From: Dokdonella fugitiva
GTDB lineage: Bacteria; Pseudomonadota; Gammaproteobacteria; Xanthomonadales; Rhodanobacteraceae
Reading direction: 5' to 3'
DNA length: 64,000 nt
Assembly (NCBI RefSeq): GCF_014138265.1
Contig: NZ_JACGXL010000006.1
Location: 124,001-188,000, forward strand
The position numbers were made by a program, and so were the translations under genes. Positions within the stretch are counted from its first letter, which is position 1, and every line of letters begins with the position of its first letter. The notes under the pieces are model-generated. The model did not search any database. It was given only the letters and a program-made list of their open reading frames with translations, and had not been told where the DNA came from. Of the stretch, positions 1-64,000 are shown piece after piece.

Positions 1-1
1 C

Positions 2-523
2 GGCGACTGGTCGCCGAATCGCAGCGTGCCCGCGCTGCGCCACGGTGATCTCGTCGTGTGGGACTCGATCGCGATCTGCGAGTACGTGAACGAGACCTTC
101 CTCGACGGCGCGGGCTGGCCGCGCGACGCCGCGGCGCGCGCGGTCGCGCGGTCGGTCGCGGCGGAGATGCATTCGGGTTTCCGCGCGTTGCGCACGCGCA
201 TGCCGATGAACGCGCGTCGTCGCGTGCGCGGCTTCGCCTATGCCGATGACGTGCGCGCGGACATCGCGCGCGTGTTCGCGATCTGGCGTGACTGCCGCGC
301 GCGCTTCGGTGCCACGTCGGGCCCGTTCCTGTTCGGCGCATTCTCGATCGCCGACGCGATGTACGCACCCGTCGTGCTGCGTTTCGCCAGCTACGGCGTC
401 GCGATCGAGCCGGACTTGCAGCCGTGGGTCGACGCGTTGCTCGCGTTGCCGGCGATGCAGGAATGGCTGCGCGACGGCGCGGCCGAGAGCGAGGTCGTCG
501 CCGCGACCGAGGCGGTCGCCTGA
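2..523 (+). CDS. Glutathione S-transferase family protein (5' end outside window)
   Basis: The reading frame is open from base 2, so the gene begins upstream of the window and only the last ~173 codons are present. The visible start reads as the second half of a GST thioredoxin-like domain: a VPAL segment followed by DSIAICEYV, where the family binds the gamma-glutamyl part of glutathione. An all-helical C-terminal domain follows, with the FLFGAFSIADAMYAP segment typical of the GST C-terminal core. A GTG at 26 could be mistaken for a start but lies inside the N-terminal domain. The stop overlaps the start of the next gene by one base (TGATG), suggesting translational coupling. The substrate cannot be told from sequence. 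Confidence 0.9.
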   Translation, partial: GDWSPNRSVPALRHGDLVVWDSIAICEYVNETFLDGAGWPRDAAARAVARSVAAEMHSGFRALRTRMPMNARRRVRGFAYADDVRADIARVFAIWRDCRARFGATSGPFLFGAFSIADAMYAPVVLRFASYGVAIEPDLQPWVDALLALPAMQEWLRDGAAESEVVAATEAVA

Positions 524-1452
524 TGCGCGACACGCACGAGATGCCGCGCCGCGCGCTGCTGCAGATGATCGTCGGCGCGATCGCGATCAGTTCGACGAGC
601 CTGTTCGTCAAGGTCGCGCACGTCGGCCCGACCATGTCGGGCTTCTACCGCATGGGTTTCGGTGGCCTCATGCTGCTCGCCGGCCTCGTCGCGCTGCGCC
701 AGTGGCGCCCGTTGCGCCTCGCCGAGCTCGGCTGGCTGCTCGTGCCCGGCGCCGCGTTCGCGATCGACCTCGTCATGTGGCACCGGAGCATCCTCTACGT
801 CGGCCCTGGGCTGGCGACCCTGCTCGGCAATTTCCAAGTGTTCCTGATGGCGCTCGCGGGTTGGCTCATCTATCGCGAACGCCTCGGCTGGCATTTCCTC
901 GCCGGCATCGCGCTCGCGTTCGTCGGCCTGTACCTGCTGGTCGGCCTCGACTGGTCCGCGGTCGGCGCGCAGTACCGGCTCGGCGTCGTGCTCGGCACCG
1001 TCACCGGCATCGCCTACGCGATCTACATGCTGTCGACGCGGCACGCGCAGCGCGCCGGCCACGTGAAGCTCGCGCCGGCGCAGCTGCTGTGCGTGAGTTC
1101 GCTGATCAGCGCGGGCGTGCTCGGCGTCGTCGCCGCGATCGAGGGCGAGTCGTTCGCGATCCCCGACGTGCAGAGCTGGTCCGCGCTGCTCAGCCTCGCG
1201 TTCTTCGGCCAGGTGTTCGGCTGGGTGCTGCTCACGCGCGCGATGCCGCAACTGCCGGCGTCGACGATCGGCTTGCTGCTCCTGCTGCAGCCGGCGCTGA
1301 GCTTCATCCTCGACGTGCTGCTGTTCGCGCGCCCGACCCGCACGCTCGACTGGGTCGGCGTCGCGCTGTCGCTGCTCGGCATCTTCATCGGCTCGTATCG
1401 TCCGTCCGCGCGCAAACCTGTGGTGCCGCCCACGGCTGCAGCGGAGCCGTAG
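523..1452 (+). CDS. EamA/DMT-family inner-membrane transporter
   Basis: A protein of 309 residues with about ten hydrophobic segments arranged as two repeats of five, the pattern of the drug/metabolite transporter (EamA) superfamily. The first repeat ends near the LYLLVGLDW segment and the second near GIFIGSYRP. The ATG at 523 was chosen because it overlaps the GST stop codon. The frame stays open further upstream, but that extension is arginine-rich and unlike a membrane protein N-terminus. Members export amino acids, nucleobases or other small metabolites; nothing here defines the substrate. The stop codon TAG falls in a GTAGG string, the same tetranucleotide that starts the REP elements nearby. 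Confidence 0.9.
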   Translation: MRDTHEMPRRALLQMIVGAIAISSTSLFVKVAHVGPTMSGFYRMGFGGLMLLAGLVALRQWRPLRLAELGWLLVPGAAFAIDLVMWHRSILYVGPGLATLLGNFQVFLMALAGWLIYRERLGWHFLAGIALAFVGLYLLVGLDWSAVGAQYRLGVVLGTVTGIAYAIYMLSTRHAQRAGHVKLAPAQLLCVSSLISAGVLGVVAAIEGESFAIPDVQSWSALLSLAFFGQVFGWVLLTRAMPQLPASTIGLLLLLQPALSFILDVLLFARPTRTLDWVGVALSLLGIFIGSYRPSARKPVVPPTAAAEP

Positions 1453-1488
1453 GCCGTTGCGGAATCACGGCGCAACGCGCAATCACTC

Positions 1489-1526
1489 GTAGGGTGGGAC
1501 GCAGGCGCGAAGCGCCGAGCCCCACC
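1489..1526 (+). repeat. REP palindrome, RAYT-linked family, copy 1 (GTAG end upstream)
   Basis: A 38-base element starting with GTAGGGTGGG and ending in CCCCACC, with an inner GGCGC/GCGCC stem. It is the near-exact reverse complement of the 38-base elements at 2096-2133 and 43592-43629. With the copy at 2096 it flanks the transposase gene in inverted orientation, each with its GTAG end pointing outwards. Confidence 0.85.
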
Positions 1527-1615
1527 GACGCAAGCGCCGTCGCCGCCGAATTCCTACGTGCGGCCGGCAAGAATGGCCATTCCATGGAGGCCGGGCGAAG
1601 GCGCATGTTCGATGC

Positions 1616-2089
1616 GTGCCGAACTACTGTCGCGCTTGGATTCCAGGTGGGACCTTCTTCTTCACGGTGGCTATCGCCGATCGAACGCAGGATTTGCTGA
1701 TCGCGCATATCGAAGCCTTGCGCGAAGCGTATGCGTGGACCTTGCGAAGGCATCCGTTTCGCACGCGGGCGATCGTGATCCTTCCGGACCATCTCCATGC
1801 GATCTGGACGCTGCCGGCCGATACGCCGGACTTCGCCCTGCGCTGGAAGCTGATCAAGGAGGGTTTCAGCCGGAGGTTGCCGCGTATCGAACGCATCGGT
1901 GCGAGCAGGAGGCGCCAAGGCGAGCGCGGAGTCTGGCAGCGACGCTACTGGGAACACGCGATCCGCGACGATTCCGATCTCGCAGTACACCTCGACTACG
2001 TGCATTTCAACCCGGTCAAACACGTGTACGTGGAACGGCCGGAGGATTGGCCATATTCCTCGTATCGCCGTTTCGTCGGCATGAGGTGA
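1616..2089 (+). CDS. REP-associated tyrosine transposase (RAYT, Y1/HUH family)
   Basis: A 157-residue single-domain HUH endonuclease of the IS200/IS605-related Y1 superfamily. The HUH metal-binding motif is in ILPDHLHAIW (His59, His61) and the catalytic tyrosine is Tyr128 in DYVHFNPVKH. Both match the RAYT subgroup, which cuts and rejoins single-stranded DNA at REP palindromes beginning with GTAG or GGAG. The N-terminus (PNYCRAWIPGGTFFFTV) is typical of RAYTs and fixes the GTG start at 1616; the ATG at 1612 is in another frame. The gene lies between inverted 38-base REP elements. RAYTs are usually single-copy, domesticated genes that mobilise REPs in trans. The frame is intact with both active-site motifs present, so it is probably active. 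Confidence 0.9.
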   Translation: MPNYCRAWIPGGTFFFTVAIADRTQDLLIAHIEALREAYAWTLRRHPFRTRAIVILPDHLHAIWTLPADTPDFALRWKLIKEGFSRRLPRIERIGASRRRQGERGVWQRRYWEHAIRDDSDLAVHLDYVHFNPVKHVYVERPEDWPYSSYRRFVGMR

Positions 2090-2095
2090 TGCGAT

Positions 2096-2133
2096 GGTGG
2101 GACTCGGCGCTGCGCGCCTGTGTCTCACCCTAC
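2096..2133 (-). repeat. REP palindrome, RAYT-linked family, copy 2
   Basis: A 38-base element 6 bases after the RAYT stop codon, ending in CACCCTAC. Aligned without gaps to the reverse complement of 1489-1526 and to 43592-43629 it differs at only a few positions. The outer stem is GGTGGG/CTCACC and the inner stem GGCGC/GCGCC. Confidence 0.85.
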
Positions 2134-2159
2134 GCGCTGCGCCGCTAGCATTCCTCGCA

Positions 2160-2711
2160 TCAGATCCCGAGCGTGATCACGAGCTCGCCGCGCTCGACCA
2201 CGACGGACTTGAGCAGCAGCCGCGCGGTCGCCTGCTTGACGTCGAACGCATGCAGCGTGTGCACGGGGCGGGTTTCGACGAACTCGCGGAACGCCTTCGT
2301 GACGAGGCGCTTGGCGACCTCGCGGTAGCGTTCGGGCACGCCGTCGACGTCGAGCCGCTGCACGACCGGGTCGTCGAGGTGGAACGTGCCGTCGGCCGGT
2401 TCGTAGCGGATGCCCGCGTCGACGTCGACCTTGCCGCCGAGCGTGCGTGGTTCGCGTTCGACGGTGACGTTGAGCGCGACGTCGAAGCCCATCGCGACGC
2501 GCGAGCTGCCGTCGGTGAGCTTCACGCGCGGATTCGTGAAGTCCGCGCGCAGGATCAGCAGCGATTCGCTGAACGGGAACCGCTCGCGCAGGCGCGCGTC
2601 GAGCGCGGCCTGGTCGAGCCGCACGACGTACTCGCGACCGTGGAAATACCACGCGGCGCCCGCGCCGACGGCGACGAGGGCGATGACGACGGCGACGAGC
2701 AGCTGGCGCAT
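2160..2711 (-). CDS. DUF1439 (YceB-like) membrane-anchored protein
   Basis: A 183-residue protein with an uncleaved-looking N-terminal hydrophobic segment (LLVAVVIALVAVGAGAAWYF) followed by a soluble domain resembling DUF1439/YceB, a periplasmic or lipid-anchored family of poorly known role. The family-like end is VKQATARLLLKSVVVERGELVITLGI split by a short helix. No lipobox cysteine is visible, unlike E. coli YceB, so it is probably anchored by the N-terminal helix. The start at 2711 is supported by a GGAGG ribosome-binding site about seven bases upstream; a longer reading from 2762 adds only a basic unlikely leader. It ends just beyond the REP copy at 2133. Confidence 0.75.
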   Translation of the reverse strand: MRQLLVAVVIALVAVGAGAAWYFHGREYVVRLDQAALDARLRERFPFSESLLILRADFTNPRVKLTDGSSRVAMGFDVALNVTVEREPRTLGGKVDVDAGIRYEPADGTFHLDDPVVQRLDVDGVPERYREVAKRLVTKAFREFVETRPVHTLHAFDVKQATARLLLKSVVVERGELVITLGI

Positions 2712-2846
2712 GGCGTTCCTCCGGGGGGTCGACCCGGATGCTGCCGCAATGCGTACGCGCATCGCCGTGCGGCGTACGACGGGTCGAGCGTGACGGGGAT
2801 CACGCCCGACCGGTGGATCGGGCGGCGCGCGCCCCGCACATGGGAA

Positions 2847-3410
2847 TCAGTGCGGCCACAACCACGCGAACGCGGCTGCGGTCACGAGCGCGTAGAGGAT
2901 GCCGTCGAGCGCGTCCTTCGCGACCGCGCCCCACGGCTGGCCCCACCAGATGCCCTGGATGAACGCGCCGAAACCGTAGGCCATGAACGCGGCGGTGCCG
3001 ATCACGCGGAACACGAGCGCGAACGCGCTGCCCGCGGCGAGCGTGTGCGCGCCGAGGTAGGCGCAGAACACGGAGATCACGAGGCAGAGCACGAACCACT
3101 GCAGCAGCGGCTTGCCCATGCCCGGCTCGGCACCCGCGCGCAGGATGAACTTGCCGGTCGGCCCCTCGCGGAACTTGGCGAGCATCTCGGGCTTGGCGAG
3201 GTCCTTCATGTCCTTGCAGAACGGCAGCATGTGGATGCCCGGCGTCGGGTTGCCCTTGCGGATGGCGGCGAGCACCTCGTCTTCGTTGTCGAAGCCGCGG
3301 TAGTCGGGCAGGTGCCACTTGAACACCATGTGCACGAGGCTGCTCACGACGAACACGCACACGGCGGCGGCGAGGATCGGGAGCCAGAGTTGGACGAGCG
3401 AAATCGTCAT
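2847..3410 (-). CDS. Conserved-looking multi-pass membrane protein of unknown function
   Basis: A 187-residue protein that I do not recognise by name. It has an N-terminal transmembrane helix (LWLPILAAAVCVFVVSSLVH), a soluble loop of about 75 residues with GFDNEDEVLAAIRKGNPTPG and KPEMLAKFREGPTG, and then three further hydrophobic segments ending at the extreme C-terminus (LYALVTAAAFAWLWPH). ATG at 3410 is preferred because a GGGGA stands eight bases upstream; an ATG at 3425 lacks such a site. It lies downstream of, and in the same direction as, the EF-G paralogue, separated by about 94 bases. No catalytic motif is visible. Confidence 0.75.
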   Translation of the reverse strand: MTISLVQLWLPILAAAVCVFVVSSLVHMVFKWHLPDYRGFDNEDEVLAAIRKGNPTPGIHMLPFCKDMKDLAKPEMLAKFREGPTGKFILRAGAEPGMGKPLLQWFVLCLVISVFCAYLGAHTLAAGSAFALVFRVIGTAAFMAYGFGAFIQGIWWGQPWGAVAKDALDGILYALVTAAAFAWLWPH

Positions 3411-3504
3411 TGCGCAAATCCCCATGGTTGCGGTTGCAGGAGGCGTCGCGCACCCCCCGGCGCGCGACGTCGGTGCCCTCGGCGGGCGGGGCGCGGGTGG
3501 TGCC

Positions 3505-5568
3505 TCAGTCCTCGTCGGGCCGTGGCTTGTACGCTTCGGTGAGCTGCTTCTGCACCTGCGGCGGCACCGGCTCGTAGTGGCTGAACTCGATCGCGTAACG
3601 GCCCTGGCCGCCGGTCATCGCCTTGAGCTCGGTCTGGTAGTCGGTCACCTCGGCGAGCGGCACCTGCGCCTTGATGATGATCTCGCCGCCGCGCAGCGAG
3701 TCGGTGCCGTTGATGCGCGCGCGCTTGCCCGCGAGCCCACCCGTGACGTCGCCCATGTGCGCGTTCGGCACGTACACGTCGAGGTTGACGATCGGCTCGA
3801 GCACCTGCGGGCGCGCCTTCGCGATCGCGTCGAGGAACGCCTTCTTGCCGGCGGCGATGAACGCGACTTCCTTCGAGTCGACCGCGTGGTACTTGCCGTC
3901 GTAGACGACGACCTTGACGTCCTGCAGCTGGTAGCCGGCGATCGCGCCGTGCTCGAGCACCTGGCGCACGCCCTTCTCGATCGCGGGCAGGAACTGGCCG
4001 GGGATCGTGCCGCCCTTGATCTCGTCGGCGAACTCGAAGCCGCCGCCGCGCGGCAGCGGTTCGATGCGTAGGAACACCTCGCCGAACTGGCCCGCGCCGC
4101 CGGTCTGCTTCTTGTGGCGGTGGTGGCCTTCGGCCTTCGCGCCGACCGTCTCGCGGTAGGCGATGCGCGGCGGCCGCGTCGTCACCTCGACGCCGTAGCG
4201 CTCCTTCATGCGGTCGAGCATGAGCTTGAGGTGCAGGTCGGACAGGCCGCGGATGATCGTCTCGTTGAGTTCCTTGTTGTGCTCGATGCGGAAGCAGGGA
4301 TCCTCCTCGCCGAGCCGCGCGAGCGCCGAACTCAGCTTCTGCTCCTGGCCCTTGTGCGCGGGCTGCACGGCGAGGCCGAACATCGGCTGCGGGAAGTCGA
4401 GCGGCTTGAGGTGGATCTGGTCCTCGTCGTGCGAATCGTGCAGCACCGCGTCGAAATGGATCTCCTCGATCTTCGCGACCGCGGCGATGTCGCCCGGGAT
4501 CGCCTGCTCGATCTCGACGTGATCCTTGCCCCTGAGGCGGAACAGGTGGCCGACCTTGAACGGTTTCTTGCCGTCGTCGATGAACAGCTGCGTGTCCTTC
4601 TTCACCGTGCCCTGGTAGACGCGGAACACGCTGAGCTTGCCGACGAACGGGTCGTTGACGATCTTGAACACGTCGGCGATCACGTGCTTCTTCGGATCCG
4701 GCTCGGCCTCGATGCGCTGCGCATCGGCGCCGCGGCCCTTCTCGAACGGCGGCGGATTGCCTTCCTTCGGGTTCGGCAGCAGTTTCGTCGCCAGTTGCAG
4801 GAGTTCCTTCACGCCCGCGCCGCTGCGCGCGGAGGCGAAGCAGATCGGCACGAGGTGGCCCTCGCGCAGGCACTGCTCGAACGCATCGTGCAGCTCCTGT
4901 CCCGACAGGCCGGCCTCGCCGTCGTCGAGGTAGTGGCCCATCACCGTCTCGTTGATCTCGACCACCTGGTCGATGATGTGCTGGTGCGCGTCGGCGACCG
5001 AGGAGAAATCGACCGTCGTGGAGCCGGCCTCGCCCTGCGGCTGGAAGAAGCAGTCGACGACGGCGCTGCCCTTGTTCGCGGGCAGGTTGATCGGCAGGCA
5101 TTCGCCGCCGAACTCGTCGCGCAGCATCTCGACCACGCTTTCGAGGTCGACACCTTCGTGATCGATCTTGTTGACCACGAGCACGCGGCACAGGCCGCGG
5201 TCCTTGGCGCGCTCCATCAGGCGGCGCGTCGAGTGCGCGACGCCGGTGGTCGCGTCGACGACGATCGCGCAGGTCTCCACCGCAGCGAGCGCGGACAGCG
5301 TGGGGCCGCGGAAGTCGGGGAACCCGGGCGTGTCGACGAGGTTCACGTGCACGTCGCCGACGTCGATCGAGGCAATCGACGCGCCCATCGAATGCTTGCG
5401 TTCCTTCTCCATCGGATCGTGGTCGGACACCGTCGTGCCCTTCTCGACGGAGCCTGCCGTCTGGATCGCGCCGCCGGCATGCAGCAGGGCTTCGAACAGC
5501 GTGGTTTTGCCGGCGCCCGCTTGGCCTGCGAGCGCGATGTTCCGGATGCCATCGGTGGTGTACGACAT
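3505..5568 (-). CDS. Elongation factor G paralogue (EF-G-like GTPase)
   Basis: A 687-residue translational GTPase of the EF-G family, which promotes ribosomal translocation or a related ribosome step in the cytoplasm. The GTPase domain shows the P-loop GQAGAGKT (residues 15-22), DTPG (79-82) and NKID (133-136). The later EF-G domains are present, including the domain IV-like QTGGAGQFGEVFLRIEPL region and the domain V-like VTDYQTELKAMTGGQGRYAIEF near the end. The switch I region (EKGTTVSDHDPMEKERKHSM) is of the type seen in EF-G-like paralogues rather than the ribosomal-operon fusA, and no rpsL, rpsG or tuf gene is adjacent. The start at 5568 has an AGGAGG site about nine bases upstream. A housekeeping fusA is presumably elsewhere. 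Confidence 0.93.
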   Translation of the reverse strand: MSYTTDGIRNIALAGQAGAGKTTLFEALLHAGGAIQTAGSVEKGTTVSDHDPMEKERKHSMGASIASIDVGDVHVNLVDTPGFPDFRGPTLSALAAVETCAIVVDATTGVAHSTRRLMERAKDRGLCRVLVVNKIDHEGVDLESVVEMLRDEFGGECLPINLPANKGSAVVDCFFQPQGEAGSTTVDFSSVADAHQHIIDQVVEINETVMGHYLDDGEAGLSGQELHDAFEQCLREGHLVPICFASARSGAGVKELLQLATKLLPNPKEGNPPPFEKGRGADAQRIEAEPDPKKHVIADVFKIVNDPFVGKLSVFRVYQGTVKKDTQLFIDDGKKPFKVGHLFRLRGKDHVEIEQAIPGDIAAVAKIEEIHFDAVLHDSHDEDQIHLKPLDFPQPMFGLAVQPAHKGQEQKLSSALARLGEEDPCFRIEHNKELNETIIRGLSDLHLKLMLDRMKERYGVEVTTRPPRIAYRETVGAKAEGHHRHKKQTGGAGQFGEVFLRIEPLPRGGGFEFADEIKGGTIPGQFLPAIEKGVRQVLEHGAIAGYQLQDVKVVVYDGKYHAVDSKEVAFIAAGKKAFLDAIAKARPQVLEPIVNLDVYVPNAHMGDVTGGLAGKRARINGTDSLRGGEIIIKAQVPLAEVTDYQTELKAMTGGQGRYAIEFSHYEPVPPQVQKQLTEAYKPRPDED

Positions 5569-5830
5569 GGGCAGGCCTCCTGTTGGGGCGCGCGCGGACC
5601 CGTCGTGGATCCGCCCGCGCTCGCCGCTCCGGCAACGGGGCCGGACGCGGCTCCGCCGCGAACGACACCCGCCGGTCGCGGCGTGGGGGCCTCCTGCCCC
5701 CGAACAGCCGCACCGTGCCGGTGCGGCCCGAAGGCCGTCATGGTCGTCCGCGCGGCGCGCGGCCGAACGGGCTGGGCGCCACGGGACGGTCATGGCGGAA
5801 TGCGTCGCGCGGCAGCACGACGCCGGCATA

Positions 5831-5861
5831 GACTTGACCTATCGAGGGACAGGGTCAAGTC
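5831..5861. promoter_or_regulatory. Perfect 9-bp inverted repeat, possible MerR-type operator
   Basis: GACTTGACC at 5831-5839 is mirrored exactly by GGTCAAGTC at 5853-5861, with a 13-base centre. It lies in the 296-base gap between the divergent EF-G paralogue and alpha/beta hydrolase genes, ending three bases before the hydrolase start codon. TTGACC at the arm edge and the dyad size resemble sites bound by MerR-family regulators, but no such regulator is adjacent. The rest of the gap holds nothing recognisable. Confidence 0.5.
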
Positions 5862-5864
5862 GCA

Positions 5865-6584
5865 ATGCGTGATGAGTCGGCCGGACCCGGTCGCGTCGTC
5901 TGCGTGCATGGCGCGGGTGGCGGCGGCTGGGAGTGGGGAATCTGGGCACGCGGCCTGTCGATCGCGGGTTTCGACGTGCTCGCGCCCGACCTCATGCCCG
6001 CCACGGGCGGCCTCGCCGCGACGCACCTCGACGACTACCGACGCCAGGTCGCCGCGTGGAGCCGCTCGGCGCGCGGCGCCTGCCTCGTCGGCGCGAGCCT
6101 CGGTGGCCTGCTCGCGCTCGCGGTCGCGCGCGTGGTGCGCGCTCGTGCGCTCGTGCTGGTCAACCCGATGCCGAGCGCGGGCCTGCCCACGCGCACCGAA
6201 CGCTCGCCCGCGGTGATCCGCTGGCGCACCGCGGGTACGCTGCGCGCGACCCAGCAGGCGATGCCCGATGCGGACGACGCCGCGCGCCTGTACGCATTCC
6301 GGCGCTGGCGTGACGAATCGGGCGCCGTGCTCGACGAAGCGCGCGCAGGCCTCGTCGTCGACCCGCCCGACTGCCCCGTGCTCGTCGTCGCGAGCGAGCA
6401 CGATCTCGACGTGCCGACCGAATCGAGCCGCGCACTCGCCGCGACGCTCGGCGCCGACTTCGAATGCGTCGCCGGTGCGAGCCATGTCGGGCCGCTGCTC
6501 GGCCGCAGTGCCGCGGGTACCGCCGCGCGCGTCGCTGAATGGCTGCGTGCGCATCGCCGCGTCGGCGCGGACGCGCGTGCCTAG
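5865..6584 (+). CDS. Alpha/beta hydrolase
   Basis: A 239-residue cytoplasmic-looking alpha/beta hydrolase with no signal peptide. The oxyanion-hole HGAGGGGWEW stands near residue 15, the nucleophile elbow is GASLGG (Ser near residue 79), the probable acid is in the ASEHDLDVPTESS region and the histidine in GASHVGPLLG near the end. This is the architecture of small esterases and thioesterases; the substrate is unknown. Translation probably starts at the ATG at 5865, only three bases after a perfect inverted repeat that could be an operator. Confidence 0.85.
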   Translation: MRDESAGPGRVVCVHGAGGGGWEWGIWARGLSIAGFDVLAPDLMPATGGLAATHLDDYRRQVAAWSRSARGACLVGASLGGLLALAVARVVRARALVLVNPMPSAGLPTRTERSPAVIRWRTAGTLRATQQAMPDADDAARLYAFRRWRDESGAVLDEARAGLVVDPPDCPVLVVASEHDLDVPTESSRALAATLGADFECVAGASHVGPLLGRSAAGTAARVAEWLRAHRRVGADARA

Positions 6585-6814
6585 CCGCCGGCCAACCGTC
6601 CGCGCGAGGCCCGTCGGCATGGCGGGCCACAGGATGGCAGCAGGTCGGATGCAGGGTGGCACGTCGCCGGGCACGCGGCGGCGCGCCGTTGCAAGGGCCG
6701 CAAGGCCGCTGCTGGACCGGTGTTTAACCGCGCTTTAGCGCGCCGTCATTATCCTGCCGCGACGCATCCGGGCATCGACTCTTGACCTCGCAGCATCCTT
6801 CATCGCCGACGTCG

Positions 6815-7543
6815 ATGCTGCCACGCACGGATCGTCGGCCACCGACCCTGCACGAACCCGGGCGCCTGCGCTTTGCCAGCGACCGCCTGCCGTGGCAGCG
6901 CAGCCTGCGTTGGGAGATCCGGCCGAAGCGCGATCGGCGCCTGCTCCTGCTCGGCGGACTCGTCGCATTCGTCGTCACGCTGGTCGAGGTCGTCGGCTTC
7001 GGCCTCGGCATGCGGCCGTACCGGCAACCGCATCGCGCGCCGCAGGTCGTCACGGTGAACCTGATCGAACCGCTGCTGGACGTGCCGCCGCCGCCGCCCG
7101 AGCCGGAACCGCCGATCGTCGCGCGGCCGAGCCGCATCGCGATCTCGCCGCCGGAAGTGAAGGTGAAGGCGCCGCCGCCGCATGCGGAGGAAGCGAGCGA
7201 GGAGATGCGCGCGCGCCTCGGCGAAGGCGGCGCCGGTGCCGCACCGCAGCTGTTCAATCCGGACGGTTCGATCCGCCTCGGCAATGACGCCACGCCGGCC
7301 GTGCCGCAGGCGCCGAAGACCGAACGCGCAGCCGCGCAGCAGCGCTGGGAGAAGATCGCCGAACGTGGCAACCCGCTGCGCTGCAAGAAGACGCGCTTCT
7401 CGCAGGCATTCACGCCCGACCAGTCGCTCGGCGACAAGGTCGCCGGGAAGTACCTCAAGTGGGTCGGCCTTGCCGACCAGCAGTCGATCCAGCATCGCGC
7501 CGAGCAGCGCGCCGAATCGGGCGGTTGCGAACCCGCGGAGTAG
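6815..7543 (+). CDS. TonB-like proline-rich membrane-anchored protein
   Basis: A 242-residue protein with a basic cytoplasmic N-terminus, one membrane helix (LLLLGGLVAFVVTLVEVVGFGLGM) and a long periplasmic part that starts with a proline-rich stretch (DVPPPPPEPEPP). That layout resembles TonB, but the C-terminal receptor-binding TonB domain is not recognisable. Instead there is a FNPDGSIRLG segment and a C-terminal region with two cysteines (PLRCKKTRF and SGGCEPAE). I cannot assign a function; a periplasm-spanning or envelope-linked role is inferred from the shape. A TTG at 6782 in the same frame is an alternative start adding 11 residues. The stop lies in a GTAGGG string. Confidence 0.7.
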   Translation: MLPRTDRRPPTLHEPGRLRFASDRLPWQRSLRWEIRPKRDRRLLLLGGLVAFVVTLVEVVGFGLGMRPYRQPHRAPQVVTVNLIEPLLDVPPPPPEPEPPIVARPSRIAISPPEVKVKAPPPHAEEASEEMRARLGEGGAGAAPQLFNPDGSIRLGNDATPAVPQAPKTERAAAQQRWEKIAERGNPLRCKKTRFSQAFTPDQSLGDKVAGKYLKWVGLADQQSIQHRAEQRAESGGCEPAE

Positions 7544-7604
7544 GGCGGTGCGCGCGATCGGGTATCCTCGCCGGGATCACCGCCGACGGGAACGACCGCG
7601 CCGC

Positions 7605-9026
7605 ATGCAGGACCACGACGACGTCGCATTGTGCGTGGATCTCGACGGCACGCTCGTCCACACCGACCTGCTGCACGAGTCCGTGCTCGCGCTGCTGCGC
7701 TGCAATCCCGCCTGTCTCTTCCTGCTGCCTGTCTGGCTGCTGCGCGGCAAGGCGCACCTCAAGCGCGAGCTCGCGCGGCGCGTGCGGCTGGACGTCACGC
7801 GGCTGCCGTACGACGCGCGCGTGCTCGCGCTGCTGCGCGACGCCGGCGCGCGGCCGCGCGTGCTGTGCAGCGCGTCGGACCAGCAGGTCGTCGACGCGGT
7901 CGCCGCGCACGTCGGCGGCTTCGACGCCGCGTTCGGCAGCGATGGCGAGACCAATCTCGCTGGCGAGCGCAAGGCCGCAGTGCTCGTCGCGCGCTACGAC
8001 GAGCGCGGTTTCGACTACGTCGGCGACGCCGCCGCCGACCTCGCGGTGTGGCCGCACGCGCGCCACGCGATCGCCGCGAACGCGTCGCCCGGCGTGCTCG
8101 CGCGCCTGCGCCGCGCGCGCGCGGTGGACGCGGTGATCGAGCGTCGTGCGGGCGCGTGGCGCGCCGCGCTGCGCGCGCTGCGTCCGCACCAGTGGTCGAA
8201 GAACCTGCTCGTGTTCGTCGCCGCGGTCGCCGCGCACCGCATCTTCGAACCCGACGCGCTGTACGCGGCCTCGCTCGCGTTCGTCGCGTTCTGCCTGTGC
8301 GCGTCGGGCGCGTACGTGTTCAACGACCTGATCGACCTCGACGCCGATCGCCGCCATCCGCGCAAGCGCGCGCGGCCGTTCGCGGCGGGGCGCCTGCCGA
8401 TCGCCGGAGGCCTCGTCGCGGCGCCGCTGCTCGTGCTCGCCGCGTTCGCGCTCGCGTCGCTGCTGCCGTCGCGCTTCATGCTCGTGCTCGGCCTGTATGC
8501 GGCGACCACGTTCGCCTATTCGCTGCTGCTCAAGCGCGTCGTGCTCGTCGACGTGATCGTGCTCGCCGCGCTCTACACGCTGCGCATCGTCGCCGGCGCG
8601 GTCGCGATTCCGGTGGAAGCGTCGGGCTGGTTCCTCGCGTTCGCGATGTGCCTGTTCCTCAGCCTCGCGCTGGTCAAGCGCTATGCCGAAGTGCAGCGCG
8701 TCGCGGCGAGCGCGCAGGAGAGCGTCGCCGGGCGCGGCTATCGCGCCGCGCACCTCTCCTGGATCGGCAGCTTCGGCGCCGTCGCGGCGGGCACGAGCCT
8801 GCTCGTGCTCGCGCTCTACGTCGACAGCACGAAGAGCGCCGCGCTGTACCGCCAGCCGCACTGGCTGTGGCTGTTGCTGCCGTTGCTCGGCTGCTGGCTG
8901 TGGCGCGTGTGGACGCTCGCGCGACGCGGGCGCATGCACGACGATCCGGTCGTGTTCGCGCTGACCGACGTGCCGAGCCTGGCCGTGCTCGCGGGATTCG
9001 TCGCGACCGTCGCGATGGCTGCGTGA
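7605..9026 (+). CDS. HAD phosphatase-UbiA prenyltransferase fusion
   Basis: A 473-residue two-domain protein. Residues 1 to ~175 form a haloacid dehalogenase domain with DLDGT (nucleophile and acid aspartates) and a late GDAAADLAVW acidic motif. Residues ~185-473 form a UbiA-type membrane domain with about eight helices and the Mg-prenyl-diphosphate motif NDLIDLDADRRHPRKRARPF. Similar fusions transfer a phosphosugar or aromatic group to a polyprenyl phosphate, with the HAD domain removing a phosphate, as in decaprenyl-phosphoryl-ribose formation in actinobacteria. The exact substrate here is inference. The ATG at 7605 precedes the HAD motif by the usual short distance. A perfect palindrome follows the stop. 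Confidence 0.88.
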   Translation: MQDHDDVALCVDLDGTLVHTDLLHESVLALLRCNPACLFLLPVWLLRGKAHLKRELARRVRLDVTRLPYDARVLALLRDAGARPRVLCSASDQQVVDAVAAHVGGFDAAFGSDGETNLAGERKAAVLVARYDERGFDYVGDAAADLAVWPHARHAIAANASPGVLARLRRARAVDAVIERRAGAWRAALRALRPHQWSKNLLVFVAAVAAHRIFEPDALYAASLAFVAFCLCASGAYVFNDLIDLDADRRHPRKRARPFAAGRLPIAGGLVAAPLLVLAAFALASLLPSRFMLVLGLYAATTFAYSLLLKRVVLVDVIVLAALYTLRIVAGAVAIPVEASGWFLAFAMCLFLSLALVKRYAEVQRVAASAQESVAGRGYRAAHLSWIGSFGAVAAGTSLLVLALYVDSTKSAALYRQPHWLWLLLPLLGCWLWRVWTLARRGRMHDDPVVFALTDVPSLAVLAGFVATVAMAA

Positions 9027-9047
9027 ACACGGCGCAGCGAATGCATC

Positions 9048-9123
9048 CTGTGGGAGCGGCGGAAGCCGCGATGCTCTTCCGGTGATCCAAATGGAAGCAT
9101 CGCGGCTTCCGCCGCTCCCACAG
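9048..9123. repeat. Palindromic repeat family A, copy 1 (perfect 28-bp arms)
   Basis: CTGTGGGAGCGGCGGAAGCC and the next eight bases (9048-9075) are mirrored exactly at 9096-9123, leaving a 20-base loop. The transcript would form a very stable hairpin. It lies 21 bases after the UbiA-fusion stop and 33 bases from the convergent IorB gene, so it could act as a bidirectional terminator. Four related copies are at 18591, 42810, 52939 and 54116. Confidence 0.9.
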
Positions 9124-9156
9124 AAGGCCCCACAAAAACCACGCGCGGCGCCGCGC

Positions 9157-11418
9157 TCAGAGCATGCGCATGAGTTCGGGCATCAGCGGCAGCTTGCGCA
9201 CGCGCACGGTGGTCGCGGCGTAGACCGCGTTGGCGAGCGCGGGCGCGACGCTCGGCACGCCCATCTCGCCGGCGCCGACCGGATCCGCGTCGGAGGCGAC
9301 GATCTCCACCTCGACGCCGCGCGGTGCCTGCGCCATGCGCAGCAGCGGATAGTCGGGGAAGTTGTGCTGCTGCACCTGGCCCTCCTTGACCGTGATCGCG
9401 AGGTGCAGCGCGGTCGACAGGCCGTCGATCGTGCCGCCCATCATCTGCGCTTCGACGCCGAGCGGGTTGACGGCGCGGCCGACGTCGACGACGCAGACGG
9501 CGCGGTGGATGCGCAGCTCGCGGCCCTCGATCGACACTTCGAACGCGTGCGCGGTGTAGCCGCCGAACGTGAAGTGGCAGGCGATGCCGATGCCGTGGCC
9601 GTCGTCGCGCCGCTCGCCCCAGCCGATCTTCGCCGCGCAGCGGCGCAGCACCTCGGCGAGGCGGCCGGTGTCGAACTGCGGGCCGCCATGGCCCGAGTAG
9701 GGGATCTTGCGCGGCTCGCCGAGCATCGCGAGGCGCAGCTTGACCGCGTCCTGCTTGCTCGCGATCGCGATCTCGTCGATGAAGCTCTGCACTGCGAACG
9801 CGTGGAACGTGTGCAGCGGCGCGCGCCACCAGCCGCGCGGCATGCCCGACTCGACCGCGAAGAAGGTCTTGTCGAGGTTGGCGACGAGCCCGGCGGGGAA
9901 GTCGTCGGCCTCGAGGCAGCCGGTGTTGATCGGCCGCTTGCGCCCGCCGCCCTCGCGGTACGGCCGCGGCGTCGCCGCGCAGCGGTGCGTCCAGCCGCTC
10001 ACCTGCTTGCGCCGGTCGAGCGTGGCCGACAGCGCGTGCACGCCGAACGGCCGGTAGAAGTCGTGCTGCAGGTCGTCCTCGCGCGTCCACATGAGCTTGA
10101 CCGGCTTGCCCGCGGCCTTCGCGACGAGCACGGCCTCGGCGACGAAGTCGTTCTCCAGGCGCCGGCCGAAGCCGCCGCCCGCACGCGTCATGCGCACCTC
10201 GATGTCCTTGCGCGCGAGGCCGGTCATGCGCGCGATCATCTCCGACGCGCCGCCGGGGCTCTGCAGCGAAGCGACCAGGCGCGCGCTGTCCTGCTTGATC
10301 TCGATCAGCGCACCGGGCGGCTCCATCGTCGCGTGCGCGAGGAACGGCACTTCGTAGCGTGCCTCGACGACGTTGCGCGCCTGCTTGCGCGCTTTCGCGT
10401 AGTCGCCGTCGTGGCGCACGCCGGTGCCGCCTTCGTTGCGGTCGAGCAGCTCGTTCGCGCGCGCGGCAAGCGCGCCGCTCGATTCGCCGCTCCACGGTCC
10501 CTGCTTCCACTGCACCTTGAGCAGTTCGCGCCCCCTCAGCGCGGCCCAGGTGTGCTCGGCGAGCACGGCGACGCCGCTCGCGAGCGGGCCGTCGAACGGC
10601 TCGCCCGGCTTGGGGCCGGCGATCGCGACGACGTCGACGACGCCGGCAACCTTGCGCGTCTCGGCGTCGTCGAACGATTCGAGCGCGCCGTCGAGGTACG
10701 GGCAGCGCAGGATCACCGCGACGAGCGCATCGGCGGCGTACTCGTCGATGCCGAAGCGGCTGCGCCCGGTGACGATCTCGCGCGCGTCGACGACGCGCGT
10801 CGGCTTGCCGATGATGCGGAACTGCTCCGGCCTCTTCAGCGCGACCGGCTGGTCCGGCGGCGCGATCGCCGCGGCGCTGCGCGCGAGCGCGCCGTAGCTG
10901 AGCTTGCGTCCGTCCGGCGCGAGCACTTCGCCGGCTTCGGTGCGCAGTTGTTCGGCCGGCAGGCCCCATTCCTTCGCGGCGGCCTGCACGAGCAGCCAAC
11001 GCGCGGTCGCGCCGGCTTCGCGCAGGTCCTTCCAGCCGTCGGACACGCTCGTGCTGCCGCCGGCGCCCTGGTCGCCGTAGCGGTTCGACGGTCCCTGGTC
11101 GGTGTCGATGTAGCCGTACGGCAGCTGCACGACGCGCACCTGCGCCCAGTCGACGTCGAGCTCCTCGGCGACGAGCATCGGCAGCGAGGTGATCACGCCC
11201 TGGCCGATCTCGCAGCCGCGCGCGCCGATCACGATGCGGTTGTCGCGCTCGATGCGCACGAACGGGCCGAGGTCGGTGAGGTCGTCGCCGAGCAATTCCG
11301 GCGGCACGCCCGGCGTCGGCGCCGCGTTCGCGCGGCGGATGCCGACGACGAGCGCACCGGCCGCGGTCAGCGAGATCGCTAGGAAGCGGCGCCGGCCGGC
11401 GTCGACGCGCGCGGTCAC
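9157..11418 (-). CDS. iorB: Molybdopterin-binding large subunit, isoquinoline 1-oxidoreductase type (IorB-like)
   Basis: A 753-residue large subunit of a xanthine-oxidase-family molybdenum hydroxylase, which hydroxylates aldehydes or N-heterocycles. A twin-arginine signal ([18 protein letters not shown]) at the N-terminus implies folded export to the periplasm together with its iron-sulfur partner. The molybdopterin region includes [13 protein letters not shown], and the C-terminus has the family's [17 protein letters not shown], which contains the catalytic glutamate position. The GTG start at 11418 overlaps the stop of the small subunit by three bases (GTGA), showing tight coupling. The FAD subunit is absent, as is usual for the IorAB type, in which electrons pass to a cytochrome. 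The substrate is unknown. Confidence 0.9.
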
Positions 11419-11957
11419 TTGCGTTCTCCCTGCATGAGCTCGGCCGCGCGCAGGATCGCCTTGCGGATGCGCGGATAGGTGCCGCAACGGCACAGGTTGC
11501 CGATCGAGGCGATGTCGTCGTCGCTCGGCTTCGGCTTGCGCTTGAGCAGGTCGACCGCAGCCATGACCTGGCCGGCCTGGCAGTAGCCGCACTGCGCGAC
11601 GTCCTCTTCGATCCACGCCTGCTGCACCGGGTGCAACGCGTCGCCCTCGAGGCCTTCGATGGTCGTGACCTGGTGCGTCGCCGCCACGCTCATCGGCAGC
11701 ACGCACGCGCGCATCGCCTTGCCGTCGAGCAGCACCGTGCACGCGCCGCAGTTGCCGATGCCGCAGCCGAACTTGCTGCCCGTCAGGCGCAGCGTGTCGC
11801 GCAGGAACCAGAGCAACGGCATCGCCGGATCGCCGTCGTGGAAGTACGGCTTGCCGTTGATCGTGACCTGCAGCGGTTCGCGCGGACGCGCGGGATGCGG
11901 CTTGGCCGGATCGGCGGAGTCGGCGGTTTCGGTGGCGTGGGCGGGCTGGTCGGGCAT
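11415..11957 (-). CDS. iorA: [2Fe-2S] small subunit, isoquinoline 1-oxidoreductase type (IorA-like)
   Basis: A 180-residue iron-sulfur subunit. The plant-type ferredoxin cluster is ligated by [17 protein letters not shown] plus a later cysteine in RACVLP. The second cluster, in the helical domain, uses QCGYCQAGQ and [10 protein letters not shown]. An N-terminal extension of about 25 residues rich in proline and alanine precedes the ferredoxin fold and has no signal peptide, as expected if it is exported with the twin-arginine partner. The gene overlaps the large subunit by three bases. It would carry electrons from the molybdenum site to an external acceptor. Confidence 0.92.
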
Positions 11958-12098
11958 CGTGCGTCTCCGTGCCGCGCGCGGACCGTGCCCGCACGCGTGT
12001 CATCGTCGCATTGTCGCACGGCCCCTCGCGCATGCGGAGCACCGGGCCGGCGCACGCAGGCGAACGCTTCGGCGCGTCGCGCGGAGCCGAGGCCGACG

Positions 12099-12134
12099 GT
12101 AGGGCGGGTCGAGCGCGAAGCGCGGGTCCCGCCG
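12099..12134 (+). repeat. REP palindrome, diverged RAYT-linked family
   Basis: GTAGGGCGGG at 12099 leads into a GCGCGAAGCGCG core and closes with CCCGCC, a diverged and slightly shorter version of the 38-base REPs at 1489, 2096 and 43592. A second terminal fragment, ACCGCCCTAC at 12174-12183, gives the APC permease gene its stop codon. The pair fills most of the gap between the permease gene and iorA. Confidence 0.65.
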
Positions 12135-12179
12135 TCACGGGCGTGTCGCGCAGGCGGCGGCACGCGCCGTCGTACCGCC

Positions 12180-13502
12180 CTACCTCGGCAACAGGCGCCA
12201 GACGAAATAGACGGGCAAACCCGCGAGCGTGATCAGCGCGCCCCAGCCGGCATCGCCCGGGTGCTGCCAGATCGTCGTGCCGACCACGCCGGCGACGACG
12301 GCGAGGAACACGATCGGCAGCAGCGGGTACCACGGCGTGCGGAACGTCGCCGCGTCGATCGGCTGGTGCCGGCGGTACCAGAACAGCGTAGCGACGACCG
12401 CGGCCATGCCGAGCCAGTCGCCGACGGTCGAATAGTTGAGCAGCTGGTCGAACGTGCCGGTCAGCGCGAGCACGCAGGCGGCGAACGCGAGCAGCAGCAG
12501 CGCGACGTTCGGCGAGCGCCAGCGCGGATGCAGGACGCCGGCGGAGCGGAAGAACACGCCGTCCGCGCCCATGACCTGGAACACGCGCGCCGCGCCGATC
12601 ATCGAGATGTTGACGAAGCCGAGCGTCGAGATCGCGATGCCCGCGGCGATCACGCGCGCGCCGGGCTCGCCGAAGGCGTGGCGCATGAGGTCGGCCGCGG
12701 GTGCCTTGCTCGCGGCGAGGCCGTCGTGGCCGAGCACGGCGAGGTAGGCGAGGTTCGCGAGCAGGTAACAGGCGGCGACGAGCAGCATGCCGAAGATCAG
12801 CGCGCGCGGGATCGTGCGTTGCGGCTCGCGTACTTCGCCGGCGATGTCGTTGACGTAGTACCAGCCGCCGTACGAGAACAGCACCGGCATCAGCGCGCCG
12901 GCGAACGCGAACGGGCTGATTGGCCCGGCCGGTGCGGTCGGCGGCGGTGCGCCGCGCACGGCGAGGCCGACGGAAATGAGGATCGCGATCGCGGCGAGCT
13001 TGAGCACGGTCAGGATGTTCTGCGTCAGCGAGCCGGCGCGGATGCCGAACCAGTTGATGCCGGCGAGGAACACGATCGTGCCGACCGCGTACGGGCGCGG
13101 GTCGGCGAGCGTGACGCCGCCCGCGGCGGCGGCGTACTCGACGAACACCGTCGCGACCGCGGCGATGCTGCCGGAATGGTTCACGACCAGCAGGTTCCAG
13201 CCGTACACGAACGCGACGACGAGGCCGAACGCATCGCGCAGGTTCACGTAGCCGCCGCCCGCATTCGGCCGCCGCGTGCCGAGTTCGGCGTAGCAGAGCG
13301 CGCCGATCAGCGCGATCACGCCGCCGACCGCCCACGCGAGCAACTGTTCGCCGGCCGAGCCAGTCTGGCGCGCGATCGATGCCGGCGTCAGGAAGATGCC
13401 GGAACCGATGATGCCGCCGACCACGACCATCGCCGCGTCCCAGGCGTTGAGGCGGCGCGCGTAGCCGACCGCGTGGGGTTGGGATTCGCCCGGTTCGCTC
13501 AT
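12180..13502 (-). CDS. APC-family amino acid permease
   Basis: A 440-residue inner-membrane transporter with about twelve hydrophobic segments. The first helix carries the GGIIGSGIF substrate-binding signature of the amino acid-polyamine-organocation superfamily, and the helix VI region is YGGWYYVNDIAGEVREPQRTIP, close to L-type (LAT) amino acid transporters. No accessory subunit is present. It stands downstream of nothing obvious in its own direction and is separated from iorA by REP-like repeats. Its stop codon lies in a CCCTAC repeat end. The amino acid specificity cannot be inferred. Confidence 0.9.
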   Translation of the reverse strand: MSEPGESQPHAVGYARRLNAWDAAMVVVGGIIGSGIFLTPASIARQTGSAGEQLLAWAVGGVIALIGALCYAELGTRRPNAGGGYVNLRDAFGLVVAFVYGWNLLVVNHSGSIAAVATVFVEYAAAAGGVTLADPRPYAVGTIVFLAGINWFGIRAGSLTQNILTVLKLAAIAILISVGLAVRGAPPPTAPAGPISPFAFAGALMPVLFSYGGWYYVNDIAGEVREPQRTIPRALIFGMLLVAACYLLANLAYLAVLGHDGLAASKAPAADLMRHAFGEPGARVIAAGIAISTLGFVNISMIGAARVFQVMGADGVFFRSAGVLHPRWRSPNVALLLLAFAACVLALTGTFDQLLNYSTVGDWLGMAAVVATLFWYRRHQPIDAATFRTPWYPLLPIVFLAVVAGVVGTTIWQHPGDAGWGALITLAGLPVYFVWRLLPR

Positions 13503-13668
13503 GCGGCCCGCTCGTGCGTTGCGAAGCGCCGATCATGCCCGAGTTGCGCGCGCGCGTCTGCGGGCGCCGCGACGGCGACGCGAACGCGCAATCGCGCATG
13601 ACTCACGGCACGTGATCGGCGCACGCGGGAGGCGTTCCATGGCGCGACCGATCCCGCGGAGAGCACCC

Positions 13669-14418
13669 ATGCGCACGTCGCTGTACCGTTGCCTGGCCGC
13701 TGGCCTCGCGCTCGCCCCGTCGTTCGCCGTCGCGGCCGACACCGACGTGCGCGTGCGCGACGAGCTCGTGCACCTCACCCAGGCGCTGATGGATGCGATC
13801 CCGGCCGGCAAGGCCGACGTCTGGCAGCGCACGCTCGCCGACGACGCGCTCGTCATCGACGAGTTCGGCCGGCGCCAGGACAAGAAGGCGATCGTCGACA
13901 GCATCCATCCCTTCCCGCGGGGCATGTCGGGCAGCATCGAGATCCGCGAGCCGACGCTGCGCCTGCACGGCGACACGGCCGTGCTCGGGGGCCAGATGTA
14001 CGAGCGCGAGGATGTATTCGGCCAGGCGCTCGTCGTGCGCTACATCTTCAGCAACACGTTCGTGCGCCGCGACGGCGCCTGGAAACTGCTCGCTGCGATC
14101 GACGTGACCCTGCCGACCGCGCCACCCGCGCTCGCCGTCGAAGGGCTCGTGCCGAGCGACTACGTCGGCCGCTACGGCTACGGTCCGGGACGTGCGTACG
14201 AGGTCGCGCTCGACGGCGGCCGGCTGTATTTCACGACGCGCGCAGGCGGCACGCGCACGCCGCTCGACGCGATCGCGAAGGACGTGTTCATGGACGGCGG
14301 CGACGAGCGCAACCTGCTCGTGTTCCGCCGCGACGCTGCCGGTGCCGTGAACGAGCTGATCGAGCGACGCAAGTTCAACGACCTGCGCATGAAGCGCGAG
14401 CCTGCGCCGACGCCGTAG
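13669..14418 (+). CDS. Secreted NTF2-like (SnoaL/DUF4440-type) protein
   Basis: A 249-residue protein with a clear signal peptide (LYRCLAAGLALAPSFAVAA). Residues ~25-145 look like an NTF2-like fold of the DUF4440 type (LTQALMDAIPAGKADVWQRT, DGAWKLLAAIDV). The C-terminal ~90 residues begin YVGRYGYGPGRAYEVALDG, which resembles the small beta-barrel modules attached to beta-lactamase-like and NTF2 proteins. The start at 13669 has GGAGAG about seven bases upstream; an ATG at 13639 would lengthen the leader. The family includes enzymes and binding proteins, so no activity is assigned. Two other NTF2-like domains occur in this window, at 39360 and in the protein starting at 49432. Confidence 0.75.
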   Translation: MRTSLYRCLAAGLALAPSFAVAADTDVRVRDELVHLTQALMDAIPAGKADVWQRTLADDALVIDEFGRRQDKKAIVDSIHPFPRGMSGSIEIREPTLRLHGDTAVLGGQMYEREDVFGQALVVRYIFSNTFVRRDGAWKLLAAIDVTLPTAPPALAVEGLVPSDYVGRYGYGPGRAYEVALDGGRLYFTTRAGGTRTPLDAIAKDVFMDGGDERNLLVFRRDAAGAVNELIERRKFNDLRMKREPAPTP

Positions 14419-14506
14419 GTGGTACGCGCACCGCGCCTGCCGCCGCTCGCGTCCGCGGTGTCGGACGGACGGTGGGGGGACTGGCCGCTGCGCGCCTCGA
14501 CGCGCC

Positions 14507-15409
14507 CTACAGCGTCACCGTGCCGTCGATACAGCCGACGCAGCGACCGCCGATCCCGATCGTGCCGCTCGCGGCGTCGACGACGACCTCGACGATGCCG
14601 TCGCGACCGATCTCGCGCCCCTGGCTCGTGCGCCAGCGCGAGCCGATCGCGCCGAGCAGGCCCGCTTCGCGCAGGAACGCCGCGATCGCCGCGTTCGCGC
14701 TGCCGGTGACGGGATCTTCCGGGATGCCGTCGGCGGGGCAGAAGGCGCGCACCGCGAGGTCGGCGTCGCCGTATTCGCGTCCGAACACGCACAGGCCGAC
14801 GACGTCGCGCTGCGCCTGCGTGAGTCCGGCGATGCGCGCGAGGTCGGGGCGCAGCGCGCGCACCGCGGCGCCGTCGGTGCATGCCACGACGAGCCAGCGC
14901 GCGCCGACGTCGACGAGGCGCGGCACGGGCTCGACGGGCAGGGGCGCGCCGAGGGCTTGCTCGCACCGCTCGCGCAGGTCGGCCGACGGTGGTTCGAATC
15001 GCGCGGCGGGCGCCTGCACGAAGATGCGCCGTGCGTCGCCGTGCTCGATGCGCACCGGCAACAGACCGGCCGCGCATTCGAGCACGAGGCTTTCACGAGC
15101 CGCGAGATCGGCGCGCGCGTCGAGCACCGCGTGCACGGTGCCGACGGTCGGATGGCCGGCGAACGGCAGTTCCTGGCGCGGCGTGAAGATGCGCAGGCGG
15201 AAGTCCGCGCCGGCGCGCGTCGGCGCGAGCACGAACGTCGTCTCCGACAGGTTCGTCCAGTGGGCGAAGCGTTGCATCGCGGTCGCGTCGAGGTCGTCCG
15301 CGTCGAACACGACCGCGACCGGGTTGCCGTAGCCGGCGCGCGAGGTGAACACGTCGACCTGTGCGTAGCGGCGACGGCGCGCGCGGTCGGCAACATGATA
15401 TTCGTTCAT
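14507..15409 (-). CDS. PhzF-family isomerase/epimerase
   Basis: A 300-residue cytoplasmic protein of the PhzF/diaminopimelate-epimerase fold. The N-terminal half has QVDVFTSRAGYGNPVAVVFD and the catalytic glutamate Glu56 in NLSETTFV. The ELPFAGHPTVGTVH stretch is the first family signature, and FCPADGIPEDPVTGSANAA is the second. PhzF itself isomerises a phenazine precursor, but most members have unknown substrates, and no phenazine genes are near. The ATG at 15409 gives the standard family length; the open frame upstream to 15538 is not PhzF-like. It is divergent from the lysC-lysA fusion. Confidence 0.9.
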   Translation of the reverse strand: MNEYHVADRARRRRYAQVDVFTSRAGYGNPVAVVFDADDLDATAMQRFAHWTNLSETTFVLAPTRAGADFRLRIFTPRQELPFAGHPTVGTVHAVLDARADLAARESLVLECAAGLLPVRIEHGDARRIFVQAPAARFEPPSADLRERCEQALGAPLPVEPVPRLVDVGARWLVVACTDGAAVRALRPDLARIAGLTQAQRDVVGLCVFGREYGDADLAVRAFCPADGIPEDPVTGSANAAIAAFLREAGLLGAIGSRWRTSQGREIGRDGIVEVVVDAASGTIGIGGRCVGCIDGTVTL

Positions 15410-15579
15410 ATGCGGGCGATCGTATGGCGTGGACGGCGCGCGATTCTGCGGCATCCGGGCGTGAAACGATGCATTGCCGGCGCCGCGCCCGCGCGCTGCC
15501 CGCGAAATGCCACGCCATTGCGTTCTGCTGCGCTGCACGAAAGAATCCGCAGGCCGCCGTTCCGCATGAAGGACGTTCC

Positions 15580-18198
15580 TTGAGTTCCGCTTCCGCGCCC
15601 GCCGTGGCGTCGCCCGCCATCGCCCGCCCCTGGGTCGTCGCCAAGTTCGGCGGCACCAGCGTGTCCACGCGTCCGCGCTGGGAGACGATCGCGCGCATCG
15701 CCGCCGCGCACCACGCGCGCGGCCGCAACGTGCTCGTCGTCGTCTCCGCGCTGTCGGGCATCACCGACATGCTCAAGCGCATCGCCGAGGCGCGCGCCGA
15801 CACCGCGAAATGCCGCGAGGCGCAGGTCGGCATCGTCGAGCGGCACGTCGCGCTGCTGCGCGAGCTCGAACTGCCGTCGCGCAACGCGCTCGACGGCTGG
15901 CTCGCGCGCCTCGACCAGCTCGTCGTCGACCCACGCCGCACGTCGGCCGCGCTCGACTGGCAGGCGCAGACGTACGCGCTCGGCGAACTCATGTCGAGCG
16001 CGCTCGGCGTCGCCTTCCTCGGTACGCAGGGACTCGAAGCGCGCTGGCTCGATGCGCGCGAACACCTGCTCGCGCAGCCGCTCGCGAACCAGGGTGCGTG
16101 GGCACGGCACCTGTCGGCGAACGTGCCGGCGGTGCCCGACCCCGCGTTCGCCGCGGCGCTCGCCGCGCGCGGCGAGGTGTTCATCACGCAGGGCTTCATC
16201 GCGCGCGACGGCGACGGTGGCACCGTGCTGCTCGGCCGCGGCGGCTCGGATACCTCGGCCGGCTACTTCGGCGCGATGCTCAAGGCCGAGTGCGTCGAGA
16301 TCTGGACCGACGTGCCCGGCATGTTCAGCGCGAACCCGCGCGTCGTGCCGGACGCGCGCCTGCTCGCGCGCCTCGACTACGAGGAAGCGCAGGAAATCGC
16401 CACGACCGGCGCGAAGGTGCTGCACCCGCGCTCGCTCGGCCCGCTGCGCCGAGCAGGCGTGCCGCTCGTGATCAAGGACACCAACCGTCCGCAGCTCGCC
16501 GGCACGGAGATCCGCGCGGTCGCCGCCGACGCGGCGCCGTGCGTGAAGGCGATCAGCGCGCGCAAGGGGGTCACGCTCGTGTCGATGGAGACGATCGGCA
16601 TGTGGCAGCAGGTCGGCTTCCTCGCCGACGTGTTCGCCGAGTTCAAGCGCCATGGCCTGTCGGTCGACCTGATCGGTTCGGCCGAGACGAACGTGACCGT
16701 GTCGCTCGATCCGACCGAGAACCTCGTCGACTCGGACGTGCTGTCCGCGCTCGCGACGGATCTTGCGAAGATCTGCCGGGTCAAGGTGATCGCGCCGTGC
16801 GCGGCGATCACCCTGGTCGGGCGCGGCATGCGCGCGCAGCTGCACCGCCTGTCCGGCGTGCTCGCCGAGTTCGGCGCGCTCGACGTGCACCTGATCAGCC
16901 AGTCGTCGAACAACCTCAACCTCACCTTCGTCGTCGACGAATCGCTCGCCGACGACCTCATCCCGCGCCTGCACGCGCTGCTGATCCGCGCCGATGCGCT
17001 GCGCGTCGAGGACGGTGCGGTGTTCGGCCCGAGCTGGCGCGAACTCGGCGAGCCCGCGGCGACGCCGCGCGAATCGTGGTGGCGGCGCGAACGCGATGCG
17101 CTGCTGAAGCTCGCCGGCGAGGCGTCGCCGCGTTACGTCTATTCGCTCGACGCGGTGCGCGGCCAGGCGCGCGCGTTGCGCGCGCTCGGCGCGGTCGATC
17201 GCTGGCACTACGCGCTCAAGGCGAATCCGCATCCGGCGATCCTGCGCGCGCTGCACGAGGAAGGCTTCGCGTTCGAGTGCGTCTCGCTCGCCGAAGTCGA
17301 AGCGGTGCGCACGGCGCTGCCGCAGCTCGCCGCGGAGCGCATCCTGTTCACGCCGAACTTCGCACCGCGCGACGAGTACGCGGCCGCGCTGGCGCTCGGC
17401 GTGCGAGTCACGCTCGACGCGTTGCATCCGCTGCAGCACTGGGGTGAACTGTTCGAAGGGCGCGAGCTGCACCTGCGCGTCGACCTCGGTAGCGGCCGCG
17501 GCCACCACGACAAGGTGCGCACCGGCGGCGACGCCTCGAAGTTCGGTGTCGCGCTCGACCAGGTCGACGCATTCCGCGCGCTCGCGCGCGAGCGCGGCGC
17601 GCGCATCACCGGACTGCATGCGCATCTCGGCTCGGGCATCCTCGACGCCGGCCACTGGCGCTCCGTGTACGGCCAGCTCGCGAGCCTCGCCGAAGGCTTC
17701 AGCCGGATCGAATCGCTCGACATCGGCGGCGGCCTCGGCGTGCCGTCGCGTCCCGACGAGCGCGCGCTCGACCTCGCCGCGCTCGGCGAGTCGCTCGCGG
17801 AGGTGAAGCGCGCGTATCCGCAGTTCGCCTTGTGGATGGAGCCGGGCCGCTACCTCGTCGCCGACGCCGGCGTGTTGCTCGCGCGCGTGACGCAGACCAA
17901 GCGCAAGGGCGGCGTGCACTACGTCGGCGTCGACACCGGCATGAACTCGCTGATCCGTCCCGCGTTGTACGACGCCTGGCACGAGATCGTGAACCTCAGC
18001 CGCCTCGACGAAGCGCCCGCGACGATGGTGCAGGTGGTCGGACCGATCTGCGAGAGCGGCGACGTGCTCGGCGCGAACCGCCGACTGCCCGATTGCCGCG
18101 AGGGCGACGTGCTGCTGGTCGCGCAGGCCGGCGCCTACGGCGCGGCGATGGCGTCGCACTACAACCTGCGCGAGCCCGCGCCGGAGGTGGCGCTGTGA
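15580..18198 (+). CDS. lysC-lysA: Bifunctional aspartate kinase/diaminopimelate decarboxylase
   Basis: An 872-residue fusion of the first and last enzymes of lysine synthesis. Residues ~17-300 are an aspartate kinase (VVAKFGGTSV, RGGSDTSAGY), ~310-470 are ACT regulatory domains expected to bind feedback effectors, and ~500-872 are a PLP-dependent diaminopimelate decarboxylase with the Schiff-base lysine Lys547 in HYALKANPHP and the AHLGSGI and GPICESGD segments. This fusion is known from Xanthomonadales. The TTG start at 15580 is supported by AAGGA six bases upstream; an ATG at 15566 in another frame gives only a five-codon ORF. The stop overlaps murL (GTGA), so lysine/DAP metabolism and cell-wall genes are co-transcribed. 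Confidence 0.93.
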   Translation: MSSASAPAVASPAIARPWVVAKFGGTSVSTRPRWETIARIAAAHHARGRNVLVVVSALSGITDMLKRIAEARADTAKCREAQVGIVERHVALLRELELPSRNALDGWLARLDQLVVDPRRTSAALDWQAQTYALGELMSSALGVAFLGTQGLEARWLDAREHLLAQPLANQGAWARHLSANVPAVPDPAFAAALAARGEVFITQGFIARDGDGGTVLLGRGGSDTSAGYFGAMLKAECVEIWTDVPGMFSANPRVVPDARLLARLDYEEAQEIATTGAKVLHPRSLGPLRRAGVPLVIKDTNRPQLAGTEIRAVAADAAPCVKAISARKGVTLVSMETIGMWQQVGFLADVFAEFKRHGLSVDLIGSAETNVTVSLDPTENLVDSDVLSALATDLAKICRVKVIAPCAAITLVGRGMRAQLHRLSGVLAEFGALDVHLISQSSNNLNLTFVVDESLADDLIPRLHALLIRADALRVEDGAVFGPSWRELGEPAATPRESWWRRERDALLKLAGEASPRYVYSLDAVRGQARALRALGAVDRWHYALKANPHPAILRALHEEGFAFECVSLAEVEAVRTALPQLAAERILFTPNFAPRDEYAAALALGVRVTLDALHPLQHWGELFEGRELHLRVDLGSGRGHHDKVRTGGDASKFGVALDQVDAFRALARERGARITGLHAHLGSGILDAGHWRSVYGQLASLAEGFSRIESLDIGGGLGVPSRPDERALDLAALGESLAEVKRAYPQFALWMEPGRYLVADAGVLLARVTQTKRKGGVHYVGVDTGMNSLIRPALYDAWHEIVNLSRLDEAPATMVQVVGPICESGDVLGANRRLPDCREGDVLLVAQAGAYGAAMASHYNLREPAPEVAL

Positions 18199-19631
18199 CG
18201 ACAGCAACCGATCCGCGCAGCGCACGCGCGTTCCGCTTCGTCCGCCGCGGCCATGCCGACGGCGTCGTCGAACTAACCTACGCGTTCGACGACGGCGACG
18301 AGCTGGTCGAGCGCATCGTGTTCCCGGATGCGCCCGCGATCGATCCGGCGCGTGCGCAGGCGTTCGACGCGGCGCTCGACCTGCTGCACTTCGTCGCCGG
18401 CGTGAGCTACTACAAGGCCGGAGTGCCGGACGAGCTGCGCGTCGAGACGCGCCAGCCCGACGCGCCGACCGCGGCGTTCCTCGACGCGCTGTACCTGCAC
18501 GGGCTCGGCGAGTTCGCGTATCACAACAAGCTCGACCTGCGTGGGCGCATTCGTTTCCCCCCGCAGGCACCTCCTACGGGCGCGGCTGTCGTGGGAGCGG
18601 CGGAAGCCGCGATCGGTGGGTCGAAAGGCATCGCGGCTTCCGCCGCTCCCACAGAGAGCACTTCGCCCCGGCGCACGCTCGTGCCGATCGGCGGCGGCAA
18701 GGACTCGCTCGTCAGCGTCGAGATGCTCAAGGCCGCGGGCGTCGACGCGACCGCGGTGTGGGTCGGCAACTCGCCGCTGATCGCCGCGTGCGCCGCGCGC
18801 ACGGGGCTGCCGTTGCTGAACATCCGGCGCGAGCTGTCGCCGCTGCTGTTCGAGTACAACAAGCAGGGCGCGTACAACGGCCACATCCCGGTCACCGCGA
18901 TCAATTCGGCGATCCTCGCCGTCGCCGCGGTGCTGTACGGCTACGACGAGATCGCGTTCTCGAACGAGCGCTCGGCCTCGAGCGCGACGCTCGAGTACGA
19001 CGGCCAGCCGGTCAACCACCAGTGGAGCAAGGGCTGGGAATTCGAACGCGGTTTCCACGAACGCCTGCACGCGCTCGTGTCGCCGGCGCTCGACTACTAC
19101 TCGCTGCTGCGTCCGCTGTCCGAGCTCGCAGTGGCCGAGCGTTTCGCGCGCACCGCGCGCTACGACGACGTGTTCTCGAGCTGCAACCGCAACTTCCGCA
19201 TCCTCGGGCCGAAGCCGGCCGACCGCTGGTGCGGGCAATGCCCGAAATGCCATTTCGTGTTCCTCGCACTGAGCGCCTTCATGCCCAAGCCGCGCCTGCT
19301 CGCGATCTTCGGGCGCAACCTGCTCGACGACGAGGCGCTCGCGCCCGCGTTCGACGCGTTGATGGAATACCGCGACCACAAGCCGTTCGAATGCGTCGGC
19401 GAGGGCGGCGAATCGCGTGCGGCGATGCACGCGCTCGCGCAGCGCGCGGAATGGCGCGAGGACGCGCTCGTCGCGCGCTTCGCCGACGAGGTCCTGCCGC
19501 AGCTCGACGCGGCGTCGCTCGCGCTCGCGCCGCTGCTCGCGCCGGCGGGCGAAACCCGCATCCCGGCCGCGCTCCTGCCATTCGTGGAAGGCGCGCGGGC
19601 CGAGGACCGTCCGACCGATGCGCTTCGCTGA
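18195..19631 (+). CDS. murL: UDP-MurNAc-L-Ala-L-Glu epimerase, with an in-frame palindrome insert
   Basis: A 478-residue protein matching MurL, which together with MurD2 makes the D-glutamate of peptidoglycan without a glutamate racemase: MurD2 adds L-Glu to UDP-MurNAc-L-Ala and MurL epimerises the terminal L-Glu using ATP. An ATP-pyrophosphatase-like loop PIGGGKDS lies near residue 165 and a WCGQCPKCHF cysteine pair near the C-terminal third. The GTG start overlaps the lysC-lysA stop and the stop overlaps murD2. Residues ~122-158 (PPQAPPTG...TESTSP) are low-complexity. Most of this comes from a family A palindrome at 18591-18652, sitting just before the nucleotide-binding loop. Confidence 0.88.
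   Translation: MTTATDPRSARAFRFVRRGHADGVVELTYAFDDGDELVERIVFPDAPAIDPARAQAFDAALDLLHFVAGVSYYKAGVPDELRVETRQPDAPTAAFLDALYLHGLGEFAYHNKLDLRGRIRFPPQAPPTGAAVVGAAEAAIGGSKGIAASAAPTESTSPRRTLVPIGGGKDSLVSVEMLKAAGVDATAVWVGNSPLIAACAARTGLPLLNIRRELSPLLFEYNKQGAYNGHIPVTAINSAILAVAAVLYGYDEIAFSNERSASSATLEYDGQPVNHQWSKGWEFERGFHERLHALVSPALDYYSLLRPLSELAVAERFARTARYDDVFSSCNRNFRILGPKPADRWCGQCPKCHFVFLALSAFMPKPRLLAIFGRNLLDDEALAPAFDALMEYRDHKPFECVGEGGESRAAMHALAQRAEWREDALVARFADEVLPQLDAASLALAPLLAPAGETRIPAALLPFVEGARAEDRPTDALR
18591..18652. repeat. Palindromic repeat family A, copy 2, inside murL
   Basis: GTGGGAGCGGCGGAAGCCGC plus GAT (18591-18613) is mirrored exactly at 18630-18652 around a 16-base loop. It is the same element as at 9048-9123 and is read in frame in murL as an alanine/glycine-rich linker (residues 133 to ~153). 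Confidence 0.9.
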
Positions 19632-20982
19632 GCTCGCCGGCAAGCGCGTGGCGGTCTGGGGCTTCGGCCGCGAAGGCCACGCCGCGCTCGCCGCGTTGCA
19701 GTTGCGCCTGCCGGGACGGCCGGTCACGTTGTTCTGCAACGAGGTCGAGGCGCCGTACGGCCTCGCCGCGCACCCTGCGGTACGTGTCGTCACGCAGGCG
19801 CCGAACGCAGCCGCGCTGTCGAACCACGACGTCGTGATCAAGTCGCCCGGCATCGGTGCGTACCGTGCGGAGATCCTCGATGCGCAGCACAACGGTACGC
19901 ATTTCACCTCGGGTACCGCCTTGTGGTTCGCCGAGAATCCCGCCGCGCGCGTGGTCGCGGTGACCGGCACGAAGGGCAAGAGCACGGTCAGCGCTCTCGT
20001 CGCGCACCTGCTGCGCGCGCTCGGGCGACGCGTCGCGCTCGCCGGAAACATCGGCTTGCCGCTGCTCGAACTGCTCGATCCATCGACGCAGCCCGATGCG
20101 TGGGTGGTCGAGCTGTCGAGCTTCCAGACGCGCGAAGCGGGGCCGCTCGCGGTCGCGCTGGTCAACAACGTCTACGAGGAGCACCTCGACTGGCACGGCA
20201 CGCGCGAGCGCTATGTCGAGGACAAGCTCGCGCTCGCGGCGGTCGCGCGCACGCTCGTCGTCAATGCGCGCCTCGACGAACTCGTCGCGCGCACGGCAGC
20301 GCACGCCGACCGGCGCACGTTCGGTGACGCGGACGGCTGGCATGTCGACGACGGCGCGATCATGCGCGGCGGCGAGCGCCTGTTCGACCTCGCGGCATCG
20401 CCGCTGCCGGGCGCGCACAACGCGCTCAACGCCTGCGCCGCGCTCGCCGTGGTCGAGGCGATGGGCGAAGACGCGCGCGCGGCGGCGCCCGCGATCGCGA
20501 CGTTCCAGCCATTGCCGCACCGCCTGCAGGCGCTCGGCACGCAAGGCGGCATCGACTACGTCGACGACAGCATCGCGACCACGCCGCAGGCGACGCTCGA
20601 GGCGCTCGCGAGCCTGCGCGGCCGCGCGGTGAGCGTGCTCGTCGGCGGCCACGATCGCGGCCTCGACTGGCACGCGTTCGCCGACGCGGTGCGTCGCGAA
20701 CCGCCGCACGCGATCGTCACGATGGGCGCGAACGGCGCGCGCATCACCGCACTGCTGCGCGAGACCGCCGGCGCATACGCGCTGTCGTCGGCGACGACGC
20801 TCGCCGATGCGTTCGCGCTCGCGCGCGCGGCGACGCCGGCGGGCGGCGTCGTGCTGCTGTCGCCGGGCGCACCGAGCTTCGACCAGTTCAAGGACTACGC
20901 CGAGCGCGGCTGCGCGTTCGCGCGACTGGCCGGCTTCGATCCGGCCGCGATCGGCCGCATCGAAGGGCTCGGCATCGCGTAG
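19618..20982 (+). CDS. murD2: UDP-MurNAc-L-Ala--L-glutamate ligase (MurD2)
   Basis: A 454-residue Mur ligase. It has an N-terminal Rossmann domain (VAVWGFGREGHAAL), the ATP-binding loop VTGTKGKST near residues 115-123, an ELSSFQ segment, the NNVYEEHLDWHGT motif and a C-terminal domain ending in LLSPGAPSFDQFKDYAERG as in MurD. Its direct overlap with murL (14 bases) identifies it as the MurD2 type, which adds L- rather than D-glutamate. The enzyme acts in the cytoplasm on UDP-MurNAc-L-Ala. A canonical murD may exist elsewhere in the genome. The assignment of L-Glu specificity rests on gene context, not on residues I can read. Confidence 0.88.
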   Translation: MRFAELAGKRVAVWGFGREGHAALAALQLRLPGRPVTLFCNEVEAPYGLAAHPAVRVVTQAPNAAALSNHDVVIKSPGIGAYRAEILDAQHNGTHFTSGTALWFAENPAARVVAVTGTKGKSTVSALVAHLLRALGRRVALAGNIGLPLLELLDPSTQPDAWVVELSSFQTREAGPLAVALVNNVYEEHLDWHGTRERYVEDKLALAAVARTLVVNARLDELVARTAAHADRRTFGDADGWHVDDGAIMRGGERLFDLAASPLPGAHNALNACAALAVVEAMGEDARAAAPAIATFQPLPHRLQALGTQGGIDYVDDSIATTPQATLEALASLRGRAVSVLVGGHDRGLDWHAFADAVRREPPHAIVTMGANGARITALLRETAGAYALSSATTLADAFALARAATPAGGVVLLSPGAPSFDQFKDYAERGCAFARLAGFDPAAIGRIEGLGIA

Positions 20983-21115
20983 AGCCGCTGGAGCTGCGCA
21001 GCGGCGAGTGCCGCAGGCCTGTCGGGCGGGGCCGCGACACGCGCAGGCACGTGCCGCCCTGCGAGACTACCGCGTCGCATCCTCGATCGTCGGTCGTTCG
21101 TGCGAAAATCGCGGC

Positions 21116-21370
21116 ATGAACCGCTACCTCGTGCTCGTCATGCGCAACCCCGGCTTCGACACCGGCCTGGTCGGCGCCCACCGCGATTTCCTCGCTGCGC
21201 TGCGCGCGCAGCAGCGCATCGAACTCTCGGGCGGCTTCGGCGACGCGAGCGGCGGCGCCTACCTCCTTCGCGCCGAGTCGTTCGACGAGGCGCGCGCTAT
21301 CGCCGAGCGCGACCCGCTGCATCGCGAGCGCGCGTCGAGCGTGACCGTGTACGAGTGGAACGCCGCATGA
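21116..21370 (+). CDS. YciI-like small protein
   Basis: An 84-residue protein with the YCII fold pattern: MNRYLVLVMRNP, then a helix AHRDFLAALRAQQRI, GGFGD, and a strand YLLRAESFDEARAIAERDPL. YciI domains are small ferredoxin-like units, some with hydrolase or dehalogenase-like activity; no catalytic role can be assigned. It ends ATGA, overlapping the cytochrome b start, so the two are probably translated together. About 130 bases without a recognised feature separate it from murD2. Confidence 0.8.
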   Translation: MNRYLVLVMRNPGFDTGLVGAHRDFLAALRAQQRIELSGGFGDASGGAYLLRAESFDEARAIAERDPLHRERASSVTVYEWNAA

Positions 21371-22032
21371 GCACGGGCCCGGGTCGCGTCTGGGACCTGC
21401 CGACGCGCGCGTTCCACTGGCTGCTCGTCGCGCTCGTCGCGGTGCAGTACGCGAGCGGCGAGTTCGGCTGGCCGTCGATGCGCTGGCACTACCTGTGCGG
21501 CTACGCGACGCTGGTGCTGGTGGTATTCCGCGTGCTGTGGGGCTTCGCCGGATCGCAGACGAGCCGTTTCGGCGATTTCGTGCGCGGCCCGCGCGCGATG
21601 CTGCGCCATCTCGCGGCGATGCGCGGCGGTGGCGCGCCGCGGCGCGCCGGCCACAATCCGCTCGGTGGCTGGTCGGTCGTCGCGATGCTCGCTTCGATCG
21701 CGGTGCAGGCGACGACGGGGCTGTTCGCGAGCGACGACGTCAGCGAGGACGGCCCGCTCGTCGCGCGCGTGTCCGCGGCGACGGTCGGCGTCATGACGCG
21801 CGTACACGCGTGGAACCGCTACGTGCTGCTCGCGCTCGTCGCGCTGCACGTCGCCGCGATCGCCGCCTACGCGCTGCGCGGCACGAATCTCGTCGCGCCG
21901 ATGTGGTCGGGCCGCGCGCGCGACGTCGAGGCGCGGCCGCTGCGTTTCGTTCCCGCATGGCGCGCGCTCGTGCTGGTGGCGATCGCCGTGGGCGCGGTGT
22001 GGGCGCTCGTCGCCTGGGGCGAAGCGGGCTGA
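21367..22032 (+). CDS. Cytochrome b561-type membrane protein
   Basis: A 221-residue inner-membrane protein of the bacterial cytochrome b561/Ni-Fe-hydrogenase b family. It begins VWDLPTRAFHWLLVALV, whose histidine is the usual first haem ligand, continues with RWHYLCGYATLVLVVFRVLWGF, and has HNPLGGWSVVAML and a late RVHAWNRYVLLALVALHVAAI with the remaining candidate haem histidines. Such proteins pass electrons between quinol and periplasmic c-type cytochromes. The cytochrome c' gene lies about 1.9 kb away on the other strand, a common partner type, but an operon link is not shown. Confidence 0.88.
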   Translation: MSTGPGRVWDLPTRAFHWLLVALVAVQYASGEFGWPSMRWHYLCGYATLVLVVFRVLWGFAGSQTSRFGDFVRGPRAMLRHLAAMRGGGAPRRAGHNPLGGWSVVAMLASIAVQATTGLFASDDVSEDGPLVARVSAATVGVMTRVHAWNRYVLLALVALHVAAIAAYALRGTNLVAPMWSGRARDVEARPLRFVPAWRALVLVAIAVGAVWALVAWGEAG

Positions 22033-22072
22033 TGCGCCTCCGCGCGTCCGTGCGCGGGGCGCGTCGCGTCGA

Positions 22073-23506
22073 TCAGCCGTCGAAGCCGTCGGCGAACACC
22101 GTGTCGTTCGCGTAGAAGTACGTCGCGCCCTGGTACTGCGCGATGCTGCCGTCGGCGTCGGCACCGACGAGCAGGGTCGTGCCGTCGGTCGAGACGTCCC
22201 AACCGTACGAATCGCCGTCGCTGCCGCTGCCGCCGGCGAGCGTCTGCGCGAGCGACCAGGTCGCGCCGTTCGCGGTGAACAGGCCGACGTGGCCCGCCTT
22301 CGGTGGCGGCGGCGTGCCACCCGGCTCGTCGTTGTAGCTCCACATGCCGACGAGCGCGACGCCACCGTGCAGCGAGACCGACTGGCCGAACTGGTCGTAG
22401 GCGACGCCGGCGTCGCCTACGAGCTTCTGCGCCTGCACGAACGAACCGCCGCTGCCGTCGAACACGTAGGCGGCGCCCTGGTGCACGTTCGTCGCGACCG
22501 TCGCCGCGGGCGCGCCGACGAGCACGTTCGTGCCCGACAGTGCGACCGCGTAGCCGAACTGGTCGCCGTCGGCGCCGTCGGCCGCGACGAGCTTCTGCGT
22601 CTCGGTGAACGTGCCGCCGCCGTTCGCATAGACGTAGACCGAACCGGTCGGATACACGCCGCTCGACGAGTAGTCGGCGCCCGGTGCGCCGACGACCACG
22701 GTCGTGCCGTCGCTCGCGAGCGCGCCGCCGTAGAAGTGGTCGTCCATGTTCTGGCCGTCGCTCGCGCGCAACGTCTGCACGAGCGACCAGCTGCCGCCGC
22801 TTTCGGCGAACGCGTGCACCGCGCCGCGGCCGCCTTCGGTGCTCATGTTGTAGGACGGCTCGCCGACGAGCACGACGTCGCCCGCGAGCGCGACCGCGCG
22901 GCCGAACCAGGTCAGGGTCAGCGGCGCCGGCGAGGCGAAGTCCTGCACCTGCGTCCAGTTGCCGTCGCCGCCGCGCGCGAACAGGTAGGCGCCGCCGGCC
23001 GGGCCGTACATCGGGTTGAACATTTCCGGCGCGCCGACGAGCAGCTTGTCGCCGCCCGTCGACAGCGAGAGCGACCAGCCGAAGAAGTCGGACCAGTTCG
23101 GGGGTGCGCTCGCCGACGGCGTCGCGGTGATCTTCTGCGTCTCGACCCAGTTGGCGCCGTCGAGGTGGTAGACGTAGACCGCACCCGAACGGGCGAGCGG
23201 CGCCGGCGCGCTGACGAACGCGGTGTCGCCCGCGACGAGCACGCGGAAGCCGTACAGGTCGCCGGCGGCGCCGTCGGCCGCGATCACCTTCTGCTCGATC
23301 CACGCCGACGCGGAGGCGGGCAGCGCGACCGTGTCCGCACTCGTCGCGGGCGCCGGCAGCGCGCGCCGCGCGAGGCCGGGATAGTGCACGGCATCGCCGG
23401 CCTGCCAGAGGCGCGGCGGTTCGGCCGACGCCGGCACGGCGAGCGTGCCGGCGAACGCGAGCAGCAAGGCACCCGCGGGCGCCCGGTACGGTTGACTCAT
23501 GACCAT
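22073..23506 (-). CDS. Secreted FG-GAP repeat protein with C-terminal DGFD motif
   Basis: A 477-residue protein with a signal peptide (GALLLAFAGTLAVPASA) followed by about seven FG-GAP-type repeats of ~55-60 residues. Each contains an LYGFRVLVAGDTAFVSAP-like unit, which suggests a seven-bladed beta-propeller. The final residues are NDTVFADGFDG, a short acidic motif found at the ends of four other secreted proteins in this window. Function is unknown; bacterial FG-GAP proteins are usually surface or secreted. The start at 23506 has a GAGGGG site eight bases upstream; an ATG two codons later is possible. Confidence 0.82.
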   Translation of the reverse strand: MVMSQPYRAPAGALLLAFAGTLAVPASAEPPRLWQAGDAVHYPGLARRALPAPATSADTVALPASASAWIEQKVIAADGAAGDLYGFRVLVAGDTAFVSAPAPLARSGAVYVYHLDGANWVETQKITATPSASAPPNWSDFFGWSLSLSTGGDKLLVGAPEMFNPMYGPAGGAYLFARGGDGNWTQVQDFASPAPLTLTWFGRAVALAGDVVLVGEPSYNMSTEGGRGAVHAFAESGGSWSLVQTLRASDGQNMDDHFYGGALASDGTTVVVGAPGADYSSSGVYPTGSVYVYANGGGTFTETQKLVAADGADGDQFGYAVALSGTNVLVGAPAATVATNVHQGAAYVFDGSGGSFVQAQKLVGDAGVAYDQFGQSVSLHGGVALVGMWSYNDEPGGTPPPPKAGHVGLFTANGATWSLAQTLAGGSGSDGDSYGWDVSTDGTTLLVGADADGSIAQYQGATYFYANDTVFADGFDG

Positions 23507-23925
23507 CGATGCTTCCCCTCTGTGGATTGCGTCGCGCGCGGCCACCGGCACGGTGCACGGCGCGGACGGACGGTCGTCGCCGTCGGCGTCGATGGTTCGC
23601 CGCGGCACGCGCAAGCGCACTACAAAAGGGTGATGAATCCGTTTACTTCACGTATCGATCGCATCGGACCGATGCGCCGGGCGCGAAGACGGCGCATCCG
23701 CCGGCGATGGGCGCCGGTCGGCGGCAGGTTCGCCAGCGTTTGCACGGCGAGATCGCTTGCCATGGGGGTGGTCGCTCGATCGACGGCGAACGGACGGGCC
23801 GGGCAGCTTCGGTGCCCGGCGAGCGGGGCGCGCCGCCATCGACACGGCAGGTGGACGGCGCACTCGTGGGGTCGTGATCGACCCTCGCCCGCACGCGCCG
23901 GCGCGCGTCGCGCAGCGCGTCCGCG
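23507..23925. other. Intergenic region without a recognised gene
   Basis: About 420 bases between the divergently placed upstream end of the FG-GAP gene and the downstream end of the cytochrome c' gene. The open frames here are arginine-rich shadows with no family resemblance. A slightly AT-richer stretch at ~23620-23665 (ACTACAAAAGGGTGATGAAT) may hold the FG-GAP promoter, but no clear -35/-10 pair is seen. Confidence 0.5.
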
Positions 23926-24384
23926 TCATTCCTCGTTGCGGTACTTCTCGTGGCAGGCCTTGCACGCGTTCGCGGTCTGCTTGAACTGGTCCTTCATCTT
24001 CGCTTCGTCGCCCGACTTCGCGACCTCGGCGAGCAGCTTCGACTGCTTGACGAGTTCGTCCATCTTCGCCTTGAAGTCGTCCATGTTCTTCCAGATCTCG
24101 GGCTTGGCGTCGGTCGTCGCGCCGGTGTCCGAGCCCTCCGGGAAGCCTTCGAGCAGCTGCGGCGCGATCAGCGCCACGCGCTCGGCGCGGCGCGCGAACT
24201 CGGCCGCGTCCCACGGCGCCTTGCCGCGCACCATCTGCGCCATCGGCCCGAAATTCCAGCCGAGCATCGTGTAGCCGGCCTGGCGATACGCGATCGCGGT
24301 TTCCGGCTTGACCGCGGCGGCCGCGATCGCGGCGATGCCGGCGCCGGCGGCGAGGGTGGCAAGGATCAGGCTGAGGCGACGCAT
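23926..24384 (-). CDS. Cytochrome c' (class II c-type cytochrome)
   Basis: A 152-residue periplasmic haem protein. The signal peptide is SLILATLAAGAGIAAIAAAA, the mature part is a four-helix bundle starting KPETAIAYRQAGYTMLGWNF, and the haem-binding motif CKACHEKYR lies at the extreme C-terminus, the hallmark of class II cytochromes. It contains the family's KPEIWKNMDDFKAKMDELVK helix. These proteins bind NO or CO or act as electron carriers. It is divergent from the dienelactone hydrolase gene, sharing a ~95-base promoter region. Confidence 0.93.
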   Translation of the reverse strand: MRRLSLILATLAAGAGIAAIAAAAVKPETAIAYRQAGYTMLGWNFGPMAQMVRGKAPWDAAEFARRAERVALIAPQLLEGFPEGSDTGATTDAKPEIWKNMDDFKAKMDELVKQSKLLAEVAKSGDEAKMKDQFKQTANACKACHEKYRNEE

Positions 24385-24478
24385 CGGCGGCTCCGTGGCG
24401 TGGGGACGGCGCAGTGTAGCAGCGACATTCAGCTTGCCGTCCTATGATGGGCACCCATCGCCGCTCGAGGACAAGGCC

Positions 24479-25267
24479 ATGCTCCGCCCGCTGCTCGCCT
24501 TCGCGTTCGCTTGCCTGTTCGTCTCGCCGCTGCACGCGGCGATGGTGTCGCGCCCGGTCGACTACGCGGTCGGCGGCAAGAAGATGCAGAGCGTGCTCGT
24601 CTACGACGACGCGGTGCAGGCGCCGCGGCCGGGCATCGTGATGACGCCCGACTGGCTCGGCATCACGCCGGACAACCTCGACCTCGCCAAGCAGATCGCC
24701 GGCAAGGACTACGTGATCCTCGTCGCCGACGTCTACGGCGTCGACCTGCGCCCGAAGAACCCGGCGCAGGCCGGTGCCGCGACCGAAGCAATGTACAAGG
24801 ACCGCAACGTGCTGCGCGCGCGCATCGACGCCGCGCTCGACCAGCTCAAGGCGCAGGCGGGCAAGGCGCCGCTCGACGGCCGGCACTGGGGCGCGATCGG
24901 CTTCTGCTTCGGCGGCGCGACCACGCTCGACCTCGCGCGCAGCGGCGCCGACGTGCAGGGCGTCGTCTCGTTCCACGGCAACCTCTCCACCGACGATGCA
25001 TCGCTCGCGAAGAAGATCAAGGCGAAGGTGCTCGTGTTGCACGGCGCCGACGACAAGTTCGAATCGCCCGAGCAGATCGCCGGCTTCCAGCAGGAGATGC
25101 GCGACGCCAAGGTCGACTGGCAGTTCATCGCCTATGGTGGCGCGGTGCATTGCTTCGCGATCCCGGGCGCGCATGGCGAGGTCCCCGGTTGCCAGTACGA
25201 CGAGCGCACGGCGAAGCGCGCGTTCCGCCAGATGCATGCATTCTTCGACGACGTGTTCGCGGGCTGA
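24479..25267 (+). CDS. Exported dienelactone hydrolase family protein
   Basis: A 262-residue protein with a signal peptide (LLAFAFACLFVSPLHA), so probably periplasmic. It has the alpha/beta hydrolase core with cysteine nucleophile in GFCFGGAT, the acid in LHGADDKFES and the histidine in AVHCFAIPGA, matching the Cys-Asp-His triad of dienelactone hydrolases. Most relatives with a signal peptide have unknown substrates, and no aromatic-degradation genes are nearby. On the + strand a TATGAT at 24443-24448 could be its -10 element. The next gene follows after 25 bases and may be co-transcribed. Confidence 0.88.
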   Translation: MLRPLLAFAFACLFVSPLHAAMVSRPVDYAVGGKKMQSVLVYDDAVQAPRPGIVMTPDWLGITPDNLDLAKQIAGKDYVILVADVYGVDLRPKNPAQAGAATEAMYKDRNVLRARIDAALDQLKAQAGKAPLDGRHWGAIGFCFGGATTLDLARSGADVQGVVSFHGNLSTDDASLAKKIKAKVLVLHGADDKFESPEQIAGFQQEMRDAKVDWQFIAYGGAVHCFAIPGAHGEVPGCQYDERTAKRAFRQMHAFFDDVFAG

Positions 25268-25292
25268 TCCCCGGCACGCGAGGAGCAGGTCC

Positions 25293-25724
25293 ATGGCTGC
25301 CAAGAAATCGTGGTTCACGCGCTTCGCCAACGGCGCTTCGCGCGCCACCGGCAAGCCGGCCACCTTCCTGCTCGCGGTCGTCATCGTCGTCGTCTGGGGC
25401 GTGACAGGACCGCTGTTCGGCTTCAGCGACACCTGGCAGCTCGTCATCAATACCGGCACGACGATCGTCACGTTCCTCATGGTGTTCCTGATCCAGAACA
25501 CGCAGAACCGCGACGCCGAAGCGATGCACGTGAAGATGGACGAGCTCATCCGCGCGCTCGAAGGCGCCCACAACGCACTGCTCGACCTCGAGGAGCTCGA
25601 GGACAAGGACCTCGACGAGGTGCGCGAGCGCTACCGCAAGCTCGCCGCGAAGGCGCGCCGCGACATCGAGCAGGGCGGCCGCGACATCGGTTGCGACGAC
25701 GTCGACGACGAGGCGAAATCGTAG
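25293..25724 (+). CDS. Low-affinity iron permease family membrane protein
   Basis: A 143-residue protein with two transmembrane helices ([20 protein letters not shown] and [18 protein letters not shown]) followed by [18 protein letters not shown] and an acidic C-terminal tail. This matches the short bacterial members of the family named after yeast Fet4; iron transport by the short proteins is not well established. The start has AGGAGC upstream. The stop codon TAG at 25722-25724 lies in the left arm (GTAGGCCGG) of the palindrome shared with ispB. Confidence 0.82.
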
Positions 25725-25793
25725 GCCGGGCGACCGCAGGTCGTCCTGCACGCCTCCCGATCACGCCGGCCGCGCGATGGGCGTCCGGCCTAC
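25721..25793. repeat. GTAG-type palindrome between convergent genes
   Basis: GTAGGCCGGGCG at 25721 is mirrored by CGTCCGGCCTAC ending at 25793. The inner part is imperfect. The TAG of the left arm is the stop of the iron-permease gene and the CTA of the right arm is the stop of ispB, so the element exactly bridges two convergent genes and may also terminate both transcripts. Confidence 0.7.
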
Positions 25794-26797
25794 TTCGTGC
25801 GGTCGACCGCGTAGTCGGCGAGCACCGCGAGCGCGTCGCGCGCGTCCGAGCGAGGCAATGCGGCGAGCGCGTCGCGCGCGGAATCGGCGTACGCGTGCGC
25901 GCGCTGGCGCGAGGCGTCGAGCGCGTCGGTGGCGTGGATCGCGGCGAGCACGTCGTCGAGCGCGTCGAGGCCGCCGGCGCGGATCGCGCGCCGCAGCATG
26001 TCGGCCTGGCCGGGTGCACTGCGCTCGATCGCGACGATCAGCGGCAGGGTCGGCTTGCCTTCGGCGAGGTCGTCGCCGATGTTCTTGCCGAGCGTGCCCG
26101 CGTCCGAGGCGTAGTCGAGCACGTCGTCGGCGATCTGGAACGCGTAGCCGAGGTCGAGCCCGTAGCGCGCGAGCGCTTCCTCCTGCGCTGCCGGCACGCC
26201 GGCCAGCACGCCGCCGAGGCGCGTCGCGGCGGCGAACAGCACCGCGGTCTTGCGCTCGATCACGTCGAGGTAGGCCTGCTCGTGCGTGTCCGGGTTGCCG
26301 ATATTGAGCAGCTGCAGCACTTCGCCTTCGGCGATGCGGTTGGTCGTGTCGGCGAGGATGCGCATCACGCGCATGCTGTCGAGCTCGACCATCATCTGGA
26401 ACGAACGCGAATAGAGGAAATCGCCGACGAGCACGCTCGCCGCGTTGCCCCACACCGCGTTGGCGGTCTTGCGGCCGCGGCGCAGGTCCGACTCGTCGAC
26501 GACGTCGTCGTGCAGCAGGGTCGAGGTGTGGATGAACTCGATCAGCGCGGCGAGCGGCAGGTGGTCGCGCCCCGCGTAGCCGGCCGCGTGCGCGGCGATG
26601 AGGTGCAGCATCGGCCGCAGGCGCTTGCCGCCGCCGCCGATGATGTATTCGGCGATCTGGTTGATCAGCACCACGTCGGACGCGAGGCGCGCGCGGATGA
26701 CATCGTTGACCGCGGCCATGTCGGCGGCGGCGAAAGCCTGCACGTCGGTGAGGCGCGCGATGCGCGGCACGGCGGGGAGCGGGGCGGCAGAACTCAA
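25790..26797 (-). CDS. ispB: Polyprenyl (octaprenyl) diphosphate synthase
   Basis: A 335-residue trans-prenyltransferase that builds the isoprenoid tail of ubiquinone from FPP and IPP. The first aspartate-rich motif is [20 protein letters not shown] and the second is [20 protein letters not shown] is the IPP-binding segment. Length and motifs fit IspB. On the minus strand a TATACT about 40 bases before the start is a reasonable -10 element. The gene ends inside the GTAG palindrome. Confidence 0.92.
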
Positions 26798-26986
26798 GGC
26801 GGGGCCTGTGGCGGACCGGGGTGGCCTGCAAGTATAGCGGGCGGGCGGCGGCGAGCCGTCGGCACTCGCGGACAGCGAGCGGCGGCGCGGACTTACGCGA
26901 TCCGGCGGTCCGCGGAAGCGGCTCCGGTCGCATGGGGTGCTATTCTCGGCGCTTTCCGGACGCTACACGAACAGAGGAATCGCTCC

Positions 26987-27541
26987 ATGGCACGCGGCAT
27001 CAACAAGGTCATCCTGGTCGGCAACCTCGGTGCGGATCCCGAGACGCGCTACACGGCCAATGGCGGCGCGATCACCTCGATCCGCATCGCGACCTCGGAA
27101 AGCTGGAAGGACAAGCAGACCGGCGAGCAGCAGGAGCGCACCGAGTGGCACCGCGTGAAGTTCTTCGGCCGCCTCGCCGAGATCGCGGGCGAATACCTCA
27201 AGAAGGGTCGCCAGGTCTACGTCGAAGGCTCGCTGCGCACCGACAAGTACACCGACAAGGACGGCGTCGAGCGCTACTCGACCGACATCATCGCGAACGA
27301 GATGCAGATGCTCGGTGGCCCGGGCGGCGGCGGTGGCGGCGGTGAAGGCGGCGGATACGGTGGTGGTGGCGGCGGTGGTGGTTACAGCGGCGGCGGCGGT
27401 GGAGGCGGCGGTGGCGGCGGCTACAGCCGCGACCGCGGCGAGCGTTCCGCTCCGTCGCGCGGCGCGCCGTCCGCAGCGGCACCGCGCCAATCCGCGCCGC
27501 CGGCCGACAGCGGTTTCGAGGACGACGACATTCCGTTCTGA
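26987..27541 (+). CDS. ssb: Single-stranded DNA-binding protein
   Basis: A 184-residue SSB. Residues 1-106 are the OB fold ([54 protein letters not shown]). Residues ~107-145 are a long glycine-rich linker with [16 protein letters not shown]-type repeats, and the C-terminal tip is the protein-interaction motif DDDIPF. It coats single-stranded DNA in replication, repair and recombination. AGAGGAA lies upstream of the ATG. A strong hairpin follows the stop. Confidence 0.97.
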
Positions 27542-27564
27542 GCACTGCGCGGAACGTCGACACG

Positions 27565-27600
27565 ACGAGGGCGTCGAAGCGTGAGCTTCGGCGCCCTCGT
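27565..27600. terminator. Strong hairpin between convergent ssb and TonB receptor genes
   Basis: ACGAGGGCGTCGAAGC (27565-27580) pairs with GCTTCGGCGCCCTCGT (27585-27600) around a GTGA tetraloop, a 16-bp stem with a single G-U pair. It lies 24 bases after the ssb stop and 54 bases from the end of the opposing gene, so it probably works in both directions. There is only a weak T run after it. Confidence 0.8.
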
Positions 27601-27653
27601 TCGTTCAGGACCGGCAGCGGCACGGCGGATCGCGGCCGGCGATTCGCGCCGCG

Positions 27654-30600
27654 TCACAACGGGCTGCCGCCGAACTTCTGCGTGTACTGCACGTAGACGG
27701 TGCGGCCGACCGCGTCGAACCACGAGATGTCGTAGTACGGATACGCGGTGTAGGTCGGGTCGCGCGGCGGCATCTTGTTGAACAGGTTCGTCACCGCGAG
27801 CGAAAGCCGCGCGTGGTCGCCGAACGTGTATTGGGCGGACGCGTTGAAACGGTAGGTCGGCGCGATCGTCGGACCCGGATCGCCGTCCTCCCAGACCTGG
27901 TCGTACGACCAGCCGTTCGGCAGGCGGCCGAGGCGCTCGCCGTGCAAGGTCGCCGACCACGCGTCCTTCTCCCAGGTCACGCTCGCGCTGGTCTTCGTGC
28001 GCGGGATGTCGAAACCGCTGTTGAGCGCGAACTCGTCCTCGACGCGATCGCCGGCGTACTGCTGGAAGTCGTGGCGCCTGACCCAGGTGTGGTTGGCCGA
28101 CAGCGTGAAGCGGCCGATCGTCGTGTCGAAGCGGTAATGCGCGGAGAGGTCGACGCCGCTGGTGGTTTCGCGCGCGACGTTGATCGGGTTGACGTAGATG
28201 CCGTAGAGCGAACCGTTGCTGCTGCGCGTGATGCGCGCGAGCGCGTCGACGCAGGTCGGCGAATCGATGTCGAGGGTACCGAGGCGGCACGACGCTTCGT
28301 CGCGCAGGATCGAATCGACGCTCATGTCCTGCACCTGGTTGCGCATGTCGATGTCGAACCAATCGAGCGAGAGGTCGACGCCGTCGAGCGGCGACCAGAC
28401 GAAGCCCGCGGTCCAGGACTTGCTGGTTTCCGGATCGAGCTTGCGGTTGCCTTCGCGCGTGCGGATCAGCCCTTCGGAATACTCCTCGCAATCCTCGGCC
28501 TGGTCGCGCAGGCAGTTGTAGTAGTCGATGCCCGAGGTCTCGTCGTTGCCGACGCCGGCGTAGACGTAGTGCAGGTCGGGCGCGCGGAACGCGGTGCCGT
28601 ACGAGCCGCGCACGAGCAGGCTGTCGATCGGGCGCCATTCGAGGCCGGTGCTCCAGGTCGCCTTGCCGACGGAACGCCCGGAAAAGCGGTACTGGTCGTA
28701 GCGCCCCGCGACGCTGAGGTCGAGCGAATCGAGCACCGGCATGCGCAATTCGCCGGCGGTCGCCCAGCGGTTGCGACTGCCGTGGCCGTCGGAGTCGCGC
28801 CAGCTGTAGTAGTAGTACTGGGTCGCGAGCGGATCGGGATTGAGGTCGTACGACTGCTGCCCGAGTTCGACCGTGCCGGAAAATCCGGCGTCGCCGCCGG
28901 GCAGCGCGAACAGGTCGATCGTGCTCGCCGTGAACGCAGCCGTGCTCGTTTCCGATTCCGGGTGGTAGACCGTGCGCGCGGCGATCGAATCGTATTCGGC
29001 ACGCGTGAGCGGCGTGTACAGGCGCGACGGGTCGGCATCGAAGATCGGCAGGCCGTCCTCGTCCACGCCGAGCTGCTCGCCGAGGAACAGCGCATTCGCG
29101 CGCGCGGCGACGATCTGCGGCCAGCTGATCGTCGCCTCGTAGCGCGAATGGCTCAGCGACGCCTCGTAGTTCCACGATTCGCCGAACGTGCCCTTGAAGC
29201 CGGTGGTGATGCCGAACGTGCGCTGCGTCGTCTCGATCATGCCGCGGTTCAGGCCGCCCATTTCCTCGGGCGAGAACTGGCGCTGCCAGAACTCGACGCC
29301 GCCGGTCGCCTGGTTGGAGAAGTAGCCTTCCTCGTTGCCGTCGGGTGCCATGTAGCTCCAAGACGTGACGTCGCGGAAGATGTCGACCGTGTGGTGCCCG
29401 GCCTGGATGTCGGCGAACCATTCGCTGCCGTTGCCGAACGCGTACGACAGCGACGCGTAGCCGTTGATGCCGCGCCGCTTGCTGAGGATCGTGCCGTAGC
29501 CGATCGCCTTGTCGCTGCCGCAGTAGTAGCCAGGGCCGTAGTCGTCGAGTTCTGGATCGTACGGCCCCCAGCCGGGGCGCGACGCGTAGTAGGTGCTGTC
29601 GTGGTTCTGGCTCGCGAGCGCGTCGCAGGCCGCGCGGCCGGGATCGAGGTAGGTGTCGGTGTCGTCGGTGCGCAGGTACGCACGGCGCGGCGCGCGTGCG
29701 CTTTCGGTCGGCGCGTCGAGCGTGGAATCCTGGATGTCGCGGTCGTACGCCCACAGCGGGTTCTGCGAGGTGAGCTCGAGGCTGTACACGCCGCTGAAGT
29801 CGCCGTGCTCGAAGCCGCTGACGATGCTGGCGTCGAACGATGAGCCGCCGCCTTCGGTGGTCGTGCCTGCGCGCACGTCGAGGATCGTGCCGTCGATGTG
29901 CTTCTTGAGGATGAAGTTGACGACGCCGGAGATCGCGTCCGAGCCGTAGATCGCCGACGCGCTGCCGGTGAGCACTTCGATGCGGTCGATCATCCCGATC
30001 GGGATGCTGGAGATGTCGGTGAAGTTGCTGCGGCCCTTGAACGGCATCGGGAAGTCGGCGATGCGGCGGCCGTTGACGAGCACGAGCGTGTGGTTGGGCC
30101 CGAGTCCGCGCAGGTCGACCTGCTGCGCGCCGGGCGAGAAATCGGCGCCGCTCGCCGACTGCTGGCTCTGCGTCTCGCCGCCGTTCTGCGTCATCGCGCG
30201 CAGCACGTCGGGTACGGTGGTGAAACCGTTCGCCTTGATCTCCGCGGCCGTGATCACCGTGATCGGCGCCGGCCCTTCGATCTGCGCGCGCGGAATGCGC
30301 GACCCGGTGACCTGCAAGGTCTCGAATTTCGTCACCGGCTTGTCGTCCGGCGCCGGCGTGCTCGCGGGCGTGCTCTTCGCCGGTGCGGCCGTCGCCGGCG
30401 GGCGTTCCGTCGCGGCCTTGTCGCGCTCGATCAGCACCGCCCCCGACGATGCATCGCGCGTCGCGCTGAAGCCGCTGCCTCGCAGCAGGCTGTCGAGCGC
30501 CTGCTCGGTCGACGTCGCGCCGTGCACGCCCGGCGTGTGTACGCCCTTGAGCTGGTCGGCGCGATAGACGAGCTGCGTGCCCGACTGGCGCGCGAGCGTG

Positions 30601-30728
30601 TTGAGCGCGGTCGCGAGGTCGCCCGCGGGCAGGTCGATCGTCGTCGGCGACGAGGACACCTGGGCCTGCGCCGCGAGCGCGGTGGAGCAGGCGAAACAGA
30701 GCAGCAGCATACGCAACGGTCGACGCAT
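27654..30728 (-). CDS. TonB-dependent outer-membrane receptor with STN signalling domain
   Basis: A 1024-residue outer-membrane receptor. After a signal peptide ending in STALAAQA, residues ~25-105 are an STN (secretin/TonB N-terminal) domain (IDLPAGDLATALNTLARQSG) used in transmembrane signalling to FecR. Then come a proline-rich linker, a plug domain from ~145 (VPDVLRAMTQNGG, LRGLGPNHTLVLVNGRR) and a 22-strand-type beta-barrel ending in YVQYTQKFGGSPL. It is the last gene of a sigma-fecR-receptor operon and divergent from the cyanophycinase fusion. The ligand is unknown; a peptide or amino acid polymer product is suggested only by context. The start at 30728 gives the best signal peptide. 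Confidence 0.93.
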   Translation of the reverse strand: MRRPLRMLLLCFACSTALAAQAQVSSSPTTIDLPAGDLATALNTLARQSGTQLVYRADQLKGVHTPGVHGATSTEQALDSLLRGSGFSATRDASSGAVLIERDKAATERPPATAAPAKSTPASTPAPDDKPVTKFETLQVTGSRIPRAQIEGPAPITVITAAEIKANGFTTVPDVLRAMTQNGGETQSQQSASGADFSPGAQQVDLRGLGPNHTLVLVNGRRIADFPMPFKGRSNFTDISSIPIGMIDRIEVLTGSASAIYGSDAISGVVNFILKKHIDGTILDVRAGTTTEGGGSSFDASIVSGFEHGDFSGVYSLELTSQNPLWAYDRDIQDSTLDAPTESARAPRRAYLRTDDTDTYLDPGRAACDALASQNHDSTYYASRPGWGPYDPELDDYGPGYYCGSDKAIGYGTILSKRRGINGYASLSYAFGNGSEWFADIQAGHHTVDIFRDVTSWSYMAPDGNEEGYFSNQATGGVEFWQRQFSPEEMGGLNRGMIETTQRTFGITTGFKGTFGESWNYEASLSHSRYEATISWPQIVAARANALFLGEQLGVDEDGLPIFDADPSRLYTPLTRAEYDSIAARTVYHPESETSTAAFTASTIDLFALPGGDAGFSGTVELGQQSYDLNPDPLATQYYYYSWRDSDGHGSRNRWATAGELRMPVLDSLDLSVAGRYDQYRFSGRSVGKATWSTGLEWRPIDSLLVRGSYGTAFRAPDLHYVYAGVGNDETSGIDYYNCLRDQAEDCEEYSEGLIRTREGNRKLDPETSKSWTAGFVWSPLDGVDLSLDWFDIDMRNQVQDMSVDSILRDEASCRLGTLDIDSPTCVDALARITRSSNGSLYGIYVNPINVARETTSGVDLSAHYRFDTTIGRFTLSANHTWVRRHDFQQYAGDRVEDEFALNSGFDIPRTKTSASVTWEKDAWSATLHGERLGRLPNGWSYDQVWEDGDPGPTIAPTYRFNASAQYTFGDHARLSLAVTNLFNKMPPRDPTYTAYPYYDISWFDAVGRTVYVQYTQKFGGSPL

Positions 30729-30834
30729 CGACGACACTCCCCAGGGTGCTCGGGACGGCACCTTCCCGATCACCGGGACGAACGAACGACCCAATCCCCC
30801 CATCACCCTGCGACGACGTCCGGGCGCTGCGCGA

Positions 30835-31878
30835 TCAGCGCGCGTGCAGCACGATCCGGTCGGGCAGCCGCTCGGCGCGCACGGGGAAGCCCATTTCGAG
30901 CAGCTTCACGAAGCTGTCGAGGTTGGCCCAGCGGAAGTTGCCGCCGACGCGCAGCTCGCCCACGCCGGCGTCGGCGAGCTCGAGCTTGCGCGTGTTGAAG
31001 CGGTTGAACTCGGCGGCGGCGCTCGCCAGCGAGGTGTCGTCGAACGTGAGGAATCCGCTGCGCCATTCGAGGTAGCGTTCCGCTTCGGCGACCGGCAGCG
31101 AGCGCACGAGCACGCCGCTGCGCCCGGCGGTCGCGACGCTGCCCGCGGGCAGCAGCGACACCGGCGTGGCGCGGCCGTCGGCACCGGGCGGCGCGTCGAG
31201 CCGCACCTTGCCTTCGGTGACGACGACACGCACGTCCTGTGCGTCGCGGCGCACCGAGAAGCGCGTGCCGACCGCGATCGCGCGGCGGCCGTCGGCCGAC
31301 ACGACGAACGGCCGGCCCGCATCGTGCGCGACGTCGAAATAGGCTTCGCCCTGCAGCAGTTCGATGTCGCGCTCGCCGCGCGTCATGCGCACGTGCAGGC
31401 GGCTGTCGCTGCTGAGGACCGCGCTGCTGCCGTCGGCGAGCGTCACCGTCCGCAGTTGGCCGAGCGTGCTCGCGTAGTCCGCTTCCGAGCGGCCGCCGAG
31501 CTGCCAGCCGAGCCAGAGCGCCGCGCCGGTCGCGACGAGCGCGACTCCCGCCGCGAGCGCATGACGCCAGCGGCGCGCGCGCATCGGCGTCGCCGCGCCT
31601 GCCGCGGCGACATCGTGCGCGTGCGTGGCGTGCGCGACCGGGCCGAGCACCCACGCGCCGCGTGGCGGCACTTCGTCGCCGGGGAGCCCGGCGGCGAGCG
31701 CCTGCAGGCGACCCGCTTCGCGCCACGCCGCCTGCAGGCGCAGGAACTCGACGCGATGGCGCGTCGACGCGCACAGCCAGTCCTCGAGTGCGCGCGCGTC
31801 GTACGGGCTCCAGTCGCCGCGGTCGCGGCGCGCGAGCCATTCGGCCGCGGCCTGCTCAATCCGCCTGCTGTCGTGCAT
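30835..31878 (-). CDS. FecR-family membrane regulator (anti-sigma factor)
   Basis: A 347-residue protein. The cytoplasmic N-terminal DUF4880 segment (IEQAAAEWLARRDRGDWSP...EFLRLQAAWREA) is followed by one membrane helix (ALAAGVALVATGAALWLGW), a periplasmic FecR domain (LQGEAYFDVAHDAGRPFVV, VGTRFSVRR) and a C-terminal part that reads the receptor's STN domain. By analogy with FecR it holds the sigma factor inactive and releases or activates it when the receptor binds its ligand. The gene overlaps the sigma gene by 23 bases and lies 106 bases before the receptor. Confidence 0.93.
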   Translation of the reverse strand: MHDSRRIEQAAAEWLARRDRGDWSPYDARALEDWLCASTRHRVEFLRLQAAWREAGRLQALAAGLPGDEVPPRGAWVLGPVAHATHAHDVAAAGAATPMRARRWRHALAAGVALVATGAALWLGWQLGGRSEADYASTLGQLRTVTLADGSSAVLSSDSRLHVRMTRGERDIELLQGEAYFDVAHDAGRPFVVSADGRRAIAVGTRFSVRRDAQDVRVVVTEGKVRLDAPPGADGRATPVSLLPAGSVATAGRSGVLVRSLPVAEAERYLEWRSGFLTFDDTSLASAAAEFNRFNTRKLELADAGVGELRVGGNFRWANLDSFVKLLEMGFPVRAERLPDRIVLHAR

Positions 31879-32446
31879 CGCCGTCGTCCTCGTCGGTGGC
31901 CGTCCATGCCGGGGCTTCGCCGTCGCGCGGCGGCATGCCGCCGTACAAGTGGTCGGCGATCAGGCGCATCCCCTTGGCCAGGTGTTTTTCCACGGTCTTG
32001 CCGCTGATGCCCAGGCGTCGCGCGACGTCCTTCTGCGGAAGTTCCTCGACCCGCCGCAACCACACCACTTCGCGGCAGCGGTCGGGCAGGCGGTCGAGCG
32101 CTTCGGCGAGCCGCTTGAGCGCCTGGCGCGCACCCACCCAGCGCTCGGGCGACACGTCGTCGACCAGATAGACGTTCGAGGGCTCGAAATCACCCACCGG
32201 CTCGATCGACACGACGCGGCCGCGACGCGCGCGGTCGGTCATGAGGTGGCGCGCGGTCGTGAACAGGAACGCCTGCGGCGACGCCGGGCGGTTGCGCGCG
32301 GCCGCCTCGTACACGCGCGCGTAGACCTCCTGGCGCAGGTCGTGCAGTTCGTCGCGATGCGGCCAGCAGCGCTGCAGGTATTGCGCGAGCGCGCGCTCGT
32401 GCACGAGGATCTCGCGGACGAACCAGTCATCGAAGTCGGTCGGCAT
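31856..32446 (-). CDS. FecI-type ECF sigma factor
   Basis: A 196-residue extracytoplasmic-function sigma factor. The region 2-like segment is DDWFVREILVHERALAQYLQ...LHDLRQEVYARVYEAA with FLFTTARHLMTDRARRG, and region 4 is LDRLPDRCREVVWLRRVEELPQKDVARRLGISGKTVEKHL, a helix-turn-helix for the -35 element. The ATG at 32446 starts the sigma domain directly; the open frame upstream runs through a repeat. It is expected to direct transcription of the receptor gene and perhaps the divergent peptidase gene. Confidence 0.93.
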   Translation of the reverse strand: MPTDFDDWFVREILVHERALAQYLQRCWPHRDELHDLRQEVYARVYEAAARNRPASPQAFLFTTARHLMTDRARRGRVVSIEPVGDFEPSNVYLVDDVSPERWVGARQALKRLAEALDRLPDRCREVVWLRRVEELPQKDVARRLGISGKTVEKHLAKGMRLIADHLYGGMPPRDGEAPAWTATDEDDGDARQQAD

Positions 32447-32477
32447 GCGGTCACTGTACCAAGGGACACAGGATGTC

Positions 32478-32600
32478 ACCTCTCCCGCCTGCGGGAGAGG
32501 TCGCGCCGCAAGGCGCGGGTGAGGGAAGCTTTGCGAAGGCCTAACGCGGCCTTCCCTCATCCGCCTCCGGCACCTTCTCCCGCAAGCGGGAGAGGGGACA
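32478..32600. repeat. Paired palindromic repeats of the CTCTCCCGC family (family C, copy 1)
   Basis: CCTCTCCCGCCTGCGGGAGA starts at 32479, followed by GGCGCGGGTGAGGGAAGC. From 32549 a mirrored unit reads CCTTCCCTCATCCGCC and ends in TCTCCCGCAAGCGGGAGA. This bipartite element fills half of the 231-base gap between the divergent sigma factor and cyanophycinase genes. Related copies are at 44507 (inside manC) and 48811. Short elements of this kind are widespread in high-GC proteobacteria. Confidence 0.8.
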
Positions 32601-32677
32601 GCGATGGGGGAAGCCGGTCGGCGGTTCGTCTAACGAAGCGGCAGCGATCCGCTGCGCCTTCGACGAGGAGTGGCGGC

Positions 32678-34612
32678 ATGATGCGCGTGACGGCCGGATA
32701 CCGATGGATCGCGAGCGTGCTGCTCGCCAGCGCGTTCGCAGGCGTGGCGCACGCCGCCGCGCACTACGATCGCTACGTGCTCGGCGACACGGTGGCGAAG
32801 ACGCCTGGTCGCGTGCAGCCCGGCCTGCTGCTGATGGGCGGCGGCGACCGCAACTTCGACGCGTTGCGCTGGTTCATGCAGCGTGCCGGCAACGGCCACG
32901 TCGTCGTGCTGCGCGCGTCGCAGGCGGGCGAGATCGGCGAGGAGTTCTACAAGGACGTCGGCGGCATCGCGTCGGTCGAGACGTTCGTGTTCAAGGATCG
33001 CGAAGCGTCGACGGATGCGGCGATCCTGCGCAGCCTCAAGCGCGCCGACGCCATCTTCATCGGCGGCGGCGACCAGTCGCGCTACGTGCGCTACTGGCGC
33101 GGCACGCCGGTCGGCGCGGCGCTCGACGCGCACGTGCGCGCGGGCAAGCCGCTCGGCGGAACCAGCGCCGGCCTCGCGATGCTCGGTGAATACCTCTACG
33201 GCGCGATGGACGGCGGCAGCCAGATCAGCCCGCGCGCGCTCGCCGACCCGCTCGGCGCCGAGAACACGATCGAGGCGGACTTCCTCCACCTCGAACGCCT
33301 CAAGGGCATTGTCACCGACACGCATTTCAGCGAGCGCAACCGGCTCGGCCGGCTCATCGCGTTCGTCGCCAAGGCGGAGTCGATCGCCGGACGGCCGCTG
33401 CTCGGCCTCGGCGTCGACGAGGATGCCGCGGTCGCGGTCGACGGTGACGGCGACGCGCGCGTGTACGCGACCGCGCCCGGTGCGGGCGCGACCGTCGTGA
33501 AAGGCGGCTTCGTCGCGCAGGCCGAGGACAAGCCGATGCAGCAGACGCGCGTCGACACGATCGGCGTCGGCACCGGTTCGCTGCTGCACCTGCCCGACGG
33601 GCGCGTCGACACGCCGATGTTCGAGCGCCATTACGCGGTGCGCGACGGCGTGCTCGTGTCGATGGCCTCGCCGCTGCTGGTCATCCACGGCGGCGCGGGC
33701 GTCGAGCGCAAGGAGATGACGCCGGCCGACGAGGACGCTGCGCGCACCGCGCTCGCGGCCGCGCTGCGCGCAGGTCACGCGCAGCTCGTCGCGGGCAAGC
33801 CCGCGGCCGACGCGGTCACGGCGGCGATCACCGTGCTCGAGGATGCGCCGCAGTTCAACGCGGGCCGCGGTGCGGTGTTCAACCACGACGGCCGCAACGA
33901 GCTCGACGCGGCGCTGATGGACGGCGCGAGCGGCAAGGCGGGCGCGGTCGCCGGCGTGCATCGCGTGAAGAACCCGATCCTGCTCGCGCGCACGGTGATG
34001 GAGAAGTCGCGCCACGTGATGATGGTCGGCGCCGGCGCCGAGGCGTTCGCGAAGGAGCAGGGCGTCACCCTCGTCGATCCGAAGTACTTCCGCACCGACA
34101 AGCGCTGGCAGCAGCTGCAGAAGGCGCTCAGGGACGAAGCCGCGGGCGTCGCGCTGCTCGACGTCGGCAGGAACTACTTCGGCACCGTCGGCGCGCTCGC
34201 GCTCGACGTGCAGGGCCGCCTCGCCGCGGGCACCTCGACCGGGGGCATGACGAACAAGCGCTACGGCCGCATCGGCGATTCGCCGATCATCGGCGCGGGC
34301 ACGTGGGCCGACGACCGCTGCGCGGTGTCGGGCACGGGCTGGGGCGAGTTCTACATCCGCGACGCGGCCGCGCACGAGATCTGCGCGCGCGTGCGCCTGT
34401 CGGGCGAATCGATCGCGCGCGCCGCGCGCGGCGTCATCAACGGCGACATCCCGAAGGCTGGCGGCGACGGCGGCGCGATCGCGCTCGCGAGCGACGGTTC
34501 GTTCGCGCTGCCGTTCAACACCGAAGGCATGTACCGCGGCTGGATCGGCGCCGACGGCGAGCCGCACGTGGCGATCTACGCGCAGGACACGTTGCGCGGC
34601 GACCAGCACTGA
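32678..34612 (+). CDS. Secreted cyanophycinase-isoaspartyl peptidase fusion
   Basis: A 644-residue protein with a signal peptide (IASVLLASAFAGVAHA) and two complete hydrolase modules. Residues ~30-325 are a family S51 cyanophycinase: LLLMGGGDRNFDALRW, IFIGGGDQSRYVRYW and the nucleophile Ser163 in GGTSAGLAMLGEY. Residues ~332-644 are a plant-type asparaginase/isoaspartyl peptidase (Ntn hydrolase): LLVIHGGAGVERKE, FNAGRGAVFN, the autocatalytic nucleophile Thr503 in YFGTVGALALD, and GTSTGGMTNKRYGRIGDSP. Cyanophycinase cuts cyanophycin to beta-Asp-Arg and the second activity cuts that to Asp and Arg, so one exported protein could do both. The ATG at 32678 has GAGGAG seven bases upstream. It is divergent from a FecI-FecR-TonB receptor operon. 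Confidence 0.9.
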   Translation: MMRVTAGYRWIASVLLASAFAGVAHAAAHYDRYVLGDTVAKTPGRVQPGLLLMGGGDRNFDALRWFMQRAGNGHVVVLRASQAGEIGEEFYKDVGGIASVETFVFKDREASTDAAILRSLKRADAIFIGGGDQSRYVRYWRGTPVGAALDAHVRAGKPLGGTSAGLAMLGEYLYGAMDGGSQISPRALADPLGAENTIEADFLHLERLKGIVTDTHFSERNRLGRLIAFVAKAESIAGRPLLGLGVDEDAAVAVDGDGDARVYATAPGAGATVVKGGFVAQAEDKPMQQTRVDTIGVGTGSLLHLPDGRVDTPMFERHYAVRDGVLVSMASPLLVIHGGAGVERKEMTPADEDAARTALAAALRAGHAQLVAGKPAADAVTAAITVLEDAPQFNAGRGAVFNHDGRNELDAALMDGASGKAGAVAGVHRVKNPILLARTVMEKSRHVMMVGAGAEAFAKEQGVTLVDPKYFRTDKRWQQLQKALRDEAAGVALLDVGRNYFGTVGALALDVQGRLAAGTSTGGMTNKRYGRIGDSPIIGAGTWADDRCAVSGTGWGEFYIRDAAAHEICARVRLSGESIARAARGVINGDIPKAGGDGGAIALASDGSFALPFNTEGMYRGWIGADGEPHVAIYAQDTLRGDQH

Positions 34613-34660
34613 GTGCGCGATGCCAGACGCCGCGCGCGCGACTCGCGCACGCGGCGCGGG

Positions 34661-35611
34661 TCACGGTCGTCGATGGCTCGAGTGCGCGCGCGGCGGTGTC
34701 GGCGCGTCGACGGGCGTGACGAGGCCGGGTCGGTAGATCGCCGCGAGCGCGCGCATCCGCTCACCCTGCTGCGGCGTGAAGTGGTTCGTGCACGCGTCGT
34801 CGCTGTAGTCCATGAAGTTCTCGACCGGATCGTCGCCGTCGTCCTGCGGGCAGCTGTCGCGGCCGGTCGCGCAGCCGAAGCCGGCGATCGCCTCCGCCGG
34901 CGTGTCCGCGACCTCGTCGCCGGGGGCGACGCAGCCGCCCTGGAACGTGTGCAGCAGACCGAAGTAGTGGCCGAGCTCGTGCACGAGCGTATGGCCGAGC
35001 GACAACGGGGCGGGGCTGCCGGGCACGCTCGCATGGTCGATGACGACGCCATGGCGCGGATCGTCCTCGGCGAATTCGTTGGGGAGCGTGCCGTAGCCGG
35101 CGATGTACGGCAGCGCGAGCCGGCACGAGTAGACGTTGACGAAGCGTTTCGGCTCGACCGCGAGTTCCGCCTTCATGCGCAGGCCCGATTCGGTCGTCGG
35201 AAAGCATCCGCCCGCGAAGTAGGGCGAATCGGGATAGCGGCGCACGGCGGCGACGACGAAGCGGAACCCGGCGGCGTCGAACGCATCGTTGACGACCGCG
35301 AGCTGGCGCGCGACGAGCTCGTCGTCGAGATCGCCTTCCCCGAGTGGGCCGCTGAGGACGTGGAAGACGATGCCCACGTCGATGCGCGCATTCGTCGTCG
35401 CGGCGGTCGCCACGCGCTCCCATCGCGCGCGCGCGAGCGCGGCTTCGAGTTCGGGCATGAAGATCGCGGGCGCGCCGGTGTCGTCGACGATGCGCACCTC
35501 GCCCGGCGTGGTGGGCGGCGGTGCCTGCGCGAGCGCCGCGAAGGGCAGTACCGCGACGAGGCACCCTGCCGCGAGGCGTGCCTTGCAGGCATTGCAGTGC
35601 ATCCGCTTCAT
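34661..35611 (-). CDS. Secreted M43-family zinc metalloprotease (pappalysin-like)
   Basis: A 316-residue protein with a signal peptide (LAAGCLVAVLPFAALAQA). The zinc site is HTLVHELGHYFGLLH, the full HExxHxxGxxH motif of metzincins, and the Met-turn is in NFMDYSDDACTNHFTPQQGERM, typical of M43B. Conserved cysteines in GGCVAPGDEVADTPAEA and CATGRDSCPQDDGD fit the family. It is expected to be exported and to cleave proteins outside the cell. The ATG at 35611 has AAGGGG upstream; another ATG three codons in is possible. It shares direction with the M36 protease upstream, 141 bases away. Confidence 0.9.
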   Translation of the reverse strand: MKRMHCNACKARLAAGCLVAVLPFAALAQAPPPTTPGEVRIVDDTGAPAIFMPELEAALARARWERVATAATTNARIDVGIVFHVLSGPLGEGDLDDELVARQLAVVNDAFDAAGFRFVVAAVRRYPDSPYFAGGCFPTTESGLRMKAELAVEPKRFVNVYSCRLALPYIAGYGTLPNEFAEDDPRHGVVIDHASVPGSPAPLSLGHTLVHELGHYFGLLHTFQGGCVAPGDEVADTPAEAIAGFGCATGRDSCPQDDGDDPVENFMDYSDDACTNHFTPQQGERMRALAAIYRPGLVTPVDAPTPPRAHSSHRRP

Positions 35612-35752
35612 CCGCCGGCCCCTTCGCCGATGCCTTCGACCATGGCTACGACGAGCGACGACGACGATGCGTCGCTGCCTCCGACAGCGGCGGCAATGCG
35701 CGGTGGGCGACACGACCGGCGGGGCCGGTCGCGTCGCTTCATTCCACGACGC

Positions 35753-38700
35753 TCAGTGGGCGTCGGCGACGACGCGGCTGAACATCGGCTGCGCCGCGCC
35801 CTGGATTTCGACGCGTGCGATCGCCCAGTGGCTGAAGTGCTCGAAGTAGCCGGCGTCGATGCGTGCATGCCAGCGCAGCTGCACGACGTGGCCCGCGAGC
35901 GAAGTGCCGAAGTCGAGCATGTCGTCGTGCCAGCCCGACGACGTGCCGGCGAACGTCGCGCTGCCGGCGACGAGGTAGGCGTCCGCCTCGGTCCACTCGC
36001 CGCCGTCGACGCTGACTTCGAGCGTGCCGCTGCCGGGCCGCGCGCGCGTGTCCGCGGGCAGGCGGTCGAACGCGTAGTCGTGGCGCACGACGACGCGCAG
36101 CGGCGCGCTCGCCGACACCGTGAACGGCCGGGTCGCGAGATGCGCGTCGATCGCCGCGTGCACGTCGCCGATCACGTAGGCGGGCCGGTTCGCGTAGGCG
36201 TCGCGATGCCAGTGCGTGCCGCAGTAGACGTAGCAGTAGTCGGGCGCGTCCGACTCGCCGAGGCCCGAGGTCCAGTCCGCCGCGAACGTCGGTGCCGCCG
36301 CGAGCGTGTCGACGCTGCGGTCTAGCACGAGGTCGTAGTTGACGCGGAACGCGGCGTCGCGATGCGCCTGCGCTTCGCCGTGGCTGCGGTCGCCGGCGTC
36401 GATCGCGAGCGGCAGCTCGACCGCACCCGCGCGGCTCTGCACGCGCACGTCGAACTCCGCCGTGTGGCGTTCGCCCGGCGCGAGCGCGATGAAATTCTCG
36501 ACCGCGCCGTGCGGGAACACGTAGTCGCCCGCGCGTGCACGCACCTTCACGCGCACCGCGCCGAGCGGCGAGAAGCCGGTGTTCTGCAGCGTCACGCGCA
36601 GCACGCCGGTTTCGCCGCGGTCGAGCACGCCGTCGCCGTCGCCGTCCGCTTCGACGAGCTGCGCGTCGACGATGCCGAGCGCGCGCTCGGCGTCGGCGAA
36701 GCTCTCGATCGCGCCGCGCAGGTCGACCGAGTAGCGGTCGGGCGCGACCGCGCCCGCGCCGAGGCCGCGCTCGGCGAAGCCGCTGCGGCAGCGGCGGTAG
36801 TCCGCTTCGCTGTCGGCGCGAATCACCGCGAGCAGCGCGTTGCGCGCCTCGAGGTAGTCGGCATCGGCCGGAATGAGCTTGAGCGAGGCGACGAGGTCGG
36901 CGAGGAAGCGGTTGCGCGTCGCCTCGAACCGGGACGGCGCGGCCGCCGCGAGCATGCCGCGCGAGCATTGCCAGAGCGCCTCGGTCCAGACTTCGCCCGC
37001 GGTGTGGATCTCCGCGTTGGTGAGCGATCGCAGCTTCCAGTCGTAGCCGCGTAGGCTGTCCGGCAGCGGGTGGTCCATGCCGATCGCGGCGAACGTGAGC
37101 GGATTGATCGCGAGGTCGGCACTGTGCGGGAAGCGACGGATGCCGTGGTAGTACGTGTCGTCTGGGTGGCCGGGCGATCCCGCAGCGGGAAACGGGTCGC
37201 GCGGGAAGTCGTAATCGCGGTTCATGTACGCGCCGATCGCGTAGTTGCCGTAGAACGGCGGGCGATCCGGCATCGCGTCGCGGTCTTCGGCGCGCACGCT
37301 CAGCAACAGGCCGACGAAGTCGGCGATACCCTCGTTGAGCGCGCCCTGCTGGCCCGCGTACGACATGCGCGTGAGGCGGCCGAACATCGTGTGCGACCAC
37401 TCGTGCGCGAGCACGCCGAAGTCGAGCGCGCTGACGTCGCGGTTGCTCCGCGAATAGACGTTCGCGCCGAGGAACAGCGCGCCGTTGGTGTTGCCGTCGT
37501 CTTCCGAGACGAGCGTGAAGGTACCCGCGTACGCAGCCGAGACCAGCAGCGGATCGCCGCCGATGCCTCCGCGGCCGTAGTTGTCGACCTGCATGTTGCC
37601 GGCCTGCTCGTCGTAACCGAGGTCGTAGAACAGGTCGTGCAGCCAGTTGGTCGCGTAGAACGCCTGCACGATCTTCGCGTCGAGCTGCGGCGAGGTGGTC
37701 GGGATCGGCTGCGGCAGTCCGTCGCCGTCGCATTGCACGAAGTCGTTCAAGGTGTCGTTGGCGTCGTAGGCGTAGTCGAACGCGTGCGGGCCGCTCGCTG
37801 GCGCGCGGAAGTCGCCTTCCTCGGGCCGGAACTGCTCGTCCGACGCGTACGTGCAGTAGCCGTCGGCGTCGACGAGGTCGGCGTTGAAGAACGCGTCGAC
37901 GTTGTTGCCGGACGTCTCGGTGGCGTCGTCGGCGAGCCAGGGATCGCCGGTGCTGATGCCCGCGTGGCTCGCCGTGACGACGTTCATCGGCGCGGGCACG
38001 TCGGGCAGGTAGCCGCTCGGCAGGCGCGTCGGGTAAGGGTTCGTGAAGCCGTAGGGGTCGACGTACGGCACGCCGTCGGCGTTCGCGAACACGCGGTACG
38101 AGAACGGTACGAGGTCGTGCACGAGGTCGGTGCTCGACAGGATGCGGTCGTCGTCGGCGGACACGATCAGCGCGCGCGCGTCGAGACGGCCGACGCCCGG
38201 GCGGTGGCCGACGATCTCGATGCGGTACGCAGGCAGCAGTGCGTCGCGCGCCGGATACCACACGGGCTTCACACTGGCGGCGCGGTTCGGCACGAACGTC
38301 GGCGAACGCTCGATCGCGTAGCGCGTCGCGCCCGCGCGGTCGCCGTCGAGTTCGCGCATCGGGCTCGCCGCAAGCAGGCCGTCGATCGCGCCCGCCGCGA
38401 TGCGCAACGCGCGCAGCGGATCGCCGTGGAAGCCGCGCGCGTACGCCGTGGCCGCGTGCGGGCTGCGGCTGCCGCCGATCGCCTTCGGCTCGAGCGCGCG
38501 GTCGAGCAACACCGCGACGCGCGCACCGTAGACCTCGATGCCGTCGACCGCCTGCGGGAACTGCACGACGTACGGACCGTAACGTGTCGCATGCACGCGC
38601 GCGGCGACCGTCGGCGCGTCCGCCGCGGACGCCTTGGCGTCGCCGGCGAGCGCGCGTTGCGCGGCCGCGACGATCGCGTCGCGCGACGCGCCGCGTGGCT

Positions 38701-38887
38701 CGGCCGGCGTCGCCTTCGGCGCGGCCGTGTCGGCGTCGGCATCGAGCCAGCCGCGCTGCGACTCGAGATGGAGCGGTTCGAACCGCGCGTTGGCGGCATA
38801 CGGTGCGGCGATGGCGCCCTGGGCGCACGCGAGCACGAGGGCGAGCGGCCAGGACCTGCGCCGGGCGAAACGGTCGGGACTTTGCAT
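35753..38887 (-). CDS. Secreted M36-family (fungalysin-like) metalloprotease
   Basis: A 1044-residue protein with a signal peptide (WPLALVLACAQGAIAA), a propeptide-like region (residues ~30-280) and a peptidase domain with the zinc motif HEWSH near residue 494 and the third ligand in ALNEGIADFVGLLLS. These mark the M36 thermolysin-like family. The C-terminal ~300 residues contain DGDGDGVLDRGETGVLRVTLQNTG, a calcium-binding-like loop leading into CARDB/beta-sandwich-like modules seen in secreted proteases. It is expected to act extracellularly as a general protease. No DGFD-type motif is present at its end. Confidence 0.9.
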   Translation of the reverse strand: MQSPDRFARRRSWPLALVLACAQGAIAAPYAANARFEPLHLESQRGWLDADADTAAPKATPAEPRGASRDAIVAAAQRALAGDAKASAADAPTVAARVHATRYGPYVVQFPQAVDGIEVYGARVAVLLDRALEPKAIGGSRSPHAATAYARGFHGDPLRALRIAAGAIDGLLAASPMRELDGDRAGATRYAIERSPTFVPNRAASVKPVWYPARDALLPAYRIEIVGHRPGVGRLDARALIVSADDDRILSSTDLVHDLVPFSYRVFANADGVPYVDPYGFTNPYPTRLPSGYLPDVPAPMNVVTASHAGISTGDPWLADDATETSGNNVDAFFNADLVDADGYCTYASDEQFRPEEGDFRAPASGPHAFDYAYDANDTLNDFVQCDGDGLPQPIPTTSPQLDAKIVQAFYATNWLHDLFYDLGYDEQAGNMQVDNYGRGGIGGDPLLVSAAYAGTFTLVSEDDGNTNGALFLGANVYSRSNRDVSALDFGVLAHEWSHTMFGRLTRMSYAGQQGALNEGIADFVGLLLSVRAEDRDAMPDRPPFYGNYAIGAYMNRDYDFPRDPFPAAGSPGHPDDTYYHGIRRFPHSADLAINPLTFAAIGMDHPLPDSLRGYDWKLRSLTNAEIHTAGEVWTEALWQCSRGMLAAAAPSRFEATRNRFLADLVASLKLIPADADYLEARNALLAVIRADSEADYRRCRSGFAERGLGAGAVAPDRYSVDLRGAIESFADAERALGIVDAQLVEADGDGDGVLDRGETGVLRVTLQNTGFSPLGAVRVKVRARAGDYVFPHGAVENFIALAPGERHTAEFDVRVQSRAGAVELPLAIDAGDRSHGEAQAHRDAAFRVNYDLVLDRSVDTLAAAPTFAADWTSGLGESDAPDYCYVYCGTHWHRDAYANRPAYVIGDVHAAIDAHLATRPFTVSASAPLRVVVRHDYAFDRLPADTRARPGSGTLEVSVDGGEWTEADAYLVAGSATFAGTSSGWHDDMLDFGTSLAGHVVQLRWHARIDAGYFEHFSHWAIARVEIQGAAQPMFSRVVADAH

Positions 38888-39359
38888 GACGGTTCCTCAG
38901 CAATCGACGGGACGGGGAACGCGGAGCGCGGCGATCATACGACGAAGTGCGTCGTACGTATCGAGGCGTCGATGTCGCCCCCTCCGAGCCCATACGCGGA
39001 ACCGCCGCGGCGCCTATCACGTGCGGCCGGGAAAAAAATGGCCCCGCAGTGCTCCGGCGTCTCGCGACGTGCGGCTGCGGGGCAGTCGTGCGGCGGACCG
39101 GGGAACGATCGGCCGCAGGCGGGGGACGGCGCGTGCCGATGCACGCGCCATGCGCCCAGGGGAACTGGTCAGCTCACGTCCTCCTTCCGTACCGGCCACC
39201 CCTGGAGGTCATCCCAGACTTGGTCGGATCGCGAGCTGGAGCCGGACGATAGAGCTGCGTTCCCGCACGCGCGGTGAACGCGCACGCCTAGTGGGGCATG
39301 CGCGTTCAGGCACGGTTCTTGGTGGTCGTCGCAGCGGCATCTTCCAGCGGCGGGACCGG
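38888..39359. other. Intergenic region with one hairpin, no recognised gene
   Basis: About 470 bases upstream of the M36 gene and downstream of the NTF2-like gene. Apart from the hairpin near 39275 and an A-run (GGGAAAAAAATGG at 39029) I see no gene; open frames here are arginine- and glycine-rich shadows. Confidence 0.5.
39275..39308. terminator. Hairpin downstream of the NTF2-like gene
   Basis: TGAACGCGCA (39275-39284) is mirrored by TGCGCGTTCA (39299-39308) around a 14-base centre that can extend the stem by three pairs (GCC/GGC). It lies about 50 bases beyond the stop of the minus-strand gene at 39360. No T run follows, so a terminator role is likely but not certain. Confidence 0.5.
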
Positions 39360-39812
39360 TCAGTCGCCCGCGGGCTTCACGTCGACTGCTCGCGATGCAT
39401 GCGCATGCACGTTGCGCCAGCGGCCTTGGTCGCGGATGTAGGTATCGGAGAACTTCACGTGGCTGTCGAACGGCTGGCCGTGGTCGACGCCCTTCTGGTG
39501 CAGGGTCGCGACGACGATCGCGGTGTCGCCGTGCACGCGCACGGCCCAGCCGCTGCTTTCGTTGACCTCCCAGCGGTTCTCGGGCGACGCGACCTCGGCG
39601 AGGATGTCCGCTTTCGTACGCTCGGTGCCGCTCGAGACGACGAGCACGTAGTCGTCGGTGAAGATCTCGCGCAACGCCTCGAGGTCGCGCTCGACGAATG
39701 CGCGCTGCATGCGCTTGTCGGTGGCGATCAGCTGGGCGATGTCGGCGGCGGCGCCGGACGGGACGGCGGCGGTGAACAGGGCGGCCGTCGCGGCCAGGGC
39801 GGGCAGGGGCAT
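39360..39812 (-). CDS. Exported NTF2-like (DUF4440/SnoaL-type) protein
   Basis: A 150-residue protein with an N-terminal hydrophobic signal-like segment (ALAATAALFTAAVPSGAAA) and one NTF2-like domain: IAQLIATDKRMQRAFVERDLEALREIFTDDYVLV is the opening helix and strand, and TAIVVATLHQKG and FSDTYIRDQGRWRNVHAHASR are the core strands. Proteins of this fold with a signal peptide are common in Xanthomonadales; enzymatic function is unproven. It is divergent from rmlB with a 214-base gap. Confidence 0.8.
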   Translation of the reverse strand: MPLPALAATAALFTAAVPSGAAADIAQLIATDKRMQRAFVERDLEALREIFTDDYVLVVSSGTERTKADILAEVASPENRWEVNESSGWAVRVHGDTAIVVATLHQKGVDHGQPFDSHVKFSDTYIRDQGRWRNVHAHASRAVDVKPAGD

Positions 39813-40026
39813 GGTGGTCGTCTCGTTCGTCGGAAGGCAGGCCGCACGGCGGCCGTTCGACGACGATGCTAGCGTCGCCGGCGCGGCCGCACTCGCCGGA
39901 TCCGGCCATCAATGACCTGTGGCCGGATCCGGGCCGCGCGACCCCGGATTCGCGTTCCCCGGCGCCTGCCGCTACGATACGAACGAGCCGGATCACCGGC
40001 TTTTTCCCTCCCGGATCGTGGATCGG

Positions 40027-41079
40027 ATGAAAACCCTGCTCGTCACCGGCGGCGCCGGCTTCATCGGCGGCAACTTCGTGCTCGGCACGCTGGCCCAGGG
40101 CGGCTGGCGCGTCGTCAACCTCGACGCGCTCACCTACGCCGGCAATCGCGACACGTTGGCCGAGATCGAAGGGCGCGCGGACTACGTGTTCGTGCACGGC
40201 GACATCGGCGACGCCGGCATGGTCAAGCGCGTGTTCGCCGAACACGCACCCGACGCGATCGTCAATTTCGCCGCCGAATCGCACGTCGACCGCTCGATCG
40301 ACGGCCCCGCCGCGTTCGTGCAGACGAACGTGGTCGGCACGCTCAACCTGCTCGAATGCGCGCTCGCCTACTGGCGCGCGTTGCCGCTCGAGCGCCAGGA
40401 CGGGTTCCGCTTCCTGCACGTGTCGACCGACGAGGTGTACGGCTCGCTCGGTCCGATCGGCCGCTTCACCGAGGACTCGCCGTACCAGCCGAACTCGCCG
40501 TATTCGGCGTCGAAAGCCGCGTCCGACCACCTCGTGCGCGCGTTCCACCACACGTACGGCCTGCCCGCGCTGACGACGAACTGCTCGAACAACTACGGGC
40601 CGTTCCAGTTCCCCGAGAAACTCATCCCGCTGATGATCCAGAAGGCGCTCGCGGGCGAGCCGCTGCCGGTGTACGGCGACGGCCGCAACGTGCGCGACTG
40701 GCTCTACGTCGGCGACCACTGCGCGGCGATCCGCCGCGTGCTCGAGATCGGTCGCGTCGGCGAGGTCTACAACGTCGGCGGCGACGCCGAGCGCGAGAAC
40801 ATCCACGTCGTGAAGACGATCTGCGCATTGCTCGACGAGCGCCGTCCGCTCGCCGACGGGCGCAAGCGCGAATCGCTGATCAGCTACGTGAAGGACCGCC
40901 CCGGCCACGACCGCCGCTACGCGATCGACGCCTCGAAGATCAAGCGCGACCTCGGCTGGCGCCCAACCGAATCGTTCGAAACGGGCATCGCGCGCACGAT
41001 CGACTGGTACCTCGACCATCAGCCGTGGGTGCAGCGCGTGCTCGACGGCAGTTACCGGATGGAACGCCTGGGTGTTTGA
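40027..41079 (+). CDS. rmlB: dTDP-glucose 4,6-dehydratase
   Basis: A 350-residue extended SDR enzyme making dTDP-4-keto-6-deoxyglucose for L-rhamnose. It has the NAD-binding GGAGFIGGNF, NFAAESHVDRSI, the catalytic Thr-Asp-Glu in HVSTDEVYGSL and the YSASKAASDHL motif. It is the first gene of the rmlBACD-manC cluster for lipopolysaccharide or exopolysaccharide precursors. The ATG at 40027 fits the family start (MKTLLVTGGAGFIG). A large nested palindrome separates it from rmlA, unlike the tight spacing between the later genes. Confidence 0.96.
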   Translation: MKTLLVTGGAGFIGGNFVLGTLAQGGWRVVNLDALTYAGNRDTLAEIEGRADYVFVHGDIGDAGMVKRVFAEHAPDAIVNFAAESHVDRSIDGPAAFVQTNVVGTLNLLECALAYWRALPLERQDGFRFLHVSTDEVYGSLGPIGRFTEDSPYQPNSPYSASKAASDHLVRAFHHTYGLPALTTNCSNNYGPFQFPEKLIPLMIQKALAGEPLPVYGDGRNVRDWLYVGDHCAAIRRVLEIGRVGEVYNVGGDAERENIHVVKTICALLDERRPLADGRKRESLISYVKDRPGHDRRYAIDASKIKRDLGWRPTESFETGIARTIDWYLDHQPWVQRVLDGSYRMERLGV

Positions 41080-41093
41080 AGTTCAAGAGCGGA

Positions 41094-41312
41094 AAGATTG
41101 AAACACGAAGGACACGAAGGACACGAAGGAAAAGCAGAATCCGTGAAAAAGCCTGAAACACGGAGCACACGGAGCACACGGAGAAAGCAAGGCAAGGAAA
41201 AGCTTTTCCTGTTTGAAAGCTTTTCCTCCGTGTGCTCCGTGTGCTCCGTGTTTCAATCTTTGAATCGCTTGCTTTTCCTTCGTGTCCTTCGTGTCCTTCG
41301 TGTTTCAATCTT
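41094..41312. repeat. Nested palindrome of CACGAAGGA / CACGGAGCA tandem units
   Basis: Outer arms: AAGATTGAAACACGAAGGA and two more ACACGAAGGA units from 41094, mirrored at 41271-41312 (TCCTTCGTG units ending in TTTCAATCTT). Inner arms: TGAAACACGGAGCACACGG from 41154, mirrored at 41226-41258. A central GGAAAAGCTTTTCC near 41197 closes the structure. The region is much AT-richer than its surroundings. It fills the rmlB-rmlA gap. Confidence 0.9.
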
Positions 41313-41345
41313 CTGCTTTTGCTTCCAGAGAATCGGAGTAACGTG

Positions 41346-42233
41346 ATGACGACGAGGCGCGGGATCATCCTCGCGGGCGGTTCGGGGACGCGGCTCTACC
41401 CGGTGACCCAGGCAGTCAGCAAGCAGCTGTTGCCGGTGTACGACAAGCCGATGATCTATTACCCGCTGTCGACGCTCATGCTCGCCGGCATCCGCGACGT
41501 GCTGGTGATCAACACGCCGCACGAGCAGGCGCTGTTCCAGCGCCTGCTCGGCGACGGTTCGCAGTGGGGCATCTCGATCCGCTACGCGGTGCAGCCGTCG
41601 CCGGACGGGCTCGCGCAGGCGTTCCTAATCGGGCGCGAGTTCGTCGCGGGCGAGCCGAGCTGCCTCGTGCTCGGCGACAACATCTTCTACGGCCACGGCT
41701 TCACCGAGCAGCTCGCCCGCGCCGCTTCGCGCAGCGAGGGCGCGACGGTGTTCGGTTACTGGGTGCGCGATCCGGAGCGCTACGGCGTCGCCGAGTTCGA
41801 CCCGAGCGGCCGCGTGATCGGCCTCGAGGAAAAGCCCGCGCAGCCGCGCTCGAACTGGGCCGTCACCGGGCTCTACTTCTACGACGGCACGGTGTGCGAC
41901 CACGCGGCCGCGCTGAAGCCGTCGCCGCGCGGCGAACTCGAGATCACCGACCTCAACCGTCGTTACCTCGATGCGGGCCAGCTCATGCTCGAGAAACTCG
42001 GTCGCGGCTACGCCTGGCTCGACACCGGCACGCACGAGTCGCTCGTCGAGGCGTCCAACTACGTCGAGACGATCGAGAACCGCCAGGGCCTCAAGGTGTG
42101 CTGCCCGGAGGAGATCGCGTTCCAGCACGGCTGGATCGACGCCGAGCAGGTGCTGCGCCTCGCCGCGCCGCTCGCCAAGAACGGCTACGGGCAATACCTG
42201 CAGCGCATGGTCAAACAGGGCCGTATTCCTTGA
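41346..42233 (+). CDS. rmlA: Glucose-1-phosphate thymidylyltransferase
   Basis: A 295-residue nucleotidyltransferase that makes dTDP-glucose from glucose-1-phosphate and dTTP. The N-terminal signature is [16 protein letters not shown], followed by [16 protein letters not shown]; the metal-binding aspartate is in [12 protein letters not shown] and the sugar-binding EEKP in [10 protein letters not shown]. The family's end is KNGYGQYL. The stop overlaps the TTG start of rmlC. A GTG one codon upstream of the chosen ATG is an alternative start. Confidence 0.96.
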
Positions 42234-42784
42234 AAATCATCAAGACCGAACTCCCGGGCTGCGTCGTGATCGAGCCGGCCGTGCACGGCGACGCGCGCGG
42301 CTTCTTCTACGAGAGCTTCAACCAGCAGCGTTTCGCCGACGCCGGCTACGCGCTCGAGTTCGTGCAGTCGAACGTGTCGCGCTCCGCGCGCGGCGTGTTG
42401 CGCGGCCTGCACTACCAGTGGCCGAATCCGCAGGGCAAGCTCGTCAGCGTGCTCGAAGGCGAGGTGTACGACGTCGCGGTCGACATCCGCGTCGGCTCGC
42501 CGACGTTCGGCCGCTGGGCCGCGGCGATCCTCTCGGCACAGAACAAGCGCCACTTCTGGGTGCCGGAAGGCTTCGCGCACGGCTTCGCGGTGCTCTCCGA
42601 GTACGCGACCTTCGTCTACCAGTGCACCGCGCTGTACGACCGCGCGAGCGACGCCGGCCTCCGCTGGAACGACGCCGCGCTCGCGATCGGCTGGCCGATC
42701 GCCGAGCCGTCGCTGTCGGACAAGGACACCAAGGCGCCGTTCCTCGCCGACGTGCCGCGCGACAAGCTGCCGACGTATCCATGA
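42230..42784 (+). CDS. rmlC: dTDP-4-dehydrorhamnose 3,5-epimerase
   Basis: A 184-residue cupin-fold epimerase acting third in dTDP-rhamnose synthesis. It has [32 protein letters not shown] (catalytic histidine in LRGLHYQ), [13 protein letters not shown] and [13 protein letters not shown]. The start is a TTG overlapping the rmlA stop codon as TTGA, giving KIIKTELPG as the first strand, where the family normally begins. A family A palindrome lies between this gene and rmlD. Confidence 0.95.
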
Positions 42785-42809
42785 CCCGCGTTGCGCCGAT
42801 CGAAGCAAT

Positions 42810-42883
42810 GTGGGAGCGGCGGAAGCCGCGATGCTCTTCGGGTTTCCAGGCGCCGCCAAGCATCGCGGTTCCGCCGCTCCCAC
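42810..42883. repeat. Palindromic repeat family A, copy 3
   Basis: GTGGGAGCGGCGGAAGCCGC plus GATGCT (42810-42835) is mirrored at 42859-42883 with one base missing in the right arm (CGCGGTTCC instead of CGCGGCTTCC). It sits 25 bases after the rmlC stop and 31 bases before rmlD. Confidence 0.85.
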
Positions 42884-42913
42884 GATCGCTTGCCGTCGAA
42901 TGCAGTTGAAGGC

Positions 42914-43930
42914 ATGAGCATGTTCGCAGATCGCATCCTGCTGCTCGGGGCCGATGGACAGGTCGGCTTCGAGACGCGACGCCGCCTCGGCTACCGGCGC
43001 CTCGTCATGGCCACGCGCAGCGGCACGCTCGCCGACGGCACGCCCTGTGTCGCGGCCGATCTCGCCGATGTCGGGTCGCTCGCGCGCGCGCTCGACGAGG
43101 CCGGTGCGAAGACGATCATCAACGCGGCCGCTTACACCGCGGTCGATCGCGCGGAGGACGAGCCCGACCTCGCCGACCGCGTCAACCATCGCGCGGTCGG
43201 CGAGATCGGTGCGTGGGCGGCGGCGCACGACGCCTACGTCGTGCACTATTCGACCGACTACGTGTTCGACGGCCGCGGCATCGTCGACGACAGCGGTTCG
43301 CCGCGCGCGTACCGCGAGGACGACGCGACCGCGCCGCTCGGCGCGTACGGGCGCAGCAAGCTCGCCGGCGAGCGGGCGCTCGCCGCGAGTGGCGCGTCGC
43401 ACCTGGTCTTCCGCACCGCGTGGGTGTACGCCTCGCACGGGCACAACTTCCTGCGCACGATGCTGCGCCTCGCGGCCGAGCGCGAGGAGCTGCGCGTGGT
43501 CGCCGACCAGAGAGGTGCGCCGACGCCGGCGCGGTGGATCGCGGAGGTGACCGCAACGGTGCTCGGCGAACTTCAGGGGGCCGTGGCCCATGGTGGGACT
43601 CGCCGCTTCGCGGCTGCGTCCCACCCTACGCGGGCCGGATCCGTGTCGACCGCGGACGATGGCGTGTTCAACCTCGTCGCGAGCGGGCAGTGCAGCTGGT
43701 ACGACTTCGCGAGCGCGATCGTCGAGCGCGCCGCCGCGCGCGGCCTGATCGCGCGCGCGCCGCGGGTGGTGCCGATCACCACCGCGCAGTTCCCGACCCG
43801 TGCGCGCCGGCCGGCCTGGTCCGTGCTCGACGGCGCCCGGCTCGAACGCGCATTCGGGCTACAATTACCCGATTGGCGCGCGGGTCTGGACCAGGTCCTC
43901 GACGAATTCGCGCCCGCCGGCCCGGCGTGA
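42914..43930 (+). CDS. rmlD: dTDP-4-dehydrorhamnose reductase with in-frame REP
   Basis: A 338-residue SDR enzyme making dTDP-L-rhamnose with NAD(P)H. It has LLLGADGQVGFE at the N-terminus, INAAAYTAVDRAEDEPDLA, the VHYSTDYVFDG motif and YGRSKLAGERA (catalytic YxxxK). It is longer than the usual ~300 residues because of a low-complexity stretch GGTRRFAAASHPT (residues ~227-239), which is the translation of a 38-base REP at 43592-43629. The insert lies between the RGAPTPARWIAEVTATVLGE helix and the strand FNLVASGQCSWYDFA, probably on a surface loop, so activity may be kept. Confidence 0.93.
   Translation: MSMFADRILLLGADGQVGFETRRRLGYRRLVMATRSGTLADGTPCVAADLADVGSLARALDEAGAKTIINAAAYTAVDRAEDEPDLADRVNHRAVGEIGAWAAAHDAYVVHYSTDYVFDGRGIVDDSGSPRAYREDDATAPLGAYGRSKLAGERALAASGASHLVFRTAWVYASHGHNFLRTMLRLAAEREELRVVADQRGAPTPARWIAEVTATVLGELQGAVAHGGTRRFAAASHPTRAGSVSTADDGVFNLVASGQCSWYDFASAIVERAAARGLIARAPRVVPITTAQFPTRARRPAWSVLDGARLERAFGLQLPDWRAGLDQVLDEFAPAGPA
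43592..43629 (-). repeat. REP palindrome, RAYT-linked family, inside rmlD
   Basis: A 38-base element beginning GGTGGGACTCGCC and ending CCCACCCTAC, matching 2096-2133 and the reverse complement of 1489-1526 position by position with few changes. It is read in frame in rmlD without a stop codon. Confidence 0.88.
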
Positions 43931-43988
43931 CGCGTCGCGGCCGGGCTTGAAGCGCCGGCCGCCTGCCGGTGCAGGAGTTCCGAACACC

Positions 43989-45500
43989 ATGCTCGTCCCC
44001 GTAATCCTGTCCGGTGGCGCCGGCACCCGCCTCTGGCCCGTCTCGCGCAGCGCCTACCCGAAACCGTTCATGCGCATGGGCGACGGCGAGTCGCTGCTGA
44101 AGAAGACGCTCGATCGCGCGCTGCGCTGCGCCGACGACGGCACCGTGCTCACCGTGACCGGCCGCGACTACTACTTCCTCACGCGCGACGAGTACGCGCA
44201 GCACGACGGCGCGAACCTCGACACCTTGCCGTTCCTGCTCGAACCCGCCGGCCGCAACACCGCGCCCGCGGTCGTGCTCGCCGCGCTGCACGCGCGCGAC
44301 CGCGTCGGTGCCGACGCGACCCTGCTGATCCTGCCCGCCGACCACCTCATCCGCGACCTCGACGCGTTCGTCGCCGACGCACGCCGCGCCGCCGCGCTCG
44401 CCCAGGACGGCTGGCTCGTCACGTTCGGCATCCGCCCGACGCATCCGGAGACGGGGTTCGGTTACATCCGCATGGGGGCGGCGATCGAGAGGTCGATGGA
44501 CGACGCTTCCCCTCATCCGCCCTCCGGGCACCTTCTCCCGCAGGCGGGAGAAGGGAAGGCGGCGTTGGGGCGCGTGGTGAACGCGTTCGTGGAGAAGCCG
44601 AACCTGCAGACCGCCGAGAGCTACGTCGCCTCGGGCGACTACGTGTGGAACTCGGGCATGTTCTGCTTCCGCGCCGACGCGCTGCTCGCGGTCGCCGCTG
44701 CGGTGTGCCCGGACGTGCTGGCGGCGGCCGAGGCCTGCCACGCGCACGCGATGAACCACGAAAGCCCGATCGAGTTCCACCGCGAGGCGTTCCTCGCCCA
44801 GCCGGACATCTCGATCGACTACGCGATCATGGAGCGCGCACCGAAGGTCGCCGTCGTGCCGGCGACGTTCGACTGGAGCGACATCGGCTCGTGGAAGGCG
44901 ATGAGCGACCTCGAGGCCGAAGCCGACGACCAGGGCAACCGCGTGCGCGGCCAGGCGATCGTGGTCGAGAGCACGAACTGCTACATCCAGTCCGACGCGC
45001 GCATGGTCGCCGCGGTCGGCGTACAGGACCTCGTCATCGTCGACACCGGCGACGCCGTGCTCGTCTCGCACCGCGAACGTGCGCAGCAGGTCAAGCTCGT
45101 GGTCGAGCGCCTGCGCGCGACCAACCACGCCGCCGCGAGCGTGCACCAGACCGTGCACCGCCCGTGGGGCAGCTACACCGTGCTCGAGGACGCCGACGAC
45201 TGCAAGGTCAAGCGCCTCACCGTGAAGCCCGGGCACGTGCTGTCGCTGCAGCTGCATCATCGCCGCAGCGAACACTGGACCGTGGTCGAAGGCACCGCGA
45301 AGGTGCGCGTCGGCGAGGAGGAGTTCCTGCTCCAGCGCAACCAGTCGACCTACATCCCGATGAACACGGTGCACCGCCTCGAGAACCCGACCGACCGCGA
45401 CATCCACCTCATCGAGGTGCAGTGCGGCGACTATTTCGGCGAGGACGACATCGTGCGCCTCGAGGATCGCTACGGACGCGCGCCGGCGGCGGCGAAATAG
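43989..45500 (+). CDS. manC: Mannose-1-phosphate guanylyltransferase/mannose-6-phosphate isomerase
   Basis: A 503-residue bifunctional enzyme (XanB/AlgA type). The N-terminal part makes GDP-mannose (VILSGGAGTRLWPVSR, EPAGRNTAPA, FVEKPNLQTAESYV). The C-terminal cupin is a type II phosphomannose isomerase (VHRPWGSYTVLED, KPGHVLSLQLHHRRSEHW, NQSTYIPMNTVHRLENP). Relatives are about 465-480 residues; the extra length comes from ASPHPPSGHLLPQAGEGK (residues ~173-190), the translation of a CTCTCCCGC-family repeat at 44507-44557. The gene closes the rml cluster, so rhamnose and mannose donors are made together, as for O-antigen or xanthan-like polymers. Confidence 0.95.
   Translation: MLVPVILSGGAGTRLWPVSRSAYPKPFMRMGDGESLLKKTLDRALRCADDGTVLTVTGRDYYFLTRDEYAQHDGANLDTLPFLLEPAGRNTAPAVVLAALHARDRVGADATLLILPADHLIRDLDAFVADARRAAALAQDGWLVTFGIRPTHPETGFGYIRMGAAIERSMDDASPHPPSGHLLPQAGEGKAALGRVVNAFVEKPNLQTAESYVASGDYVWNSGMFCFRADALLAVAAAVCPDVLAAAEACHAHAMNHESPIEFHREAFLAQPDISIDYAIMERAPKVAVVPATFDWSDIGSWKAMSDLEAEADDQGNRVRGQAIVVESTNCYIQSDARMVAAVGVQDLVIVDTGDAVLVSHRERAQQVKLVVERLRATNHAAASVHQTVHRPWGSYTVLEDADDCKVKRLTVKPGHVLSLQLHHRRSEHWTVVEGTAKVRVGEEEFLLQRNQSTYIPMNTVHRLENPTDRDIHLIEVQCGDYFGEDDIVRLEDRYGRAPAAAK
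44507..44557. repeat. CTCTCCCGC-family repeat (family C, copy 2) inside manC
   Basis: The stretch CCCCTCATCCGCCCTCCGGG followed by CACCTTCTCCCGCAGGCGGG and AGAAGGGAA has the same order as the right half of the element at 32549-32600. It is in frame within manC between the GYIRMGAAIE strand and FVEKP. Confidence 0.85.
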
Positions 45501-45624
45501 CGCGAGCGTGTTGCAGTGCGACTCGCGGTGCCGCACGCCTGTGGTAGAACGGAATGATCCGGCCCCGCATGGGGGCGCGCACCGCGCGGGCGTGGCCGGA
45601 TCCGGCAATCAAGGGAGAGGTTCG

Positions 45625-47631
45625 ATGACGTCACGCCATCTGGGGATACTCGCCGCGCTCGCGGCCGTGATCGCGGGTCCTGCGCAAGCGACCGAGGCCG
45701 CCGCGCCGGCGGTGGTGCCGTACGCGGATTTCGCGCGCCACGAGCAGTTTCGCGAAGTGAAGATCTCGCCGAACGGCGACTACCTCGCCGCGGCCGCGGT
45801 CGTCGACGGCAAGGCGGTGCTGTCGCTGATCCGCCTGTCGGACATGAAGGGCGCGAACCTGCGCCCGCGCGACACGCGCGAACTCGCGTCGTTCTGGTGG
45901 GTGGCGCCCGATCGCGTCATGTACACGATCGGCGAGCGCGGCGGCGCACTCGAGACACCGGTGCAGACCGGCGAACTCTACGCGGTCAACGCCGACGGTA
46001 CCGGCGACGGCGTGCTGTTCGGCTATCGCGCCGGCAATCAGGGCGCGACCCACATCGCGCACGCGACGAGCCGGCGCGCATACGCGACCCTGGTCGATCC
46101 GCTGCGCGACGACCCCAAGCACGCGCTGATCGCCGCCTATTCGTTCAACAGCACCAACGGCGTGTTCCCGACGGTCGAGAAGATCGACCTCTATACCGGC
46201 GTGACGATGCCCGTGACGACGTCGCCGCTGCGCGACGCCGATTTCATCACCGATCACCACGGCATCGTGCGCTTCGCGTTCGGCACCGACGTCGACCAGG
46301 CGAAGAAGGTCTGGTATCGCTCCGGCGACGAGGCCAAGTGGGAACTGCTGTTCGACGAGGGCAACGACCACCAGCGCCTGCGCCCGCTCGGCTTCAACCG
46401 CAAGGAAGACAAGGTCTACTTCGACTGCGGCGGCAGCAAGGGCGTCGGCGGCATCTGCACCTGGGACGTCGCCGCGCGCAAGCTGTCGACCTTGTGGAGC
46501 GGTACCGTCAGCGGCCCGCTCGAACTCGTGCCGTCGGCCGACGACAAGGACGCGATCGCGCTGCGCACGATGCCCGACCGCACCGCGACCACGCTCATCG
46601 ACGCGAAGGCGCCGGAAGCGAAGCTGCTCGCCGGCCTGCTGCAGCAGTTCCCGGGCGAGGACGTGCGCATCACCAGCGCGACGCTCGACGGCAGCAGGAT
46701 CGTGTTCTCGGTCAGCAGCGATCGCAACCCGGGCCAGTTCTTCCTCTACGACGAGAAGACGCACAAGGCGAGCTTCCTGCTCGCGAACCGGCCGTGGATC
46801 AAGCCGGAGCAGATGGGTGCAATGGAGCCGATCGCGCTGAAGGCGCGCGACGGCCTGCCGCTGCACGGCTACCTCACGCGCCCGCCGGGCAAGGAGCAGG
46901 CGAAGAACCTGCCGCTGGTGGTGTTCGTGCACGGCGGCCCCTACGGCGTGCGCGACAGCTGGGAATTCGACCCTTACGTGCAGGTACTGGCGACACGCGG
47001 CTACGCCGTGCTTCAGGTGAACTTCCGCGGCTCGGGCAACTACGGCAACGAGTTCCTCAAGGCCGGCTACCGCGAATGGGGCGGCAAGATGCAGGACGAC
47101 GTCACCGACGCGACGCGCTGGGCGGTCGAGCAGGGCATCGCCGACCCGAAGCGCACGTGCATCTTCGGTGCGAGTTACGGCGGCTACGCCGCGCTCGAGG
47201 GCGCGGTGAAGGAGCCCGATCTCTATCGCTGCACGATCGGCTACGTCGGCGTGTACGACCTGCGCCTCATGTACACGCGCGGCGATATCCCGCAGTTTTC
47301 CGCCGGCGAGAACTACCTCAAGATGGTGCTCGGCGAAAACGGCGAACAGTTGTGGGACCGCTCGCCCGCCGCGCATGCGGACCGCATCAAGGCCAAGGTC
47401 ATGCTCGTCGTCGGCGGCCAGGACTGGCGCGTGCCGCCGGTGCAGGGCGAAGCGATGCGCTCGGCGCTCAACAAGGCGGACATTCCCTACGAGTGGTTGT
47501 ACCAGCGTACGGAAGGCCACGGCTTCTACGACGAGGACCACGCCGAGGACCTGTTCAAGAAGCTCGTCGCGTTCCTGGACAAGAACATCGGCTCGCAGGC
47601 GGCGGCGAGCGAAACGCCCGCGGCGAAGTAG
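45625..47631 (+). CDS. Exported S9-family (prolyl oligopeptidase-like) peptidase
   Basis: A 668-residue serine peptidase. The N-terminal signal is LGILAALAAVIAGPAQA, followed by a beta-propeller domain (residues ~30-390) and an alpha/beta hydrolase domain with Ser517 in GASYGGY, Asp600 in VGGQDWRVP and His632 in EGHGFYD. VVFVHGGPYGVRD supplies the oxyanion region. These are dipeptidyl- or acylaminoacyl-peptidase relatives acting on short peptides in the periplasm. AGGGAGAGG stands just before the ATG. A GGGGTCAGAGTGA palindrome begins directly after the stop. Confidence 0.92.
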   Translation: MTSRHLGILAALAAVIAGPAQATEAAAPAVVPYADFARHEQFREVKISPNGDYLAAAAVVDGKAVLSLIRLSDMKGANLRPRDTRELASFWWVAPDRVMYTIGERGGALETPVQTGELYAVNADGTGDGVLFGYRAGNQGATHIAHATSRRAYATLVDPLRDDPKHALIAAYSFNSTNGVFPTVEKIDLYTGVTMPVTTSPLRDADFITDHHGIVRFAFGTDVDQAKKVWYRSGDEAKWELLFDEGNDHQRLRPLGFNRKEDKVYFDCGGSKGVGGICTWDVAARKLSTLWSGTVSGPLELVPSADDKDAIALRTMPDRTATTLIDAKAPEAKLLAGLLQQFPGEDVRITSATLDGSRIVFSVSSDRNPGQFFLYDEKTHKASFLLANRPWIKPEQMGAMEPIALKARDGLPLHGYLTRPPGKEQAKNLPLVVFVHGGPYGVRDSWEFDPYVQVLATRGYAVLQVNFRGSGNYGNEFLKAGYREWGGKMQDDVTDATRWAVEQGIADPKRTCIFGASYGGYAALEGAVKEPDLYRCTIGYVGVYDLRLMYTRGDIPQFSAGENYLKMVLGENGEQLWDRSPAAHADRIKAKVMLVVGGQDWRVPPVQGEAMRSALNKADIPYEWLYQRTEGHGFYDEDHAEDLFKKLVAFLDKNIGSQAAASETPAAK

Positions 47632-47634
47632 GGG

Positions 47635-47718
47635 GAAACGGGGTCAGAGTGACTTTCGGAAGACGGGCTCACGGTAAGCGCGATCGCGTCGCCCGAAAGT
47701 CACTCTGACCCCGTTTTC
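47635..47718. repeat. GGGGTCAGAGTGACTTTC palindrome (family D, copy 1)
   Basis: The left arm GAAACGGGGTCAGAGTGACT plus TTCGG (47635-47659) pairs with the right arm at 47693-47718 (CCGAAAGTCACTCTGACCCC plus GTTTTC). It lies between the convergent S9 peptidase and anti-sigma-like genes. The latter's last codons and stop are inside the right arm. A second copy is at 51068-51152. Confidence 0.88.
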
Positions 47719-48155
47719 CTCCTTTCTCCTCCGCGCAGCAGCAGCGACACGCCGACGCAGGCGAACAGCGCGACGACCCAGCGTAGCGACGACCCGCCTC
47801 GCAGTGGCAGCACGGCATCGATGCCGGACAGCGCGACCACGAGCAGGAGGCAGCTCGCGTAGACCAGCGCGAACGCGACGTACAGGCGACGGCGGAACCG
47901 CGCGAACGCACGCGCCTCCGCGCGCGCGCGCCGCTCAACCGCCTGCGCGGTCTCCCAGGCGAAGTTCGACGGCAGCGCCGCATCCGGCAGGGCGCGCAGC
48001 CGGCGCGCGAGCACGCGATAGTGCAAGCGGCGCGGATCACCTGTCGGTGGCGTGCCGCGCCGTTCGTCCTCGAGCGCCTGTTCCTGCAGCGCCCACTCGC
48101 GTTCGTCGATCGGCGTCGCGTCGTCCTGGTCGTGTTCGTGCGGTCGGCGGTTCAT
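47700..48155 (-). CDS. Probable membrane anti-sigma factor partner
   Basis: A 151-residue protein with a polar N-terminal half (REWALQEQALEDERRGTPP) and two hydrophobic helices near the end (LYVAFALVYASCLLLVVAL and RWVVALFACVGVSLLL). Its start overlaps the stop of the ECF sigma gene by four bases (ATGA), the usual place for a cognate anti-sigma factor, although no ZAS zinc motif is visible. The C-terminal residues RRKTGSE and the stop codon come from the palindrome at 47635-47718, so the native end may have been replaced. The function is inferred from position. Confidence 0.65.
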   Translation of the reverse strand: MNRRPHEHDQDDATPIDEREWALQEQALEDERRGTPPTGDPRRLHYRVLARRLRALPDAALPSNFAWETAQAVERRARAEARAFARFRRRLYVAFALVYASCLLLVVALSGIDAVLPLRGGSSLRWVVALFACVGVSLLLRGGERRKTGSE

Positions 48156-48745
48156 CGCGCGGCTCCCGTCGGTGCTTCGAGCAGTTCGCGCAGGCGCAGG
48201 CGCGAACGGTAGAGGTGGCTCTTGATCGTGCCCGCGGGCAACGCGGTGATCGCCGCGATGTCCGGGATCGACAGTTCCTCGATGTGGTACAGCGTGAGCA
48301 GGCTGCGCTGGATCGGCGCGAGCCGCGCGATCGCCGCGTGCAGCCGGCTCGCCGCGGCTTCGTCGTCGCACGCGGCTTCGAAATCGAACGCATCGATCTC
48401 GTCCTCGCGCGCGGGCGCGTCCGCGGCGTCGTCGTCCGGCGCGACCGGCACGGCGTCGCCGCCGATGCGCCGCTCGCGCTGCACGTGGCGCAGCGCGATC
48501 GAATGCGCGATGCGCGCGATCCAGAACTTGAGCGGGCTCTCGAAGCGGTACTGGCCGAGGTGGCGGAACACGCGCAGGAACGTCTCCTGGCAGACGTCGC
48601 GCGCGTCGTCGGCATGCCGCACGATCGGATGGACGCAATGCCAGCACAGGCCCTCGTACTCGCGCACCAGCCGCTCGAACGCCCCCGGCGCGCGCGCGAG
48701 CACGGCCTCGACGAGGGCCCGTTCGTGCTGCGGGTCCGGCTTCAT
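48152..48745 (-). CDS. ECF-type RNA polymerase sigma factor
   Basis: A 197-residue sigma-70 family protein. Region 2 is FERLVREYEGLCWHCVHPIV...ARDVCQETFLRVFRHLGQY with FWIARIAHSIALRHVQRERR, and region 4 is IARLAPIQRSLLTLYHIEELSIPDIAAITALPAGTIKSHLYRSR. An acidic linker (DDDAADAPAREDEIDAFDFE) of about 35 residues between regions 2 and 4 is longer than usual. It is followed by the overlapping membrane protein gene that is probably its regulator. The target promoters are unknown. Confidence 0.9.
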   Translation of the reverse strand: MKPDPQHERALVEAVLARAPGAFERLVREYEGLCWHCVHPIVRHADDARDVCQETFLRVFRHLGQYRFESPLKFWIARIAHSIALRHVQRERRIGGDAVPVAPDDDAADAPAREDEIDAFDFEAACDDEAAASRLHAAIARLAPIQRSLLTLYHIEELSIPDIAAITALPAGTIKSHLYRSRLRLRELLEAPTGAAR

Positions 48746-48810
48746 GGCGGCGCGCCTTCCATGGAGCTACGGATACCCGGGCGGGTGGGTCGGTTGCAAA
48801 TGGCATGGTC

Positions 48811-48927
48811 GCCTCTCCCGCGCGCGGGAGAGGCCGACGCGCGCAGCGCGACGGGTGAGGGGAAGGCGGAGCGCGACGCTCCGATGGCCCTCACCCCAAC
48901 CCTCTCCCGCAAGCGGGAGAGGGGGAA
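48811..48927. repeat. Paired CTCTCCCGC-family repeats (family C, copy 3)
   Basis: GCCTCTCCCGCGCGCGGGAG at 48811 leads into GACGGGTGAGGGGAAGGCGG. A mirrored unit from 48888 reads CCCTCACCCCAACCCTCTCC and ends with CGCAAGCGGGAGAGGGGG. It occupies the gap between the divergent sigma factor and the small membrane protein gene. Confidence 0.82.
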
Positions 48928-49021
48928 TCGCGCGCACGGCGGTTGCAACCGATCCGCTCCCCTGCGTCTCCTAGGCTCCTGAACGGGACGCAGCCGTCGC
49001 GCCCCCGGCCGGAGAGATCGC

Positions 49022-49351
49022 GTGGACATCCAGCACACCCTCGTTCCGCTCGCGCTGTTCCTCTGCGTGACCTACGCGTTCAAGGCCGTGCTCGACGCGG
49101 TCATGCGCGAACGCCTGCTCAAGGAGCGCGCGAGCGAGGAGACGATCGACCTCATCCTCGCCGGCGAGCGTGCGCAGCGCCGCCTCGCCGCGCTGCGCTC
49201 GGGCATCCTGCTCGTATCCATCGCGGCCGGCTTCGGCCTCGTGCAGTGGATCGGCTGGCAGGAGATCAATGCGGGCGTCGTCGCCGTGCTCGTCGGCGCG
49301 ACCGGCATCGGCCACCTCGTCTTCTACGCGCTCGCGCGCCACCGGCCCTGA
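49022..49351 (+). CDS. Small two-helix membrane protein of unknown function
   Basis: A 109-residue protein that I do not recognise. It has an N-terminal helix (LVPLALFLCVTYAFKAVLDA), a charged stretch (RERLLKERASEETIDLILAGERAQRR) and two further hydrophobic segments (LRSGILLVSIAAGFGLVQWIG, AGVVAVLVGATGIGHLVFYA). The GTG start at 49022 has GGAGAG about six bases upstream. It is divergent from the ECF sigma gene and could be part of its regulon, as small membrane proteins often are; that is inference. Confidence 0.7.
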   Translation: MDIQHTLVPLALFLCVTYAFKAVLDAVMRERLLKERASEETIDLILAGERAQRRLAALRSGILLVSIAAGFGLVQWIGWQEINAGVVAVLVGATGIGHLVFYALARHRP

Positions 49352-49431
49352 GTCGTCCCCATCGCGGTTCCCGAGGCGCACGCGCGGCGCACGGGCGACT
49401 GCGCCTGCCAATCACTCCTGAGGTCCCGATC

Positions 49432-51060
49432 ATGTCGAACCGTTTCACGGTGTCCGTTCCCTGCCTGCTGCTCGCCTGCGCGCTGGCACAGGCGTCATCC
49501 GCCACGCCGATGCCGCAAACCGCGACGCGCGAAGCCGCGATCCTGCGCGACGCTGCACTGCCGGCCGGCGCGCGCGTCCATGCGGAGGCATCGGCGACGC
49601 CGGCGCTCGTCGCGGCGATCACGCGCGCCGACGCCGCGTTGTTCGCCGCGGTGTTCGACCGGTGCGACGCGACGACGGTGCGCGCGCTCGTCACGGAAGA
49701 CTTCGAATTCCACCACGACCGCGGCGGCCTCGTCGCCGCTTCCGGCGAACGCTTCGCCGACGTGATCCGGCAGCAGTGCGAACGCCGTCGCCGCGGCGAC
49801 GATCCGGCGTCGCGCCGCGAACTCGTGCCCGGCACGCTCGCGGTGTACCCGGTCGGCGATAGCGGCGCGATCGAGACCGGCGTGCACCGCTTCTACGAAC
49901 GCGACGCGAAGGGCGGTGAGACGCTCGTCGGCGCCGCGCGCTTCCTGCACGTGTGGCGCAACGACCGCGGCACGTGGCGCGTCGCGCGCGTCGCGAGCTA
50001 CGACCACTACGGTGTCGACGCGTCTACGAACGCGAGCGGCGACCGCGCGGTCGATGCGCGCGCGGCGCTCGACGCGGTCGTTCCGCCGTTGCTCGCCGAC
50101 AAGCACGTGCCGAGCGCCTCGATCGCGGTCATCGAGCACGGTCGCGTCACCGTCGTCGCCGCGTACGGCGAACAGGCACCTGGCGTGCCGGCGACGACGA
50201 AGACGCTCTACAACATTGCGTCCTTGAGCAAGCCGCTGTCGGCCGAACTCGCACTGCGCCTCGTCGCGGCAGGGCGCATCACGCTCGACGAGCCGATGGC
50301 GAATGCGTGGGCCGATCCCGATATCGCCGACGACCCGCGTCGCCTGCAACTGACGCCGCGCCTCGCGCTGAGCCACCGCACCGGGCTGCCGAACTGGCGC
50401 CGCGAAACCGGCGGCAAGCTCGCCTTCCTGCGCGCGCCGGGCGTCGCGTTCGGCTATTCCGGCGAAGGCTACGAATACCTCGCGCGCTTCATCGAGAAGA
50501 AGCTCGACACGCCATTCGAGCGCCTCGCCGAGCGTACCGTGCTCGAGCCGCTCGGCCTGCACGACACCGCGTACACGCGCCGGCCGTGGTTCGACGGTCG
50601 CATCGCGCGGCCCGCCGACGCGAACGGAAAAGCGCTCGAGCCCGCGTTCGCCGAACACGCACTCGCCTCCGACCTCGTCTACTCGACGCCATCCGATTAC
50701 GCGACGTTCATCGTCGCCGTCCTGCGTGGCGACGGCGTCACGCCGGAGCTCGCGACCGAGCGCGCGCGCGTGCAGGCGAGCCGCATGCACGACTTCTGCC
50801 CGCAACCTGCCGACGACTGCCCGAGCGACGCCGGCTTCGGCCTCGGCTGGGAGGTCTACCGCTACGGCGACGCGCGCGTGCTCATGCACACGGGCATGGA
50901 CGAGGGCGTGTTCACGCTCGCCTACTTCAGCCCCGAGCGCGGCAGCGGCCTCGTGCTGTTCAGCAACGGCGCGAACGGTCCGCAACTCGTGATGCCGCTG
51001 CTCGACCGCCTCGGCCGCGATCGCGATTTCGTCGCGACCTTGCGCCGCCAGGCGCCCTGA
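49432..51060 (+). CDS. Exported NTF2-like/beta-lactamase-family serine hydrolase fusion
   Basis: A 542-residue protein with a signal peptide (CLLLACALAQASSA). Residues ~55-190 are an NTF2-like DUF4440 domain (ADAALFAAVFDRCDATTVRALVTEDFEFHHDRGG). Residues ~205-542 are a class C beta-lactamase/penicillin-binding-type serine hydrolase with the nucleophile in ASLSKPLS (SxxK), a tyrosine in FGYSGEGYEYLAR and a HTG triad in LMHTGMDEGVF in place of KTG. Such S12 proteins are mostly esterases or D-amino-peptidases, and resistance should not be assumed. The combination of the two domains in one chain is the point of note. Confidence 0.88.
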   Translation: MSNRFTVSVPCLLLACALAQASSATPMPQTATREAAILRDAALPAGARVHAEASATPALVAAITRADAALFAAVFDRCDATTVRALVTEDFEFHHDRGGLVAASGERFADVIRQQCERRRRGDDPASRRELVPGTLAVYPVGDSGAIETGVHRFYERDAKGGETLVGAARFLHVWRNDRGTWRVARVASYDHYGVDASTNASGDRAVDARAALDAVVPPLLADKHVPSASIAVIEHGRVTVVAAYGEQAPGVPATTKTLYNIASLSKPLSAELALRLVAAGRITLDEPMANAWADPDIADDPRRLQLTPRLALSHRTGLPNWRRETGGKLAFLRAPGVAFGYSGEGYEYLARFIEKKLDTPFERLAERTVLEPLGLHDTAYTRRPWFDGRIARPADANGKALEPAFAEHALASDLVYSTPSDYATFIVAVLRGDGVTPELATERARVQASRMHDFCPQPADDCPSDAGFGLGWEVYRYGDARVLMHTGMDEGVFTLAYFSPERGSGLVLFSNGANGPQLVMPLLDRLGRDRDFVATLRRQAP

Positions 51061-51067
51061 ACGCGCG

Positions 51068-51152
51068 GGGAAACGGAGTCGGAGCGACTTTCGGCGCGCG
51101 GGTTCATGGCAGCGCAACCACGCCGGGCGAAAGTCGCCCTGACCCCGTTTCC
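51068..51152. repeat. GGGGTCAGAGTGACTTTC-type palindrome (family D, copy 2)
   Basis: GGGAAACGGAGTCGGAGCGA plus CTTTCG (51068-51093) is mirrored, with a few mismatches, by CGAAAGTCGCCCTGACCCCG plus TTTCC (51128-51152). It begins seven bases after the serine hydrolase stop, the same position relative to its neighbour as copy 1. Confidence 0.82.
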
Positions 51153-51255
51153 TAACCCCGCGCGGGCCCTGCAAGCGTTTCCACGTTGCCACGATGTCGC
51201 GGAATCGCCCCTTTGTGCGTTACCCGCATCAGGACCCCTGCTATGGATACGGGAC

Positions 51256-51480
51256 ATGCTCGCAGCAATCGAGTTCGACGAATGGCCGGAAGCTGCCCAC
51301 ACCCACGCCCACACGGCGCGATCGACGCACCCGCTCGGCGTGTTCGACCCGCGTGAATGCGGCGCGTGGATCGACACCCTGCGTGCGCTGCGCGCGTTGC
51401 CGAATCGCACGCGCGTGCCCGGTGCGCCTGCGGCCTCGACGCGGCGCGACGCCGATCCCGAGGAGGATGGCGACGCCTGA
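51256..51480 (+). CDS. Small hypothetical protein
   Basis: A possible 74-residue protein starting at the ATG at 51256 (LAAIEFDEWPEAAHTHAH...) and ending in DADPEEDGDA. Codon third positions are as GC-rich as in the surrounding genes, and the composition is less arginine-heavy than in shadow frames. No family is recognised, the ribosome-binding site is weak and the open frame extends upstream into the family D palindrome. From its stop to ~51660 I see nothing recognisable. Confidence 0.4.
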   Translation: MLAAIEFDEWPEAAHTHAHTARSTHPLGVFDPRECGAWIDTLRALRALPNRTRVPGAPAASTRRDADPEEDGDA

Positions 51481-51661
51481 GTGCCCCTGGTCACGGCCGG
51501 CTTCCACGGACGGAAGCCGGCCGCGGTCGGACAGGCGGATCCCGCCGGTTGGACGCCGCCGAGGAAGCTGGGGTCGCTCTGCAGGCACGTGCGGCGCAGG
51601 CGGTCCAAATGTAAAGGGGACGGCACGGTCGACCTTTCCGGATGTAAAGCTGCCGCGTCGT

Positions 51662-51703
51662 ACGAAGTTATTCGTTGAATGTCGCCACTGCGGGTGCTAC
51701 GGT
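51662..51703 (+). promoter_or_regulatory. Promoter with overlapping dyad upstream of first Sel1-like gene
   Basis: ACGAA-GTTA-TTCGT (51662-51675) is an inverted repeat directly touching a -35-like TTGAAT (51675-51680). After a 17-base spacer comes TACGGT (51698-51703). The same arrangement precedes the paralogous gene at 53065-53106. Confidence 0.6.
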
Positions 51704-51733
51704 CTTGCCACACGACGGATGCTCGGGGGATCG

Positions 51734-52678
51734 ATGAACACTCGTGTGATGGCGCTCGCCGTTCTCGCCGCCGCGATGGCGGTGTCGTCGCAGGCCGATG
51801 CCGCGACGCAACTCAATTTCGCCGGCAGCTACAGCATGCGGCCGCCGAGCCACGACTCGGAAGACAACACCGACCGGCCGGCCGACGAAACCTGGGGCAC
51901 GCCCGAGGATGCGGCGCGTCCGGGCAAGAAGTTCTTCTATACGGCCGCGGACGCGTACCGCAACGGCGACTTCAAGTACGCGGTCGACATGTACGAAGTC
52001 GCGTCGTCGTGGGGCTACAAACCGGCGCAGTACAACCTCGCGGTGATGTACCTCAAGGGCGACGGCATCCCGGTCGATCGTCCGCGCGCGATGGCGTGGG
52101 CCGCGCTGGCCGCGGAACGCGGTGACGCCACCTACGTGCAGGCGCGCGAAGCGATCTATGCCGATCTCAGCAAGGACGAATGGGAGCAGGCGAACGCGCT
52201 CTGGCGCGAGCTCAAGAAGACCTTCGGCGACGAGGTCGCGCTCGCGCGCGCGAAAGCGCGCTGGGCGCAGGTTCGCGCATCGATGACCGGCTCGCGCGTC
52301 GGCGCGGTCGGTCCGCTCATGGTCGGCGCGGCGAACGCGGGTGGCAAGCTCACGACGATCATCAGCCCGCTGCACGACGGCCGCGGCGGCGGCAAGCCAT
52401 CGCCGTCGAACGGACCGCATGGGTCGGGCAACAGCGAGAGCAAGCCCGGCAACTCGTCCATCAACGGTTTCGCGACCGCCGCGTTCGGCGTGCTCGGTGG
52501 CGGGGGCGAAGACGGCTCGATCGCCTACCGCCAGCTGTGGCAATCGGACGATCCGTACGACCCGAAATTCGAATGGCGCCCCGCGACCGGCACCGCGCAC
52601 GTCGGCGAGATCCAACCGCTCGACGGCACGCGCGATGCAGCGCAGGACGGCAACGAGGCGTCGCGACAGGAGCGCTGA
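51734..52678 (+). CDS. Secreted Sel1-repeat protein, twin A
   Basis: A 314-residue protein with a signal peptide (VLAAAMAVSSQADA). The mature N-terminus is ATQLNFAGSYSMRPPS followed by an acidic segment, then Sel1-like/TPR helical repeats (YKPAQYNLAVMYLKGDGIPV, PRAMAWAALAAERGD) at residues ~95-130, an alpha-helical stretch up to ~185, and a glycine/serine-rich part before a conserved C-terminal block (INGFATAAFGVLGGGGEDGS, QLWQSDDPYDPKFEWRP). It is nearly identical to the next gene except in the Gly/Ser-rich part and at the very end. Sel1 repeats mediate protein-protein contacts; no activity is known. Confidence 0.82.
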   Translation: MNTRVMALAVLAAAMAVSSQADAATQLNFAGSYSMRPPSHDSEDNTDRPADETWGTPEDAARPGKKFFYTAADAYRNGDFKYAVDMYEVASSWGYKPAQYNLAVMYLKGDGIPVDRPRAMAWAALAAERGDATYVQAREAIYADLSKDEWEQANALWRELKKTFGDEVALARAKARWAQVRASMTGSRVGAVGPLMVGAANAGGKLTTIISPLHDGRGGGKPSPSNGPHGSGNSESKPGNSSINGFATAAFGVLGGGGEDGSIAYRQLWQSDDPYDPKFEWRPATGTAHVGEIQPLDGTRDAAQDGNEASRQER

Positions 52679-52938
52679 CGCCCGACCCGCTCCCCCCGTC
52701 GGCGGCCACGGACGGCACCGGCGAAGCGCGGCCATGCGGACGGCCGCGAAGCGATGCGCGCGATCGCCTCTCTCTCCGGTCGCCGCATCGCATCGGTCTG
52801 CACGCACGCAGGGAATGCGTGCGTGCACCGTTTCATTTGCGCTGCTCGTTCGCGTCGACGCCCACCGTCGCATGCGCGATGGCGGCTGAAGCCGACCTCG
52901 CAAGAAGCTCGGGCGCGTGCACACGCCGTGCCGTCGTG

Positions 52939-53006
52939 CGAGCGGCTTCGGTCGCGATGCTCTTCACGGGCTGGAGGAGAAGCATCGCGGCTTCCGCCGC
53001 TCCCAC
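52939..53006. repeat. Palindromic repeat family A, copy 4 (left arm degenerate)
   Basis: The right arm AGCATCGCGGCTTCCGCCGC plus TCCCAC (52981-53006) is intact. The left arm CGAGCGGCTTCGGTCGCGAT plus GCT (52939-52961) retains only part of the match. It lies in the 460-base gap between the twin Sel1-like genes, which otherwise holds only the promoter of the second twin. Confidence 0.75.
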
Positions 53007-53064
53007 ACGAACGCGCGCGTTGGGCCCGTGCCGGCTGCTTCGCGCAATTTCCGCACATCGGCAT

Positions 53065-53106
53065 ACGAAGACATTCGTTGATAGGTCGGCATGCCGGTGC
53101 TACCGT
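53065..53106 (+). promoter_or_regulatory. Promoter with overlapping dyad upstream of second Sel1-like gene
   Basis: ACGAA-GACA-TTCGT (53065-53078) touches TTGATA (53078-53083). A 17-base spacer then leads to TACCGT (53101-53106). The dyad half-sites, the spacing and the ~60-base distance to the ATG match the site at 51662-51703, while the dyad centre and spacer have diverged. Confidence 0.62.
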
Positions 53107-53138
53107 CGTCCCGCACGGCCGACAGAGGAGGGCGCTCG

Positions 53139-54083
53139 ATGAAACCTCGTGCGATGACGTTCGGTTTGCTCGCCGCCGCCGTGGCGGTCCTGTCGCCGGT
53201 CCACGCGGCGACGCAACTCAACTTCGCCGGCAGCTACAGCATGCGGCCGCCGAGCTACGATTCGGAAGACAACACGAACCGGCCGGCCGACGAATCCTGG
53301 GGCACGCCCGAGGATGCGGCGCGCCCGGGCAAGAAGTTCTTCTACACCGGCGCCTACGCCTATCGCAACGGCGACTTCAAGTACGCGGTCGACATGTACG
53401 AAGTCGCGTCGTCGTGGGGCTACAAGCCGGCGCAGTACAACCTCGCGGTGATGTACCTAAAGGGCGACGGCATCCCGGTCGACCGCCCGCGCGCGATGGC
53501 CTGGGCCGCGCTCGCCGCCGAACGCGGCGACCCGCTCTACGTGCAGGCGCGCGAAGCGATCTATGCCGATCTCTCCAAGGACGAATGGGAGCAGGCGAAC
53601 GCGCTCTGGCGCGAGCTCAAGAAGACCTTCGGCGACGAGGTCGCGCTCACGCGCGCGAAGGCGCGCTGGGCGCAGGTGCGCGCGGCGATGACCGGTTCGC
53701 GCGTCGGTGCCGTCGGTCCGCTGATGATCGGCGCGGCGAATTCGGGTGGACGGATGACGTCGCTCGTGACGCCGCTCAAGGACGGCAAGGGCGACCACGC
53801 CGGCCGTGGCGGGCACGGGCCGAAAGGTTCGGGTACCGACGAGAAAAAGCCGGGCAATTCGATCATCAACGGCTTCGCGACGGCCGCGTTCGGCGTGCTC
53901 GGCGGCGGCGGCGAGGACGGCTCCGTCGCCTATCGGCAACTGTGGCAGTCGGACGATCCGTACGACCCGAAATTCGAATGGCGCCCTGCCAGCGGCACGA
54001 CGCGCGTCGGCGAGATCCAGCCGGTCGACGGCCGCCACGACGCATCGCCCGGCGACGAGGAACCACTACCACCCGGGCATTGA
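53139..54083 (+). CDS. Secreted Sel1-repeat protein, twin B
   Basis: A 314-residue paralogue of twin A with exactly the same length. The signal peptide (LLAAAVAVLSPVHA) differs, but the mature N-terminus ATQLNFAGSYSMRPPS, the Sel1-like helices and the C-terminal SDDPYDPKFEWRP block are nearly unchanged. Differences concentrate in the Gly/Ser/Lys-rich linker (GKGDHAGRGGHGPKGSG) and the C-terminal tail. GAGGAGGGCGCTCG before the ATG holds the ribosome-binding site. The pair looks like a recent tandem duplication that included the promoter. The function is unknown; both should be exported. Confidence 0.82.
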   Translation: MKPRAMTFGLLAAAVAVLSPVHAATQLNFAGSYSMRPPSYDSEDNTNRPADESWGTPEDAARPGKKFFYTGAYAYRNGDFKYAVDMYEVASSWGYKPAQYNLAVMYLKGDGIPVDRPRAMAWAALAAERGDPLYVQAREAIYADLSKDEWEQANALWRELKKTFGDEVALTRAKARWAQVRAAMTGSRVGAVGPLMIGAANSGGRMTSLVTPLKDGKGDHAGRGGHGPKGSGTDEKKPGNSIINGFATAAFGVLGGGGEDGSVAYRQLWQSDDPYDPKFEWRPASGTTRVGEIQPVDGRHDASPGDEEPLPPGH

Positions 54084-54115
54084 TGCCGTCGCATCGTTGG
54101 CGGGACCGAACAGTC

Positions 54116-54182
54116 CTGTGGCAGCGGCGGAGGCCGCGATGCCCTGTCCGGAACCAGCATCGCGGCCTCCGCCGCTCCTGCG
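54116..54182. repeat. Palindromic repeat family A, copy 5
   Basis: CTGTGGCAGCGGCGGAGGCC plus GCGATGC (54116-54142) pairs with GCATCGCGGCCTCCGCCGCT plus CCTGCG (54157-54182), a slightly diverged version with compensating changes in both arms. It lies 33 bases after twin B and 76 bases before the convergent beta-helix gene. Confidence 0.82.
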
Positions 54183-54257
54183 ACCGCAGGAGCGGCGACG
54201 ACCATCAACGCGATCGGCGTCAGTCCGCGCCCGTCGGATCGAGCGCGATCGTCGCGC

Positions 54258-56672
54258 TCATCCACGCAACCACGAGGACGGCGAGGCGCGCAGGGCCGGC
54301 AACGGATCGAAGCCGTCCTCGAAGATGTCATCGTCTAGATCGGTCTGGCCGTCGTCGGGATCGACATGGATCGAGTCGAGCCAGTAACCGGACCAGCCGT
54401 TGTTCTGGTCGGTGACGACGCGCCAGCGCAGCGTCACGTCCTGGCCGTTCGCCGCGTGCGGCAACGCGACGAGCACCGACGCGTACGGCGCATCGCCGCT
54501 CCATACGCCCGCGCCCGGAAGCGCATTGCCGACGCCCTGCGCGATCACGTGGTCGTAGCCGCCCTGCACGATCTGGCCGCCGGCCTCGGTGATCTCGTGG
54601 AAGTCCGCCTCGTCGCCGATGCGAATCTCCAGTCGCGCGCCGTCGTAGGCGGTCACGTTGTCCTGGGCCTCGAGGCCGACGCGGTGGCGGAACGACACCT
54701 GGCCGCCGTGCACCACATGGAATGGCGTCGTCGTCAACGTCGCGTCGTTGGCGAGGTGCGCATCCGGCGCGAACGCCGAGTACGTGCCGGTGTCGGCCTG
54801 GTCGTTGGCGAGCACCCAAACGGATTCGGAATGCGTCGAGACCGTCGTCCAGTTCGCCGGCAAGGTCATGACGGGACCGAGTTCGTCGAACGTCTCATCG
54901 GGCGGGAACGTGACCGGCACGCCCGTCGCCACGTGCTGGACCTCGTACGCGCCGAGGTCGACGGTGCCGAGGTTCGGACTGCCCGACCCCTGCGCGACGT
55001 CGACGCCGCGCGGATTGTTGTCGAGGTCGTACTGCGTGCCGCTCGGCGCCGCGTCGATCGCGGGCGACGCATCCATCAAATGCAGGTCGCCAGTGCCGAC
55101 GTTGACGAACTGCGGATCGGCCGCCGATACGTTCGTGTACAGCGCGAAGTCGGCCGGGTTCCACAGCGCCGAATCCGGCGCGATCACGTTGCGCACGCTG
55201 TGGCCGGTGCCGCCGAGGGTCGGGTTGTTCGGCTCCCACACGATCGTGTTCCACAGCGAGAACTTCGACGACGGCGCCGCGTGGTCCTCCTTCAACACCT
55301 TCTTGCCCGACGCGATGGCGTTGCCGGCGATCGAGCACTGCACGAGGGCGAGCGTGTTGTGCCAGGTCTCCACCAGGGCTTGCGACATCTGGTTTGCGCC
55401 GATGGCGCAGTCCGACAGCTGCCAGTCGCCGTTCGCCCAGTCCTGCACGAGGTAGCCGCCGCTGTTCGAACGCATCTCGATGTGCCGCAGGTAGATCGCC
55501 GCACTGATGCCCTGGTCGAGCCAGATCATCGAACCGGCCTCCGAATCCGTGTTCAGGTTCATCGTGTTGCAGGGCTGGTTCGCGACGCAGCCGGCAAACA
55601 GCGGCAGGCCGCTCGGGTTGCATTCCGGGTCGGTCGAATCGGCATAGATGTGCGTCGCGCCACCGGTGCTGACGTAGATCGCGGAGCCGCCGCGGCCTTG
55701 CGTCTGGTTGCCGTCGATGCCGCCGCCGGCGAGGCAGACGGTCGGCGTTCCTCCCGACGTGGCGACGTAGACGCCGCCGCCGAAGTAGCCCGAATTGCCA
55801 TCGATGCGCGCGCGCTGGCCCGCGACCGTGGTGTAGAGATTCAACGCCGCGTTGTTGGCGACCGCCACGCCGCCGCCTTCGAGCGCGTAGTTGTTGAAGA
55901 TGACCGCCTGTCCGTTCCAGCCGGGCGAGCCGATGTTCGCCACGCTCTGGTCGCGCAGCTCGAGGCCGCCGCCGGCGCAGGTGTCGGCGTTGCACGTCAC
56001 GCGGTTGTTGCTGATCGAGACCGGCGTGTCGACCATCGTCAGCCTCACGTTGCCCTCGAGCCGGATGCCGCCGCCGGACAGCGAGGCGGTGTTGAATTCG
56101 AGCCAGGTGTGGTGCTCGATAGACATCGCACTGTCGGTCGCCGTGCTGCGGAAGAACACGCCCGCGCCACGCTCGGCGCTGTTGTGGTTGATGTTCGTCG
56201 ACTGGATCGCGAGGAACGCGTGCGCGCCGCTGCCGTTGTAGGAAATGCCGCCGCCGTTCGCGCCCGGGTGCGTCGCGTTGTGGATGTTGAAGTTGTGCAC
56301 GGCGAGGCGCGCGTTGCCGCTGACCTCGATGCCGGGGTGCCCCGGATTCAGCGAGCCGTCGATCGTCGACAGGTCACCGAAGTTGGTGCCATCGAACGGG
56401 ATCGGCTCCGCCGCGTTGCAGCTCGGGTAGCCGCCGAAGATCCAGATCGACTTGTTGCTGTAGGAAATCGGCGGACCGACGTAGCCGGCGCGCACGTGCA
56501 TCTCGTAGGTGGGGCCGGTGTCGTGGATCGCGTCGATCGCCGCCTGTAGGCTCGCGTAAGTACAGCCCGAGCCGACGGTGACGATGGTCGCCGCGGAAGC
56601 GCCGCCGATGCCGGCGAAGAACAGGAACGCGCAGCACGACAACGCGCGGCGCAGCGGTTGGAGCCAATCCAT
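54258..56672 (-). CDS. Secreted right-handed beta-helix protein with choice-of-anchor-Q-like region and DGFD motif
   Basis: An 804-residue protein with a signal peptide (LSCCAFLFFAGIGGASA). Residues ~30-560 are parallel beta-helix repeats rich in GGG and NN turns (HPGANGGGISYNGSGAH, LEGGGVAVANNAAL). Around residue 590 the SPAIDAAPSGTQYDLDNNPRG and LGAYEVQ segments match the choice-of-anchor Q pattern of bacterial surface proteins. A C-terminal beta-sandwich (residues ~620-775) resembles the jelly-roll of secreted peptidases. It ends DDDIFEDGFDPLPALRASPS with a few more residues. No catalytic residues are visible. MDWLQPL at 56672 gives the best signal peptide. Confidence 0.83.
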   Translation of the reverse strand: MDWLQPLRRALSCCAFLFFAGIGGASAATIVTVGSGCTYASLQAAIDAIHDTGPTYEMHVRAGYVGPPISYSNKSIWIFGGYPSCNAAEPIPFDGTNFGDLSTIDGSLNPGHPGIEVSGNARLAVHNFNIHNATHPGANGGGISYNGSGAHAFLAIQSTNINHNSAERGAGVFFRSTATDSAMSIEHHTWLEFNTASLSGGGIRLEGNVRLTMVDTPVSISNNRVTCNADTCAGGGLELRDQSVANIGSPGWNGQAVIFNNYALEGGGVAVANNAALNLYTTVAGQRARIDGNSGYFGGGVYVATSGGTPTVCLAGGGIDGNQTQGRGGSAIYVSTGGATHIYADSTDPECNPSGLPLFAGCVANQPCNTMNLNTDSEAGSMIWLDQGISAAIYLRHIEMRSNSGGYLVQDWANGDWQLSDCAIGANQMSQALVETWHNTLALVQCSIAGNAIASGKKVLKEDHAAPSSKFSLWNTIVWEPNNPTLGGTGHSVRNVIAPDSALWNPADFALYTNVSAADPQFVNVGTGDLHLMDASPAIDAAPSGTQYDLDNNPRGVDVAQGSGSPNLGTVDLGAYEVQHVATGVPVTFPPDETFDELGPVMTLPANWTTVSTHSESVWVLANDQADTGTYSAFAPDAHLANDATLTTTPFHVVHGGQVSFRHRVGLEAQDNVTAYDGARLEIRIGDEADFHEITEAGGQIVQGGYDHVIAQGVGNALPGAGVWSGDAPYASVLVALPHAANGQDVTLRWRVVTDQNNGWSGYWLDSIHVDPDDGQTDLDDDIFEDGFDPLPALRASPSSWLRG

Positions 56673-56834
56673 AGTCGATTCCCTATACTGTGACGGCTCT
56701 GCAAGAACGGGTTTTCGGCACGGGTCACGCCATGCGACCCGCACCTTTTGTCGCGATGGGGGCACGACGTTCCGCGCGCCCGCGCCACACGCGCGGCCGG
56801 CGCCCGCACGACGCGTACGCGCCGACCCCGGCGT

Positions 56835-59800
56835 TCAGTGGAGCGGGTGCCAGAGATCGTGCATGAGCTGGTTGGATGCCCTCGCGCCCCAGATGGCCAC
56901 CGCCGCATCGCCTTCGTCGTGCGCGACGATCGGCGGGTAGACCCACGACCAGCCGCTGCCATCGAAGATCTCCTGCGCGCTGCCGAGGCCGTTCAGGCGA
57001 TCGAGATGCTGCGTGAAGATCTTGCCGTCGTACCATGCGATGTCGACGTTGCCGGTGTAGTAGCCCATGGCGACGGAAAAGCCCGGGGTCGCTTGCACGA
57101 TTCCCCGGTTCACCCACTGGTCGATCTCGGCGAGGTAGTACGAGACCCGCAACGCGCTCGTTGCCGACGCGTCGACGGCGGACACGAGGACGGCATCACC
57201 GTTCGCGGCGACGCAAAAGTTGAAATGGCAAGCCTCGCTGCCGTCGCCCTGGTAGGCGTAGATGGCGTTCGTGACCTCGTCGGGGATGTTCTTCTGGACT
57301 GCACCGCTGCCCGCGACCGTGTAGACGACCACGGGCGTGGACCAGTGGTCGGTCGACGGGTCATAGTGGCTGGCGATGATCTGGTCGGGCGACGCGCCGC
57401 TCGAGCCCATGCCGAGCACCCGCCCGGCGCGATCGATGCCCATGTGCCACGAGTACCCGGGATACGGCTCGACCTCGGCCCATGTACGCGTCTTCGCCTG
57501 CAGCCGAAAGGTGGCTTGCGCGCTGCCGAAGATGTTGACGTAGAAGTTTTCACCGTCGTCGTCGGCGAGGATTTCCTTCGTATAGGTGCCGTCGTTAGGG
57601 AACGCGGCATCGGAGACCGGCATCGGATCGGTCCACTCGCCGGTCGTCGCGTCGAACAGTGCCGCGGCGAGTTGCCAGTGGTCCCAGGGCTGCGAGCCCG
57701 TCTTCCATACGACGAGCGCACTGCCCGAGGCAGAGACGCCGACCGCGACCGAATCGTTCAGCAGCTCCGGGTTGATCGGATAGGCGGAAACGTCCAGCGT
57801 TTCGATCGGACGCCAGCTGTCGGAAGCGCCGTCGAATCGCGTCACGTAGAGCGCGTCCGGTTCGTACGTGATCAACCGCTCGAGCGCGATGATCCCACCC
57901 TGGCCCCCGCGGTTCGCGGCCATCGCGAACGGTGTCAACTGCCAGTCGTCCGAGAGGATCTGTGGCGTGCCCCAGCCACCGCTCGCGAAGTCGAATTCGG
58001 CGACGCGCGCCGGACTCCCGAACGGTTGGCCGACCGTGAAGGCACGCCCGCCGCCGTACACCGTCTGCACCGGATTGGCGCCGCCGATGCCGAAGCTGAA
58101 CTCGTTGGCCGTGCCCACCGGATTCGCGCACGTGTCGCCGAGCAGCGACGTTCGCGCGGTTGTATCGCCGGTGTAGAGCGGCGAGTAGGCGTAGTAGCAG
58201 AGAATCTCGCTGTCGAGCAGCGCCGGCTCGAAGAAATACGCCGTGCGGCCCTCGATGGTTTCCGTCACCGTCGAGTAGCGCGCGCCGCTGAACTGCACGG
58301 AGCCGACGCGATCGAGGTCGAAGCGCGACGCGTGGAAGCCGCCGGTGTAGCCGTCGCCGTTGAGGTCGTAGCGCGACCAGTCCTGGAGCACGCCGCCCTC
58401 GAGCAGCAATTGTTCCTGGATGGTCGACAGATCCGACTCGGTGAAGCGGCCGTCGCCGTCGACGTCGAGCAGGGCCAGGCGCATCGGCATCGTCTCGGCC
58501 GACGGCACCAGTGCGTTCGCATCGGCCGCGTCCAGCGACAGCACGCTGGCATAGGCATCGATGAGCAGGGTTCCACGCGGGCCGACGTCGGCATTGGCGC
58601 TGATCGCCTCCACCGTCTCGTCGACCGTGGCGTGGCGCAGCGGCTCGGACAGCAGCCACAGGTACGTCGCGAGCCCCGAGACCTGCGGCGTCGCATAACT
58701 CGTGCCGCGGTGCCCGGGCCCGACCAGCGTGGGAATCTGCTCGCCGACCGCCTCGACCATCGCGCTGCGGCGCGAGAACGTCGACACCTGGAGCTGGGAC
58801 GGATCGTCCTGGTTGGTGGTGCTGCCGACGATCAGCGTGTTCGGCGCAGTGCCGACCGGCGAGGACAGGTTCTGTGCGGCGAACCGGCGCAGGCGGGCGA
58901 GATCGTCGGCGCTCGCGCGCATGGACGGATAGCCTGCCACGGTCGAGTCGAGGAAGCTCGCATCGCTGAGGAACGCAAGGTCGTCATCGGTGGAATTGTC
59001 GACGTTGCCGAACAGTTCCGGCGACGCGGCCAGTGCTATCGGACTCGCGAAATCGGCAAGGCCGAAGAACGGGTAGAGGCGCGCGGCCGTCGAGTCCCCA
59101 TCGTTGCCGGCGGCGATGACGAACAGGCTGTGACGGTCCCATGCGCGGGTGTCCGACCGCCAGGCGAGTGCCTTCGACGCCAAATCGACGGCAATCGACG
59201 GATTGAAGTTGGCGGGGCTGCAGTCGGTCTCGCACGGCAGCCAGTCCCCCAGCGAGAAATTGTCGACCACGTTGGAGGTTTGATCGCCGGATCCGGCCCA
59301 CAAGGCGATCTCGCCCCAGGTCATCGCATCGGCGTTCATGTCGATGACCTTGAGGCACTCGGGAAACGGATTGGCGCCGATCTGGCTCGCCACGTCGAAG
59401 CGCGCCGCCGCCGTGAGCGTCACGTCGTAGCCGTGCGTCGTGGCCGTGGGGGAACCTTCACCGTAGAACTGATACTCGGGTATCTGATCGTCGAACACGG
59501 CCTGCAGGTCGGCGGGCAGCACGTTGAAGTGATCGATCACGCGAAGCGGAACGCGCCGCGTCGCGCAGTCGCGCGTCGCGAGCTGGCGGAGATTCCAGGC
59601 CGCCGGAAACCGCGACGCGTGCAGATACGCCAGCGATGCAGGGTCGGCGACCGGCGGATCTGGAACGATCTCCGATGCCGGCACGTAAGGCATCGTCGCC
59701 AGCAGGATGCCGGGGCTCGCCTTGAACGTGTCGCGCAGCTTCTGCAGTGCGGGCTTGCCGCTCGCGCGCGGGATCACCAGGGTCAGCAACGGATGGTCGG

Positions 59801-60107
59801 GCGCCATCGCGACGATGCGCGCATCGTTCGCGATCAGGGTTTCGTTGACCTGGCCCACCGTGGCTTGCCGATCGATGTAGACATCCATGCGCGTGAGGAT
59901 CAGCCCGTCCTCGACGTCGCCCGCGGGCGCCGGGCGTGGCGGCATGTCCTGGATCGCGTCGATCGCGAGGCCGTCGGCGGGACCGGCGAGCAGCACGCCG
60001 GGCGGATCGAAACCATCGGCGAATACGGCGTCGCCGGCGGCGCAGGTGGTCGTCGAGGCGACGGTCGCGGCGAGCAGGAGGAATGCGGTACGGATCAGGG
60101 CGTGCAT
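56835..60107 (-). CDS. Secreted S8-family (subtilisin-like) protein with EF-hand-like loops and DGFD motif
   Basis: A 1090-residue protein. After the signal peptide (FLLLAATVASTTTCAA) the mature chain opens with GDAVFADGFDPPG, the acidic motif found at the C-terminus of its neighbours. A propeptide-like part follows, then a subtilase domain with candidate Asp in LRVIDHFNVL (~residue 190), His in TTHGYDVTL (~223) and Ser in GTSYATPQVSG (~470). Two calcium-binding-like loops (LDVDGDGRFTESDL, YDLNGDGYTGG) come next, then ~450 residues of beta-rich repeats. The catalytic triad looks complete but spacing is short, so activity needs testing. Confidence 0.82.
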   Translation of the reverse strand: MHALIRTAFLLLAATVASTTTCAAGDAVFADGFDPPGVLLAGPADGLAIDAIQDMPPRPAPAGDVEDGLILTRMDVYIDRQATVGQVNETLIANDARIVAMAPDHPLLTLVIPRASGKPALQKLRDTFKASPGILLATMPYVPASEIVPDPPVADPASLAYLHASRFPAAWNLRQLATRDCATRRVPLRVIDHFNVLPADLQAVFDDQIPEYQFYGEGSPTATTHGYDVTLTAAARFDVASQIGANPFPECLKVIDMNADAMTWGEIALWAGSGDQTSNVVDNFSLGDWLPCETDCSPANFNPSIAVDLASKALAWRSDTRAWDRHSLFVIAAGNDGDSTAARLYPFFGLADFASPIALAASPELFGNVDNSTDDDLAFLSDASFLDSTVAGYPSMRASADDLARLRRFAAQNLSSPVGTAPNTLIVGSTTNQDDPSQLQVSTFSRRSAMVEAVGEQIPTLVGPGHRGTSYATPQVSGLATYLWLLSEPLRHATVDETVEAISANADVGPRGTLLIDAYASVLSLDAADANALVPSAETMPMRLALLDVDGDGRFTESDLSTIQEQLLLEGGVLQDWSRYDLNGDGYTGGFHASRFDLDRVGSVQFSGARYSTVTETIEGRTAYFFEPALLDSEILCYYAYSPLYTGDTTARTSLLGDTCANPVGTANEFSFGIGGANPVQTVYGGGRAFTVGQPFGSPARVAEFDFASGGWGTPQILSDDWQLTPFAMAANRGGQGGIIALERLITYEPDALYVTRFDGASDSWRPIETLDVSAYPINPELLNDSVAVGVSASGSALVVWKTGSQPWDHWQLAAALFDATTGEWTDPMPVSDAAFPNDGTYTKEILADDDGENFYVNIFGSAQATFRLQAKTRTWAEVEPYPGYSWHMGIDRAGRVLGMGSSGASPDQIIASHYDPSTDHWSTPVVVYTVAGSGAVQKNIPDEVTNAIYAYQGDGSEACHFNFCVAANGDAVLVSAVDASATSALRVSYYLAEIDQWVNRGIVQATPGFSVAMGYYTGNVDIAWYDGKIFTQHLDRLNGLGSAQEIFDGSGWSWVYPPIVAHDEGDAAVAIWGARASNQLMHDLWHPLH

Positions 60108-60479
60108 GATGATCGATCGTTCTTCGGCGTCGGAGGAGACGGCGCGTCCTCCCGCATCGCGCGGAGGCGGACGGGGTGCGCCGGTCGGGACCTGTCAGAA
60201 CGAACTCGCGCGGGCGATCACGCCATCCGCGCGGGACGACGCCAGATCGGTCGCCTGTGCGCCGGACGCTGCGCGCGCCGGACGGTGGCGGCGCGCGGAT
60301 GCCGTTGGGCGCCGGGATCCGCACGCCGCGGGCGGGGAGAGGGAGGGACACCGCACGGTCGCGCCGACGTGCATGGACACCACCGCGGCGGCGCATCCCG
60401 GGCCGGACGCGACGACGTGGCGTGATCGTGAATCCAATCTCGTTCAAGCGTGCGGGCCACGTTCCGGCTCGCCGATGGG
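60108..60479. other. Divergent intergenic region, nothing recognised
   Basis: About 370 bases between the divergent S8-family and laminin-B-like genes. It must hold both promoters, but no convincing -35/-10 pair, repeat or small gene is visible. Confidence 0.5.
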
Positions 60480-61229
60480 ATGACCATGATCGCGTTGCTC
60501 CGCTCCACCGCCCTCCGTCGCGCCGCCTGCGCGTTCGCCCTGTGCAGCCCGTGCGCGCACGCGAACATCGCCACGGTGTTCGATTCATTCGAGTCCGGTC
60601 CGAGCGAGAACGGCTGGCTGTGGGAGAACTCGCAGGACGAGATGATTACCACCAGCGGTGGCGATCCCGGCGCGTGGGTCGACACGGGCCTGCTGTACCT
60701 GTCGCGGCATCCGGCGTTCCTCGCCGAGCCGACGCCCGGCACGCCGCTCGCGGTCGCGCTCGCGAGCGGACGCCTGCGCGCAGCCTCGATCGACATCGAA
60801 CGCCTCGATGAGACCGGCGTGCAGGGCTGCCAGCAGACGCACCTGGCAGGGAGCTTCGTTTCGCTCGCCCTGTTCGACCTGCACAGCGATCCGAATCCGT
60901 ACATCTGGGCGCACACCGACGGCAGCATCAGCGCGACGTTCCCGGACGGCTTCTTCCCGTGGATGACCGCCTCGTTCACGGTGCCGCCGGCGTCGACCGA
61001 GACGCCGCCGGGCTGGATCCTGCACGTGCCCGAGGGATTCGCCTACACCTGGGCCGACCTGCTCGCGAACATCGACGACATCCGCTTCTACGTCGGCGAT
61101 CCCGAACCGCTGCAGCCGAGTTCGTGCTCGCACCTCGGCGCGGACAACGCGCTCGTGACCTACGACGACGAGACGATCTATTTCGACGGCTTCGACGCCC
61201 CGCAGTTTCCGGGACGCGCGGCCGACTGA
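60480..61229 (+). CDS. Secreted laminin-B-like domain protein with C-terminal DGFD motif
   Basis: A 249-residue protein with a signal peptide (TALRRAACAFALCSPCAHA) and a single beta-sandwich domain. FESGPSENGWLWENSQDEM, SGGDPGAWVDTGLLYLSRHP, YIWAHTDGSISATFPDGFFP and WADLLANIDDIRFYVGDPEP follow the order of laminin IV/B domains found in bacterial secreted proteins. It ends DETIYFDGFDAPQFPGRAAD, a variant of the motif shared with its neighbours. An ATG two codons in (60486) is an equal start candidate. Ligand unknown. Confidence 0.75.
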   Translation: MTMIALLRSTALRRAACAFALCSPCAHANIATVFDSFESGPSENGWLWENSQDEMITTSGGDPGAWVDTGLLYLSRHPAFLAEPTPGTPLAVALASGRLRAASIDIERLDETGVQGCQQTHLAGSFVSLALFDLHSDPNPYIWAHTDGSISATFPDGFFPWMTASFTVPPASTETPPGWILHVPEGFAYTWADLLANIDDIRFYVGDPEPLQPSSCSHLGADNALVTYDDETIYFDGFDAPQFPGRAAD

Positions 61230-61274
61230 GTCGCCACGCGCGGATGGATGACGCGCGCGCCGGTCGCGCGCGGA

Positions 61275-61562
61275 TCAGCCGAGCCGCTGCAGCAGCGTGG
61301 TCACCGGCGTCGCCAGCACGCCCTCGCCCGCCTGCGATGCGCGGATCGCGGCGTCGACCGATGCGCGCTGCGCGTCGCTTGCGCCGCACGCGATCATCTG
61401 CGTGACGCGCAGTTCGTGCGGCGCGTCGACCAGGCGCGTGAACATCAGCATGACCATCAGGCGATCACGCACGTCGCCGGGCAACGCCATCGCGTCGATG
61501 CGCGACCGCCACGTCGCGACGTCGGCGTCCACCAGGCTTTCGAAGCACTCTCTCAGGTCCAT
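61275..61562 (-). CDS. Small hypothetical protein
   Basis: A 95-residue cytoplasmic-looking, helix-rich protein (LRECFESLVDADVATWRSRI...LMVMLMFTRLVDAPHELRVT) with no recognised family, signal or membrane segment. The start at 61562 is the ATG that gives DLRECFES; the frame extends upstream to 61592. Codon use resembles the neighbours. It is convergent with the laminin-B-like gene, 45 bases away. Confidence 0.6.
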   Translation of the reverse strand: MDLRECFESLVDADVATWRSRIDAMALPGDVRDRLMVMLMFTRLVDAPHELRVTQMIACGASDAQRASVDAAIRASQAGEGVLATPVTTLLQRLG

Positions 61563-61929
61563 CGATGCTCGTCGCTCGTCCGCCGCCTGCAATGAACGCG
61601 ATGCGCGAGCCGGTTACGCCATGCGCCGCGATGGAGCGTCCCGACGACTGCGCCCGCCTCATGAACCCGACGACGGCGGACCGTTCGCGCGTGGCGCGAA
61701 CGTCGCCGACATCGCAAGGTGGCGGCGCGGATGCAAGCAGGGAGGAATGCACCCGCGCCGCCGGGGCGAACCGGCAAGAGAGCGTCGGGGGAGTCGACGT
61801 CCGGAAGCGCCGAATCCGTAGAACGGGGTTCGATGCGCGGCGACGCCATCGGCCATGGAATTTTTCGCGCGGTTCCAAGGTTCCCCCGGCGGTGCGGGCG
61901 ACGCGAATGCATCGCGGTACCGTTTTGCG
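61563..61929. other. Intergenic region, nothing recognised
   Basis: About 370 bases between the small hypothetical gene and the end of the delta-60 repeat gene. Open frames here are low-complexity shadows and no hairpin of note was seen. Confidence 0.5.
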
Positions 61930-63906
61930 CTACGGCGCCGGCGGCGGCGCTGGCGTCAGCGTGAGGTTGTCGATCATCACGCGCGGCGCCGACGGCTGGT
62001 CGCCGAACGTCGCGTACAGATGCAGGGTGTCGAAGGCCGCGGCCTCGATGAGCATCGACGTCGTCGCGATGTTGTCCCGCCCGCCGCCGTTCGCGATCGT
62101 CAGCGTCCGCGTCGCGACGATCTCGCCGCCGAGCAGCGCCTCGACGTGCAGCACGATGCCGCCCCATGGCCCGTTCTCGTAGTACGCCATGTCGAAGCGT
62201 GCCGCGGACATGCGCGTCGGCAGGTCCAGTATCGCGCGGCTCAGCGCGCCGATCGAGAAGTTGTCGCCGTTGATGTACCCGCCGCCGAACGTCAGCATGT
62301 TCGGCGAGCTGCCGATGCCCGGGAAGTCCGGGTAGAACAGTGTGGCGTTCTCGATGATGTACTGGTCGCCGACGAGTTCCGCGGTCGATGTCGAACCGTC
62401 GGGGAAGGTGACGTCGAGTCCGTTGCAGTCATGGAAGTGGATGCCGGCGTAGTCGAATGCGTTGCCCTCGAAGCCTTCGGTGAGGTCGTCGAAGTCGACG
62501 ATCAGCGGGTGCACGACGTCGAAGTCGTCGGTGAAGATCGTGTCGTCCAGCACATCGACGAGGCGCACCGCGCCGAGGTCGACGAGCAGCGAGGACGGGT
62601 CGCGCTTGACCGGGCCGGCGACGACCGGTACGTCGCCCTGCAGCACGAGCGCGGTCGCGTTGCTGTAGGTGCCGGTCGGCGCGAGGTCGATCGACGCGAT
62701 GCCGGCGCTGCCGAACTGCGGGTCGAGCACGCCGTGCGCATCGGTGCGGAACGCGACGAAGTCGGAGCGGCCGGGCACCGCCTCGGTCGCGCTCGCGACG
62801 AGCGCGCCCCCGGACTGGCGCACGAGGCCAGTCACGTAGCGCGCGGCCGCGTCGGGCGCGAAATCGATCGGCGCGAAGCCGCTGCCGGCGTTGCCGAACG
62901 TCGTGTCGGTGCTGCCGTCCACGGCGACGGCGCCGAGCACGACCTGCACCGAGCCCTGCGCGTCCTGGCGGTGGCCGCCGAACACGATCGCGCCGCCGCC
63001 GTCGACCAGCAGGCGGTCGATGCCGTTGAACGTCGACGCGTCGCCGTCGGCGTGGAAGACGCGCCAGCCGCTGCCGGCGAACGTGGTGTCGAGCTGGCCG
63101 TCGGCGGTGAAGCGCGCGAGCGAGAAGTCCGCGCCCATGCCCGCGCCGAACGCCTCGTACGAGCCGCCGACGACGAGCACGCCGCGCGGTCCGATCGCGA
63201 GGGTGCCGAGGTAGCCGGACTCGTCCTCGACGACCGCGGGCAGCGAGGCGATGCCGCCGTTGCCGAACGCGGCGTCGGGTGTGCCGTCGGCGTCGAAGCG
63301 CGCGAGGAAGCCCTCGTTCGGGGTGGTGCCGTGGATGCGTTCTCCGGCGACGACGATGCCGCCATCGGCATCGACGACCAGCGCATGGCAGTGCGCGCGG
63401 GGGATCGTCGCGAGGCCGGCGCCGTCCGCGAACGTCGCGTCGCGGTTGCCGCCTGCGTCGAGCCGGATCACGAAGCAGGTGAGCGGCCCGAACGCCGTCG
63501 CCGTGCCGGTCGCGAGGATCGTGCCGTCGGCGAGGCGCGCGATCGCCTCGATCTGCTGCGAGGCCGTCCCGGGCACGAGGTCGTCCATGACGCGGATGCC
63601 CGGCAGCGCCGGATCGGTGTTGAAGGTCTCGTCGGGCGAACCGTCCGCGTGCATGCGCGCGAGCATCGCGCGCACGTGCGGATCGGGGTTGCCGGCGACG
63701 CGCAGGTTGCGCGAACCACCGTACAGCAGCGAGCCGTCCGGAAGCGCGAGCGCGGCGCCGGCACGCAGTTCGTGGCCCTCGACGCCATCGAGCGACAGGA
63801 ACGCGAAACCGTGGTCGCCGAAGCCCGGGTCGGGCACGCCACCCGGGGTGGCGCAGGCGATGCCGCTCGCGGCGGCGAGGAGGAGGGAGAGGGTGCGAAG
63901 GATCAT
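61930..63906 (-). CDS. Secreted delta-60 repeat beta-propeller protein with internal DGFD-type motif
   Basis: A 658-residue protein with a signal peptide (LSLLLAAASGIACA). Residues ~25-450 contain about seven units of the delta-60 type (PDPGFGDHGFAFL, ADGTPDAAFGNGGIASL, ADGQLDTTFAGSGWRV), each ending in a D-x-x-FG-x-x-G turn, forming a probable propeller. Residues 454-463 read DDTIFTDDFD, a variant of the motif that ends neighbouring proteins. A separate ~190-residue beta-sandwich (FEGNAFDYAGIHFHDCNGLD ... VMIDNLTLTPAP) follows. The gene's 5' end is 94 bases before the window end. Confidence 0.82.
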   Translation of the reverse strand: MILRTLSLLLAAASGIACATPGGVPDPGFGDHGFAFLSLDGVEGHELRAGAALALPDGSLLYGGSRNLRVAGNPDPHVRAMLARMHADGSPDETFNTDPALPGIRVMDDLVPGTASQQIEAIARLADGTILATGTATAFGPLTCFVIRLDAGGNRDATFADGAGLATIPRAHCHALVVDADGGIVVAGERIHGTTPNEGFLARFDADGTPDAAFGNGGIASLPAVVEDESGYLGTLAIGPRGVLVVGGSYEAFGAGMGADFSLARFTADGQLDTTFAGSGWRVFHADGDASTFNGIDRLLVDGGGAIVFGGHRQDAQGSVQVVLGAVAVDGSTDTTFGNAGSGFAPIDFAPDAAARYVTGLVRQSGGALVASATEAVPGRSDFVAFRTDAHGVLDPQFGSAGIASIDLAPTGTYSNATALVLQGDVPVVAGPVKRDPSSLLVDLGAVRLVDVLDDTIFTDDFDVVHPLIVDFDDLTEGFEGNAFDYAGIHFHDCNGLDVTFPDGSTSTAELVGDQYIIENATLFYPDFPGIGSSPNMLTFGGGYINGDNFSIGALSRAILDLPTRMSAARFDMAYYENGPWGGIVLHVEALLGGEIVATRTLTIANGGGRDNIATTSMLIEAAAFDTLHLYATFGDQPSAPRVMIDNLTLTPAPPPAP

Positions 63907-64000
63907 GCGCGCGGGCTTCCGATAACGGCCGCCAATCCGGCCGTTGATCAGAACGAACTTCGTCGGCCAACCTTGTCACGCGCGCACGCATGCCGCGTGC

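Follow-up and report, generated by a model that had tools for sequence, protein, structure and literature searches.

The window analysed here, a 64-kb stretch of Dokdonella fugitiva DNA, carries a fusion gene (32678..34612, + strand) that encodes an exported protein of 644 aa, in which an S51 cyanophycinase-like domain is joined to a plant-type isoaspartyl peptidase, as identified from the open reading frame (ORF) and by Pfam, NCBIfam and phmmer searches. The chain begins with a Sec-type signal peptide at residues 1-26 (32678..32755, +), assigned by eye, with residues 1-25 modelled at pLDDT <50. It continues with the S51 domain and its beta-rich C-terminal extension at residues 30-326 (32765..33655, +), delimited by phmmer, alignment, model and Foldseek, and ends with the isoaspartyl peptidase (Ntn) domain at residues 329-644 (33662..34609, +), delimited by Pfam, phmmer, Foldseek and alignment. 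The preliminary description of a single 644-residue frame holding a signal peptide, an S51 domain and a complete isoaspartyl peptidase is borne out by the ORF, Pfam and phmmer results, and the motifs that it named are all present: Ser163 in GGTSAGLA, GGGDQ at residues 129-133 and Thr503 in FGTVGA. The open frame runs on 5′ of ATG 32678, giving a 995-aa ORF from a GTG; ATG 32678 opens the signal peptide (...AGVAHA/AAHYDR, by eye), and a promoter-like motif lies 47 nt 5′ of it.

Divergent from the fusion gene, three genes stand in a row on the minus strand and make up a signalling set: an ECF sigma factor with Sigma70_r2 and r4_2 domains (31856..32446, −; the ORF extends to 32560 and the likely start at 32446 was chosen by eye), a FecR anti-sigma factor (30835..31878, −), and a TonB-dependent receptor with an STN signalling domain (27654..30728, −; its ORF reaches 30806, and 30728 was chosen by eye as the likely start). 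Downstream, the fusion gene has two metalloprotease neighbours, M43 and M36, which are ruled out as members of the system by the lack of any tblastn match at E 1e-8 in the 78 listed loci introduced below. A scan of seven window neighbours revealed no transporter for amino acids or dipeptides.

At least 78 related loci were gathered by similarity to the window protein, and the pairing of the two domains was judged within flanks of up to 6 kb, some of them ended by contig ends. Among the 78 listed loci, the domains are fused at 44 and encoded by adjacent separate genes at nine, while 24 loci are peptidase-only and one is S51-only. Because both domains are in frame at 44/78 loci, drawn from isolates and MAGs alike, chance, assembly error or a frameshift is ruled out as the source of the fusion.

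The S51 and isoaspartyl peptidase domains

The window protein is a member of both the S51 (PF03575) and the Asparaginase_2 families. The Pfam Peptidase_S51 profile (PF03575) matches residues 111-257 with 41.0 bits (cut-off 23.9), and phmmer with the N-terminal part as query matches CphB (PDB 3en0) over residues 40-264 with E 3.8e-16. The NCBIfam model TIGR02069, 'cyanophycinase', scores 97.6 bits, under an equivalog cut-off of 126.6 that is an annotation threshold and no measure of activity. The catalytic set Ser163, His216 and Glu248 is present. In an alignment of 55 S51 domains, comprising that of the window and those of 54 loci, Gln133, Ser163, Asp214, His216, Arg220, Arg222 and Arg225 are invariant (55/55), and Glu248 is kept in 53. 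The residues critical in CphB are Gln101, Asp172, Gln173, Arg178, Arg180 and Arg183, and CphE (CphEal) retains them except for a change of Gln173 to Thr, as given in sections of PMC3235067. Gln133, Asp214, Arg220, Arg222 and Arg225 are the counterparts of CphB Gln101, Asp172, Arg178, Arg180 and Arg183, and the window protein has Thr215 at the position of CphB Gln173.

Across the 55 domains, position 215 is occupied by T in 38, S in nine, Q in six and M in two. Since the residue beside the catalytic His is variable (Thr, Ser, Gln or Met), specificity may differ among clades, and the true substrate could be another polymer resembling cyanophycin, for example a lysine-containing or otherwise isopeptide-linked poly-aspartate. 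The coexistence of a second S51 type at two Bacteroidota loci (L093 and L094, below) points the same way, but all of the CphB/CphE pocket residues except Gln173 are retained in the window protein, and we regard a different polymer as very unlikely.

A model of the whole chain, built from a 52-row alignment, has a mean pLDDT of 86 and a pTM of 0.73. Residues ~265-330, which connect the S51 core to the peptidase, are predicted in this model to fold into beta structure and not to form a flexible linker. The best 50 rows of a Foldseek search with the whole chain all correspond to the peptidase fold, and the S51 part was therefore modelled separately (46 rows; pLDDT 93.4, pTM 0.91). The best nine PDB chains matched by this second model belong to 3en0, 7uqw and 7uqv, and PepE-type and related peptidases come next.

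Entry 7uqv, titled 'pseudo-CphB', matches the S51 model nearly as well as CphB itself and is reportedly inactive. Given such a close structural relative, intact residues and fold are insufficient to prove cyanophycinase activity, and the S51 domain might be a pseudo-cyanophycinase that binds cyanophycin or an arginine-rich polymer uncut, leaving the isoaspartyl peptidase as the only active part. The additional CphB-like S51 protein encoded at L093 and L094 could then be the cutter. Against this stands the invariance of the catalytic Ser and His in 55/55 domains, which a binding-only role would not demand; by comparison, the only other S51 protein found in the same genome has lost both Ser and His. 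A binding-only S51 domain thus appears improbable to us.

The PepE equivalog model NF003642 gives 17.1 bits for the window protein against a cut-off of 156. This bears on a further alternative, in which the exported protein would scavenge aspartyl and isoaspartyl peptides generally, as they arise from aged proteins: its S51 part would act like an Asp-X dipeptidase, the second domain would take off isoaspartyl residues, and cyanophycin would be incidental. IaaA enzymes are promiscuous even within cyanophycin clusters, according to parts of PMC10206079, and the M43 and M36 genes lie 3′ of the window gene. However, E. coli PepE, an aspartyl dipeptidase that also belongs to S51, has GGNT and lacks both GGDQ and the RxRxxR motif, which the window S51 domain retains; the closest folds are of cyanophycinase rather than PepE type, and the metalloproteases are unmatched at the listed loci. 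We therefore judge a general scavenger unlikely, although less so than a binding-only S51 domain.

The second domain is matched by Pfam Asparaginase_2 over residues 332-634 with 352.2 bits (cut-off 27), and since positions 1-309 of a 309-position profile are covered, the domain is complete. In the PDB, phmmer finds the E. coli isoaspartyl peptidase 2zak over residues 333-636 with E 2.5e-79. The NCBIfam beta-aspartyl-peptidase model NF007589 (PRK10226) gives 298.1 bits, under an equivalog cut-off of 567 that is again an annotation threshold, and the domain is hence assigned to the Asparaginase_2 family as IaaA-like. The nucleophile and substrate residues of EcIaaA are T179, T197, R207, D210, S211, T230 and G231, as listed in a portion of PMC10206079. 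They map to T503, T521, R531, D534, S535, T553 and G554 of the window protein. Asn394 and Gly556 were also checked, and eight of the nine positions, including Thr503, are invariant in 78/78 peptidase domains of the listed loci; Ser535 is Ser in 56/78. The Gly502-Thr503 junction is present, the predicted alpha part running up to residue 502 and the predicted beta part from Thr503 (codon 34184-34186, +). For the mature protein, the calculated masses of the two predicted chains are 50.2 kDa (residues 27-502) and 14.6 kDa (residues 503-644). These features fit a self-cleavage before Thr503, which would leave the cyanophycinase domain on the alpha chain. The genome has one Asparaginase_2 gene.

Since the equivalog cut-offs of both TIGR02069 and NF007589 are missed, the two domains are called CphE-like and IaaA-like. 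Judged from its sequence, the N-terminal domain is a CphE-like S51 domain and a candidate cyanophycinase only.

Distribution and history of the architecture

A match to both domains is found in 25/250 genomes of the order, which rules out the fusion as a one-off, and in 3/398 genomes of the phylum (E up to 1e-125). For Bacteroidota, a search that started from a Chitinophaga fusion (E up to 1e-120) gave such a match in 1/296 genomes, the seed genome itself, and at least 2/296 genomes have both genes side by side among the matches listed, the weaker S51 matches falling outside these. The preliminary description had called for a search of the two-domain architecture and had left room for its being already characterised. 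The architecture proves recurrent, and no description of the fusion was found in the literature searched, a scope that leaves out most subscription papers; a word search gave no passage on a fusion in the sections of PMC10206079 that it covered.

By eye, a signal peptide also opens most of the peptidases that are encoded next to an S51 gene or alone in these families, those of L068 and L075 being unclear; exporting the peptidase therefore does not require the fusion. Of the earlier proposal of a single periplasmic or secreted protein, the export signal stands (by eye), but export of the peptidase is not special to the fusion.

Neither the S51 tree nor the peptidase tree unites the fused genes in a single clade. 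The S51 tree places the Rhodanobacter fusions with split genes of Lysobacter and Pseudoxanthomonas, away from the window's type; the peptidase tree separates the fusions L033 and L034 (Asticcacaulis) from the window's type. These are quick trees and the constraint groups were named after viewing them, so the p-values of the approximately unbiased (AU) tests are optimistic: forcing the proteobacterial fused S51 rows together is rejected with AU p 2e-4, forcing the fused proteobacterial peptidases together without L033 and L034 with AU p 8e-9, and forcing the window-type peptidases together with L033 and L034 with p 2e-14. A single origin of the proteobacterial fusion is disfavoured by the first two values (S51 and peptidase, respectively). 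Because the fused genes are polyphyletic in both domain trees, fusion or fission would have happened repeatedly, and we read the pattern as repeated fusion, fission or domain exchange, which may have run in either direction. In a reference tree with a PepE outgroup, very long branches meet, and its deep placements were left unused.

In Bacteroidota, the fusion is immediately preceded by SusC/SusD genes in 7/8 listed loci, and the split pair has them upstream in 2/2 loci; the SusC/SusD assignment was tested with Pfam in L042, L064 and L094. A contig end interrupts the locus at L050, and at L060 the SusC/SusD matches are distant and elsewhere only. The order at L094 is ECF, FecR, SusC, SusD, S51, peptidase and a second S51, and L093 has an additional Na+:dicarboxylate (SDF) symporter. 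Both L093 and L094 encode a second, CphB-like S51 protein besides the pair's own, so the fused-type S51 domain could have a different job.

The divergent receptor cassette and a common upstream motif

The receptor was detected by tblastn in 33/36 proteobacterial fused and 9/9 adjacent listed loci, that is in 42/45 pair loci, always upstream of the enzyme gene and on the minus strand. It was detected in 0/24 peptidase-only and 0/1 S51-only listed loci, of which L062 and the S51-only locus say little because their upstream sequence is too short (236 and 239 nt, respectively). ECF, FecR and receptor genes are all detected in 31/36 fused and 7/9 adjacent listed loci, and the receptor is present with ECF/FecR undetected at L016, L034, L044 and L072. 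Two culturable relatives, Pseudoxanthomonas suwonensis J47 (L011) and P. japonensis DSM 17109 (L007), are among those with a fused gene, a receptor and an ECF gene. Pair locus L013, without a receptor, is ended by a contig end and has FecR and ECF; at pair locus L024 the receptor is a 76-residue fragment only; and at the L033 fusion no receptor or ECF gene was detected, the upstream genes encoding a class I tRNA synthetase and LytB. The proteobacterial fusion L096 and the Asticcacaulis fusion L034 each have a divergent receptor. An SDF symporter is encoded at L034, on the opposite side from the receptor, as well as at L093 and L095.

The promoter-like motif upstream of the fusion gene, GGGAAGCCGGTCGGCGGTTCGTC (32608..32630, +), ends 47 nt before the start codon, and a second copy, GGGATTGGGTCGTTCGTTCGTC (30777..30798, −), ends 48 nt before the likely receptor start codon at 30728. 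The upstream regions have the bipartite sequence GGGGGAA...GTTCGTC in common. In a trial of 7-mers, GTTCGTC ranked first, occurring in 38/46 upstream regions, with other 7-mers in 34-36. The pattern GGG[AC]-N11-14-TTCGTC, with gaps mostly of 13 nt, was then used for counting; discovered and counted on one and the same set of loci, the motif is present in 41/46 upstream regions on the enzyme side (45 proteobacterial pair loci and the window) and in 36/43 on the receptor side (42 loci and the window). Single-base shuffles gave a mean of ~0.2 matches and a maximum of two, and peptidase-only loci have the counting pattern in 1/24.

Within the 64-kb window, the looser counting pattern has seven sites, two of them the enzyme and receptor sites and five elsewhere. 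The tighter pattern GGGAW-N9-11-SGTTCGTC, built from the two window sites, matches these two and no other place in the 4.77 Mb genome; its reversed control has one genome match. The absence of other tighter-pattern matches in the genome is the more independent part of the motif evidence.

The exceptions to the counting pattern can be set against the presence of the sigma factor. At L016, L034, L044 and L072, where the receptor is present and ECF/FecR are undetected, the counting pattern is absent on both sides; at L016, the enzyme side does have TTCGTC, but what precedes it differs from the first half of the motif. Where ECF is present, L028 misses on the enzyme side, with CTCGTC instead, and L023, L027 (a near match) and L029 miss on the receptor side. 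Loci L024 and L033 have an enzyme-side match though the ECF gene is undetected, which counts against a link between motif and ECF factor. The enzyme and receptor genes probably share a switch, as judged from these upstream sequences.

The cassette of ECF, FecR and TonB-dependent receptor together with the shared motif is the strongest evidence for function. The parts are read as one system, and an ECF/FecR/receptor set beside an exported hydrolase suggests a dedicated scavenging system. This context also weighs on the idea that the protein detoxifies an isoaspartyl-nucleotide antibiotic. MccG, an S51 peptidase that acts on microcin C, cuts an isoaspartyl-nucleotide, but its substrate is released inside the cell and it belongs to an S51 clade other than that of CphB, as stated in parts of PMC9239234. 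The window protein has a signal peptide and its locus is a TonB/ECF system, so a detoxifying role seems to us extremely improbable.

Proposed function and comparison with known systems

We consider it probable that the window protein is an exported two-step cyanophycin hydrolase in a sensed, TonB-linked scavenging locus. The domains, the residues, the predicted folds, the export signal (by eye), the conservation of the locus and the motif are observed; from them we infer the substrate, the import, the regulation by the ECF factor and the self-cleavage. Sequence, predicted fold and genome context agree with an exported enzyme that could convert cyanophycin to Asp and Arg. In the periplasm or outside the cell, the CphE-like S51 serine-peptidase domain would act on the poly-aspartate backbone to yield beta-Asp-Arg, and the isoaspartyl peptidase domain, active once self-cleaved before Thr503, would split beta-Asp-Arg into Asp and Arg, so that full hydrolysis would take place outside the cytoplasm. 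The STN-type TonB receptor would sense and import cyanophycin or its fragments, and its signal would pass to FecR and release the ECF sigma factor, which may turn on the receptor and the enzyme through the two matching promoters. A stronger version, in which the locus is a self-contained regulon for sensing, import and digestion, with TonB-dependent uptake of cyanophycin or sizeable pieces of it through the outer membrane, a dedicated ECF factor that answers to it with essentially two target promoters in the genome, and one periplasmic hydrolase that yields free Asp and Arg and whose two domains fused or separated repeatedly, is in our estimate nearly evenly balanced, leaning slightly towards doubt. 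We know of no demonstrated TonB-dependent import of a cyanophycin-like polymer. In the same genome, no CphA1 is found over its cut-off (86.8 bits against 850), so cyanophycin would be foreign to the cell; no IadA is found over its cut-off either (20.8 bits against 331.25).

Cyanophycin is a nitrogen-storage polymer and represents a nitrogen store in the environment. To our knowledge, it is unsettled how Gram-negative scavengers handle a poorly soluble extracellular polymer, and the locus offers candidates for the importer, the enzyme and the switch. In biotechnology, where the two steps are known as separate enzymes, a single protein that converts cyanophycin to arginine and aspartate could be of use. 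Found repeatedly and in two phyla, the union of the domains also illustrates how successive steps of a pathway become fused in nature.

The ECF factor, FecR and STN receptor of the window resemble cell-surface signalling of the FecI/FecR/FecA type. By comparison with that system, they would control a polymer-degrading enzyme in addition to the receptor, with two tighter-motif sites in the genome. The S51 domain shares its fold and its catalytic and pocket residues with the intracellular CphB (Synechocystis; 3en0, 7uqw). CphB is a single-domain protein with DQHF, whereas the window protein is fused, has DTHF and falls below the TIGR02069 cut-off. With IaaA/EcAIII, the peptidase has the entire domain, the nucleophile Thr and the Asp-binding residues in common. 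E. coli IaaA is a protein of 321 aa without an S51 domain, encoded 5′ of gsiA-D; unlike it, the window peptidase belongs to an exported protein, whose predicted alpha chain includes the S51 domain.

A close counterpart of the S51 domain is CphE of Pseudomonas alcaligenes DIP1 (CphEal) and P. anguilliseptica BI (Q8KQN8, as named in PMC10206079), which, as described in parts of PMC3235067, is likewise exported, shares the Ser/His/Glu set, keeps the conserved Gln, the Asp and the three Arg, and has Thr where CphB has Gln173. The cphEal gene, compared with the window protein by description, is 1260 bp long (PMC3235067, in part); at ~420 aa its product would have no room for an extra peptidase domain. 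At the level of the locus, the closest parallel is the cyanophycin utilization locus of Ben Hania et al., as reported in a portion of PMC10206079, in which a cyanophycinase and an isoaspartyl peptidase occur without CphA1 and with a transporter nearby, and which is said there to include iadA. The window likewise brings together a cyanophycinase-like domain and an isoaspartyl peptidase without CphA1; it differs in having both enzymes in one protein and, as its transporter, a TonB receptor accompanied by ECF/FecR. In Citromicrobium, the proximity of a TonB receptor to a cyanophycinase gene had been noted earlier (PMC3400609, in part).

Neighbourhood of the fusion gene

Downstream of the gene encoding the cyanophycinase-isoaspartyl peptidase fusion lie two metalloprotease genes of the M43 and M36 families (window 34661-38887, minus strand), for which tblastn gave no match among the 78 related loci chosen by similarity to the fusion protein. 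On the other side, the intergenic stretch that separates the fusion gene from the sigma factor gene contains an inverted-repeat, REP-like sequence, CTCTCCCGC...GCGGGAGAG, noted by eye (window 32475-32600). At the related locus L024, the fused gene retains the promoter-like motif and adjoins a 76-residue fragment of the TonB-dependent receptor (L024:5694-5921), which looks like a decayed receptor.

Fusion types across families

The window fusion protein is 70-80% identical to the fusions of family f2. Within f1, the family to which the window belongs, eight genomes have the fusion, and in six of them it is of a type with 58-59% identity. Transfer of the fusion gene between families is possible.

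Additional S51 proteins

The Dokdonella fugitiva genome encodes a second S51 protein (L109/L002; contig C1:646661-647395), which scores 143.7 bits against TIGR02069, above the cyanophycinase cut-off. In this protein GCAGG replaces GTSAG and the DxHF motif is absent from the sequence; the serine and histidine have therefore apparently been lost. The protein is probably a dead cyanophycinase homologue, and automatic annotation could label it an active cyanophycinase. In the Bacteroidota loci L093, L094, and L095, an additional S51 protein adjoins the peptidase, with an SDF symporter as its neighbour in L093 and L095. This second protein carries the DQHF and RxRxxR motifs (letters read in L094) and is in this respect CphB-like.
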